This document shows, piece after piece, positions 1-64,000 of a stretch of DNA of 64,000 nt. How positions within the stretch are numbered: the first letter of the stretch is position 1; every line of letters starts with the position of its first letter. A program made the translations under genes and the position numbers. Origin of the DNA: Erodium maritimum (taxonomy: Eukaryota > Streptophyta > Magnoliopsida > Geraniales > Geraniaceae); contig OY997588.1 in NCBI GenBank assembly GCA_963921825.1, positions 157,295,618-157,359,617 of the forward strand, written 5' to 3'. Below the pieces are notes generated by a model. The model was given only the letters and a program-made list of their open reading frames with translations, was not told the origin of the DNA and did no database searches.

Positions 1-370
1 TACAAGATCTACCGAACCCGGTCTGATTTAGACCCACATATTCGACCTCAAGAATGAACACCACTGTAGATAGCCTTAGATGTCAATTATGAGCTCCGGT
101 CTAATTAACCGAACCACACCCACCCTATTTAAACCGATTCGATACTGTTGGAGATGGTGTAAATTTCCTGAAGTCTTCAATGTCCGACCTTTCTGTCCTA
201 TACGTTCGGAGACACAAAGGTCGACCAAAACAATGTTGCTACTTGCTACTAAGAATATTTTTCTTATTGAAACCATCACCATTTTGCTAGCTGGTCATGC
301 ACACAACCTTTCCCATCATAAGAATTGCAACCAAGATGTGACTACCATTTATTCCCTTTTCGGGAACTTT
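1..370. other. Upstream flank of first subtilase gene
   Basis: No gene is recognised here. Open frames run across it on both strands but show no family resemblance and overlap each other, so they are treated as chance. The 3' part is the likely promoter of the subtilase that starts at 427. Confidence 0.5.
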
Positions 371-372
371 CC

Positions 373-382
373 ATATATATAA
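373..382 (+). promoter_or_regulatory. TATA box of first subtilase
   Basis: An atatatataaa-type TATA element lies about 50 bases before the start codon at 427. This is the expected spacing for a short plant 5' leader. It is inferred from position and composition only. Confidence 0.5.
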
Positions 383-426
383 ACCGATCTAATACCCAAA
401 TCCAAGCCAAGATTTGGTTTCAAAGC

Positions 427-3400
427 ATGGGTTTGGGTTATAAGGTTCGATTTTTGATACACTCTTTGTTCATGACATGGTTGTTACAAAGTTACTATGT
501 TGATTCGTTGGTGGAGAGCTCGTCTTATATCGTCCACATGGACAAGTCGATGATGCCCGAGACATTCACCAACCACGAGACTTGGTACGTGTCGACCTTG
601 AGTTCGTTGAGGTTTGCGAATTCGGATGAATCCGAACCAACGGTTCTTTACATTTACGATGAAGCGATGCACGGGTTTAGTGCGGTGCTATCTGATGATG
701 AGCTAAGGGCTCTCGAGGGGTCTCCGGGTTTCGTGTCGGCTTACAAGGACAAGACCCTAAAGCCGCACACGACCCATACCCCTGATTTCCTCTCTCTCAG
801 CCCTAATTTTGGTCTTTGGCCCGAATCTGACTTCGGTCAGGATGTTGTGATTGGAGTTCTTGATAGCGGGATATGGCCGGAGAGTGAGAGCTTTGGTGAC
901 CACGGGGTGGTCACTGGGCCCCCTCCGAGGTGGAAAGGTAAGTGCGAGGAGGCGCCTGATTTTGGCGCCTCCTCGTGTAATAATAAACTGATTGGGGCAA
1001 GGACTTTCGACAAGGGTGCGAGAGCAGCGAATCCTGAGCTTGATGTGAGCTCTCCTCGGGACAACAATGGTCACGGGACGCATTGCGCCTCTATAGCAGC
1101 GGGGAACTTTGTTAACAACGTGTCTTACTTCGGGTACGCTGGAGGGACGGCAAGAGGGGTTGCTCCGCTTGCAAGGTTTGTAAATTTTGTTTGAAACATA
1201 CCGCTTACTTAAGGTCGGATTTCTACTACTAAAATGTCAATCTTGCTAAACATCCCTAACCATGATGAGAAGTTATTTACATTAGAGGAACATTTCAATT
1301 AAAAACTTAGACTGATAGTTGAAAACCTAATTATAGTTATATTCTAACACGCTTCTTTACGGATAAATCGTTTATGATTTTAGATGTTTAATATTTAGAA
1401 GGGATAACTCTAGTTCCTAACCTTATTGAATGTTTCGTTTTCACATCCTAACCCAAACCAACGTTTCGTTACAGTTCCATACACGAAAGGTTGGAACTTT
1501 TACAAAACCTGATATGAACCGTTTAAAATAACGATTTCGTTAACACGTGAAGTGAAAAGTCGAAACTACCCCTCCATTCACGCTAACCTTTCAGCTCCCC
1601 ATTCCCGTTAAACATGCAATTAGAACACTTAGTATACATATCCAACAATTTTTCAACACTAAATTTCAAAATAATGCATTATTTTGGGAAAGAGGAGCTG
1701 AAAGGTTAACGTGAATGGAGTTGTAGTTTTGACTTTTCACTTCCTATGTTAACGAAATCGTTAATTTAAATGGTTCATATCAAGCTTTGTAAAAGTTACA
1801 ACCTTTCGTGTATGGAACTGTAACGAAACGTTGGTCTGGGTTAGGACGTGAAAACGAAATGTTGAGAAAGGTTTGGACCCAGAGTTTTCCCTATTTAGAA
1901 TACAAGAAGAGCTTACTGAGAATAGAGATAAGGACTGACCCATAAGAGACAAATGAGATAAATAGAGAAAAATACATTTTTTTTTTGTAGATACAAGGGT
2001 TCGAAACTGTATCCGTGACGTACTAAACTCTGATACCATATTAGAGGACCAATTCAACTAAAATCTCAAGCTGATAGTTAAAGACCTAATTATAGTTATA
2101 TTATAACAGTTAATTTTTATATTCTTCTAACGTGAGTTCAATGTATTATTCCAACAGATTAGCGGTGTACCAAGTCTTTTTCGACAGTGAGGGAAGACAC
2201 TCTGATGTTGTTGCTGGATTTGATCAAGCGATTGCCGATGGGGTCGATGTGATCTCTATGTCCAACGGAGAAGAAGCTCCGTTATACGTGAATCCCGTGG
2301 CCATCGCTTCCTTCGCCGCTATGGAAAAAGGCGTGGTGGTTTCAGTGTCTGCCGGTAACTCGGGGCCATCGTCGGGGACAATGGAGAATGGTATCCCATG
2401 GCTCATCACGGTGGCAGCGGGGACGGTTGACCGTTGGTTCGGTGGTTACTTGTCTCTTGGAAATGGCTTGAATATTCTCGGATGGAGTATGTTCCCGGTC
2501 AACGCCTTGGTTGCAGGAGAGTCGTTGATTTATAACAAGACGTTGGCGGCTTGTAACTCAACCGATTTGTTGTCAAGCGCCCCTTATGGAATCCTAATAT
2601 GCGAAGACATTGGAGACCTTCCTTATCAGATCGACATTGTCTCAGCATCAAACTTGGTCGGGGTAGTGTTCGTGTCAGACGATCCTGAGCTAAAGGACGT
2701 TGCTTGTCCTGGCATTGTGATAAGTTCCAAAGATGCCAAAGCATTGATCGAGTATGCCACAAGGAATAGTGATCCCTCAGCGAGTATGAAGTTCCAGGAG
2801 ACCCTCTTGGGTAGGAAGCCAGCGCCAGGCGTGGCTTCCTACAGCTCTAGAGGCCCCTCCAGGAACTGTCCTAGCGTCCTGAAGCCAGACATCCTGGCTC
2901 CAGGATCGCTTGTCGTGGGAGCTTATGTCCCAACGGCCATAGCGGGCCAAATAAGTGTCAACCTATGGCAATCGGCCGACTACAACATCTTAAGCGGGAC
3001 TTCGATGGCATGTCCACACGTATCGGGTCTGGCTGCACTACTAAAAGGCGCTCACCCAGAGTGGAGTCCCGCGGCAATCAGGTCCGCGATGATGACCACC
3101 GCAAACCCTCTGGACAATACCCTCACTCCAATCAAGGATTTCGGGAATGACTCGAAATTCGCATCACCTCTAGCCATGGGAGCCGGTCTAATCGACCCGA
3201 ACCAGGCCCTCGACCCCGGTCTGGTCTACGACGCAACTCCACGGGACTACGTAGACCTCCTTTGTTCGATGAACTTCACCGAGCACCAAATCTTCACCAT
3301 CACCAGGTCTCACAAGTACAATTGCTCGAACCCGTCCTCCGACCTAAACTACCCTTCATTCATCGTTATATACGACGGGGAATCGTCGGGGAAAATCGTG

Positions 3401-3670
3401 CAAAAAGACTTCAGGAGGACGGTGACGAATGTGGGAGGAGGGGCAACAAGTTATTCCGCTAGGGTTGTGCTTCCGGTGGGTGTTGCCGTCTCGGTCTCGC
3501 CGGAAACGTTGGTGTTTGAAAAAACGTATGAGAAGCGGAGTTACACCCTAAGCGTTCTTTACGGCACCGGCACTACACGTAGGGTTGTGTACGGTGAAGT
3601 GGTTTGGGTTGAAGTTAATGGAACACACCGTGTGAGAAGTCCTATTGTTGTTGCGGGTAATCTGCTTTGA
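427..3670 (+). CDS. Subtilisin-like serine protease (SBT1 type), two exons
   Basis: Secreted subtilase of peptidase family S8, expected to act in the cell wall or apoplast. Exons are 427-1175 and 2158-3670, giving 753 residues, which is normal for plant subtilases. The M at 427 starts a hydrophobic signal-like segment; it is followed by an I9 inhibitor prodomain (about 32-108, starting YIVHMD). The catalytic set is complete: Asp146 (LDSG), His216 (NGHGTH), oxyanion Asn317 (AGNSGP) and Ser532 (GTSMACPH). A protease-associated domain is inserted between Asn and Ser, and a C-terminal Fn3-like domain follows, with the TVTNVG motif. The intron splits an Arg codon (phase 2) after VAPLA; joining across it gives VAPLAR-LAVYQV, matching the paralogue at 16797. 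The intron is 982 bp and carries SINE-like pieces and a long hairpin. Substrate is unknown. Closest by eye to the SBT1.9 group, but subclade assignment is tentative. Confidence 0.93.
1284..2110. repeat. Repeat-filled intron: direct repeats flanking a hairpin
   Basis: About 67 bases at 1284-1350 recur at 2041-2107 with roughly 80 percent identity. The second copy continues leftward, on the minus strand, into a tRNA-like SINE: an A-box-like tggtatcagag complement near 2030, a B-box-like gtttcgaacc complement near 2000, and a poly-T at about 1977-1986. The two copies flank the hairpin element at about 1431-1862. I read this as two minus-strand SINE fragments around a foldback element. Confidence 0.6.
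1431..1862. mobile_element. Foldback MITE-like hairpin in subtilase intron
   Basis: Two arms of about 170 bases (about 1431-1600 and 1692-1862) are inverted complements of each other with some mismatches, separated by about 90 AT-rich bases. Both arms carry the block cgtttcgtta together with the complement of tgaaaggttaacgtgaatgg. No transposase is present. I could not find a convincing target duplication, so the superfamily is open. Confidence 0.7.
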
Positions 3671-4753
3671 TGAGTTCCTTAATGTGTTTGGGATTTGGAG
3701 AAGTTAAAGAATGGAAATCTAAATATCAATAAAATGCTCTACATAAGTTTAAAAATAAAGAAAAATCTCAACATTTAGACAAAAATATTAGGCCAACATT
3801 TTTTTGCAAAACACACTCTTATTTTTCATTTATTACCGATAAATAAATAATTAATAATGTCATATGCATTTACAAACACGAACTTCACTTTTATTTATTT
3901 ATATTGTTTTATTTATTAATATCGTATTAAAAATTAACTTTTTTTTCAACTAGACCTTGATTAGACCGAATCGGTCTAATTATCACTGTGACGAAATTTA
4001 CCTTAGACTCACAAATCAGGATAAAATTAACACTAATTTCTCCTAAAAACGATTAATTTAGATTGAGACTGAAGGCGCCACTGTCGTCCCTGAAACAGCC
4101 TCCTTCTTGGCCTCCACCACCGCTTCTTCCTCGACCCCCTCTCGATTATGAATCTGGCTAATCGAGTGGGTCTTTGGTATTTTTTCTGTCTTCGTCTTTG
4201 AAGGGTCAATGACAACAGGAATCCAGTGTTCTAGGTACTGGTCTTGGGAGGGGTCCCTAGACGATGCTTTGCCTCCCACCATCACCATTACCGTCAAGGT
4301 CCCGCAGGATCTCCGGTACTCAGTTCCCCCTCACCGTCTTCTCTCAGTACCCAAGGGCGTCAACATACCGTCTGTGACGGTTCTGATATTCAAAGGATGT
4401 CCTTGCCCAAGGGACGTCAAAATACCGTCCGTGACGGTTATGATACTACGAGGATCAGTGAACTATTGTTCGCTAGTACTGACCTTCTGGTGGTCGGGGA
4501 ACATGTTCCCCGAAGCCCGATAATATAATCAATCTCAAATAATAAAATTACACCTTTCGTTAAAAAAAACACAAACTTCACCTTTTGTTTTTTTTTTTTG
4601 AGGCGAAATGATAATATTATTAATTAAAGCATTCTGGTGACCGCGAAGACGGTTAGCACCATACGAACCAAGAAACTAACATAAACTTAAAGACAAATGT
4701 TGAATAGTAAATATTGCTCATGGGCATAAGGGCGGTCGGAGGGGTGGGACTGC
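3671..4753. repeat. Intergenic region with two LINE-type 3' fragments
   Basis: The stretch 3671-4060 is AT-rich and holds the presumed 3'UTR of the subtilase. About 4240-4530 resembles, in inverted orientation, the segment 14820-15080: shared pieces include the block ataccgtc-gtgacggtt and a ggggaacatgttcccc-like palindrome. About 4585-4753 starts with a long poly-T followed by LINE-tail-like sequence on the minus strand, and it is interrupted by the copia element. No host gene is recognised. Confidence 0.5.
4749..4753 (+). repeat. Target site duplication of copia element (left)
   Basis: The five bases actgc directly precede the LTR at 4754 and recur at 11262-11266 directly after the other LTR. 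This is the 5-bp duplication expected of LTR retrotransposon integrase. Confidence 0.95.
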
Positions 4754-5135
4754 TGAAGGATCGATAAGCATCATATGCTCGCAGCGGAATGAATTAATTC
4801 GATCCTAATACGATCTATTTGCATTTGAATCAATGTCAAAACAATAAAAGGTTTACTTACTTGATATGTAGAGCAAAACCGATATAGCTCCGAAACTACG
4901 AAGCCTCTAGTGTATCCACACCGAGTAACGATCTTTGATGCTTTCAACGATTGAGACGGCTATGGAGAAGAACGATTCTTCTTTTGGTTGTTTGGGAGAG
5001 AATAGAAAAAGTGGCTGTAGAGAATAATCTAATTATCTCTCTTAACCCTAATTATCTCTTTATATATAGTTCTCATTATTGGGTCCAAGACTCAATTGGG
5101 CTTGAAACCCGATTGGGCCTAGGGCAAACCCAACA
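4754..5135 (-). repeat. Copia 3' LTR
   Basis: 382-bp terminal repeat that matches 10880-11261 except at about six positions. It begins tgaaggatcg and ends cccaaca on the plus strand. Confidence 0.96.
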
Positions 5136-6401
5136 ATCTCCCACTTGACCTAGATCCAATCTGTCAAGAACTCCAATAATTATTACATTTTTGTGTTAGC
5201 AGAAAGTATAATAAATATGCCATCTAGATCATTTCAATAAATTATCTCATAATAAATTAAATGATCTTAAACATCAAACGTCACCCGTAAGTGTGTGACC
5301 ACATAGGTTCAACGCTAAACCGGTAGTAATTAAGCTCATTAACTACTAATCGAGGTTGGCGTCTAACAACACTCCTCGACGGCCGGATAACGTGAATATC
5401 AATATCCAATAAAGACGAACTTGGTTTAAGGACGATGAATTGTTTTCCTTCCATCTTTCCAACTCCGGATTATCCTAGGGTATGGTTTGACTGTCAAACC
5501 CTAATAGATAACCACTATGTTTCATGTTGATCGTTACTGGTTGTTGAATGACTTTAAGAAACTTCTTTCTTAAATCATTCTTCTGCCTTGGCCAAGGATC
5601 TTTTCCAACCATAAGATTCATAACAACATAGAGTTCAAACTCATTACCTTGAGTTGATGGATCCCCTCTTGACTCGCCATTGATTATATAGGTACTCAAT
5701 TATACCCAATGACCTTTCAACTAGCATTTTTACACACTAGGTGTTTGGTATCAAAGTATAACAAGCATTCTATTAACCACTATGGTGATCTCAGGTCAAA
5801 GGACAAAACAATATGCATTTGCTCCTTAAGAAAATTTCCACATTGACAGTATAGGTAAAATCAACCATTTTGAAATTTCACGTTTGGTCAGTTCAATGAT
5901 CATATCCACTATATGCATCATCTATATTATAACTTAATGAATGAGATCCATTAATACTCATCCAATGAGTACAGTTATACATATATTGGTCTATCCGGAT
6001 CATCGTGGTCCCAGTAGGATGATCCTATGACCAAGAACACTTTTAGATCAAACTCTATAATACTTGACTCTCATTATCATAATCCCTATTATGATGACAA
6101 GTATATCCGTTTAATCAAGGACTTATCATATTCAATGTCATTAAACATTCATATATGATAACAATAAAAGCCATTATATTAGTCACTACTAATAAGAAAA
6201 AACATGATATGAAATGTGCTAAAAAATGTTTCATGAAGATTAACTTTTGACTAGAGCCAAACATTCATGAATTTCAATCCTATATTCCACTTGTGCTTGT
6301 CAAACTCCTTTGAACCAAGCGTCTTAGTGAAAGGATCTGCATCGTTTTCTTTTCCTTCCAAATTCAAAATTTGAACGTCTCACGTTCGACTATTTCTTTA
6401 C

Positions 6402-6659
6402 TTAGAAGAAACTTCCGAGAAATGTGTTTGGATTTTTGGTGTGCTCTTGGCTCCTGGCTTGTGCAATAACCCCCTTATTGTCACATAATAAAGGAACACT
6501 TTCCTTTACTGAAGGAACCACACCAAGCTCAATTAAGAACTTCTTTATCCATACACTTTCCTCAACAGCATCACATGCAACTATGTATTCTACTTCGGTT
6601 ACTGATTTAGTTACGGTAACTTGTTTGGAACTCTTCCAACAAACTGTTCCACCATTCAA
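6402..6659 (-). pseudogene. Copia RNase H fragment
   Basis: The frame contains the copia RNase H signatures TVCWKSSKQ and SVTEVEYIVACDAVEE, followed by LLCDNKGVIAQ. It overlaps the reverse transcriptase frame by four bases in another phase. The two therefore look separated by a frameshift within what was one polyprotein. Confidence 0.9.
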
Positions 6660-7315
6660 GGTAAATCATAGCCAGAATTAGATTTGCTATCATCCTTACC
6701 TGATGCAACGCTTGCATTGATGTGGCTTAACAATTTAAGCTCATTATCTCCATGTATGAGGAATTTGTCTTTAGTTCTTCTCAAGTACTTAAGAATAGTT
6801 TTAACAACTTTCCAATGTGCCTCACCCGGATTTCCTTGGTACCTACTTGCTACTCCTAGCGTATAGGCAACATCCGGTCTCGTACATCTCATGGTATACA
6901 TGATAGCTCCCACTGTGTTAACATATGGGATTCTACTCATGCGTTCTCTTTCCTCAAGAGTCTTAGGAATATCCCCCTTAGAAAGAGAAACTCTAGTTCC
7001 AATAGGTAAGTAACCCCTTTTGGAATTATCCATGTGATACTTTCTTAAGATAGTATCAATGTACAAAGATAATGAGATCCCAAGCAACTTCCTTGATCTA
7101 TCTCTATAGACCTCTATTCCAAGAATATAAGCCGCCTCTCCCATATCTTTCACGGAGAATTTTTCAGATAGCCAAATCTTTGTTTCTTGCATTACTGACA
7201 CATCATTTCCTATTAGCAATATGTCATCTACATATAACACTAGGAAAATGACAACGCTCCCACTAACCTTCTTGTACACACATGGCTCCTTTTCACAACG
7301 CACAAAATCGAACAT
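6656..7315 (-). pseudogene. Copia reverse transcriptase fragment
   Basis: A 219-residue frame carries the catalytic YVDDILLIGND motif of copia reverse transcriptase, then KDMGEAAYILGIEVYRDRS and the RPDVAYTLGVASRYQ region typical of the C-terminal half. The N-terminal half upstream (about 7316-7950) is recognisable only in pieces and is interrupted. Confidence 0.93.
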
Positions 7316-7954
7316 TTTGATTATCGTGTGAAAACAAATGTTCCAATTATGAGAATATTTCTTTAGTCCATAAATGGATCATTGTAGCATACATACTTTA
7401 CTAGGAGCAGATGACAATGTGAAACCTTCAAGTGGAGTCATATAGACATCTTCCTTGAGCTCACCATTAAGGAAAGCCGTTTTCACATATATTTGTCAAA
7501 TCTCATAATCACAGTATGCAACAATAGCATGAAAAATCCGAACAGATTAGAGCATTGCTACAGGGGAGAGCGTTTCTTCATAATCAATACCTTCCTTTTG
7601 ATTATACCCCTTTAGCAACTAGACGGGATTTAAAGGTCTCAACCTTACCCCCGCTCCAATCTTTCTCTTAAAACCCTGTTTACACCCAATAGGTTTTAAG
7701 TCCTTAGAGTCATCAACTAAAGTCCGTACTTTATTGATTTTCATTTACTCCATTTCGGATCCCATGGCAGCAAGACATTTCTCATGCTCTGGACATAGCC
7801 ATCGCCTCTTGGAAGCACTTAGGATCGTCTTTAATAATAAGGTCATCATCAATATGATTGTCCTCATTATCGCACACTAATAAATTGATCCTATTTTGTG
7901 CCAACGTTCTCTAATTGATCTTCTAAGAGGCTTTTGTACTTCTTGATTCCGTTG

Positions 7955-8485
7955 TTACCCTTGTTCCTGATTTGGTTCATTAACCAAATCATTTACCTCA
8001 TCGTTTGAGGTTGGAACCCTCGGTGGCAACTGTAAGACATCAAGAAAAGGTTGCTCAATATGCATCTCATGCTCTTGAGTCGGTGTTGACTCATTGGTAT
8101 CTTGTATTTCATTAAGGTCTATTTCTACTCCAGTTTTTCCAGCATCTAGGAACTCCATTTCTAAAAAGGTCGCGTTCCTAGCCACAAACACTTTGTGTTC
8201 AGAAGGATGGTAGAAATAGTATCCCATAGTCTCCTTGGGATAACCAACAAATATGCATTTGGTAGACTTAGCCTCAAGCTTGTCTGATTGCAGTCGCTTA
8301 ACATAGGCTGGACAACCCCAAACCCTTAAATGTTTAAGGCTGGCTTTCGGTTCTTTCCATATCTCATATGGTGTTTTAGCAACTGCCTTAGTGGGAACCT
8401 TATTTAACAAATATGCAGCAACTTCTAAAACGTATCCCCATAGGAAGATAGGAAGATCTGTGAACCCCATCATCGATCGTACCAT
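7955..8485 (-). pseudogene. Copia integrase C-terminal fragment
   Basis: The 176-residue frame contains FLWGYVLEVAAYLLNKVPTK, TPYEIWKEPK and LRVWGCPAYVK, which mark the end of the copia integrase core and the following GKGY-like region. Upstream integrase core sequence (8486 to about 9000) is present but broken by stops. Confidence 0.88.
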
Positions 8486-9839
8486 ATCTAATAAGATACG
8501 AAGTCCACTATGATAGGATCCTTCCTTATGAAATAATCAATAAAATCGTCCATAAGATACTCACCCCCACGGTCAGATCTTAGTGCCTTGATATTCTTAC
8601 TGGTTTGATTCTCAACTTCACTTCTAAATATGTTGAACATTTCAAAAAAATTTACTTATGTCTCATGAGATATATAAAATTATATCTCGACATATTGTAA
8701 GCGAAGGTAACAAAATAAGAATATCCACCTTTAGCTCGAACTTTCATTGGCACACATACATCAGTGTGTATGAGTCCTAAAAGTTCACTAGCTCTTTCTC
8801 CAGTTCCAGTAAAAGGAGATTTTGTCAGTTTCCCAATGAGACAAGATTCACAAGTATCGTATGATTCATAATCATACTACCTAAGACACACTTCCTTATG
8901 CAACTTGTTTACTCTTTTCTCATTGATATGACCAAGTTTAAAAAGCTAAAAGTAGCCTTGATTTGTTTGATTATTTCCCTTCCAATGTCCTTACTTCTCA
9001 CAAAAGAAACGTCTAACATCCAATTGATCGATGTTCATCTTTAATTTATTGAATGCGTTCATAACAACATTCTCAAGTGCAAGCGGTTTTCTCTCAGACA
9101 TCCATTTTCCTCTTCACTTACTCTTTAAAGATTCATCAATCAAATACACAGATCCTGATACTTTCTATTTCTCGATGTGAATTGGTTTTCATAATTGATC
9201 AACATATTGAGCAATTCATGAATATCACAATCCACCTTGTTCATGTTAACATTAACATAACAGAAGTATCATCAAGAGACTGCAAGATCAAATCCTACTA
9301 TAAGTGTGCATCCTTACTTCTCAAGTTGTTCTATAAGATCAATTATCTTTAGAACATGGATGCACACCAACTGATAGAGCTTTAATTCAGACATGAATAG
9401 AGACTTAGATATCTGATATCTAGCATTCATATTCTGAGACTCCTACATCTTCTTAAAATGTTCTATTATCTGTGGTGGATTCATAGTTTCATGTTTCCTC
9501 TTAAAGACAAGGCTCATGGAAGGCAAAATGATGCACTGAGTAGTAGTACTTTGTTCCTAGTACTTCAAACATACATCTAATGCAACTACAACAGTCATTC
9601 CCTCAATAGGAGCTTCCATGGCGGGGTTATCGATCACATCGATAAGCTTTTCATGCATGAGAACAATTCTAGGGGTTATCGATCACATAGATCGCATCAA
9701 AAGTGTTACCATACATTTTGTTAGCATCTAGTATGCCACGCAGAGAAATAGTAGTCATTTCAGAAATTAACCATAAAGGAAAACAACAATAACACAACCA
9801 TACATCATTAAGACATGGACTTCATCAAAATGATAAAAC

Positions 9840-10345
9840 AAACTTTAAAACATGAGTGAGCCCCTTGGTAGTCAAGTCGTTTCTCACGCATAATTAAAGT
9901 TTTTCTTGATTTTATCACATAAAACCACAACAGGCTATATACTACATAGTCACCTGGTTGTCAGGTCGGTCCTATTAGTATATTTGAGTTTATTCATCCT
10001 AGTGACAGAAAACTAGTTAATATTACACCCTCTGGGTAGTCCAGACTATAAGTGTAACATCAAATAATTTCTCTTCACTCACACATCACATGCAATAGAC
10101 AAAATTACTTCCTCTTGAAAATGAATTAAAGTTATACCCTCTGGGTAGTCCAGACAATAAGTACTAACATTAAATAATTTTCTATACCTACATCGTATGC
10201 AAATAAGAGGAATATATATATTTATCTTTGAACTACAAGTCCCCTGGTAGTCAGGTCGTACCTTGTAAACAAAAATAAAATATAAAATTATTCCGAACTA
10301 CAAGTCCCCTGGTAGTCAGGTCGTTCCTTGTAAACGAATAACAAT
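9840..10345 (-). repeat. Reiterated motif in copia leader
   Basis: Between the primer binding site and gag, a short motif close to ccctggtagtcaggtcgt recurs about six times in two flavours (near 9861, 9949, 10027, 10137, 10240 and 10306). Each copy sits in AT-rich sequence. It is part of the 5' untranslated leader of the element; function unknown. Confidence 0.75.
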
Positions 10346-10865
10346 TATTTATCTATTTGGATGAAAAAACCGATGATAAAATATCTCATATTTTATCAAT
10401 TAAAACTCAATAATTTTTTAAAAACCAAAGTTTTTTTTTGTATTAAAACAATTTTAATAGCTTTTCCAGTATTTGAAAACTCATACTTGAAGTTAAAAGA
10501 AAAAAATACTTTATTTGTTAACATATATGTCTCACGGGTAAGAAACATAAGAAAAACAATAACCTTAATTCCCAAAAGTTATTAGGCCTTACACGAGTAT
10601 ATATGTATATATACTACAATATATGAACCAAAAAGAAACTTTTACAGAGGAGACAAAACCAACTATATTATATCCATACATATAATATACATCATTAGCA
10701 TATACATGGTATGCACAACACGTTATGTTAATGTTTATAAACACTATCAACCAAGGCAAGTCATACATTGAAATATGTCATACATGCATCCATAATCAAT
10801 ATTTGGACCGAAACCGTATTAGGATTCAACAATTTTTCATATGATTCAAAAGCAATAATAACCGG

Positions 10866-10877
10866 GCTCTGATACCA
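10866..10877 (-). other. Primer binding site of copia element
   Basis: The complement reads tggtatcagagc, the common plant site pairing with the 3' end of initiator tRNA-Met. It lies two bases inside the 5' LTR. Confidence 0.95.
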
Positions 10878-10879
10878 AT

Positions 10880-11261
10880 TGAAGGATCGATAAGCATCAT
10901 ATGCTCGCAGCGGAATGAATTAATTCGATTATAATACGATCTATTTGCATTTGAATCAATGTCAAAACAATAAAAGGTTTACTTACTTGATATGTAGAGC
11001 AAAATCGATATAGCTCCGAAACTACGAAGCCTCTAGTGTATCCACACCGAGTAACGATCTTTGATGCTTTCAACGATTGAGATGGCTATGGAGAAGAACG
11101 ATTCTTCTTTTGGTTGTTTGGGAGAGAATAGAAAAAGTGGCTGCAGAGAATAATCTAATTATCTCTCTTAACCCTAATTATCTCTTTATATATAGTTCTC
11201 ATTATTGGGTCCAAGATTCAATTGGGCTTGAAACCCGATTGGGCCTAGGGCAAACCCAACA
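10880..11261 (-). repeat. Copia 5' LTR
   Basis: 382-bp copy of the repeat at 4754-5135. It is followed directly by the target duplication actgc (11262-11266). Confidence 0.96.
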
Positions 11262-12531
11262 ACTGCGGTAGCATCCAAAGACACCGATACAGTATGCTCC
11301 AATCATAAGAAACTGATCGAGCAGATCAGGTGATAACTTTATAGTGGTGGACCGATTACTCCCCCGGTAAGTCAGTGTGCGTCGTCCTTCCTTGACTGAT
11401 AGTTGTAGGGCTCCTGAACGCGAGATTGCTGACTTCGAACTGGTAGGGGAGAATCATGTCGACAGTTGGTGGAACCGTTGCCACTGTCTTGCCAGAGAGA
11501 GGGTACCGTCGACCAACCTCTCTCTGGGACTCCATTCGTTTTTAAGCAGGGCGTTTCCAAGAAAGACCTTATTTGACATTAATGGGTCACCAAACACCGG
11601 GAAAAGAAACCTTATTTGAGTTTTTTCTACAAACTGTCTTAAATTCTATGAACAATGATTAAAATAAACAATTTAGTTGTTACCCGTTGACTTCGTAAAA
11701 CCATTAAAATCGACCACTCAAAAACGTCAGCACAACTTTCCAGGAAGGTTCACATTTTGTATATCCTTTTGTAGACCATTATCAATATTTTTACATTAAT
11801 GAAAACTCTATATATATTAGATTTGCCCCACCATGCAATAATTCACATCAATTTTTACCAATTATTTCGGTTTTGTTTTCATCCTAATATGTCAGAACAC
11901 GTGCGTTTGAGGCGGCTTAGTTTTTATTTTTATTTTTTATTAACAGCAGGTCTATGGTTATTACTACACGTTTAGGTGTATATATTTATATTTGGTTTTA
12001 TTAACACCTGGTCAGTATTTATTACTAAACGTTTGTATTTAAAAATGTTTGTATATGGTTTCATCTCTATGACATCGTATGTTAGCTTCTACGGGTTACT
12101 ATAACAGCTCATTAGGGATGGTCTCATTGATCAATGTGAGCATTTCTTTCTATAATATCCTATGCATCAACTTAATACAATGTTGTAAAAATTCCTGTTT
12201 GGACGTTAAAATAGACTCTACCGATTCGATTGATCCTTCTAAAACGCTCCAAGCTGTTCGGTCGGAATATGACCGATTGATTCTCAATTCGGCCAATTAA
12301 TCGTCGCATGACCAACTAATTGAGCGGGTCGATTAGGCGTCAGGTCGGATTCGTAGTTAAAAAAAACGGTTTTTAACATTCGACAAATTAAGTGAAACCA
12401 TAGAATTATGCTAGTTGATTTGGTAGAGCAAACTTTGTTCAAGTCTTACATCCCGAGTTTGATTCACATTGTTACTTTTTTTGTTTGGTATTTTCAAAAC
12501 ATACAAAGTATACAAGTCTGTATTAATTGAG
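11262..12531. other. Intergenic, continuation of pre-insertion LINE-like repeat and AT-rich DNA
   Basis: About 11262-11620 continues the sequence interrupted at 4753 and looks like LINE-related repeat. The rest is AT-rich. Around 12410-12480 there is a weak tRNA-like pattern (tttggtagagca followed by gagtttgattc) that may be a SINE relic. No gene is recognised. Confidence 0.4.
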
Positions 12532-13557
12532 TTGATAGAGTCATACTTTTTTTTTGAAACGGGTAACCGAAGATTTCATTAATGCCAAAAGGCAATCATA
12601 CAGAATGAGGCGTGACCGCCTCGGGTTCCAGATATTTGTCCGGGCCGACCGTAGCTAGCCCGGCGCTCATGGACCCATAATTTTAGCCCACATGAACTCG
12701 TGGGCAACAACTCAAGACAACTCCCTACCGTCGTTTCAACATACGTTACAAGGAAATAATAAACCAAAGTCCTAAGCTTATTCGACCTAGCACAGTCCCA
12801 ACGGTTAATCGACCTAGCACAGTGAATAACCAATAACTTATTCGACCTAAAACAGGAAAAGAAATTAGCACACGATCGAAAGAGCAGACTAGCAAAACTG
12901 TGATGCCAGGTCTTCTAGGCCCCGTGCCATTGGAGCGATCTGGTATCGTCAATTCTTCATCTTGATTCACCCTGCTCTGTCGAAGTAGTGCAGAAGGCGA
13001 GAGCATCGATTCGATCCGCAGCGGTTTGTTCGAGATCGAGGGTCCCGACTTCGGGTTTCGTGGAGGCAGACCCCGTCTTATCGTCCTTCCTCCCGGATCC
13101 AAGATCTGTCGGGGGAACGGACCCATGTCGGCGATAGGTGGCACGACGCATGGAGCCCGTAACCCGGAGAGTGGCAGGAGGGCCACGGTGGCTGCGAGAC
13201 GTCCGGGAATCAGGACGCGGGGTGAGAGAGCGGCTGGTGGGCGGCAATGGAGGCGATGACGGCAGCGGCGGACCCTAAGTCGGGTAGACAGGATCTCACC
13301 TAGAGGTAGTGGAGAACCTTGAAGTCGTGGCTTCGATGGTGGAGGCATTGAATTGCCATGAAGGAGGCTGGCGGTGGAGCGGCGGCGGCGGTGGAACCTT
13401 AGAAAGGTTAGAAGAGTAACCTCAACGAGGTTTTGTGGAGAGCTTTTGAGTAATTTAAGGTAGAGACTTCAATGGTGGAGAAGAAGGGGGGAAGGGGGAG
13501 GAGGCTGCGCAGAGCAGCCCCTAGGGTTCACCAACTTTTTTTGATAGAGTCATACTT
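12532..13557 (-). mobile_element. Non-LTR retroposon with 17-bp target duplication
   Basis: The 17 bases ttgatagagtcatactt at 12532-12548 recur exactly at 13541-13557. Between them are 992 bases that begin on the plus strand with a poly-T run, so the element is inserted in minus orientation with its poly-A at 12549. Its 5' part (about 12890-13540) is GC-rich and holds chance open frames on both strands. No reverse transcriptase is visible, so it is an internally deleted or non-autonomous LINE-type retroposon. Confidence 0.9.
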
Positions 13558-14811
13558 ATTGGTATTATTTTAACAATTGTATGATACTTTTAGTTTAGTA
13601 GAATACTTATATTTTAAATATATTTAATATTCGATATCATTAATATTTGTATATAATATAATATAAAATTTGATAGTATATAATAAAATAATAATCCGAT
13701 TAATCCCCGCCTAACGCCTAGGATCTCGTTCCGTCCAACTGACGCCTAACGTTTTTTACGCCCTTAACTTAATAAGCCATTTGTTTGGAAGTGAATATGA
13801 TCACAACACCAAGAAGTTACTTGTCTGGTAGAATAAAAATGACTGGTCGGTAATAAAAAATTCATTATCAACCAAATTTATGTTTAGACATTAATAAAAC
13901 TTTTGGTATTTCACTACCGTCTAAACATAACATCAAATTTTGTTGGTTAATAAGTACATCAGATTCAGTAATCAACAACACATCATTAATGTGTTCAAAC
14001 TACCCCAAAACCTGTATTCCCTTTTCTTTTCCCTCACTATCGAGTTCTACACATTTTTCTTTTCAAATCATCGTCTTTTCCAAAAAAAAACTCGTTTTTG
14101 TCTTCTTAAGTTTTAAGAAATTGTACTCATTTTCGATGAAGATGAATTATGTTGAGGATGATTGATAAAAAAACAAGACCGTTACTCGAATATGAATCTC
14201 AAACCACAATATGATGAAAAAAAACATCGAATATAAAGGAACATATAAATTCAATCCGATCAATTCTGATACCGTGAAAATCCCGACCGACCAAAGAACA
14301 TGGGACATCAAGGATATAGACATAAACCGCACATTCATGGGCACGAATTGAGGGTACATGGGGTCAATGTGTTTGTCTCAATGTTACAAGTGCTCCACTT
14401 GTGTCAATCACCATAGTTAATGGGAGTACATAACCAGGCATTAGAGAAAGATGACACAAAATGTCAATTTTTGATTGATAAATGTTTCGATTTCTCGTGA
14501 TCCTAATTTGGAAATATCAACAGCATGTGGTGCTCCTCATCTCTCCATTACATGCCTCGCTGTTTTTCACAACTTTTTTTGTCCGTTCATAGAAAAATCA
14601 AATAGTTTAGTTCCCTCGGTCGTTTTGTTTACTCATACGTTGAATGTATTTAACATCAGCAATAAAATGATAAATTTTGAATTAATTTTAACTCGAATTC
14701 AATCTCACGCCTACTTCTAGACAAGTGATGTATTGAAGTTCGAATATTGTGAGAGAACTCACTTCACCAGGCTAATCTTTTCCTTGTTTACTTGTATGTG
14801 AGATCAATCAT
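13558..14811. other. Intergenic AT-rich region
   Basis: About 13690-13770 holds a gattaatccccgcctaacgcctagg-type repeat that is also abundant in the intron at 26049-26606. The remainder is AT-rich without a recognisable gene. Confidence 0.4.
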
Positions 14812-15110
14812 ATTTTTTTTTGAATGAAAGGTGCAGATTTCGTTAAACTTCGACAGTTAAAACAACGATGTGCATCAGGGAACAAGTTCCCTGACCACTA
14901 AAGAAAGACAGTACGGTACCGAGGTTCACCAATCCTTTTACTACTAGAACCGCCACTGACGGTATTTGGATGTCATAAGGGCCAACAAGAAAAACAAGTG
15001 CGAATATGGTATTGGAGGTCCTGCTCCGAAAACTATCGCAGTAGTAATGACCAAGGAATACTCTAGTAGTGGAAGGCACAACATCATCGAAGGAATTATC
15101 TCTAATTACT
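14812..15110 (-). mobile_element. LINE-type 3' fragment, minus strand
   Basis: It begins with a poly-T run at 14812 and resembles, as reverse complement, the segment at about 4240-4530 (shared accgtc-gtg-cggtt block and a gggaac-gttccc palindrome). No coding motif is preserved. The far boundary is uncertain. Confidence 0.5.
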
Positions 15111-16720
15111 AGCAGATAAAATCATATAACAATCACCTTAACTTTTAATAATCTAATAGTTTTTAATATAAATTGATTGAGTTTATTTTACCGGAGACAA
15201 ATATAAAGAAATTCTATTTTAGTTTAGTATACTCTTCACTGACATTTGTTCTCAAGTAAATGTATTTATCGAGATTTGAACGTATGATCTTAAGATAAGA
15301 TGAAACCTTGAGAAAGCTCCTCACCTTCAACCTTCAAATTTTTAATATTTTTTTATTATAAATTGATTGAATTAAACGAATAATACATAATTTTAACAAG
15401 TCATCGTCGGCTTGTATTGTTGATGATTAGGTAAATAACTATTCGGAACCTCCAAAAAACTCAATCATGGTAGGAATACTTAAATAACTAAATCATTGCA
15501 GAGATATTATCCTATATTTTCTTTATCGATGGTATCGATAAATATGAGAATGAGATTCCGATATCAAATCATCATCTTCAACTGATAAGTATCATAAGAA
15601 ATTAAAACGCATTAGGGTTGAGAGCACTACCCTAGATGTCCCATGCATCTTCTGATATAGGAAAAATGGTCGTCACATAGAGACATTTTTGTGAATTTTA
15701 CGACCTTTTCCCCAACAGGCTCCATGTTTCTCTTTCTTGCGCCCCAAAGTCTGAGCACCGTTGTGTTAGAAGTACGAGACATCTCTAGAGGTGATATGCG
15801 ATTTCTTGTTGCGGTGGTTATGTCTAACGTGCCTCCAAGTCTCAGCACTGTTGTGCTTGAAGAACGTGGCATCTCTAGAGGCGATCCACGGCACCTATTG
15901 TGGTGGGTCTTTTCTTCCTCATGCTAGCTTCCCACGGCGTTACAATCGTGGTCAGAAGTGAGTATACGACCGGTGATATAGCTGGACCACGAGTTTTCAC
16001 CGTCGAGAACGATCGGGATGTAGTTTCATATGCCTTTGTTGGCTTACACAATCAGGTGAGGTCTGCTACACAGCCTCGACATATCCAATAATCTGGAGGA
16101 GGGTCAGCAAGATGTTGTTAAGGAGACACACCCTGTCCTGATAGGATTTGGTAGGGCCGATCCTTCTCATCATTTTCACATGCAACTCCACGGTCACTTG
16201 AAGTACTCCCCTCATCCCTTATGAGTCCCTAACAAGGGACCAAGGCATAGTTCAGGCAAAGCAGATTGATTAGACTCGATCTGGGAAATAAAATATATGC
16301 GCTTCCTCGAGAGAATAGAGATAGATCCCCTACTTTTTTACCTAGAATAATCGAATATATATGTTCTAAGATCAGCATCTCAGATATGTCTGAGATTACA
16401 TATGCCCTTATATTTTTTATAATACATATTGTCTTTATGGCTTTATAAAATAAACAACTATTCCACACACACACAAAAAAACATTGCGGTGATTTATACA
16501 CGAACAGATATCTAATATTCGAACTTTAATAGATCATCACTTAATATTATGCAGAAAAATGACAAAAACACAAAACGCAACGTAAACTCCCGTCCAGAAC
16601 CCTTTCAATTTCCCAATTCCACCTTCCACAAGTTATACCACCCATTATGCACAAACATCCCCTAATCATATCAACATCCACATCCACACACATACACACT
16701 CATGCTTCCCACACTCGACC
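15111..16720. other. Intergenic with a small internal duplication
   Basis: A segment of about 85 bases at about 15750-15840 is repeated imperfectly at about 15838-15920; both contain agtct-agcac-gttgtg and acatctctagagg-like blocks. Open frames here match nothing I recognise. The 3' end is the promoter region of the second subtilase. Confidence 0.4.
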
Positions 16721-16722
16721 CC

Positions 16723-16729
16723 TTTATAA
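16723..16729 (+). promoter_or_regulatory. TATA box of second subtilase
   Basis: A tttataat element about 70 bases before the ATG at 16797 is followed by a C/A-rich leader. This is a typical plant core promoter arrangement, inferred from sequence only. Confidence 0.5.
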
Positions 16730-16796
16730 TTTGCGTCACTCCAAACACAAACCCAAGCTAGCAAAAAGCTAGCTCATCCACAACCCTCTCTCACCA

Positions 16797-19700
16797 ATGG
16801 CTCCACCGTATCTCACAACCCTCCTCCTCCTCCTCCTCACCGCCACCGTCACCGTCTCCTCCGCCCAAACCCACACATACATCGTCCACATGGACCTCGC
16901 CGCCATGCCCAAAGCCTTCTCCGGCCACCATTCCTGGTACCTATCCACCCTCCAATCCCTATCCCCGTCGCCGGCGCCGGAGCTAATCTACACCTACACT
17001 CACGCCCTCCACGGCTTCACGGCGCGTCTCTCTCCGGCGGGTCTCCGAGCCCTCCAAGCCTCTCCGGGTTTTGTTTCTTACACCAAGGACACGATGGTAA
17101 AAGTGGACACCACCCACTCCTCCGGATTTCTCGGGTTGACCCGGAACTCCGGCGCGTGGCCCAGGTCGGGTTACGGCGAGGATGTGATCATCGGGGTCGT
17201 GGACACCGGAGTTTGGCCGGAGAGTAAGAGTTACTCCGACGTCGGGATGTCGCCGGTGCCGGCGAGGTGGAGAGGGGAGTGCGAGAGTGGGACCCAGTTC
17301 AATTCCTCCATGTGCAATAAAAAGCTCATCGGAGCTAGATTCTTCAACAAGGGCCTCATCGCCGGCGACCCGAACATAACGTTTCCGGTGAACTCGGCGC
17401 GTGACACCGACGGGCATGGGACCCACACGTCGAGCACGGCCGCAGGGAGTTTCGTCGCGGGTGCATCGTACTTCGGGTACGCCCCCGGCACCGCCGGGGG
17501 CATGGCCCCACGTGCGCGGGTCGCGATGTACAAGGCCCTGTGGGACCAGGGCGCGCAGGTTTCGGACATCATCGCGGCCGTTGATCAGGCCATCATCGAC
17601 GGCGTGGACGTGCTCTCCATGTCGCTTGGGCTGGACGGTGTTCCACTCTATAACGACCCGGTGGCGATAGCGTCATTTAACGCGTTACAGAAGGGTATTT
17701 TCGTCTCTACGTCAGCGGGTAACGAAGGGCCTGGACTCGGCACCATTCATAACGGTATCCCCTGGGTCCTAACCGTCGCCGCCGGCACCGTCGACCGCGA
17801 TTTCACCGGAACGTTGACGTTCGGCGACGGAAAATCAATCTCCGGCGACAGTCTCTACCCGGGTAATCCGATCTCGACCCGAACCCGAACCCATCTCGTT
17901 TTCGGGGGCAAATGTGACAATGTGACCGAACTCAACAAAATCGGACACAAAATAGTTGTGTGCGAGGACAAGACATTCACTATAGGCGACCAAGTGAACA
18001 ACGTCGGACAAACAAATGTCTCCGGCGCCGTCTTTATATCCAACGACACCGACGACTTCCAATTTTACACGAAGAGCTCGTTTCCGGCAATTTTCATGAG
18101 GCCGACGGCCGGCGAGGCCGTGAAGAAGTACCTGACGAGCAATGCACATCCAATGGCGACATTGAAGTTCCAGGTCACGCGGCTCCGGCTCAAACCGGCC
18201 CCGAGCTTGGCGAGTTACAGCTCTAGAGGACCGTCGTTCAGTTGCCTCCACGTCCTCAAGCCCGACCTCATGGCTCCTGGCGATCAAATCTTAGCTGCTT
18301 GGCCCTATAACACCTCCGTTGGGACCTTAGGTACGAAATATAACTGTGTTTATTCTTGTTAAAACCTGATTCACTTAAAAATAGAATTGTCAAATGTTGG
18401 ATATATTTGACATATTGGTTAAATTAATCCGCTTACAAATCAAAATTCTTTGTTATTGGTTAAAATCCTAAAGTCTTCTTGTCTACTTAAATGGTGAAGA
18501 TGGTCGACTTATCTTGGCGTTGAGTATACCGATTAAAACTTAATATGCTAAAATCAAAAGTTTTTGACGTACTTAAATGTTGAATATGATATGTAGAGGA
18601 AGATACTCGAGTTAAAGTTGACTCATCTGAAAATATTTACTAAGTATACCGGTTAAAATCCGATACCTTAGAAATCAAATTCGTCGTACCCATTTAACTG
18701 TTAAAGCCGTATATATGGAAATGAGCTATCTAATTACAAATTATACTTTTTAATGCAAACGATAAACAACTAGTCGTCACTTGATTAAGCAGAATGTATG
18801 ATCTTGATCCAAAAAAATCCAATAGTAACATGATTAGTAAATATACCTAAGGAATAATTGTAGGTCACCTCATTATCCTACGGTCAATTAGCAATTCATA
18901 ACCCAAGCGTATGATAATTATTACATAGTAATAGGTTTCACCAATTAAATCTCAAAATGTATCAAAATTTGTTAAGTGGCATGTGATTTAAAACTTTCCT
19001 AAAATGACATGCGAAAACTTGATGTTATAATGTAAACATTTCGTTTTATTTCTCAAATCATAACTCTGATCACCTATCAACTTTTTATGTTACTCTCTAA
19101 ACGGCCGTTAATTTTGTGAACGAAAAATACAACACGTTATGTCAACATTAGCGTATAAGAATAAACATTTATTTGGATTAGGATTTAGGAATAAACGAAC
19201 AGTGATGGTCAGGACATAGAGTAACCCTATATATAACCGTGAATGTTTTAACTTTTAGCTCATGTCTCACATTTTTTAAGGTTACATATTTTCTTTGTAA
19301 TTTCCTTTTCATAAAAAATAATTTGTTTTAAGATCATGATCTTAATATACAATGTTCGATATTAGAATATTTATCAAATGATATATATTGATCTATATTT
19401 TTTACTAGGTTCACGAAAACTCCAGAGCGACTTCAACTTATTATCCGGCACGTCCATGTCGTGCCCGCACGCGGCGGGGGTGGCCGCGCTACTAAAGGCG
19501 GCGCACCCGAAATGGAGCCCAGGCATGATAAGGTCGGCCATGATAACCACCTCGGACTCCCTCGACAACACCAACAACCCAATCGGAGACCTCGGGGACA
19601 ACAACCGGCCGGCGAGCCCCCTAGCAATGGGAGCCGGACACATAAACCCGAACAAAGCGCTCGACCCCGGTCTGGTCTACGACGCAACGGTCGAAGACTA

Positions 19701-20115
19701 CGTGAACCTAATATGCGCACTCAACTACACCTCGGACCAAATCAAAACCATCACGAGGACAGCTCCGTACAACTGCTCCAACCCCTCCTTGGACCTCAAC
19801 TACCCTTCATTTATCGCTATTTACGACGCGAACCAGACCGGGTTCACGACGAAGGAGTTTCGCCGGACGGTGACGAACGTCGGGGGCGGAGCGGCGGTTT
19901 ATACGGCGGCGGTGACGGGGATGGAGGGGTTTGAGGTGGTCGTGTCTCCGGACAAGATGGTGTTTGGGGGGGAGGGCGGTAAGGAGAGTTATAAGGTGAG
20001 TTTGATTGGTACGAGGAAGATGTCGGAAACGGTTGTGTTCGGTACGTTGGTTTGGTCCGAGGTTGCCGGAGGACACGTGGTGAAGAGTCCGATTGCGGCG
20101 GTGATGTTCAGCTAG
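16797..20115 (+). CDS. Subtilisin-like serine protease (SBT1 type), two exons
   Basis: Secreted S8 subtilase, 746 residues from exons 16797-18330 and 19409-20115. A leucine-rich signal peptide covers about residues 1-23. An I9 prodomain follows (YIVHMD at about 28), then the catalytic domain with Asp136 (VDTG), His207 (DGHGTH), Asn309 (AGNEGP) and Ser527 (GTSMSCPH). A protease-associated insert and a C-terminal Fn3-like domain are also present. The single intron (18331-19408, GT-AG, phase 1) lies shortly before the catalytic Ser, at a different place from the intron in the paralogue at 427. Exon 1 is strongly GC-rich. The two genes are tandem paralogues, and their closest family is probably SBT1.8/1.9, assigned from memory. 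A duplicated copy of this gene's 3' end lies downstream. Confidence 0.95.
18331..19408 (+). other. Intron of second subtilase
   Basis: 1078 bases, GT at the 5' end and AG at 19407-19408, AT-rich. Short pieces of the type ttaaa-tc-gat-cttaaaaatcaaa recur loosely at about 18360-18700. No inserted element could be delimited. Confidence 0.7.
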
Positions 20116-20245
20116 TGATTGGTGGGGGGAAAACTAACTCATGCTTTGACTAAATGACTCTGTGACTTGTGAGTATAGCATGCGATTAATTGGTTTTCTT
20201 GTAATAATTATATATGAATAAAGGTGTAATTAATTGTTTAAAGGT

Positions 20246-20822
20246 TGATTAATAATATATCATCCACACGTCATTAGGTTTTTCTTCGCTAGGTTTTGGG
20301 AGCCTGCCGCCGTCCATTCTTCATAGCTATGGCTATCACAATTGTCATAGTTTATGTCGTGGTTTTTCTCCTCTCTTCTTTTCAACCTCTCTTTTGCACT
20401 TTTCCTCGAGATCCTGCGAAGCGTTTTTTTGTTAGGACTTCTTTCAAATCGTTCTTAGCCACCGCGATGTTGGCCGTCTCCTGCGACCAACGGATACCTC
20501 CCGATCTGCTTCGGTCTCCCCTCTGCCCCAGGGGTTTCTGTCTCTATAGTCGTCGTCCTTGATGTTGCCGCCGTCGTCCATGAAGCCCCCACCGCCCCTG
20601 CTGTTGTCGCCGCCTCGGATGATGCGGCCGTCTCTGATGCCGCAGCCATCCCTAGAGACCTCCCAAGTGTTGCAGCAGCCGACGCGTCCTTCCCCCCTGA
20701 GCTTCACCGCTGCAACCGTCTCGCGCTCTTTTACGATTATGACTTTGACTAATTGAAAGGGTCTCGTTCATGTTGCTTGACTTTGTCTTTTCAATATCAT
20801 TAGAGTATCATGGAATTTTCTA
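20246..20822 (+). mobile_element. LINE-like 5' fragment between duplicated gene ends
   Basis: This CT- and GC-rich segment separates the true 3' end of the second subtilase from its duplicate. It shares a stretch around tagccaccgcgatgttggc (about 20456) with 54649, inside another retroposon-like region. No coding motif is seen. It is called a repeat insertion because it recurs and interrupts a duplication. Confidence 0.45.
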
Positions 20823-21150
20823 GGGGTTTACACGGCGGCTGTGACGGGGATGGAGGGGTTTAAGGTTATTGTGTCTCCGAACAGGATGGTGTTTGGGGAG
20901 AAGTGGGGTAAGGAGAGTTATAAGGTGAGTTTGATTGGTACGAGGAAGATGTCGGAAACGGTTGTGTTCGGTTCGTTGGTTTGGTCCGAGGTTGCCGGAG
21001 GACACGTGGTGAGGAGTCCGATAGCGGCGGTGATGTTCAGCTAACTCATGCTTTGACTATATGACTCTATGACTTGTGAGTATAGCATGCGATTAATTGG
21101 TTTTTCTTGTGATAATTATATATGAATAAAGGTGTAATTAATTGTTTAAA
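20823..21150 (+). pseudogene. Duplicated 3' stub of second subtilase
   Basis: From about 20823 the sequence repeats about 19895-20242: the last 70 or so codons of the subtilase, through the same stop and much of the 3'UTR. The coding part stays open and ends at 21044 with the same final residues (AAVMFS). The UTR copy lacks about 17 bases just after the stop. It has no prodomain or catalytic residues, so it cannot encode a protease. Confidence 0.92.
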
Positions 21151-21316
21151 GGATAGTGAATATTCTTGTGGGTTAATGGTGGTGACGTAATAAACCCATG
21201 ATTCGATAAGGTTTTTGGGTGGCAGACAAGCACGGTTGTAGTAAAGGCTATCCTATGGGCATTAATATATATATATATATATATACTGTGAAGAAAATTG
21301 GAACGGTTATAATGGT

Positions 21317-22010
21317 TCAGTCAACTGTGTCCCACATATTAACATTCTTAGCTAAGACATGCACTATTTTATTAACAGAATGTCGAACAAAGTAGACTTT
21401 ACATCCTGTAATGGTGCTAAGAAGGTATCTGCACTCTTGAACCACAAGGTCGAACGGGGAGAGCATCTCGGTATCTTCATTGACTGTCTTAACGATCCCC
21501 AAACAATCCGTCGCAACCATTCCGACCGACCATCCCTCCTCCTTCACCCGCACCAGAGATTCTCGGACACTAAGTAACTCCACCATTTCAGGATCGCTAC
21601 AATTAGGATAAACAATGTATTTCGCTGCTCTAAGAGTGCCCGTCTCATCTCTGCAAACCATTCCGTCCCCACCTCTATCAAGACCCAAAATAGCGTCATC
21701 CACGTTAGCCTCCAGCTCTCCTAAGCCCAGTTTGGCCCAGGACACCTGACCGTGACCCCTACTCTGTTGTTGAGGCTCCTTGTTGTGAGCTTCGTTCCAG
21801 TCTCGGAGTGTTTCCAGTACTCCAAACTAAACCTCCTCTGGCGATCTCTGCTTTTGTTCTCATGTTCTAAGGTTTCTTGACCGCCAGAGTTTCTACCAGA
21901 AGAACATCTCTTTCTCCACCAGGCCTTCCTCGTTCCTACTCAATATCGATGCCAACCACTCTTGTAAATTTGTCTCGTCCCCTGGTGCTCCTAAATCCAC
22001 CTTGTTCCAA
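21317..22010 (-). pseudogene. LINE-type RNase H-like relic
   Basis: The 142-residue frame at 21317-21745 has the plant LINE/RVT_3 RNase H pattern: LEANVDDAILG, then GGDGMVCRDETGTL, VATDCLGIVKTVN and FVRHSVNKIVHVLAKNV. Upstream on the same strand (21746-22010) broken frames encode LVWNKVDLGAPGD and an FFW-type region usual before this domain. The first acidic position is kept as D, but frames are interrupted, so it is a dead C-terminal fragment of ORF2. Confidence 0.8.
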
Positions 22011-23159
22011 ACCAATATTTTTATTTTAAATAAATAATATCAAATTATTATATATCAACGATAAGATATACATACATCAGATAGACGCATGTGACAAACA
22101 ATAATATGGAGAATCTGATAATCGTCGAAGGAGACGATATTCACCGAATCAAGAGCACCTCTTCAAGTAAAAGTTTCTTCTGGCATTTATCAGTGAATAT
22201 GGCCTAGTGATTACAAAGGATATATCTTATTTATCACTATGTCTTGATGTTTAGGACTCGAGTCCCTTGTATTTTCCTTCCATTTTCTATTTTCTAAATA
22301 GACTACTTACTAAAATTTGGATTGATCATAATAAACAATCTTCTTCTGCATATCATGTAGAAGATACATGTGCATTAGAGAAGCTACCTTTTTTGTTGGG
22401 TTATCGATGTTTTGAATTAACCCACGAGAGAAGTCAATGTAATGTTAGAGTTCCCCGTTAAAACGAATTGAATTTGACCCTCGATTTACTTTTATTTTCG
22501 TTTTGTAATTGTAGCACTACATTACATGTTATTTCGAGCTCTCTTATCTATCTCTATTATTAATGTTATACTTATTTGTCTTATAAACTAACATTATACA
22601 TCTAACAATCTGAACCTGGTCGATTGTTGAGTCAATGATATTGGAGCCTGTCAAAACTTAGAATATGACTATATTCGACCTTCAACTATTAATTTAAATT
22701 TTTAGTTAAATTGGTCTTTTAATATGATATCTGATTTAATTCAAATCCTACCCTCTATATAAATAATAAACTTCTTTTCAATTTATTAAATATACTGTAA
22801 ACTGACAACCTCTTATCTCTCTTCCCAACTAACTCATATATTTTTAAAATAATTCACCGTAAAACCAGTAAACGGATTTCGTTGTAAAAACATAGGATAG
22901 ACCAATTATCAAACTACAAAAGAAATCCATGCACATTATATCTCCTTTCTATGTGCATTATCTTAGAGCTCATACGGCCCCACATTTGGCCATCACTTTT
23001 GTCAGCATCGGACACTAGATTTTAGGATTTCATTTTTGTCCCTATGGTTGTGCGGTGGATAACATTATTGACCCATCTATATATGTCCTCCACCACCACT
23101 CATCCACACCATATCTGATCCCAATTAAACCACTTGTTTTGTTCTGCCACAACAAGTGA
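22011..23159. other. Intergenic AT-rich DNA with a SINE-like piece
   Basis: At about 22680-22760 a plus-strand sequence resembles the SINE head seen in the first subtilase intron (ttagttaaattggtc, then a tatgatatctga A-box-like stretch and a degraded B box). The remainder shows no gene. Confidence 0.4.
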
Positions 23160-23840
23160 CATTATTATTAAATGTGTGGTCGATCTGATCTAATTCGATT
23201 GATTTGTAACCTTCATTCATCCATATCGAATCATCTGATTGATCTATCGTTCATCTGATTTACAGCATCCGACTCCCAATGTGTTTAAATAGAAGTTGTC
23301 GATTTGGTCTAACTTGATTCACTCGTTTCATATGTCTGGTACCGAGTCATCTAATTGATCAGATCAGGAACGCCCACCCGATTGACACCATCCGACTCCT
23401 CCAAGCGGGTTTGTACCGCTGAATTTGGCATCCAAACATCGCCTAGACAGATACCTAGGGGTGGACAAAAAAAGACTGGGAAACACCGACACCGGGCGTC
23501 AACAGAATCGGAAGTGCAAGCACCGTACTAATACTGAGTTATATGATTGATCGGGTCGTTCACCTTATAGACAACGTCCGACTCCCCATGTGTTTAAATA
23601 AAGATCGTCGATTCGATCTAATTCGATTGATTCACATGCTTAATCTGTCTGGCACTGAGTCATTTGATTGATCATATCGGGAATGCCCACCTGATTGACA
23701 CCGTCCGACTCCTCCAAGCGGATTTGTGCGACTAAATTCGACACTCATACACCACCTAGACAAATACCTAGGGGTGGACAAAAAATGACTGAAAAACCGA
23801 TCGACACCGACTGTCAACATAATCGTCAATGCGAAAAGAC
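23160..23840. repeat. 310-bp tandem duplication ending in hAT-like motif
   Basis: Two copies, about 23225-23500 and about 23533-23810, share blocks such as catgtgtttaaata, gattgacacc-tccgactcctcc and tacctaggggtggacaaaaa. The period is close to 310 bases and identity about 80 percent. The end motif ctaggggtgga-aaaaa resembles termini of hAT-type elements, but I see no TIR partner. Confidence 0.65.
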
Positions 23841-24377
23841 CCGAATCGACCATCTCTTCAACGGGTATCGATTTTCTAAACGACCGATGTCCACCCCATT
23901 TATGATGTTAGTGAATAATATAAGAATGAGAGGATTCCATGTGGCCCATGTGTTTCGAGGACCAAAACGATAACTGGGCTGAGACCGTTGCAAGGATCTT
24001 AACGGGCCTTAAGATCCCACCTCTTCCCCTCATCCATCACCGGCCCAGCCCAATCGTCCAAAACCCAGAACAACGGGTTCGAACCACACTAACTCCAAAA
24101 ATACCACCTGGCTTTAAGGCTTCACAGGCCCACAGCAACGAACCCACGACTCTCTCTGTCACAGAAAGTTCAAATCAACCGTCAGCATCATCAAGCCCTC
24201 TCCAAAATCAACGGCGGTGCGGCCACGAGTCCACAACATAGCTTCCATTAAAATACACCTAATCATAGACTCACTCGCATGTGCGCGTCGCCAACTGTAA
24301 CGTAGCTGTCGGCTATCCCCGAAATATCACCCACATTCTTCACGGTACCAGCACTTTTGTCCTTCTGCTATTGTCCC

Positions 24378-24409
<32 letters not shown>

Positions 24410-25126
24410 TATTATTATTATTATTATTGACCATAAATATAAATATTTACTATAAATGTATGCATTTTGTATATATATATATATTTTGATAAAGCATTTT
24501 GTATATATTGATAGATGGGTTTCTTTATCACAGATCGCATCTTCCAATTATTTTTGTTTATAAATTGTTCACATTATTAGGAAAAAAATTGAACGTAAAT
24601 GACAATACTATAAAACAATATAATATAAAGAGATAATTCAACATGTTATGTTAAAATATTTTGATTTTTACATTATTAGTTTGGTTTGTACTTTTTCTCT
24701 TTGTTATTCTAACGTTGCAGAATTTTTAAGTTATTTTTTTTATTCAATTTTGTGTCTGAACAGAAAATACTAATTTATGTTAAGATAGCGGCGAAAACAA
24801 TATATGTTAAAGTAATTATTTAGAAGTTGAAATTTTAGGATGATAAATTGAAGTTATCCCTCATATAAATCATAAAATTGTCATTTAAAAAATTATAATC
24901 ACATGACTAATTTTTTGTAAAAATAAAATTTTGGTAATGTTATTATCAAAGATATAATTCATTTATCTAAAAAAAGATATAATTTATCGATAATATTTGC
25001 AAAAACGCAAATAATTCTTTGGAACTTTTATAATTATAGTTTTTTTTTTTTGAGGAAATTATAGTTTTATTTTAATTTTATAAATCACAGCCAACAGCTT
25101 CACATAACAGAGACCCACTTCTTCAC
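23841..25126. other. Intergenic region before CC1-like gene
   Basis: Mostly AT-rich. An (AAT)n run passes directly into (ATT)n at about 24380-24428, giving a perfect small palindrome. A short TA run lies at about 24470. No gene is recognised; the last few hundred bases presumably contain the promoter of the gene at 25301. Confidence 0.45.
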
Positions 25127-25300
25127 TTGCCATTATTAATCTCACACACTTTCACCTTCCAAACTCACAGCCAATCCTCCATTAAAGTCACCATCTCAAA
25201 AACTCATACCTCAAACCCTCCATCTCTCTCTCTACAGCCTCAACAGAGAAGCTTCAGAGTCAGAGTGAGAGCTTTTCTCCGAATCTTCTCCCTCACAACG

Positions 25301-26888
25301 ATGCACGCCAAGACGGATTCGGAGGTGACGAGCCTGGCGCCGTCGTCGCCGACGAGGTCGCCGCGGCGGCCGGTGTACTACGTCCAGTCGCCGTCGCGAG
25401 ACTCGCACGACGGCGAGAAGACGGCGACGTCGTTCCACTCCACGCCGGTGCTGAGCCCGATGGGATCGCCGCCGCACTCGCACGCCTCCGTCGGCGGCCA
25501 CTCCCGCGAGTCCTCGTCGAGCCGATTCTCCGGATCCAGGAAGATCTCCCCCAACGACGCCGCGCGCGGCGGCGGCAAGAAGGGGTCGCAGAAGCAGTGG
25601 AAGGACTGCGCCGTCATCGAGGAGGAGGGACTCCTCGACGGCGACGACTCCGACCGCGGCGTTCCACGGCGGTGCTACTTCCTCGCCTTCGTCGTCGGGT
25701 TCGTCTTCCTCTTCTCCATGTTCTCGTTGATCCTCTGGGGAGCTAGCAAGCCGATGAAGCCCAAAATCACCATGAAGGTCAGATCCGATCCCGATTCGAT
25801 CCAATTCGCCATAGATCTTCAATCATAACTCATCAATTTTTCAATTTCGTTTCAATTTTCAGAGCATTACGTTCGAGAGGTTCCTGATCCAAGCCGGCTC
25901 CGATTCCACCGGCGTCGCCACCGACATGATCTCCACCAATTCAACAATCAAGCTCATCTACCGCAACACCGGCACATTCTTCGGCGTCCACGTCACCTCA
26001 ACACCTCTAGAACTCTCCCACTCCGAGATCACCGTCGGCTCCGGCACCGTAAGTCCCTAATCAAACCTCAATCCCACTTCCCCAAATTTCAATTTTACAA
26101 TTAATATGACTAAAAAATCCCGACTAGTCTCCGCCTAGGCGCCCGCCTAGGCCCCGTTTTAATGTTGGTCGACCGGATTAGTTCCCGATTAATTTAGTTA
26201 ATCTCCGATTAATCCCCGCTTAATCCCCAAAAAGTCATAGCCGCCTGGTTAACGCGTAACGTTTTTTATAGCGCCCGACTAGCGCCTAACGATTTTTATA
26301 GGTGCCCGCCTAGGCCCCATTTTAATGTTGGTCGACCCGATTAATTTCCGATTAATTCAATTAATCTCCGATGAATCGCCTAGGCCCCATTCTAATGTTG
26401 GTCGACCCGATTAATTTCCGATTAATTCAGTGAATCTCCGATGAATCCCCGTTTAATTCCCGATTAATCCCGAAAAAGTCATAGTCGCCCGACTAGCGCG
26501 TAACGATTTTCATAGCCGCCCGACTAGCGGCTAACGATCTTTGTAGTCGCCCGACTAGCGCCTAACGATTTTTAGAACCTTACGGACGAATCATCTGAAA
26601 TTTCAGATCAAAAAGTTCTATCAATCCAGGAAGAGCCACCGATCGCTGGCGATATCGCTCGTCGGAAACAAGATCCCTCTCTACGGCAGCGGAGCGAGCC
26701 TGAGCAGCTCCACCGGAACACCGAGCCTTCCGGTGCCGCTGCAGCTCAACTTCGTGGTCCGGTCGAGAGCGTACGTACTGGGGAAGCTCGTGAAGCCGAA
26801 GTTCTACCGGAAAATCGACTGCAACGTCACGTTCGAGCCGAAGAAGCTCAACGTCCCGATATCGCTGAAGAACTGCACATACAATTAA
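25301..26888 (+). CDS. CC1-like protein (companion of cellulose synthase), LEA_2 domain
   Basis: Single-pass membrane protein of the CC/LEA_2 group; Arabidopsis CC1/CC2 link cellulose synthase complexes at the plasma membrane to microtubules. Exons are 25301-25777, 25863-26048 and 26607-26888 (all phase 0), giving 314 residues. The cytosolic N-terminus has the family motif PVYYVQSPSRDSHDGEK (about 24-40) and is Ser/Pro-rich. A transmembrane helix spans about 125-147 (FLAFVVGFVFLFSMFSLIL). The rest forms the extracellular LEA_2 domain, with ITFERFLIQAG in exon 2 and the ending ISLKNCTYN. The ATG at 25301 is chosen because MHAKTDSEVTS is the family start; an in-frame ATG at 25127 lies in what looks like a CT-rich 5'UTR. 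Intron 2 holds a tandem repeat. Whether it is CC1 proper or a sister member is not certain. Confidence 0.93.
26100..26580 (+). repeat. Reiterated repeat inside intron 2 of CC1-like gene
   Basis: The intron 26049-26606 is filled with reiterated blocks: gcctaggccccattttaatg, ttggtcgacccgattaattt, ccgattaat, and cgcccgactagcgcctaacg, each two to five times. Related blocks appear near 13690-13770 and weakly near 27655. It looks like a decayed dispersed element with internal tandem amplification. Confidence 0.7.
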
Positions 26889-29800
26889 GGAGAAGGATTA
26901 CATTATTAATGAGGTTCTTAATTTTTTTTTAATTATCGATTTAATTTTATTGTTTCGGTGAGGAAATGTGGACAGCTCAGCGGGCAGGGGAATTTGGACG
27001 CGGGTTTGGACTTTATCGCTGCCCGCGAAAAATACGGAGAAATGTGTACTTTTTTTGTTTTAGATTTTTTTTTTGTGTTTTATGTACAAGTGGGAGATAA
27101 TTTTATTATATTTTTAATAATATGTGTAAACACTTTCGGGTTCCTTCTTCGGGTCCCACTCGTTTGTCGGTTGTATTAGTTGAATTTGTGCATATGCTTT
27201 GTTTTCTGTTATTGGTATTATATTCATCAAAAGGGTGTAATTATTGTTAGTGATTAAAGGAATAATTCAAATTTGTTATCACTAATTGTACTTTGAAACA
27301 AGTTATTACTAATTTATACTTAGTTCGTCTCTACTCTCTAATGATGTGAATAGAGAGCCCGAAGGGGATTTGTCGAGTGAAAGTAGTTTTTTATATATAT
27401 GTAAACGATACAAAGTAAAGTACCCGCAAACTCGAAACATGTACCCTCGAGCTCGAAACATGTACCCTCGAGCTCGAAACAAATGGAGTTAGAACATTAA
27501 CCGCAAAATGGAGTTAGACCATTAACTGAAAAAGCAACAAAGAAAATTACAATAAAGTGATTCCAATTGGACTAGAAGAACCCGTTGTTATAATGAGGGC
27601 TCAATGTCGGATGAAAGTAATTGTTGAACTTCTGTTCATTTCTAGGCATTTGTCCCGCCTAGGCTAGATTTTTCATCGGGTCTCCAACGATTCATCTAAA
27701 CATTTTAGAGTTGAATTTCAGAATTCGTCCATATGATTTGTCCACCGTTGAAGATGGTCTGACATGAAAATGTGATTGTATGGGTAAATACTTTGGCATG
27801 ATTCGACTTAGTAGGAAGAAGGTTGAGTTAAAATAAGTTCAAAAATTGAACTCTATTTCAGCTTGTAGTTTATTGAGTTTAAAAAGGTTAGATTTAAATC
27901 TGACTCGTTTTATAAAACAAAACTAACCATTTGATTAAGTTCGTAGCTCTACTGAGTTTAGAAAGATTAAGTTTAAATTTGACTAGTTCATAAAATAAAA
28001 CTTTTTGTAATTTAATTTGAACTAGGTCGTAAACACCGATAAACGGTGTTAAAACCCAAAAACGTCAGCCTTCCTGTAGTCCAACGGCGATTTCATCCGA
28101 CGATTGTATGTTAATTCACAGTGTTTTTCTTTATCGTCAACATTTATTATCGGGCTAGTGATCAATGCCTCACGAAAAAAGAGTATGGAGTGATTATATT
28201 TTGAGAAATCGCCAACCCCAAACGTCATCAAAACGTCACCTATTGCGCATCCTCTGACTATCTCAAAAGATCAAGTTTGAATGATTTACCGACTAATTTT
28301 CTGTTCAAATTGTGATGGAGGATGTTCTTAGTGTGTAGACAAAGATTGACTAACATGGTTACGAATAAAGCAAAAAAAAAATTAAAAATAAATAAATCAT
28401 GCGTTGCATCTGATATTCAGCACCTTCTATTGTTCCCTACCGAATATTCAAAGTACTTTTAAATATCTAATAATAAAAATCAATCATGAATTTAATTTTA
28501 CGAGTCGGTTAATCTTCGCAAGAGATTAAACAAAACAGACCAGCGGCCACCGACAACGTTAGGCTTTGCGGCCACCGACACAACCACATGTCCTAAACAT
28601 CAATTACAAGCTTATTGTTAACAGCTAATGACACAAATGATAGAGTGATTATGAGATCATCCCCAACATTTGTTATATATTATCATCCATAACATGATTT
28701 TTATAAAATTATTTACTGTAATATGATCGTAAAAACGAATATATGAAATACATATACATACACATTTTCGTCTATGAAATAATTTTCTACCGTTCGATCA
28801 TAAAAAAACGAACATATGAAATACATGTACATACAAAATTTGTTCGATTAAAAAGATCTTGAAGTGCTGTGGTGATTATGACACTTAAATGTATTTTTTT
28901 TGTTATGTCAAGATGTATTTTTAAATTAATTATAATCATATTGTATTTTTAATTAATTGCCGTGTATATAATCTAAACTCAAATCGTATTTATTTAATTA
29001 AATATATTTATAAGTTCATTAATAAAGCAAATGATGTGGTGATTATGAGGTTGGTGTTGGTCCATGTGAGATCTTGGGCTGGAGATTTGAGAACCCTTTT
29101 CTATTTTAAATAAGTGTCATTGTTGGACATGAATTAGATGGAGATTTGGTGATGGGAAAGTGACTTGGTTGCAAGCTAGTTCATTGACTAGCAATAACAT
29201 CATGAAACCATTTATAATGGCGTTGAATCTTCGTCTAGTTTTCGTCTAGTTTTAGCGTCGAAAGGAGTAAAAGAAACAAAAAAGTAGACCTATTGTCACT
29301 GATTTTCTCTCTCATGACTCTACAGATTTATCTACGTCGAAACTTTATTCTTCGATTCGTTGTTCTCTCTATCTCTCTCTCTCCCTACCGATTTTCTCCA
29401 TCCTTTTCTTTTCTCTCTCCTCCCTCAACGAATCTTCTTCCTACACATATAGATTCAATCCACCAATTCCTATTTGTACAATCCACTAAACCCACTAAAA
29501 AGTGTGTTTATGATTTTTTTTTCTTTCCAGACGAAACTTATAACGTCGGGAAAAACTACGTGATGATGCAAAAATAAAATAAAAAGGATCACATCTACAA
29601 CAATGTAAATAATTCGTAAATTTTAAAAAACACAGCTTTTATAGAATTATTTATTTTTAAATAATAATATCAGTATATAAAAAATGGATGTGCAAATTAA
29701 TTGACGGTGCAAAATAAAAAAAAATGCAACAATCTATAAAAAAGAAAGATTATTTATACATGGTAATTTCTGTAAATATCCCTAAATAATTAATTATAGA

Positions 29801-30060
29801 AGTAAACAATTGAACTTCTCACTCCTTTTACGGCCCATACTTAAACGGGCTTCTCAAAACGCACTGGACTGTTATTTTCTGCACGGGCCCTGTAGGCCCG
29901 TGACTGAAGGGATGCATAGTTAGATTCGAAGAACCTAAGGGTAGTTTCTCAAATTTCACATTACTAAGAGGGCCTAACTAAACAATTTCAACAATTACAA
30001 GGGCTACTGGAAAATTCCAACAATTGTTCTCATCGTCCACCTTCCCCAATTTCTCTGTCC
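26889..30060. other. Intergenic region, no recognised gene
   Basis: AT-rich. A short tandem of gaaacatgtaccctcgagctc (about 21 bases, twice) lies at about 27436-27480, followed by a duplicated aaatggagttaga piece. Open frames at 26958, 28049 and 29293 are short, composition-driven and match nothing known. CT-rich sequence at about 30055-30080 is the 5'UTR of the next gene. Confidence 0.45.
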
Positions 30061-30116
30061 TCTCTCTCTCTCTGTCTCGCAAATTCGAGCTCAAATCAGG
30101 TCTCTTTCGCTCAACC

Positions 30117-32393
30117 ATGGCTCTGCCTCAGCACCGATTTCAGCAGCTCTACCAAACTCAGCAGCAACCAAACCCTTTCAGGTAATTTTCATTTCGATTC
30201 GATTCGTAGAAACCCCAATTTTACGAAACCCTAACGATAATCATCGGTTTCTCCGCCATTTTTATGGGTTTTTGTAATTTCTTCTGGTAATTTTTCAGGG
30301 GCTTTTACGATACCGAAGGTCAGGCTTCTCATCCAGTGGCGTATAATAGCTCTTCTGCTTTGCAGGATCAGTCTCAGCATCCTCCGTATATCCCTCCATG
30401 TAAGACCCTATGAGCTTCTCTCTCTATAGAGTTTTTTTGTTTTTTTTTTGTTTTTTGCAGAGGAATGATGGAGAAGGAAGAGTTCTGAACGGAAAGTTTG
30501 AAACTTGATTAGTTAGTTTTTTTGGGTAATTTGAAAATTAAGAGAGATAAATAGAGATAGGGTATTTTTATAAAGCTTGATCTTTGTTTGTTTAGGGCTT
30601 AGCTTCAAAATTTGATGTCCTTTAGTTATGGAATTGTTTTGCTCTCTATTTTTGTCCTGAAATTGAGTTTTTGTTGTTGGTGTTGTGATTTTGGGTTGTT
30701 TGTAGGAAAAACGTTAATTACACCTCCTTGACGACCTTTGAGTTTTAGGAACCTCCTATAGGCGAGGGATCATTATTCATCAAAACCCACATATTTATAC
30801 TGAATATGTGATGGTTTTATCAGTTCCTGAACAAAAACCAACATTATCAGCTTGTTCCTGATCAAACACCCACCTTTTCAGTGGGTTTTTGAGGAACAAC
30901 GAAAGGTCGACGAGGGTGTGTTAGCGAAGTTACCTCTTGTTTGTGTTGTAGTAATCCATGTTGGTTGGATTCGAGAAAAGATAGATAGAGAGAGCTAGGG
31001 TTTTTGATTTAGCTTGATCTCTATTAATTTGTTTAGGGCTTAGCTAGAAAAACATGACGCCCTTTAGTTTTGGAACTGTTTTGCCCTCTGTTTTGTTCTG
31101 AAACCTAGTTAATTTCTTGTTGTTGTGATTTTCGGTTCTTTGTATTGTAGTTCATGTGGTTGGGTTTGCACCTGGTCCTGTCCCTGCATCTGATGGCAGT
31201 GAAGGAGGAGCTGATGGACAATGGAACTACGGGTTTGAACCCAAGAGGAAAAAATTGAAGGAACAGGATTTTCTGGAGAATAATTCACAGATCTCTTCTA
31301 TCGACTTCATGCAGCCAAGATCGGTTTCAACTGGATTGGGTTTGTCACTCGACAGTAATCGCATGGCTGCTTCTTCCTGTGATTCGGCTTTGCTGTCTCT
31401 TATCGGTGATGATATTGATCATGTGTTACAGCAGCAGGATGCCGAGATCAATAGGTTCCTCAAAGTTCAGGTATGTGCTTATATATATGGTTGATTTGTT
31501 TTTTTCATTATCTTGTTGACTATTACTATAGCTGATTTTGTTGAGATCCAGAGTGTCAATAGATGGCTTGTCTCTGTTGAGTTGTATTTTTATGGGTTCA
31601 GATTGCAAAAAGTACAGCGAGATATTCATTTTTTTGCAACTTGCAGCCCTCTTCCTTGATAATCGTAAATAAGAGTTATGAACTTGCCCTTTTGTTGTAC
31701 TTTGTATAATTTTGTTCCAAAATGATTATTTTACCCCAGTTTTACATTTTAAAAGTAATAATCGAAGAACAAAAAAAAACAAATTTTCTCATCTTTTAAA
31801 TTTCTGACTCTTTGTATGATACAAAGAAGAAGCCCATGTTGACAAAGAAACATTTCCATTAACAGGGAGATCTGCTGAGACAAGCAGTCCTCGAGAAGGT
31901 CCAGACAAGCCAACTCCAAACCATCACACTCCTACAAAACAAAGTACTCCAGAAGCTCCACGAAAAAGAAACCGAAATAGCCAACATCAACAAGCGCAAC
32001 ATGGAGCTCGAGGATCAGATGGAACAACTAACCATGGAGGCGGGCGCCTGGCAGGAACGGGCCAGATACAACGAGGACATGATCACAGCCCTAGAATACA
32101 ATCTCCAGCAAGTCTACGCTCAAGGTAGGGACGGTAAAGAAGGGTGTGGGGACAGTGAGGTCGATGATACAGCTTCTTGCTGCCATGGCCAAGCTGTGGA
32201 CTTCCAGTTGCTCGGCAAGGAGAGAGAGGGCATGAAAGAGTCGATGACTTGTAAGGGTTGCGGAGTTAATGAAGTGTGTATGCTTTTGTTGCCTTGTAAG
32301 CATCTTTGCTTGTGTAAAGATTGTGAGAGTAAGGTTAGTTTGTGTCCTCTGTGTAAGGGTTCAAAGTTTCTGGGGATGGAGGTTTATATGTAA
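30117..32393 (+). CDS. SBP1: SBP1-like RING E3 ubiquitin ligase (S-RNase-binding protein family)
   Basis: Predicted E3 ligase of the SBP1/BOI-related group. Petunia SBP1 was found by its binding to S-RNase; relatives act in stress and cell-death control. Exons are 30117-30181, 30299-30399, 31151-31470 and 31866-32393, giving 337 residues. The N-terminus is Gln-rich (MALPQHRFQQLYQ) and is followed by the family motif QSQHPPYIPPF. A basic nuclear-signal-like EPKRKKLKEQ comes next, then SVSTGLGLSLD. The middle is a long coiled coil (about 160-235, ending ALEYNLQQVYAQ). The C-terminal C3HC4 RING starts at about Cys291 (CKGCGVNEVCMLLLPCKH) and the protein ends GMEVYM as in other members. Intron 2 contains a duplicated copy of its own 3' part and an inserted element. 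Confidence 0.96.
30400..31150 (+). repeat. Intron 2 of SBP1-like gene: duplicated 3' half around a MITE-like insert
   Basis: About 30550-30705 and about 30985-31150 are diverged direct copies, sharing tttgtttagggcttagct and gccctttagttttggaactg-type blocks. Each ends at a splice-acceptor-like tag. Between them, about 30713-30945, lies an element with imperfect inverted ends (cgttaattacacctc against a complementary end near 30930). Confidence 0.65.
31630..31830 (+). repeat. Half-copy of the MULE-type hairpin family in SBP1-like intron 3
   Basis: Blocks such as tttttgcaacttgcagc, ttgtactttgtataattttg and ttccaaaatgattattttac match the left arm of the hairpin element at 35646-36070. Only one arm is present, so this is a solo arm or partial deletion. 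Confidence 0.65.
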
Positions 32394-32745
32394 TGGATAT
32401 ATTTTGGAAGGTTTTAATGTTATTGTTGTGTGTATATGTTCGTTGTCGTGTTTATTGCTCAGGTTTTGTGTATTGTAGCAATGCGTAAAAACAATTATAT
32501 TTTGAGTCAACTTTTATGAATAGCAAGATCATGAAGATGAATAGTATAGAGGGGCATTATTAACATATAGCACTGTTGGTTTTGCAAAGAGAGAGATTAT
32601 TTTTAATGACGGAGAAAGTGATGAAATGTATTACGAAAAGGGATAATAACATAAAAAAATATATTACAAGATATTCGCTTTTTACAAGTTGTAGCTTTTT
32701 CATTGGAAAGAAATAAAGAAATATCATAGTTGAACTTAATCTATC
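32394..32745. other. Intergenic, 3' flank of SBP1-like gene
   Basis: This is the presumed 3'UTR followed by AT-rich DNA. At about 32660-32700 a short piece (gctttttacaagttgtagct) resembles the end of the 35646-36070 hairpin family. No gene. Confidence 0.45.
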
Positions 32746-32809
32746 CTCTTACGCACCCGTCCGCCACTGGAAACACCACTCCCCGTCCGACTTGCATGTG
32801 TTAGGCATA

Positions 32810-32846
<37 letters not shown>

Positions 32847-33063
32847 GTGAGATTTATAGTTGCATTACTTATAGCTTCCTTGTTCGTAGACAAAGCGGAT
32901 TCAGAATTGTCTTTCATTCCAACATTCCAAGGCATAACCTCGTATCCATGTGTTTATGTGTTCATATTCGTATTTGCCTTCCGGCGATTCCCTCCCTAGA
33001 TCTCCACATACATGCTCCGGATAGTTTATCCACCTCAAGGATCCTACAACATTTTGTTGTAGT
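32746..33063 (-). pseudogene. Nuclear plastid DNA insertion: 5' end of chloroplast 16S rRNA plus leader
   Basis: On the minus strand, 32853 down to 32746 reads as the first about 100 bases of plastid 16S rRNA: gagagtttgatcctggctca, aacgctggcgg, acatgcaagtcggacgg and the gtggtgtttccagtggcgga region. Upstream on that strand (32854-33063) is the plastid rrn16 leader, with caaggaagctataagtaatg and gaatccgctttgtctacgaa. Several substitutions relative to the plastid sequence I remember, and the short length, show a decaying nuclear copy, not a functional rRNA gene. Confidence 0.9.
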
Positions 33064-33630
33064 TCGCATAAATTTGTTTCAAATAACAATTTTATGCTCA
33101 TTTTAGAAAATCACAAGTAGAAAAATAGAATCCAGAATTATCACTTTTGTTAATATTTTTTCGTTTTCGGACAGACAAATTTATTTAAAACAACTTTACA
33201 CAAAATTTATTAGACTTGCAACTTACGAAAATGCATCATGAATGTGCCATGCCATACAATTACATCATTTGGAAACTCTTTATTGACATTGTTGATGAGG
33301 TTGTGGGCTAAAAAAAGCTACAATCACTACACAATGTTTTTTGGGTAATAATAAACAGTTACTTTTTTCCATTCTTTTGCAATTACGTACTTATCAGTAT
33401 CACCCGCAACCCCAAGTAACACCTAATCGTTCCCTTGCAATGCAAGAAACCCAACACGTGATAAAAGCACATTGGTTATAAATAAAACATTTTTTAAAAA
33501 TGTCAGAATGTAACGGTTAAAGGTACAAAAATCTGAATTTTTCTTCAGAATGTGCCGTTCAAAGTTTGACACTTTGAACGCATCCCATGTGTTGAACGCT
33601 AATAGTTACTCTAATCAAAATATTAATACA
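33064..33630. other. Intergenic AT-rich DNA
   Basis: No gene or delimitable repeat was seen in this stretch. Confidence 0.5.
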
Positions 33631-33900
33631 ATAATACCCAATTAACTTTTTTTATCAGAAAATAAAAATGCATTAAAACAGTGGCGTGAGTTCCAAGAAA
33701 GAAACCATAAACCGTCAAACTAACAATGAAAACCAAGAAAGGTCCAAAAGACCCGAAACATCGAAAAAACAAAGAGACAGTCGACCGCATTGTTAAAACA
33801 CCCCAATACAAAGAGACAAAAAGTCCGCCGCGCAGCTCAGAAAATGAAAAACACCCCGATCTGGGAGGATAGAGAAGCACGATAATACCCAATTAACTTT
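33631..33900 (-). mobile_element. Truncated LINE with 19-bp target duplication
   Basis: The 19 bases ataatacccaattaacttt at 33631-33649 recur exactly at 33882-33900. The 232 bases between them start with a poly-T run, so this is a minus-strand insertion with poly-A at 33650. It is a 5'-truncated LINE tail without coding capacity. Confidence 0.92.
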
Positions 33901-34187
33901 AACACCATCACCGACATATACAAATTAGGATATTAGTTAATATAGGCAAGTTATGCACTTGTCATATTAAAAAAATCATTACTTGCACAGGTTGGCAATG
34001 GAGGGTTTAAGTAATGTCCCAACACAGTTTTAAATAGAATAAAAGGAAGGGTTGGTGGTTACCTGATCTTTCCTAAACTGAAGAATAATATCTACGGAGA
34101 CGTTGACACAGCAACTAAAAGCTCACAGTTTAAATCCTTCCCTGAGTCTTGACATTGAAGCAAAGTAATCAGCCAAAGAGATCAGTA

Positions 34188-37129
34188 ATGGCTTACATGG
34201 AGCAAGAGCAGATTTGCAGCGATTACATGGTGCTGAAGCCGGAGGAGGCGAGGTATGTTGATCTTGCGTGGCTCTTGTTCTCGTCTGAGTTGAAGAACCA
34301 GAGGTTCGTGAACTGCCCGAGATCTGAAATCGAAGAAGAAGAAGATGATTTAGTGATAAAGGTGGGGGAGTTTAGGAGGAGATGGCTTATTTTCATCTCC
34401 ATTGTTGTTCAGAAGCTGCTGATTCTGTTGAGGGATGGAATGGAGAGGACGGGGAACGGGTTGGAGATCCTGCTCAATCTTTCGACCAGCAATGGCGGCG
34501 TCTTCAAGCTCTTCTTCAACATCTTCACAGGTCGGTATCTATATTCGTTGCTCACATTTTGTTGAAACCTTTTCACAAGTTTTTTTTTTGATCAGCAATA
34601 AAGCGGAAAATCTTAACCTAACCTAGCCTAAGTTACGAGGTGACCCACTGGGATTCGAACCTCTGACCTCAAGGAGGTGAAAAGAGGTCAATTGACCAAT
34701 AGGCCAACCCCAGTGGGCCCTTGTTCACAAGTTTCAGCGAAATGTGAACGATTTTTTAACACATACTCACCTCAGGTTCAGAATAGATTTGTACCTGATT
34801 GTTAGCCTCTGTATGTATATGTGATGAGATAAGAGTTGGTTTTTGATTGAACTGGATGAAAATGGAGCAGGAAGGACGGTGTGGCCAGATAGTGCATCGG
34901 CAACATTCACATCGATGATAGGAGGTTTTGACAAGAGAGTGGGGCTGGACACCAGGGCTGGACCGGCTGGAACTCCAAGATACTACGCTTCACTTTCCAT
35001 TATGGCTGCTAAGGTTTCGTACGAGAATGAAGCCTCCATCCAAACCATTGTCACTGATCACTGGGAGGTACTGTGACATTTTCAATCAATCGAAGTTCTG
35101 AACTGATCTTGTTGTGTTATGCCAATGTAGATGATGAGGTTGTTGCTGTTGTGCAGATGAAGTTCTTGCGGTTCTACAAGTTCTGGAACGGTAAGAGCCA
35201 AGTTTCAGATATGTAACTCCTGTCACTATAGTGTACAGATATGTGAATGATTCGGTATTTCATAGAAAATAGTTTGTTTAGCAGAAAGACTATTCACTAA
35301 CCTGTGTTTTTTATTCTATGAATTAGCTGTTTGCTTATCTGGAACACTATTATTTCGATATCATTGACCTGGATTGGCATAAGATAAGTGTCATCATTCA
35401 ATAATGTAAGCAAGAAATAGAATGGGTCCACTTAGATCTTGCTTGAACTTGTTCCCATCCCCAAGTTATTCAGATTATGTAATGCATGCAAATGTAAATT
35501 ATATAATTTGTTTGTATAGGTAGGATAGAGATTAGATAAGATTCATACATACGCGGTAGCGTTCTTTTCTTATTAGGATTCAACTATTTGCACTAGATAA
35601 ATATGAACACCATGTATATAATGAAATTAAGTAATATTACTTCTAGCGATAATTGGAAAAAAGTACCCTGAGAGTTCACTTTTTGCAACTTGTAGCTGTA
35701 GCGCTCTTCTTTGATTACTTCAAAAAAGTACCTCGAACTTGTCCTTTCTGTTGCACTTTGTATAATTTTGTTTCAAAATGATGATTTTACCCTTAGAATT
35801 TAAAATTTAAAAAATAATAATTAAAGAACAAAAAATCCAAATTTTCACATCCCTTAAATTTGTTACACTTTGGACGGTGTAAAGAGGAAGAAAGTTATAC
35901 GATACGAAAATTTGGATTTTTTGTTCTTTACGTATTACTTTTAAAATCAAAATTTTAAGGATAAAATTGCAACAAAAAGACAAATTCAGGGTGCTTTTTG
36001 CAATTATCAAAGAAGAGAGCTACAAGTTGCCAAAAATGAATACCGGAGGATTCTTTTTTGCAATTATCCCTTACTTCTATACTTAGTTTGGGACAGAGAA
36101 TATTAGTATCCTACATAGGAAGAATTTGGATTCTTAGATGACTTTGACAAATATGCATTCCATTTTGTGAACCTAGAATTTTGTGAAGGGTCCAATCTCT
36201 AAGTATGGTGTGTGCGATGTTTCACAGAACACCAGCAAAAACTATCAACACAAGCCTTTATGTTCCAAGACAAAGAAACAGACCCTGACCTGATAGTGGT
36301 GGCATTCAGAGGCACCAGGCTATTTGATGCCGATGCTTGGAGCACAGACGTTGACATCTCCTGGTATGAGCTCCAAGGAGTCGGGAGGATCCATCGCGGC
36401 TTCATGCAAGCTCTGGGCCTGCAAGAAACCAAAGGGTGGCCTAAGGTGTTAGACCAAAGCAATGACAGTGACAAACCATATGCTTACTACACAATCCGAC
36501 AAATGCTCAAACAAATTCTGGAAAACAATAAGAAAGCCAAGTTTGTGGTGACAGGGCACAGCTTGGGCGGGGCATTGGCAATACTGTTTTTGGCTGTTCT
36601 GGCTATGCATGACGAGGACATGCTGATGGATAGGTTAGAAGGAGTGTACACATTCGGGCAGCCGAGGGTTGGGGATGAGGCATTTGGAGAGTACATGAAG
36701 AAGAAGATGAATAAGTACAATGTGAGGTATATGAGGTATGTTTACTGCAATGACTTGGTGCCCAGGCTGCCTTATGATGATAAGACACTTTTTTTCAAGC
36801 ACTTTGGGCCGTGTCTCTACTACAACAGCATCTACAAAGGCAAGGTTATGGAAGAAGAACCGAATAAAAACTACTTCTCACTGTTATGGGTCATACCCAA
36901 GATGCTAAATGCAGTTTGGGAGCTCATAAGGAGTTTCCTTCTACCTTGTGTTATGGGTTCAGACTACAAAGAAGATTGGTCTATGAAGCTTCTAAGGGTT
37001 GTGGGGTTGGTGATTCCAGGATTATCAGCTCACTGTCCTCATGATTATGTTAACGCAACTCGGCTGGGCTTCTCACCCTTGCAGCTCAAAGAGCCAATTC
37101 AGCATCAAGATTATCTTAAATCTGATTGA
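34188..37129 (+). CDS. Class-3 triacylglycerol lipase (TLL1/oil-body lipase type)
   Basis: Alpha/beta-hydrolase lipase of the plant class-3 OBL/TLL group, likely acting on triacylglycerol at membranes or lipid bodies. Exons are 34188-34530, 34871-35067, 35157-35190 (34 bases) and 36228-37129, giving 491 residues. The N-terminal region has hydrophobic stretches (RRWLIFISIVVQKLLILL). The core has VVAFRGT, the nucleophile elbow GHSLGG with Ser303, FGQPRVGD, NDLVPRLP, and a late His in CPHDYVNATRLG that fits the catalytic triad. Tiny exon 3 (MKFLRFYKFWN) matches the conserved FYxFWN segment, and the joined exon 4 continues EHQQKLSTQAF. Intron 1 carries a SINE and intron 3 a MULE-type hairpin. Similarity to Arabidopsis TLL1 (At1g45201) is from memory and supported by the neighbouring TGS1 and DCL genes. 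Confidence 0.95.
34572..34731 (-). mobile_element. tRNA-derived SINE in lipase intron 1
   Basis: On the minus strand the element starts gggcccactggggttggcct, with an A-box-like region and a clear B box (ggttcgaatcc) about 50 bases on, and ends in a poly-A (poly-T at 34580-34589). The eight bases ttcacaag flank it on both sides (34572-34579 and 34724-34731). Length is about 143 bases. Confidence 0.9.
35637..36079. mobile_element. MULE-type hairpin MITE in lipase intron 3
   Basis: The nine bases ttacttcta at 35637-35645 recur at 36071-36079. The 425 bases between (35646-36070) are two inverted arms of about 200 bases with modest mismatch, each starting near gataattg-aaaaaagtacc. Long TIRs and a 9-bp target duplication point to a non-autonomous Mutator-like element. 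Confidence 0.9.
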
Positions 37130-37618
37130 TCTATCCAGGAGCTGCAACACTATGTAATTTACTTGCCAACCCATTCATATTGTAATTACACAGGTACACC
37201 AACAGAGAAAACTTAAACGAATTCAAGTATGCTGTAATAATTTTCTTCTTAGTCATATATAATCACAATGATCACAAAAAGATTCCCAATATGAACTAAG
37301 TAATTCCAAATTTTGACTAGCCAAGCTTCAGAAGTGTTGCTATTAACAAGATTATCACTCATATATGTTCCTTTTATTTTCGTTTCCTTCCTCAATTCTA
37401 CAGATGCTTGACCTTTTAGACGACTTCAAATTTTTCAAGGAACAAGAATATGATAACAGGGATCATATTGATGACTCAAAATAGCTATATACCAAAATAT
37501 ACACAGAAGATCAAACTACATAATTCCTAAATTCCTTCATTTCCAGGCAATTTCAAAGCAAAATCACTCCCAGAACCATATAACGAAGATGAGGCTCAAT
37601 AAAAAGAGAATTTAAGCT
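37130..37618. other. 3' flank between convergent loci
   Basis: Contains the lipase 3'UTR and AT-rich DNA running towards the minus-strand microprotein locus. No coding motif was recognised. Confidence 0.45.
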
Positions 37619-38166
37619 ATGAAATGCAAATTCATCGATAAATGCTTAATCTATCGCTGAGACACAATACCTAGATACATCTACAGCTCGAAATTACCAG
37701 AGAGAGACTTCGGACGCGAGAGATTCGCGATCGTGAGCATCGGAAACAGAGGAGAAGAGGCCGAAGTTGCAATCTGAGCTCAAAAAGACGAGAATCAAAG
37801 TTAAGAAATGCAAATTCATCGACAAACACTTAATCACGCCGTTTCTAGCAGAATGTACCGCAGAGACACAATACCTAGATACATCTACAGCTCGAAATTA
37901 CCTGAGAGAGACTTCAAACTCGAGACATTCACGATCGTGAGCGTCGGAGAAGAGGCCGAAGTTGTAATCTGAGCTCAATAAGACGAGAATCAAAGCTAGG
38001 GAATGCAAATTCATCGAGAAACGTTTAATCACACCATTTCTAGCAGAATGTACCGCAGAGACACAATACCTAGACACATCTACAGCTCGAAATTACCTGA
38101 GAGAGACTTCGACTCGAGAGATTAGCGATCGCGAGAGTCGGAAGCGGAGGAGAAGAGGCCGAAGTT
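37619..38166 (-). repeat. Three-copy tandem repeat of exon-intron unit in microprotein locus
   Basis: A unit of about 188-197 bases occurs three times (about 37619-37800, 37807-38000, 38003-38166). On the minus strand each carries an exon-like stretch encoding NFGLFS followed by SDAHDRESLASEVSL or a decayed version, then a ggtaatttcgagctgtagatg splice-donor-like junction and about 100 bases of intron-like sequence. The two downstream copies have acceptor-like gagctcag before this stretch. Confidence 0.8.
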
Positions 38167-38244
38167 GGAATCAGGAGCGAAGATGACGGATTCGGCGCTG
38201 GCGTCGCGAGTAGCGAAGCCATCCCGAAACCCTAGCTCCGGCAT
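38122..38244 (-). CDS. Uncharacterised 40-residue microprotein
   Basis: The frame starts at 38244 with MPELGFRDGFATRDASAES and continues to NFGLFSSASDSRDR, ending with TAA at 38124-38122. The start is similar to what I recall of small Ser/Asp-rich plant proteins of unknown function. The downstream repeat copies read GAA where this copy has TAA, so the ancestral protein probably continued with an SLASEVSL-like sequence. The locus may now be a truncated gene or one spliced differently. It has no signal peptide, membrane segment or known domain. Confidence 0.55.
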   Translation of the reverse strand: MPELGFRDGFATRDASAESVIFAPDSNFGLFSSASDSRDR

Positions 38245-39810
38245 AGCCGATTCTTCTTCGTGAATCGTGGTGTGCTTCACGTCAGAAGCGGGAGCTTTAT
38301 TTCTGGAGACTGTAAATGGCGGGTGCTTGACTGTGAACGAAAAGCAATGGGTTTTGTATTGTGATAATTAAACCAGACTCGAATTCAAGCCCAGTGGAAT
38401 TCGAACTTTAAAGGCCCAAAAGAGTTACGGCCCAATAATTATACGTGTTTTGTAAATACTGTCGATGAATTATTACTTTTTTAGGAATGACGTCTCTGAC
38501 TATCATCCGTCTACAAATATACTACTGGCGGTAATGTTTTCGTAAAAAATCGAAAGTATACCTTTGTAAAAATGCATACACGAGGGTTTCAAATTGCAAA
38601 ACACGTATACATAAGAGTTACAAATTATAAAACACTTATAACGTAAAGGGGAAAAAGTTCATTTTTTTGTAAATAAAAAATAAGTCACATGATTGTTATA
38701 TAGCAAATTTTAGTTCAAAATACCGGATATAAAATTATTTGGGGATGTTATTTGTAAAGAAAAATCCACCGATAGCATTTGCAGAACACATATAGCTTTT
38801 ACTGATAAGTTTTTGAAATTATCTCTAATTTTATATGAATAATTTAATTCTATAGTAAAAATGAAATAAATCAAATCAAGACAAATCGAATTAAAGATTA
38901 AATATTCAATTTCGACCCAAACTTGATCAGTCACTTTTTGAAGGATAGTCCACACAAATGTTAATTCTAACCGACACCTTGCTTCTCGACCTTTTAATTT
39001 CGAAAATAACACTACAAATAGTGTGATTTTACATATTTGCACGGGTGTTTTGATGTCTTTAGCTAAAATTGACGAGTTCAGTGTGTTTCTAATACACAAC
39101 ATCTCTATCGCGTGTTTTTGCAAATCGAAAATCGTCGACTTTAATGACACTTCCCCTTCAAACTAGATACGTCCACTTGTTTGATTCAAATGAAACTCAT
39201 GACATACATATTACACATAAACTCAAACAACTGATCATGGATTTCATTGTCGTGGACACAATATATTTTATAAGTCGTTTCAACCCATATGTCTGATATC
39301 GAACGTCACGAAGAACAGTTCCAAACCTAAATCTCGTCCGACAAAGACTGAGAGGAAACTGATCTAAACCAGACAAGTGAGGGCAAAAGTATCTGTAGAG
39401 GTCGAGATGACAAAAAACACCAGTAAGACCAAAGTAACGAAATGACCCGTACCACCAGAAATGTACTGAAACTCCCAAGACCACTCTAAATCCGAGAAAC
39501 TGTTAAGCCCTTAACTAAAACAAACGACCCCACCGATCGAAACACCTCTACTGGAACAAACTCCCACTGTGGATGCTCTAGGGAGTCATTTGGATTCCAT
39601 AACAAGTACAAACTTCCATTCTGAAATGTACATGCCAATCATTCAAGACAAAGGGTATGTGTCTGACACTCCAAAATAAACACCAACAAACAAGGATTGC
39701 TATTCCACAAAATAGCTCCCAAAGATACACAACCTAGAAACTAGCTCACAAGAATCACACATTTCCTCAAATATCACTTTTGAGCCCTTTCTAGGAACAC
39801 CAAATATGAG
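38245..39810. other. Intergenic region between microprotein locus and TGS1 3' end
   Basis: The region 38245-38350 is the likely promoter and 5'UTR of the minus-strand microprotein. The remainder is AT-rich. Open frames at 38710-39150 and 39197-39484 show no family signature. Confidence 0.45.
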
Positions 39811-46649
<6,839 letters not shown>

Positions 46650-47400
46650 ATTGTTGCGTGTTTAAATACGGCGTCGTATTGAACAGCGCTTTTCTGTTTC
46701 AGAACTGCTTAAGACATTATTTGGTACCGCGCAAGTGACGAAATTAAACGGCGTCGTATTCTCGACTCGTAAGTCGTACCGCGCAATGAAGTGGGGAAAT
46801 TAAACGGCGTCGTACCGATGTCGTGGAAAAGTAACCGGACAGGACACTAGCGACTGTGGAAATGTTGTCATCGGTAACGGCACCAGATGAGTATTGTTTG
46901 ACAGGTTTTAACTGGAATTGGCCTGGTCGATTACCGGTTTGAACTAGATCAATCGAGTTTATAAGACCTAAAAATTGAGTTCCGGATTACAAAACAAGGG
47001 TTCAACATTTTCCGTTGACATGTGATTGCCACATACTAAATTTAATGAGAGATAATAGATTTATTGACGGAATAAGTTTTTGCACAAAAAATAATTTATT
47101 GTAAATTTTTACAAAACACGCACAGTTTACCGTATATTTTTACTATTATCCCTACGATTTCCTCGACGCGCACAAAAACTACTCAAAGAAATGTTGAATG
47201 GATTTGCTAAACTGCTCGAAGGTGTAACCATAAGCTTTTGTTAGTTTACATTAATCTCAAATTAATTACATTCATCTCCTCCCGTAAATTAATTACATTA
47301 CATTCATCTCCTCCTACAAATATAATCACACCTACATATTTTCTAATGAATCTCGAAACGTATCAATTAATAATGTTAATACGAAACGTCCGATCACAAG
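46650..47400. other. Intergenic between TGS1 start and first S-protein homologue
   Basis: Divergent upstream regions. Near TGS1 the motif taaacggcgtcgta occurs twice (about 46744 and 46801), with a related tacggcgtcgta at about 46667. These are possible regulatory repeats or simple duplications. The rest is AT-rich. Confidence 0.45.
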
Positions 47401-47430
47401 GCTATAAAAGGGGTCGGAACCCACACAACA
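47401..47430 (+). promoter_or_regulatory. Core promoter box of S-protein homologue 1
   Basis: The block ctataaaaggggtcggaac contains the TATA box. Nearly the same block occurs at about 53570, 56113 and 58229 before the other cluster genes, each 55-85 bases before the start codon. Confidence 0.75.
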
Positions 47431-47470
47431 AAACACACATAAAAAAAACATAACTAGGTCGATCCAAAAG

Positions 47471-47887
47471 ATGAAGAGTCTCCCGTTCCTCGTTATCATT
47501 GTCGTATCCATCGCTATGATGGATATGCCTGGTTTAGTAACCGCTATTAGCCTATTGCCACGTAGCCACGTGTACATTAGGAACGACTTAGAGGGTGAAC
47601 CAGACCTGACCCTTCACTGTAAATCAAAAGACGATGATCTCGGTGTTCACGTTCTTAAGACCGGCCAAGTTTATTCGTTCAGATTCAGGCCGAATTTTTG
47701 GGGGGTAACTCTATACTATTGTAGCTTTGAATGGGAAGGCTTGGGGCCTCACTGGGTCGACGTTTATAAGGCATTTCCTATATGTCCGGAGTGTAAATGG
47801 AGCATTAAGAGGGATCATGCATGCAGGTTCAATGATAACTCTCAAGCCTATGATGATTGTGTTGATTACAAGACCTCTGCTCACTAG
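47471..47887 (+). CDS. S-protein homologue 1 (plant self-incompatibility S1 family)
   Basis: Small secreted protein of the S1/SPH family, 138 residues, intronless as is usual. A signal peptide covers about 1-25 (ends GLVTA). The mature part has the family core: an NDLEG loop, LTLHCKSKDDDLGVH, YSFRFRP, then YYCSFEWEG and WVDVY. Six cysteines are seen, including a CPEC pair (C-x2-C) before KRDHACRF. Family founder PrsS is the Papaver pistil S-determinant; most homologues have unknown roles, so no self-incompatibility function is claimed here. It is the first of four plus-strand copies. Confidence 0.95.
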   Translation: MKSLPFLVIIVVSIAMMDMPGLVTAISLLPRSHVYIRNDLEGEPDLTLHCKSKDDDLGVHVLKTGQVYSFRFRPNFWGVTLYYCSFEWEGLGPHWVDVYKAFPICPECKWSIKRDHACRFNDNSQAYDDCVDYKTSAH

Positions 47888-48133
47888 TTATTAAATATGT
47901 GTAACCTTTTTATTGATTTTGATGAATAAGATTTATAAATTTGTATCCATGGTTTGTTTTTCTTTTTCTTTTACTTATGATCATGTCTTTGTTTATGTAA
48001 ATTGTTCAAGACCTTGAACTTGAGTTTGTGGTTAGGATTAGCTCAAGTGCTTGTAACTGGCTGTGAGAAAATTTAAAAGTTTTATAGTTAAGTGAGAAAA
48101 TTAAAAGATCAGTATAATTAAGTAAAAAATGTA
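47888..48133. other. 3' flank of S-protein homologue 1
   Basis: The 3'UTR includes the gattttgatgaataagattt block shared with the other cluster members. AT-rich DNA follows. No other gene. Confidence 0.5.
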
Positions 48134-50880
48134 TTTTTTTTATCGGCAAAACAAATAGAATTAAAATCTCTTTTGAGGTGAAAGAGGAGGTATCAAAACT
48201 GAGATCGGTAACCCCTCGTCGGCCAACACCAAGCAAGGACCATAAGGAAAAGGTCTGTAATTATACCGAACACGAACCAACCTGAATCCGGACAGATCTG
48301 ACATCAAATCCAGCCAAGAAGCACAACGCCACGACCGAGCTTCCGAGCAAAAGACTCCAACAAATAGGCAGCAGGAAGTCAACAGTTCTAGGGATCTGAG
48401 GCTGGACTCGAGTTGAGCGTTCCAAAACCGAGACCGATAACCCCTCGCCGACCAACACCAAGCGAGTATCCGAGGGGGAAGGCCTGTATTTATACCAAGC
48501 ACGAGCTAGCTTGCACCTGGATAAGTCTGACACTAAAGCCTGTAGATAAGAGGAACGCCACATCCAAGCTTCTGATTATCCGCGACGACGAGGGACGAGA
48601 CCAGATTCACAACGAATCAAAGATCCAAACGATCAAGAAACACTTCGCATGGTAAATCTGAAACAAGCCACCTAAGAACCATCACAAATGAGACTGGAAA
48701 AGGAACATCAACCCTGCTTCCACCACCACATCACCAGCTGAAAACTGACACCTTCATAAACTAAGAATCCGAAACTGGAACTCGAGCTGAGCGTTCCGAT
48801 ACCGAAACTGGTAACCCCTCGTCAGCCAACACAAAACGAGGACCCGAAGGAAAAAGCTTGTAATAACACCGAGCACGAGTGAAGCCAAACTCAGAAAGAG
48901 GCCAAAATCAACATTGGCGCGCGAGCTTAGACTCCACCCAACTAAGGTCACGAGAAGCATAAAAGGCAGCCAACCGAAAAGCGTCGTAGAGAGAAAAATG
49001 AGAAGAAGACCAAGACCAAGACCAACCCGACCCAGACCGACCCGACCCGGTCCAAACCATCCTAGTCCAATCCAATCCAACTCAACCCGGTTGAGCCCTA
49101 CCAAGTTCCAAACAAGTTCAGCTTGCCCGCCCCAGGCAGACGAACCCGTACTGACCTCCATCATGGCAGCTCGAGCTATGAGAGCAGAGACACCGGCTTC
49201 ACTAGGAGAAACCCGCCCAAAAATCAAGCCACATGGGGGGATCTGGAACACACACCTGCTTGAGTTCAAACCACCACGAACTCAGAAAGACGTCCATGAA
49301 GTTAGGCCTGCCTGAAACCAGCTGAAGAAGCAGGGGCGGAGGAGGCACGCCCGGTAAGGCTCCTCCAGAACAGCACGAACCCTATCGGAGCAACAACTCT
49401 TCTCAAAGCAAGCCTAACCGAACTCGAGATCTTCCGGCCAAAACAAGAAGTAAAACACATCTGGAAATGAAAAGAAAAAAATGAAATAGAGGAAGGAGAG
49501 ACGAGCAGAAGAACAAAGGGAGGAGGATGGTTGGATTTAGCAGAAGAAGCTCAATTATGAAGTACAAAGAAAAAGCGGTCTACTACCCAGATTTGTCAAC
49601 CATGAATCTCAATTAAGCTAGTCGTCTTCCATTGAAGACACCCATAACTTTACCCAAACATGGGAAGAATATTGTATCTCATTGGCACCCCAACTCTAAG
49701 AGTTGAAGGACACTGACTCGCCGCCAACCACCCCCCCCCCCCAACAATAGGAAGAGATACAAAGAAAATCGAAACGAGCCTACATCTAAGGATGATCGTG
49801 AAAAGAAAAATGTGAGACAAGAACCTTACTATCTGCGACGACCAGGGGACAGACCAAAAGCACAACGAATCTGAGATCAAAAACGTTTCCCATGGTAGAT
49901 CTAGGACAAACCACACGTGAGTCACCTCAAGAGGGTCCGGAGAACAACTACCTAGTAGATAAAGTCACCACACAGAAGCACACTTTCCAAGAACCTCCTT
50001 CCAAACCAGGACCACAGTGAATCCTTGACGGAAACACTTTCCACGGTAGAACTGAAACCACTTCTCCGATGACAAAGAAGAGCGGAACGGAAGGAGACAC
50101 TGGCAGCCCACCAAAATTTGAGGCAACACGCGAAGAAGCCCTAGATCTGCTAGAGGCGAGCCATATTCGAGATCCATATGTGGAGGCGAGCTCCGGCGTA
50201 TAGGAGCTCATGTGATGACGTGCTCAGCACCACACAAACTGAGAAGCACTCCCTTTACGACCTCCAGATCCACATGTGGCGGTAAAACTCGCGCCACAAG
50301 AGCCACAAGCAACCAGAAGGAGAGACTTTATCACCACGAATCCAAAGGAGAAAAAGAAAAGCGGCTGACCAGAGAGAAAAGAACTCTGGTAACCAAGCTC
50401 CAACTACGGCCTAATAAGCCCACACGCACAGGCGTGCTCAACGCACGAGCATAACCCAGGAAGTCGGGCTTGAGGACCACCCCGACGAGGACTCCAACGA
50501 GACACCAAGCCAGAGCTAGGGACGAACCCCTAGTTCATGGACGGAACCAACCCCCGCGTAGCAGATATGCACCTTTAGAGCCCACAAAATGACCGGAGTG
50601 CTGACGATCGACGAGGGTACCCCAGCAGCATACCACACGCACGAACCCCACTTCTGACTAGCTGACGACGGTAACGACGAGAACAAACGGGCGGAGGAGA
50701 AAAATCTCGAGGGAAGCAACGGGGAAAAAGGAAAAGAAGAAGGGACTAAGAGATGATAAGGGGAGAGGGCAGAGGGGCATCCGCCGGTAACAACCAGTGA
50801 GGGTTGTCACCGGTAGGAGAGGAGGTTGTAGAGGAGGAGTCTTTTACGGGTAGGTTTTTTGGGGCTTTTTTCCACTGCTC
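48134..50880 (-). mobile_element. LINE-related repeat block, non-coding
   Basis: The block starts with a poly-T run (48133-48141), as for a minus-strand non-LTR element. It contains a unit (gataacccctcg-cg-ccaacaccaagcgag type) at about 48195, 48430 and 48800, and a second unit (aacgaatc-agatc-aa and tccatggtag types) near 48600, 49860 and 50030. The 5' end on the minus strand is CT-rich around 50700-50880. No reverse transcriptase motif is found. The right boundary and single-element status are uncertain. Confidence 0.5.
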
Positions 50881-51420
50881 AATTCAATTATTTTATCCAC
50901 CGATTCGGATAGAGTGGTGGTGTCTCAGATGCTCACCGGCCACGCTAAGGCGACCCTGTGAGATTAAGAAAGCCAGATACCCGAGGAGGCATCTAGAGGA
51001 AGGAGGAGTCTTGGGACCGAATAATCTCAGGTCCCTCCAAGTCGAGGTACGACTCCTCTCTGGTATCCATGAAGTCTTGCGACTCATTTGACCTGGCGAG
51101 ACTGTATAACAAACCTCGATTGGTTGATACTTTCTTTTTTTTCGTACATTAGGGACATCGAGTAAGACAGATGCAGTGGATTCATAGGTGTCGGTGACGG
51201 TTGGGAGGGAGCCGATAAGAGCGATGGATGCCATGGCGAGGTGTTCGATGCAAACTGGTGCAGAAGCGGCGACAAAAGCGACAAGCCTGGAAGAGAGCAA
51301 GACGTCGTCGCAGATCTCAGATTCGCATACAAGATCTATTTGGGGAGACAAAGGTGACCGGCGAGTTCAACAAGATAGATGGAAAAGATGATGGAAATTT
51401 GGGGTCGGACGACAACACTG
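50881..51420. other. Unassigned GC-richer stretch
   Basis: Open frames on both strands overlap here but show no family signature. It may belong to the neighbouring LINE-related block or to the ancestral form of the tandem repeat that follows. Confidence 0.3.
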
Positions 51421-52590
51421 AAGGATAACCAATCATATTCACCAAAAAAAGAAAGGGTGTCACATATATCAAAGATGGCAAGGGCCTACGAATACATTGA
51501 AGGATAACTAGACATATTCACCGGTGAAAAAAAGGTGTCACATATGTCAAGGATGATAAGGGCAGGCGACAATAACGAAGGATAACCAAACAGATTCACC
51601 AGAGAAGAAATGACGTCATATATGTCAAAGATGACAAGTGTCACGGACTTTTTGGCGACCCCCTTTTGCCTACGGCCAGATTAATGCGTTAACGACATCT
51701 TCTATGGTTTGCAGGTATGCTCCGTTCTCTTGACGTGCGATAGCCCCTTGCTTTGAGTGTCTCGGATCGTTCTTCAACGGTAGGATGGGCCAAGTCTGCT
51801 GCGCACCATCCTCAGACGGCTGAACTCGGGCCCTTTGGGACCTCGCCAAGGGCTCGGGTTCCGGGCGCGCCTGGGGGACCGGGACGGGTCCTGCCGGGGC
51901 GTTTCAAGTGGTATCAGAGCGGGTCGATAGGGTACCCCGCATGAGAACTCAACATGGTGGATCGCTCAAGAAAGACGGTGTGCCGAGCGCTGGGCGCTGA
52001 GCTGACGAGGTGAATGCCAACACGTAGGCACTAGGTGCCGAGAGATCACGGGGTCGTGTGCGTGTGTCGAGTTGGGCAAGTGCACGGGGGAGCGCGGGTT
52101 GGTGCGAGCCAGGAGGGCTGCCAACATGTAGGGCACAGGGATGCCTGAGGACGCCACGGACCGTTGGAGTGAAGGGGCGCGAGGGTGCGCTGGTTGGCCG
52201 AGGGAATGTGCCGTCAGCAAGATGCAGACAAGAGATGGTCAAAGGCCGAAGGTTGAAGGTCCTCGCCGAGGACGGCGAGAGAATGGGTGGGGGAGAATGT
52301 CACGGACTTTTTGGCGACCCCCTTTTGCCTACGGCCAGATTAGTGCGTTAACGACATCTTCTATGGTTTGCAAGTATGCTCCGTTCTCTTGACGTGCGAT
52401 AGCCCCTTGCTTTGAGTGTCTCGGATCGTTCTTCAATGGTAGGATGGGCCAAGTCCGCTGCGCACCATCCTCAGACGGCTGAACTCGGGCCCTTTGGGAC
52501 CTCGCCAAGGGCTCGGGTGCCGAGCGCGCCTGGGGGACCGGGACGGGTCCTACCGGGGCGTTTCACAAGGGCCGATTGCCATTATGCATC
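51421..52590 (+). repeat. Three-unit tandem repeat interrupted by a TRIM
   Basis: Units of about 78 bases begin aaggataacc at about 51421, 51501 and 51580 and contain attcacc, gtcacatatgtcaa and a gatga-aagggc end. The third unit is split by the 927-bp TRIM at caag; its end (caagggccgattgcc) resumes at 52566. Joining across the element restores the pattern gatgacaagggcc seen in the other units. Confidence 0.8.
51639..52565 (+). mobile_element. TRIM retrotransposon (927 bp, two 268-bp LTRs)
   Basis: LTRs 51639-51906 and 52298-52565 run from tgtcacggac to ggggcgtttca and differ at about 7 positions. After the first LTR and two bases comes the primer site tggtatcagagc (51909-51920) for initiator tRNA-Met. 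A purine tract gggtgggggagaa (52285-52297) precedes the second LTR. The bases caag flank both ends (51635-51638 and 52566-52569). The 391-bp interior has no gag or pol motif, so mobilisation needs proteins from another element. Confidence 0.95.
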
Positions 52591-53565
52591 CTCAAATTCA
52601 TTATTTAGTTACATCTCTTCTCCAAAATTCTTAAAGTCTCTTCTTTCACCAAAATTTAATTTTAATGAATTCATTTAATGTATAATCTTAACCCAAATCG
52701 TATTTAATCAACTCATCAAATACAATCAAATAACTAATAGAATCAACCGGTGACTACAAATAGTGACAGATCTAGCTTTTTTAGTGAGGGGGCATCAAAT
52801 TTTGTTTTTATATAATACATTACGTTCAGTCAATATAAACTACCATTAAAAATATTAATATTACATAAAAATAATAAATGACAACTTATTACACGATATG
52901 ACGTCAAAATTTCATATTTTGAAAATATTTTAAAACACTTTCTTTGTCAATTCAATCAAAATATATTTATTTATGTATAGGATCGTACTCATCTATTGAT
53001 TTTCCATTCGATCTTTAAGCGATCTTGGTGATATTTTTGAAACATCGTTTTATGAATATTATAATTTTGTAAATAACTAAACTCAAAACCCAAAACTCAA
53101 ACTAATGGTATCCTTAAACTTTAGGAAATTACTTAAATAAAAATAAGTTTGTGTAAGTAATCATAATTAAGAAATTTAAATAATAAAAAAAAAATTAAGA
53201 AATTTAAATAACAAACATAAGACAATTAGGCAACTTAAAATTTGGGAAGAGATACAATTAAGAAATAAATCGAAAAAAAAGGAAATAAATCGAGGGGGAC
53301 ACAGTTTGAAGATTTCAAATGTATATATAATTCATAAATTTTAAAAATTAGGTAACTAAAGTTGGAAAAAAAATTGTCCACATCGAAGAACATCTCAATA
53401 GTGGAAATAAATTAAAAATACAATAATCATAGGATCGAGTTTAAGTATGGTATTAAACTTTATTGCTTCGTCTCTAATCTTTACCATGTTTTAACCAAAA
53501 TCTCACGTTCTGAATTATTAAAAAGGAAACAAACAAATCACAATAACCCAAATCAATTACGCTAG
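52591..53565. other. AT-rich intergenic DNA
   Basis: No gene is recognised. A short repeated piece, taagaaatttaaata, occurs at about 53168 and 53195. Confidence 0.5.
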
Positions 53566-53590
53566 TTAACTATAAAAAGGGTCGGAACGT
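53566..53590 (+). promoter_or_regulatory. Core promoter box of S-protein homologue 2
   Basis: The block actataaaaagggtcggaac is nearly identical to those before the other cluster genes. It lies about 80 bases before the start at 53655. Confidence 0.7.
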
Positions 53591-53654
53591 ACACAACTCT
53601 AACACACACAAAAAAACAAGTCACTACAAAACCCTGACTAGGTCGATCGAAACG

Positions 53655-54080
53655 ATGAAGAGTTTCTCGTTCCTCGTTATGATCGTCGGATCCATCTCTA
53701 CGATGGTCATCATGTCCGGTTTAGTAACTGCGGATGTCCCGTGGGGACGCACCCACGTGAAAATTACTAACTCATTGGAGGGAAGACCAGACCTAACAGT
53801 TCAATGTAAATCAAAAGACGATGATCTCGGTGTTCATGTTCTTAAGTTCAACTACGAATATTCGTTCGGGTTCACGCCAAATATTTTCGGGGCAACTCTA
53901 TACTATTGTCGATTCGAATGGGAAGGCAAGGGGCCTTATTGGGTCGACGTTTATGGATCCGATCATATTTATTGTGAGGAGTACTGCAGCTGGTACATTT
54001 ACAAGAATCATGCATGCCTATACAATGAAAGAACTTATAACGATGATATTTGCATTAATTTTAGGACTTCTGCTCATTAG
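53655..54080 (+). CDS. S-protein homologue 2 (S1 family)
   Basis: Secreted S1-family protein of 141 residues without introns. The signal peptide ends near VTADV (about 27). The core has NSLEGRPDL, CKSKDDDLGVHVLK, YSFGFTP, YYCRFEWEGKG and WVDVYG. It has six cysteines, but the extra pair is C-x3-C (CEEYC), not C-x2-C as in copies 1 and 3. The ending NFRTSAH parallels YKTSAH of copy 1. Role unknown; likely an apoplastic ligand by family analogy. Confidence 0.95.
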   Translation: MKSFSFLVMIVGSISTMVIMSGLVTADVPWGRTHVKITNSLEGRPDLTVQCKSKDDDLGVHVLKFNYEYSFGFTPNIFGATLYYCRFEWEGKGPYWVDVYGSDHIYCEEYCSWYIYKNHACLYNERTYNDDICINFRTSAH

Positions 54081-54737
54081 TTCTTAATTATGTAACGTTT
54101 TAGTGATTTTTTTTATCGGGAATTTTAGTGATTTTGATGAATAAAATTTATAAAGTTTCATGTATGATTGTGCCTTTGTTTATGTTAATTGCTCAAGCAC
54201 TTGAATTTAAGTCGTGATAGGATCGGGCAATGGATTGTTTCTGAAATTTTGATGATCAAAGAGCGAAGATACAAATTGGGCCGTAATTAGAAAATATTAA
54301 AATTTCAATGGTGTTCGGACAGAAAATGTTTTTTTAGCGAATAAAGTCTTTATTTTTTTTTTTATCAGAGAAGTTTTATAAGGCCTTATTTTCAAAGTGA
54401 GATATAGGCGGTCTGAATGGGTACAGACTAATACCACGAACTACGAAAAACCCCGGCAGATTCGCAGCTAGATGAAACCATCCAACCACAACACAACCAA
54501 AAAAACACGAAACAAAACAAAGCAGACCAAACAACCTAATAAACCCAAACAAAACAACTCGGAACCAAAACAGAAACCAAGAGACAACAACAACTCAATA
54601 CCAAAAACTACTAGGTTTTTTCTGCTAGGGTTCCTCTCGAACCGTCCTAGCCACCGCGACGTTGGCTCCCTTCCGCCACCAATGACGTGACTCGATCTGC
54701 ATGTATAGGATCATCTCTCATGATCAACCCTCGCCGT
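54081..54737. repeat. 3' flank and LINE-like fragment
   Basis: The shared gattttgatgaataaaattt 3'UTR block is followed by AT-rich DNA. At about 54349-54362 there is a long poly-T followed by LINE-tail-like sequence on the minus strand, reaching a tagccaccgcgacgttggc block at about 54649 also found near 20456. No gene. Confidence 0.45.
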
Positions 54738-54795
54738 CTTTAAAAAAATCCCCATAATGAGCTTTGATTCAGGATCCAACATAATGACTAATTAA
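54738..54795 (+). pseudogene. Orphan copy of S-protein homologue 4 promoter segment
   Basis: The block aatccccataatgagctttg with gattcagg and atccaaca matches the promoter of S-protein homologue 4 at about 58185-58232. No S1-family coding sequence follows, only unrelated repeat. This suggests a lost cluster copy or a stray segmental duplicate. Confidence 0.7.
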
Positions 54796-55184
54796 TAATC
54801 ACTTAGTTTGTAGAATATTAGAAATTGTTTATTTTAATTATCAATCCGACCATATGTCTGATCAACTCGTTCAATTAAACGGTAAAGCGGTGATTAATCG
54901 CTCGAATCGGATATTAATCGGTCATATTCCGCTCAAACAACCTAAAATGCCTTAAAAAGATAAATCGAATCGATAAAACCCATTCCAACGCCCCAACAAG
55001 ACTTAAGCGCCTCCAGGCGGAGAGTTTTACAACCTTAGCTTGCATCCGAGCCATCTCATCCATTCTATGGACAAGATCATTTGATAAAGTGGGTAACAGA
55101 TCACGACAAAGTGGATTAATCACATTTCATCCAAGATTTTTATGTTCGTTTAAAAAAAGTTTTCTATATAACGCAGACGCAAAC
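54796..55184. other. Intergenic repeat-like DNA
   Basis: Contains gattaatcgctcgaatcggatattaatcgg-type blocks related in style to the gattaat repeats elsewhere in the window. No gene is recognised. Confidence 0.35.
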
Positions 55185-55930
55185 CCCTCTCTTCAACTCT
55201 AGCTGCCGCCCCTGCCCCTGCTCCCGCCCCTTTGAGATATCTGTTTCCTGCCGGCGACGTCATGGTCTTCGGCCATGGATGTCGCCGGTAGGTCCTCTTG
55301 TTCTTCTGCTCCGTTTTCCCCCGGCTTCAACCCCCCCCCCCCTCGTACCCCCTTTCCCCCCTCTCCTCTCAAGGCGGGGTCAGGGCCGGAATTTCATGTT
55401 CCGGTGTCTGTGTCCGTCTCCGACTGACGCTGTTTTGGTGTCAACGGACTCGCAAGGTGGGTCTGAGCGGTGGTGGGCAGCTCCGGCGACTCGTCACGCT
55501 GCAGATCCGGCCTGAACGGTTACCTTTAGCGGGGATCTGGAGCTCGCGTTTTCTGGATTCCTCGGGTCAAGGTCCCTTGTCAGACGGTGGCGATTCTGTT
55601 TCGGCTAGGTTTTTTTCCTTTCGTCTTTTTTTACAGTTTTTTTAATAACTGCACTTGATGCAGATTGGGTGTGCACTAGTTGCACGTTTGGTGTGCCCGT
55701 ATGTAGCACGGTTTGGTGTGCACGTTGTTGCACTTTTGACGTGCACGTGTTTGCACGTTCTAGGGCGTCCTATGTGCGTTATAGTAGGGAGTTTCGGTAA
55801 TATTATATTATAGGCTCGTTAGTTTGGAGTCTGTAATTTTATCATTTGCTTGTGCGCTTTCATCAGATTGTACGTATATCGCTTTGATTGATATATAAAA
55901 TTGATGCCTCCCGCTTTTCATCAACAAAAA
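55185..55930 (+). mobile_element. Non-autonomous LINE-type retroposon, plus strand
   Basis: It starts with a CT- and GC-rich 5' part (about 55185-55560), passes through tgcacg-ttggtgtgc repeats at about 55670-55760, and ends gcttttcatcaacaaaaaaaa. Poly-A lies at about 55924-55931. No coding domain is seen. I could not define a clean target duplication. Confidence 0.55.
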
Positions 55931-56109
55931 AAATCACATTTCCTGTTCAAGCTAGTCAAAATTCAAATTGTTATTAAAATAATATTAAAAATAGAAACAA
56001 ATAAAATCATTTGGGATAATACAAATAAATTACATTTAACTCCAATAATCACTATCAGATGTTTCCTTACAAATCTCCATGCAATAATATTCTATCACAA
56101 GGCTAGTTT

Positions 56110-56135
56110 ACTATAAAAGGGGTCGGAACCTACAC
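56110..56135 (+). promoter_or_regulatory. Core promoter box of S-protein homologue 3
   Basis: The block actataaaaggggtcggaac, preceded by atcacaaggct as in copy 1, lies about 65 bases before the ATG at 56179. Confidence 0.75.
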
Positions 56136-56178
56136 AAAAACAAGTCACTACAAAACCCCAACTAAGTCGATCTAAAAG

Positions 56179-56577
56179 ATGAAGAGTCTCACATTCCTCG
56201 TTATGGTCGTATCCCTCGCTATGATGGCTATGCCTGGATTAGTAACCGCACGCAACCACGTGTACATTACGAACAACTTAGAGGGTGGGCCAGACCTAAC
56301 TCTTCACTGTAAATCAAAAGACGACGATCTGGGTGTTCACGTTCTTAAGAGCAACGAGGTCTATTCTTTCGGGTTTAGAGATAATATTTGGGGGACAACT
56401 AAGTTCTATTGCAGCTTTGAATGGGAAGGCACTGGGCTTCATTGGGTCGACGTTTATGGAACCGGTAACAATCAATGTACGGAATGCAAATGGAGCATTA
56501 GGAGGGATCATGCATGCGAGTTCAATGCAGTTCTTCAAAAAGATGTTTGCATCAATTATAGGACTTCTGTTGTTTAG
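56179..56577 (+). CDS. S-protein homologue 3 (S1 family)
   Basis: Secreted S1-family protein, 132 residues, intronless. The signal peptide ends near LVTARN (about 23). The core has NNLEGGPDL, LHCKSKDDDLGVHVLKS, YSFGF, FYCSFEWEG and HWVDVYG. Six cysteines include a CTEC pair before RRDHACEF. It is closest to copy 1 in promoter, leader and sequence, so these two are probably the most recent pair. It ends INYRTSVV, slightly shorter than the others. Confidence 0.95.
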   Translation: MKSLTFLVMVVSLAMMAMPGLVTARNHVYITNNLEGGPDLTLHCKSKDDDLGVHVLKSNEVYSFGFRDNIWGTTKFYCSFEWEGTGLHWVDVYGTGNNQCTECKWSIRRDHACEFNAVLQKDVCINYRTSVV

Positions 56578-56836
56578 GTCTTGGATATGTGACCTTTTAA
56601 GTGATTTCGATGAATAAGATTTATAAAATTTTATGTATGTTTTTGTTTTGTTAATCGTTTAAACACCTGGACTTGAGTCATGATCGGTTCCAGCGATTGA
56701 TTATTTCTGAAATTTCAACGATCGAAGATTGGAGATATGAAGTGAACCCTAATTAGTACATGTTGTTAGACTACTACAAGACATTTTATTGTCGACCGAA
56801 CATATTGTCGTCTGTCGGTAATGTTATCAAAAAAAG

Positions 56837-57500
56837 GTTGAGTTAATGTTCAATCCAACCCAAAAGCTTAAATTTGTAGGTGGATGCACTAAAATATATA
56901 TCAATTTCAATGTGAGACTCACACTGTTCAACATCCCCTCACGTGTAGAGGACTGAATATTTATACGTGGGTCATAGTAGGACTGAATAGTTGTATATAG
57001 ACCGGAGACTATATGGTAGAGGTGACAAACATACCTTATAGCATCCACAATGGTCTGCCATGAGTAGTGGTAGGAAGCCATGGTAAGCGGTGCTTTTTGG
57101 CTTTCTTTCTCATCCCTACCATGACCCCTCTAATGGTCTGTCATGACTAGTGGTAGAGAGCCATGGTTTGTAGTTGTTTTCAAGCAAAATAGCATTTCTC
57201 TCTCCTCTAAAATAGCTCCTACCACGGCGTCTGGTCGTTGCAAGATCCTGCAACGACGCTCTGCCACGCCACCCATGCAACGATGCCCTGCAACGACGAG
57301 CCGTGACAGCGAGTCGTGACAAAGCCGTGGTAGGCCTTGCAACGACCGTTGCAGGTGCTCTTAGGCCGAACCAGTTCTGATATCATGTTCAAGCCTAATC
57401 CAACTCAAAAACTCGAACTAATAAGTGGAGGCATCAAAATATATATCAAGAAGTCGATTTATCCACACACTTTCGATGTGGGACTCACACTTCAACATGC
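56837..57500 (-). mobile_element. TRIM-like element interrupted by a MITE
   Basis: Two terminal-repeat-like pieces (56847-56933 and 57386-57497) share blocks such as aatccaac-caaaa, caaaatatatatcaa and gtg-gactcacac and have TG...CA ends. Next to the second piece, on the minus strand, tgatatcagaac (57374-57385) resembles an initiator-tRNA primer site. The ends do not share a clear target duplication. The MITE at 57036-57363 lies inside it. Assignment as TRIM is tentative. Confidence 0.55.
57036..57363. mobile_element. PIF/Harbinger-like MITE with TTA duplication
   Basis: The element 57039-57360 starts tagcatccacaatgg and ends as the complement of gagcacctgcaacgg, flanked by tta on both sides (57036-57038, 57361-57363). 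Three-base TTA/TAA duplications and gagcat-caatgg-type ends are typical of PIF/Harbinger-derived MITEs. The interior has short repeats of ggtctg-catga-tagtggtag. Confidence 0.75.
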
Positions 57501-57722
57501 GGGTAATGAAATTTATGGTTGTACACTTCGATGCTCTTATAAAGTTTAATTTTTTCAAACCTTTTTAGCAAAAATTCATCTTACCTTTTTTGAGATGGAC
57601 ACCTAATTTTCACCTTTTGTAGCAGGAAATAATTTTCGTTAAATTGTACAAACACTGTCAGTTCAGTTTTTTTTAGCAAAAAGTAACAGTCATCTTCTGA
57701 GGTGTTTTGAAAAATGTTTTCG

Positions 57723-58105
57723 TTAGAGCATATACAATGTGTGTTCCTCGTCTAATACATTGATTCCAATTCTTGAAATCGAAGCTGAGTATCACAACGA
57801 CGCAGGGCCAAAAAATGAGAATCAATCAATACAGATTCTCGATGCTTGGAATTGATGCATGTTTGGGCATCGATATCAATTCAAGCGATCCCGATCCCTG
57901 TTTCCTTGTCATGGTAGTCAATAGGAACATGCCACTTGGCACGAAAGCTAGATTAAAAAAATATTTAAATATTTACAAATAGTAATGTATCATTTGATTC
58001 AAAGAATATTGTTTAAACATCAAAATAAAATCATAAAATTAATTAGAATAATTCTTAACATCAATTCCCCAGATACGCAGTACCATAAAGTTGTACATGC
58101 TCTTA
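57723..58105. mobile_element. Second PIF/Harbinger-like MITE with TTA duplication
   Basis: The element 57726-58102 begins gagcatatacaatgt and ends as the complement of gagcatgtacaactt, flanked by tta at 57723-57725 and 58103-58105. The interior is AT-rich without coding capacity. Confidence 0.75.
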
Positions 58106-58184
58106 ACTTACTTTAAACAAATCACATGACATCTCACGTTGTACTGGAAATTTAAACCTAGTCAGATTAATTTACCTTAAAAAA

Positions 58185-58240
58185 AATCCCCATAATGAGC
58201 TTTGATTCAGGTAAGATCCAACACAGTGACTATAAAAAAG
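58185..58240 (+). promoter_or_regulatory. Promoter segment of S-protein homologue 4
   Basis: Includes the aatccccataatgagctttg block (also at 54738) and a TATA-containing actataaaaaagggcgg variant at about 58229. The start codon follows at 58300. Confidence 0.6.
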
Positions 58241-58299
58241 GGCGGTGATGGACCCACACAACTCATTCGAAATCCTAAATCCTAAACGCTTTAACGGTT

Positions 58300-58728
58300 A
58301 TGAGAATTTTTTTATTCCTCGTCTTCTCCATCTCCGTAATGGCCATACCTACAAGAGGTCGGTCCACAAACGGACTTGTCAACAATCCTGTGACGGTGAA
58401 GATTACCAACATCCTGGAGGGAGGGCCGGACCTAACCCTTCACTGTAAATCAAAAGATGATGATCTGGGTGTTCACGTTCTCAAGTCGAACGAGTCCTAT
58501 GATTTCAGCTTCAAAACAAGGGTATTTGGGAGCACTCTGTTCTATTGCAGCTTTCAATGGGACGGTACCGTGCATTGGGCCGACGTTTTCGATCAAGTCT
58601 TGACGGAACTCGACGGTGAGGTCGTCGGGTGGGGCATCACGAAGGAGAAGATGTGTAGGTTTAATAAGAGTGATCAGAAATATGATGGTGCTTGTAGTTC
58701 ATATAGTGTTAGGTATGGTCTTAATTAG
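58300..58728 (+). CDS. S-protein homologue 4 (S1 family, divergent)
   Basis: Intronless S1-family protein, 142 residues. A short signal peptide covers about 1-18 (MRIFLFLVFSISVMAIP). The core retains NILEGGPDL, LHCKSKDDDLGVHVLKS, YDFSF, FYCSFQWDG and HWADVF. It has only four cysteines: the C-x2-C/C-x3-C pair present in copies 1-3 is replaced by a longer loop with GEVVGWGI. Two N-glycosylation sequons (NES, NKS) are seen. Downstream its 3'UTR is duplicated several times, so this copy seeded the repeats up to 60.5 kb. Confidence 0.94.
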   Translation: MRIFLFLVFSISVMAIPTRGRSTNGLVNNPVTVKITNILEGGPDLTLHCKSKDDDLGVHVLKSNESYDFSFKTRVFGSTLFYCSFQWDGTVHWADVFDQVLTELDGEVVGWGITKEKMCRFNKSDQKYDGACSSYSVRYGLN

Positions 58729-60260
58729 GGTTTAAGTATGTAACCCTATAGATTTTGATGAATAAGATTCAATAATCTTTATTTGAATTGCTCTTACTGA
58801 GACAGGTGTTATTTTCTTTTTGATAAAAGATATTATATGATGGTACTAATTATAGTGCTAGTTATGGTCTTAATTAGGGCTTAAGTATGTGTGACCCTAG
58901 AGGTTTTGATGAATAAGATTAAAACGTACCAGTTGATTTGCAAAATAACTTTGAGACCGTCAATAGTGATGTCGAATTTACGTATGGACGTAACGTCAAC
59001 TCGTACGATTTAAAGATTTCTACAGTCGAATCTCTGTTGCAGAATCGACGTGACGGTGAATATAAGAAAACAGGTATTCGACGTCGATGAATCTACAAAC
59101 TCTAACGCCGATCCATTCGATAGATTCAGGTTCAGCATGCAGTGTTAAATATGTAACACCATAGTGTTAGGTATGGTCTTAATTAGGGTTTGAGTATGTA
59201 ACCCTTGAGATTTTGATGAATAAGATTAAATAATCTTTATTTGAGTTGCTATGATTGAGAGGGTGTTATTTTCTTTTTGATAAAAAAATTATGTTTTTAT
59301 CCATAATGAAATCCGATCAGTATGATGGTACTAATTACATGATAGTTATGGTCTTAATTAGGGCTTAAGTATATGTAACCATAGGGGGTTTGATGAATAA
59401 GATTAAAACGTACCAGTTGATTTGCAAAATAACCTTCTGACAGTCTACATTGATGTCGAGTCTATGTCTGGACGTTCTGTCGACTCGTACGACGTGAAGA
59501 TTTTTATCGCTGAAACTATGTTGTAGAGTCGGTGTGGCGTCGAATGTGCGAAACCGTGTATTTGACGTCGATGAGTCTGCAGACTCTAACGCTGGTCCAT
59601 TCGATGGATTCGGGCCCAGCTGAATCGGGCCCAACAGATCCTTTGTTGACGCGTGGCGACAAAATTTCGGCTTAAATATCGAACCAACGCTTCTTCTTCT
59701 TCTTCTTCTTCTTCTTTTTCTTCACGATTTCTTTGCAACTCGATCACTCGCCGTTTCTCCAAGCATCTTCCTCAATCGGCGTTTCACTGAGCTGTCCAAA
59801 CTCGATGGCGTTTCTCCGAGCTTTTCTCCGCACAAACGTTTCTCCGAGCTTTCTCCTGTGTAGTTGTTCTCCAAGCACTCATCAGTCACCGACGTTTCTC
59901 CGGCCAGTCCTTCGTCACATCCGTCTCCAAGTGCAAAATGGTCGTTCGAAAGACGACAAGTACCCATCGTGATTGGACCAGGATTAGACCGCTTCGGTTT
60001 AATCCCATTATGGATGGTCTTATTTGAGTTAATCTGTTAGAGATGATGTTATTTTCTTTTTAACAAATGAATTTACGTTTGTATCCTTAATGAAATCTTG
60101 ATCGGACCAGAAACCGATCGAGATTCCTTCGTTAACCTTCTAAGATTTAGGATTGACGAAGACAGACGGGCGGGTGGTCGGGTGCACATCATGCGATGAT
60201 GGTCTAGGGCTTAAGTACGTAACCCTAGAGATTTTGATGAATAAGATTAAAACGTACCAG
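58709..60260 (+). repeat. Serial copies of the S-protein homologue 3'UTR cassette
   Basis: A block of the type tatggtcttaattagggctt, then aagtatgtaaccct and gattttgatgaataagatt, occurs at about 58715, 58867, 59173, 59347 and 60200. Two longer units (58927-59135 and 59408-59617) also repeat each other, beginning aaaacgtaccagttgatttg. Coding sequence is missing from these copies. Confidence 0.85.
59636..59990. other. Promoter-like or relic sequence with (CTT)n
   Basis: A (CTT)n run at about 59690-59720 is followed by reiterated gtttctccgagct-type blocks. Open frames on both strands lack any family motif. No function is assigned. Confidence 0.35.
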
Positions 60261-60490
60261 TTGATTTGCAAAATAACCTTTATTTGAGTTGCTCTAGCTG
60301 AGACGGTTTTATTTTCTTTATAACAACGAAATTACGTTTTTATCTCTAATGAAATCTCATTCGGGTAAGATTTGGATTGACGGAGCCAGACGGGCGATTG
60401 GTTGGGTGGACATCATGAGGGAGAAGGTGTGTAGATTTGATAAGTATGATAAAAAAATATGATGATGCTTCTACTAATTACAAGAGTTCC
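60138..60490 (+). pseudogene. S-protein homologue C-terminal relics
   Basis: About 60374-60486 matches the last part of copy 4 at DNA level (gggtgg-catca-ga-ggagaag, tgtgtag-ttt-ataag, aaatatgatg-tgct). It has a stop and an extra A in an A-run, so the frame is lost. A second, shorter trace with gacgggcg-ttggt-gggtg lies at about 60150-60195. Both sit directly next to the end of the DCL gene. Confidence 0.75.
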
Positions 60491-60623
60491 AATCTTTGCC
60501 TGTAAAGTGTAATTTCGTACACTTTTACAGAGAGCCCACAACTGAGTGACAATTGACTGATTCAACAAGGGAATTGTTGGGGGCAAAATCGTAATACAAG
60601 TTAAGGAGGATCACTATTCTTCA

Positions 60624-63600
60624 TTACATTGTGTTCCTTCTTGGTTGAAAATGTCTATGAATGAATTTGTCAGCATGTAGAGGGTACTTCTTCCTAATTA
60701 GCCCCTTTATGCATTTCCAGTATGAAAAGTCCATCATTGTCCCGTCCTTGCGTGATACGAATAAGCATCGAGATCTTTGAAAGTCGGGATGGTGTCCAAC
60801 CTGTCACAGAAATATGAAGCAATCACTTGTTGAAACTTACTTCAATGAAGAAGAAAGACTCTCGATGTGAAATTATTGAGAGAGAAAAAAACGTGTTTTG
60901 CATTACACTGTGTCTTGGACACTGTTTGTCGTTAATAAAAACTACCGGAAATCCTATTGCAGTCAGCCACATTTCCCATAAAGGCCTCAGAAAAAGGTTG
61001 TTTTGGGCGAAGGACCCATCACCCACTAAATTCGCCTACCTAGTGGCCACTTGCCACACAGCTATTAGCCCATGCACCGGGCTAATACCACTGTGGGAGG
61101 GTGGGCGTATTGGCTGGAAAAATCACCATTCACCTGGGCAAATCAGCCACAACGCTGAAGATGCTCTTATGAATTGTCCACATTTTCCCACGTGGCAGAC
61201 GGAAATCAAATTTCTGTTAGTTTTAGTAACGGTGAACAATGTCCAATACACAGTGTAGTGCAAAACACGTATTTTGTTCTTTCTGAAAGGCTTTTTTTCT
61301 GTCCTTGACCAATTCTGGAAATGGGCCATGACGGATCCAACCCATGTCCAACTACGAGAATTTATTATTTGTGAATTGGGTCACATCCATAAACAATTCA
61401 GGGATGTTTTCAAATCATCTAGAGGATGAATAGAATGAGGCGCAATTTTAACAGCCATTTAATAAGAAAGAAACCGTACTCGTTATCAAGTTATTTGAAT
61501 GCAAGAAGAAATACTTTTGACACTGTTAAGTTTTGGAAGGCAATACACTGAATTTAGTGCAAAAAAGTAACTAGAAAATAAATTAACAAATATAATTCTG
61601 AGAAAGAGACATACAGTGATATGATCAATTCCAGGTCCAATCTTCTGTTCAAACTCTGGATGGTATGGAAGCAACTTTTCCCGAATAGTTTTCTCATGCT
61701 CTGGACTCAATTTATCCCAATTTTCATACCTGCAGTGATCTCAAAATTAAATATGAAAATAATTAGAAGCAAAGCAAAAACCTCATATGACTTCATGCTT
61801 CGTTAATTATAAGTAGCTATTACATTGACGCGCTTTCCTTAGTTACGAGTTTTACGACAAAGAAAGATAACAGATTCAAAATTAATTGAACAGCATTTTC
61901 CTCTCAAAGTGCAAAGCAAAGAAACATAAAGGCTTCATATGATTACTCGATTATCCTTCTATTTAAATAAATAAATGCTGAAGTCCTTACTAGCACTAGC
62001 CATGACTATGTCTTAATTTATGTGCAAGCCCACAAGGATTTTAAATCCTATATAAGTTAAGGAAATTCTGAAGCGAGGCTTATAATTTTAGAATAACTTA
62101 ATAACTGATATTTATATATTTACATCCTAATACGGGAACAACAATATAGCTCGAACTTTCAAATTAATAATATACAACTGCAATTCAACACTACATCAGT
62201 GGCTTAGCCTCCTTACTTGAGACTCCATCATCAATGTCATACAGTTAAGATACTCAAAACTCTTAGTGTTCTAGTTCATACTAATCTATTTGTAGTAGTG
62301 CAGTTTCACAAAGTTGATTCTTTAAGCACCAAAACACTTTAGTTCTGTTTCCTGATCCTCAATACCCATCAATTATGCAAATGTTATGCTCCATGGATAA
62401 TAATAAACACGAACATTTTCATAAACTTGATTCTTTAAGCACTACCTATTGAGACTCCATCATCAATGTCATACAGTTATGTACTCAAACTCTGAACTTT
62501 CTAGTTCATACTAATCTATTTATAGAAGTGCAGTTTCATAAAGTTGATTCTTTAAGCACCAACAACCCATTAGTTTTGTTTCTTCATCCTCAATACCCAT
62601 CAATTAGGAAAATGTTACGCTCCACGGACGCTAAACATGAACGTTTTCATATTTGATTCTTTAAGCACTACCTATTATTACTCATCAATTAGCCAAACCT
62701 TGTGCTTGATGGATGATAAACTCACCCACAACCATAAAAAGAAAGGCTCTTCTTCAAGCAACCACCACTTCCAATGGATTTGACCAATTCCATTTCACTT
62801 AAATGACCATATTCAAAACTCAATTCAACATCACTCAACTTATGCTTGATGGATAATGAACACTAACATTTTCATAAATTAGTTTCTTTAAGCAGAAATA
62901 ACCCATTATCACACATCAATTAGCCAAATGTTATGCTTATAGCTACAACCTTAAACAGCCTCTCCTAAAGCAACTACCACTTCCAATGGATTTGAGCCAT
63001 TCCATTGCACTCAAGTGACCAAATTCAAATTCAAATTAACAGCACTCAACTTATGCTTGATGGATAATGAACACTAACATTTTCATAAATTTGTTTCTTT
63101 AAGCACAAACAACCCATTATTACACATCAATTACCCAAATGTTAATACTTACGCTAAACTTAGCTACAACCTTAAAAACCCTCTCCTAAAGCAACCACCA
63201 TATCCGATGGATTTGAGCAACCCCATTTCACTTAAACGACCATATTCAAATTCAATTCAACAGCACTCAACTTATGCTTGATGGATGATGAACACTAACA
63301 TTTTCATACATTTGTTTCTTTAAGCACAAATAACCCATCATCACACATCAATTAGCCAAATGTTATAACGTATGATGAACTTAGCTACAACCTTTAAAAA
63401 CCTCTCCTAAAGCAACAACCACTTCCAATGGATTTGAGCAACTCCAATGCACTCAAGTGACCATATTCAAATTCAACTTATGCTTGATGAATAATGAACA
63501 CTAACATTATCATAAATTTGTTTCTCCAAGCACAAACAACCCATTATTACACATCAATTAGCCAAATGTTATGCTTATAATAAACTTAGCTACAACCTTA

Positions 63601-64000
63601 TAGAGCCTATCCTAAAGCATCCACCACTTTCAATGGATTTGAGCAATTCCATTGCACTCAAGTGACCATATTCGAACTCAAATTCAATTTAACAACACTC
63701 AATTTATGCTTGATGGATGATGAACACTAACATTTTCAACCACCACTTCCAATAAATTTGAGCAATTCCATTACACTCAAGTGACTATATTCAAATTCAA
63801 ATTCAAATCAACAGGACTCAAAGTTAAAGAACAAAGCATTTCACAATCTCATGCATCAACACAATTTCAAAATTAAAAAAATATATATTAGCATTATCTT
63901 CAACAAGCAGAAATGCAACAATTCCATAACCATTTCATAGCCATTACTTACCTCCCAGTGTGAAGAATCAACCTAACATATCCAACCAGAGGCACAGTCT
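60624..64000 (-). CDS. DCL-like protein (DUF3223), 3' part of gene, runs off window
   Basis: Plastid-targeted DCL family; tomato DCL is needed for chloroplast development and 4.5S rRNA processing. Three exons are seen on the minus strand: from beyond 64000 to 63952, then 61729-61615, then 60800-60624 with the stop. Phases agree (Arg codon split 2+1 at the first junction, phase 0 at the second). The reading gives VGYVRLILHTGR, then YENWDKLSPEHEKTIREKLL and IGPGIDHIT, then VGHHPDFQRSRCLFVSRKDG, DFSYWKCIKGLIRKKYPLHA and an FIHRHF end. This is the conserved DUF3223 domain. The transit peptide and N-terminus lie outside the window. Intron 61730-63951 holds a tandem array and intron 60801-61614 a hairpin MITE. 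Confidence 0.93.
60870..61295. mobile_element. Hairpin MITE in DCL intron
   Basis: Sequence at about 60880-60970 (acgtgttttgcattacactg, ttggacactgtt) is complementary to about 61195-61285 over 80 or more bases with a few mismatches. The interior contains ORFs that I consider chance. Termini and target duplication are not resolved. Confidence 0.75.
62200..63830. repeat. Tandem array in DCL intron
   Basis: Two related unit types alternate. One of about 234 bases (ctccatcatcaatgtcatac) occurs at about 62223 and 62457. The other, about 220-240 bases, occurs about five times between 62700 and 63830 and contains ttccaatggatttgagcaat, acttatgcttgatggat, aacactaacattttcataaa and cacatcaattagcc. Identity between later units is about 85-90 percent. 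Confidence 0.88.

Follow-up and report, generated by a model that had tools for sequence, protein, structure and literature searches.

Four SPH genes in one orientation

The window considered here, that is, the whole 64,000-nucleotide stretch of DNA that was analysed (C1:157295618-157359617), lies close to the right end of contig C1 (158.55 Mb) in a genome of 763 Mb assembled into 40 contigs. Positions without a contig prefix refer to the window. Four single-exon open reading frames of the S1/SPH (S-protein homologue) family are found in it, all on the same strand:

47471..47887, + strand: gene 1, S1/SPH, 138 aa, PF05938 E-value 1.7e-27
53655..54080, + strand: gene 2, S1/SPH, 141 aa, PF05938 E-value 4.1e-26
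56179..56577, + strand: gene 3, S1/SPH, 132 aa, PF05938 E-value 6.5e-27
58300..58728, + strand: gene 4, S1/SPH, 142 aa, PF05938 E-value 1.4e-24

With PF05938 scores of 87-96.5 bits, all above the curated Pfam cut-off of 24 bits, genes 1-4 are genuine members of the family, and the statement of the preliminary description that four intact S1-family genes lie here in one orientation is borne out. All four proteins (132-142 aa) have a hydrophobic N-terminal start, as judged by eye. Two conserved cysteines are universal (52 of 52 family genes, see below), and these and two later ones are present in all of genes 1-4. In the family alignment, gene 1 carries both cysteine pairs, with six cysteines past the putative signal peptide.

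An AlphaFold model of the gene 1 protein, computed from a four-sequence alignment, has nine strands, with a mean pLDDT of 73.9 and values below 50 at residues 1-27. Its top fold match in PDB is SPH15 (PDB structure: 6g7g; E-value 1.5e-4, TM-score 0.54 by query length). This similarity came from the fold search; the sequence search of PDB produced no SPH relative. A scan of the window with Rfam at gathering scores gave no match, and a literature search, made without the species name, found no published account tied to this cluster.

A six-gene subclade

At an E-value of 0.001 there are 69 PF05938 matches genome-wide, including genes 1-4; among the 65 outside the window, three partial ones (E-values 1e-8, 3.7e-4 and 6.1e-4) were left out. 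The set of 52 genes used for comparison was derived from 71 matching stretches in 61 sequences, from which 19 were dropped for having no upstream Met or fewer than 115 residues; two genes in the set, L035 and L055, are interrupted by a stop within the part that matches the profile.

Protein trees group genes 1, 2 and 3 with three dispersed genes, L033 (C1:2.75 Mb), L019 (C3:5.07 Mb) and L049 (C4:74.3 Mb). The support for this six-gene clade is only moderate (UFBoot 89, FastTree 0.78). Gene 4 adjoins it as the outgroup, with support of 80 and 0.71, respectively, for the seven genes. The nearest relative of gene 3 is L033, with 83% identity across 749 columns to C1:2751478-2752219.

In the family alignment, a C-x(1-4)-C-x-W pair and the two later cysteines occur together in the six clade genes and in no other of the 52; gene 4 is without the C-x-C-x-W pair. 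The remaining genes have the later pair only (28), C-x-C-x-W only (14) or neither (4), classes that depend on the alignment to the extent that L035, which is 99% identical to L055, is placed in a different class. The apparent restriction of the two-pair combination to the six clade genes among 52, as read from the alignment, is new here.

Promoter and 3' blocks

The preliminary description had reported a nearly identical TATA block upstream of all four genes. The corresponding sites are as follows:

47403..47420, + strand: TATA block of gene 1 (TATAAAAGGGGTCGGAAC), exact match
53571..53588, + strand: gene 2 TATA block, differing at one position from that of genes 1 and 3
56112..56129, + strand: TATA block of gene 3, exact match
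58231..58248, + strand: TATA-like site of gene 4 (TATAAAAAAGGGCGGTGA), 6 mismatches, not the shared block

The report thus holds for genes 1, 2 and 3 and fails for gene 4, where the 6 mismatches of TATAAAAAAGGGCGGTGA are equalled or bettered by 64 of 1040 shuffled upstream regions. None of 100 shuffles gave at least three TATA-block matches at up to 3 mismatches. The consensus TATAAAARGGGTCGGAAC (R = A or G) has three exact sites in the genome, exclusively at genes 1, 2 and 3. One mismatch adds four sites, one of which is the SPH gene L019; the 1.1 kb around each of the other three have no clear SPH homology (best tblastn E-value 0.010 with 52 queries). Allowing two mismatches brings the genomic total to 59, as compared to 60 for the reversed control, and that level is therefore background. 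A gapped form of the block has 8 genomic sites against 5 for its control, and five of these 8 are SPH genes, including L033.

Within the family, the block is found at up to 3 mismatches in 5 of the 52 genes (genes 1, 2 and 3, L019 and L033), all of them in the six-gene clade, and every one of 1040 shuffled upstream regions is at least 4 mismatches away from it. The sixth clade member, L049, is without the block. Since five of the six clade genes and no other of the 52 have it, the block tracks descent, with one loss or absence. We infer that these 18 bp act as a core promoter in the genes that retain them. Among its five genes the block varies in 2 of 18 columns. For the 5'UTR the figure is 20 of 38 under one alignment (p = 0.003) and 23 of 39 under another (p = 0.001); the lower variability of the block suggests that something may be holding it in place.

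A 3'UTR block, GATTTTGATGAATAAGATT, had been described as common to all four genes, and it does lie downstream of each of them at 0-1 mismatch. In the clade genes of the window its positions are:

47915..47933, + strand: 3' block of gene 1 (GATTTTGATGAATAAGATT; C1:157343532-157343550)
54130..54148, + strand: 3' block of gene 2, one mismatch (C1:157349747-157349765)
56603..56621, + strand: 3' block of gene 3, one mismatch (C1:157352220-157352238)

When one mismatch is allowed, the genome contains 12 occurrences of it, as compared to 3 for the reversed control. Ten of these mark 3' ends within the group, at six genes (1-4, L019 and L033) and four relics; the remaining two, at C1:143.55 Mb and C9:16.23 Mb, lie outside the family.

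Relics of transcription units

Several pieces of SPH transcription units persist in the window apart from complete genes:

58837-58924, 59161-59241, 59306-59407 and 60203-60252, + strand: relic 3' ends (nhmmer E-values, together with the coding relic, 1.6e-10 to 8.1e-6)
60203..60252, + strand: the last of these, with an exact 3' block (E-value 8.1e-6)
60404..60496, + strand: coding relic, C-terminal part of gene 4 (nhmmer E-value 2.2e-6)
58703..59620, + strand: tandem pair of units, each of about 460 bp, 79% alike
54738..54788, + strand: relic of the DNA upstream of the TATA box of gene 4

Coding relics had been placed at 60.1-60.5 kb, and the coding relic at 60404-60496 and the 3' end at 60203-60252 agree with this; at the DNA level, gene 4 matches 60377-60473 with 75.5% identity. 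Each of the 460-bp units combines two 3' ends of the gene 4 type with part of a dispersed repeat, the first of these 3' ends being that of gene 4 itself. A 3' end without a gene also lies beside L033 (C1:2753507-2753681, 86%); this additional relic adjoining a relative at C1:2.75 Mb is new here.

The segment at 54738 had been called an orphan promoter. It is indeed a stand-alone copy of DNA from upstream of gene 4 (87% of 55 columns to 58176-58230, E-value 7e-12), but the match stops at the start of the TATA box and the segment has no TATA block of its own. Searching the genome with it at an E-value of 0.01, by a method that skips very common words, recovered only the segment itself and gene 4.

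A further candidate, a ghost transcription unit proposed on the grounds that 52762-53188, upstream of gene 2, matches DNA downstream of L033, was dropped. The insert there is flanked by repeated TTTAAGCC, and we read the shared DNA, by eye, as a common transposable element.

The upstream region of gene 3 is split by an insertion:

55118..55942, + strand: LINE-like insert with its body at 55129-55931 and, as seen by eye, an A-rich end
55118-55128 and 55932-55942, + strand: 11-bp target duplications (AATCACATTTC)
55039..55130, + strand: far-side piece of the upstream region of gene 3, 67.5% over 117 columns to C1:2751373-2751489, upstream of L033

The insert, which we infer to be LINE-like, is separated from the downstream TATA box of gene 3 by about 180 bases. 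The upstream region of L033 is uninterrupted at the equivalent place, and its homology to gene 3 resumes in the far-side piece. The splitting of this region by an element with 11-bp target duplications is a new observation. Going upstream from the TATA box, recognisable homology among genes 1-3 is lost after 1 to about 90 bases; for gene 3 this is explained in part by the insert, which breaks up a stretch that L033 has in one piece.

Divergence of flanking and coding sequences

Between a point 4 bases before the TATA box and the ATG, genes 2 and 3 differ at 8 of 71 sites, genes 1 and 3 at 12 of 61, and genes 1 and 2 at 17 of 72. In the 3'UTR the three genes differ at 15-18 of 75-76 sites, and in the coding part past the tract discussed in the next section, at 74-77 of 286-289. 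The flanks are therefore somewhat less diverged than the coding sequences, and they are not nearly identical. The earlier description of the shared blocks as nearly identical is right for the 18-bp block; the rest of the 5' flank and the 3'UTR differ.

Flanks were compared by local alignment and blastn; global alignment against shuffles was too weak for this, as gaps inflate identity. For pairs with protein identity of 0.55-0.77, the median local 5'-flank score is 29 within the clade (15 pairs) and 36 among other pairs (59 pairs). A one-sided test for a higher score in the clade gives p = 0.86, with the reservation that pairs share genes and are not independent. The top value among genes 1-3, 46, is reached or exceeded by 25 of the 59 other pairs. 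Promoter similarity no greater than between random family members had been named as a refutation, and it applies in part: the clade stands above most pairs of the family, but not above pairs that are equally related. Shared promoters are thus normal between equally related SPH genes in this genome. As 5' similarity in the clade is not raised over pairs of like identity, no special cassette is needed, and co-expression is not implied.

The pair of gene 3 and L033 has a 5'-flank score of 95, the maximum in the 0.7-0.8 identity band, and the two sequences agree in 157 of the 171 columns aligned ahead of the TATA box. These two genes differ at 21 of 313 non-coding flank sites and at 43 of 289 coding sites outside the tract (p = 0.001). 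Flanks less diverged than coding sequence are not what plain neutral decay would predict; they are compatible with selection on the promoter, without proving it.

Gene 3 as a probable mosaic

One part of gene 3 departs from its overall relationship to L033:

56164..56286, + strand: gene 3 tract running from the last part of the 5'UTR through the putative signal peptide into the domain, closer to gene 1 (47456-47596) than to its sister L033

With L033 as the background, the gene 1-like tract occupies alignment columns 74-221, and none of 400,000 permutations produced clustering as strong (p about 2.5e-6; 3e-4 after Bonferroni correction for 120 triplets). Inside the tract, 14 of 107 coding sites distinguish genes 1 and 3, as compared to 74 of 286 outside it (p = 0.006). 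The tract probably came from a gene 1-like donor by gene conversion, which is the likeliest cause of this pattern, with no direction of exchange implied. A reading without conversion, in which the tract reflects a faster change of the signal peptide of L033, is the less probable of the two, and yet has to be taken seriously. Signal peptides vary quickly; silent codons alone give no significant result for the tract (p = 0.11 and 0.31) and are indecisive; and three other triplets, tested again in the same way with 400,000 permutations each, do not survive correction (0.09-0.17). Against this reading are the corrected significance of the main triplet and the greater likeness of genes 1 and 3 to each other inside the tract than in the remaining coding sequence. 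The one paper found in the literature on S-protein homolog with gene conversion is PMC3166141, parts of which discuss duplication and gene conversion for S-like genes of Papaveraceae.

Substitution ratios

Pairwise dN/dS (95% bootstrap ranges in parentheses) is 0.83 (0.50-1.40) for genes 1 and 2, 0.38 (0.22-0.63) for genes 1 and 3, and 0.62 (0.36-1.04) for genes 2 and 3. Past the conserved core the values become, in the same order, 1.13 (0.57-2.34), 0.43 (0.20-0.77) and 1.15 (0.57-2.40). We do not claim positive selection, because the ranges of the ratios near 1 include 1.

These ratios also bear on the idea that the genes are S-determinants of a self-incompatibility locus, as PrsS is in poppy, and that balancing selection maintains their diversity. 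The protein family is the same, and two of the post-core ratios exceed 1. The ranges of those two include 1, however, and the ratio for genes 1 and 3 is well below it; moreover, SPH genes are present in most plants, also in those with other self-incompatibility mechanisms, according to PMC6439154. We regard this as the most improbable of the explanations considered.

Origin of the cluster

The best explanation, to which we assign a probability of about 0.85, is that the cluster consists of four tandem SPH (PF05938) genes in ordinary birth-and-death evolution, with no special cassette. Each gene encodes a small cysteine-rich β-sandwich protein, probably secreted; judging by the family, such proteins most likely serve as extracellular ligands for a receptor on another cell. 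Genes 1-3 and the three dispersed genes form one subclade, in which the core promoter and the 3' processing region were inherited along with the coding sequence; one of the six is without the core promoter, either through loss or from the start. Gene 4 is an older relative that has, of the two blocks, only the 3' one in common with the subclade. Decayed copies have left behind the 3' ends and one coding relic, a LINE-like element has split the upstream region of gene 3, and gene 3 itself probably took a short tract from a gene 1-like donor by gene conversion. The repeated gain and loss of transcription units, suggested in the preliminary description, is supported by the tandem and dispersed members of the subclade, the decayed 3' ends, the coding relic and the gene-less 3' end at C1:2753507-2753681.

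The other part of that suggestion, a recurrent promoter cassette in its own right, is not supported. A mobile or recurrent cassette would imply that the TATA block and the 3' block moved, or were copied, apart from the coding sequence. The exact TATA block is confined to this cluster, 3' ends without genes occur at several places, and upstream DNA of gene 4 stands alone at 54738, all of which could be expected of such a cassette. On the other hand, the block is distributed in keeping with the protein tree, the 5' flanks are no more alike than in other pairs of like identity (29 vs. 36), near-matches outside the family are at background, with the three one-mismatch sites showing no clear SPH homology in the 1.1 kb around each, and the stand-alone piece is without the TATA block. 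Genome-wide, the block does not occur apart from the gene family above background, and we consider a mobile cassette very improbable.

A co-expressed array, in which the shared core promoters would unite genes 1-3 as a regulated group and selection would keep the block, is a better competitor, if still an unlikely one. It could draw on the low variability of the block relative to the adjacent 5'UTR, its retention in two dispersed copies, and the similarity of gene 3 and L033 upstream of the TATA box. It is opposed by the short reach of homology among genes 1-3 upstream of that box, by the insert upstream of the gene 3 TATA box and by the absence of the block from L049. Promoter similarity is, besides, a weak guide to the expression of tandem duplicates: in potato, as given in a passage of PMC9131075, the two are weakly correlated (r 0.09-0.19). 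The shared 18-bp block does not by itself make the genes co-expressed. A more elaborate version, which we hold to be doubtful and a degree less likely still, would have TATAAAARGGGTCGGAAC as a working core-promoter element that is peculiar to a single SPH subclade, is maintained by selection and can mark a regulated set, and gene conversion reshuffling the coding parts within the cluster, so that one expression programme would deliver changing ligands.

On the reading as ordinary birth-and-death evolution, the locus illustrates the turnover of a large family of secreted ligands in one plant genome. Units are copied together with core promoter and 3' end; some of the copies are on other chromosomes, some have been reduced to 3' ends, and neighbours may swap coding tracts. 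The key to this reading is the control: promoter sharing between paralogues is striking when seen in one window, yet normal at equal relatedness in the SPH family.

Comparison with known systems

The cluster described here resembles the general kind of gene cluster that evolves by birth and death and by gene conversion. It has the tandem and dispersed copies, the relics and a probable mosaic gene, and we see no essential difference. As to the proteins, similarity to the SPH family, including Arabidopsis SPH15 (6g7g), extends to the Pfam profile, the size and the two universal cysteines. The predicted nine-strand β-sandwich of the gene 1 protein is likewise similar to SPH15, its top fold match. 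The contrast with the family is that genes 1-3 and their three relatives carry both cysteine pairs, whereas most family genes in this genome have one. PrsS, the stigma S-determinant of field poppy, is a member of the same family and, as described in a passage of PMC13033167, a small secreted cysteine-rich protein.

Repeats and other sequences among the S-protein homologue genes

Apart from the four tandem genes (genes 1 to 4), the following features were delineated:

44212-45270, minus strand: ORF with a weak WW-domain match
48100-50880, minus strand: putative long LINE-type element, recognized by eye
51408-51638: tandem array, 78-bp unit, 2.9 copies
51639-52565: short element bounded by a pair of terminal repeats
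58946-59136: dispersed-repeat portion (about 190 bp) of the array at the 3' end of gene 4
62756-63738: tandem array, 221-bp unit, 4.5 copies

At 23.7 bits, the WW-domain match of the ORF falls short of the 26.9-bit cut-off. Among genome matches to the unit of the gene 4 array, 34 of 37 are diverged copies of its dispersed-repeat portion.

The stretch at 48100-50880, between genes 1 and 2, looks, on visual reading, like a long LINE-type element, and contains internal repeats. Upstream of gene 2, 52762-53188 recurs at C1:2752349-2752964, downstream of the dispersed relative L033, and inspection by eye suggests a transposable element common to both loci.

The short element, also located between genes 1 and 2 and immediately preceded by the 78-bp-unit array, has terminal repeats identical to each other in 261 of 268 columns, begins with TG and ends with CA, is flanked on either side by CAAG, and carries a TGGTATCAGAGC stretch 3' of the first terminal repeat; we take it to resemble a terminal-repeat retrotransposon in miniature.
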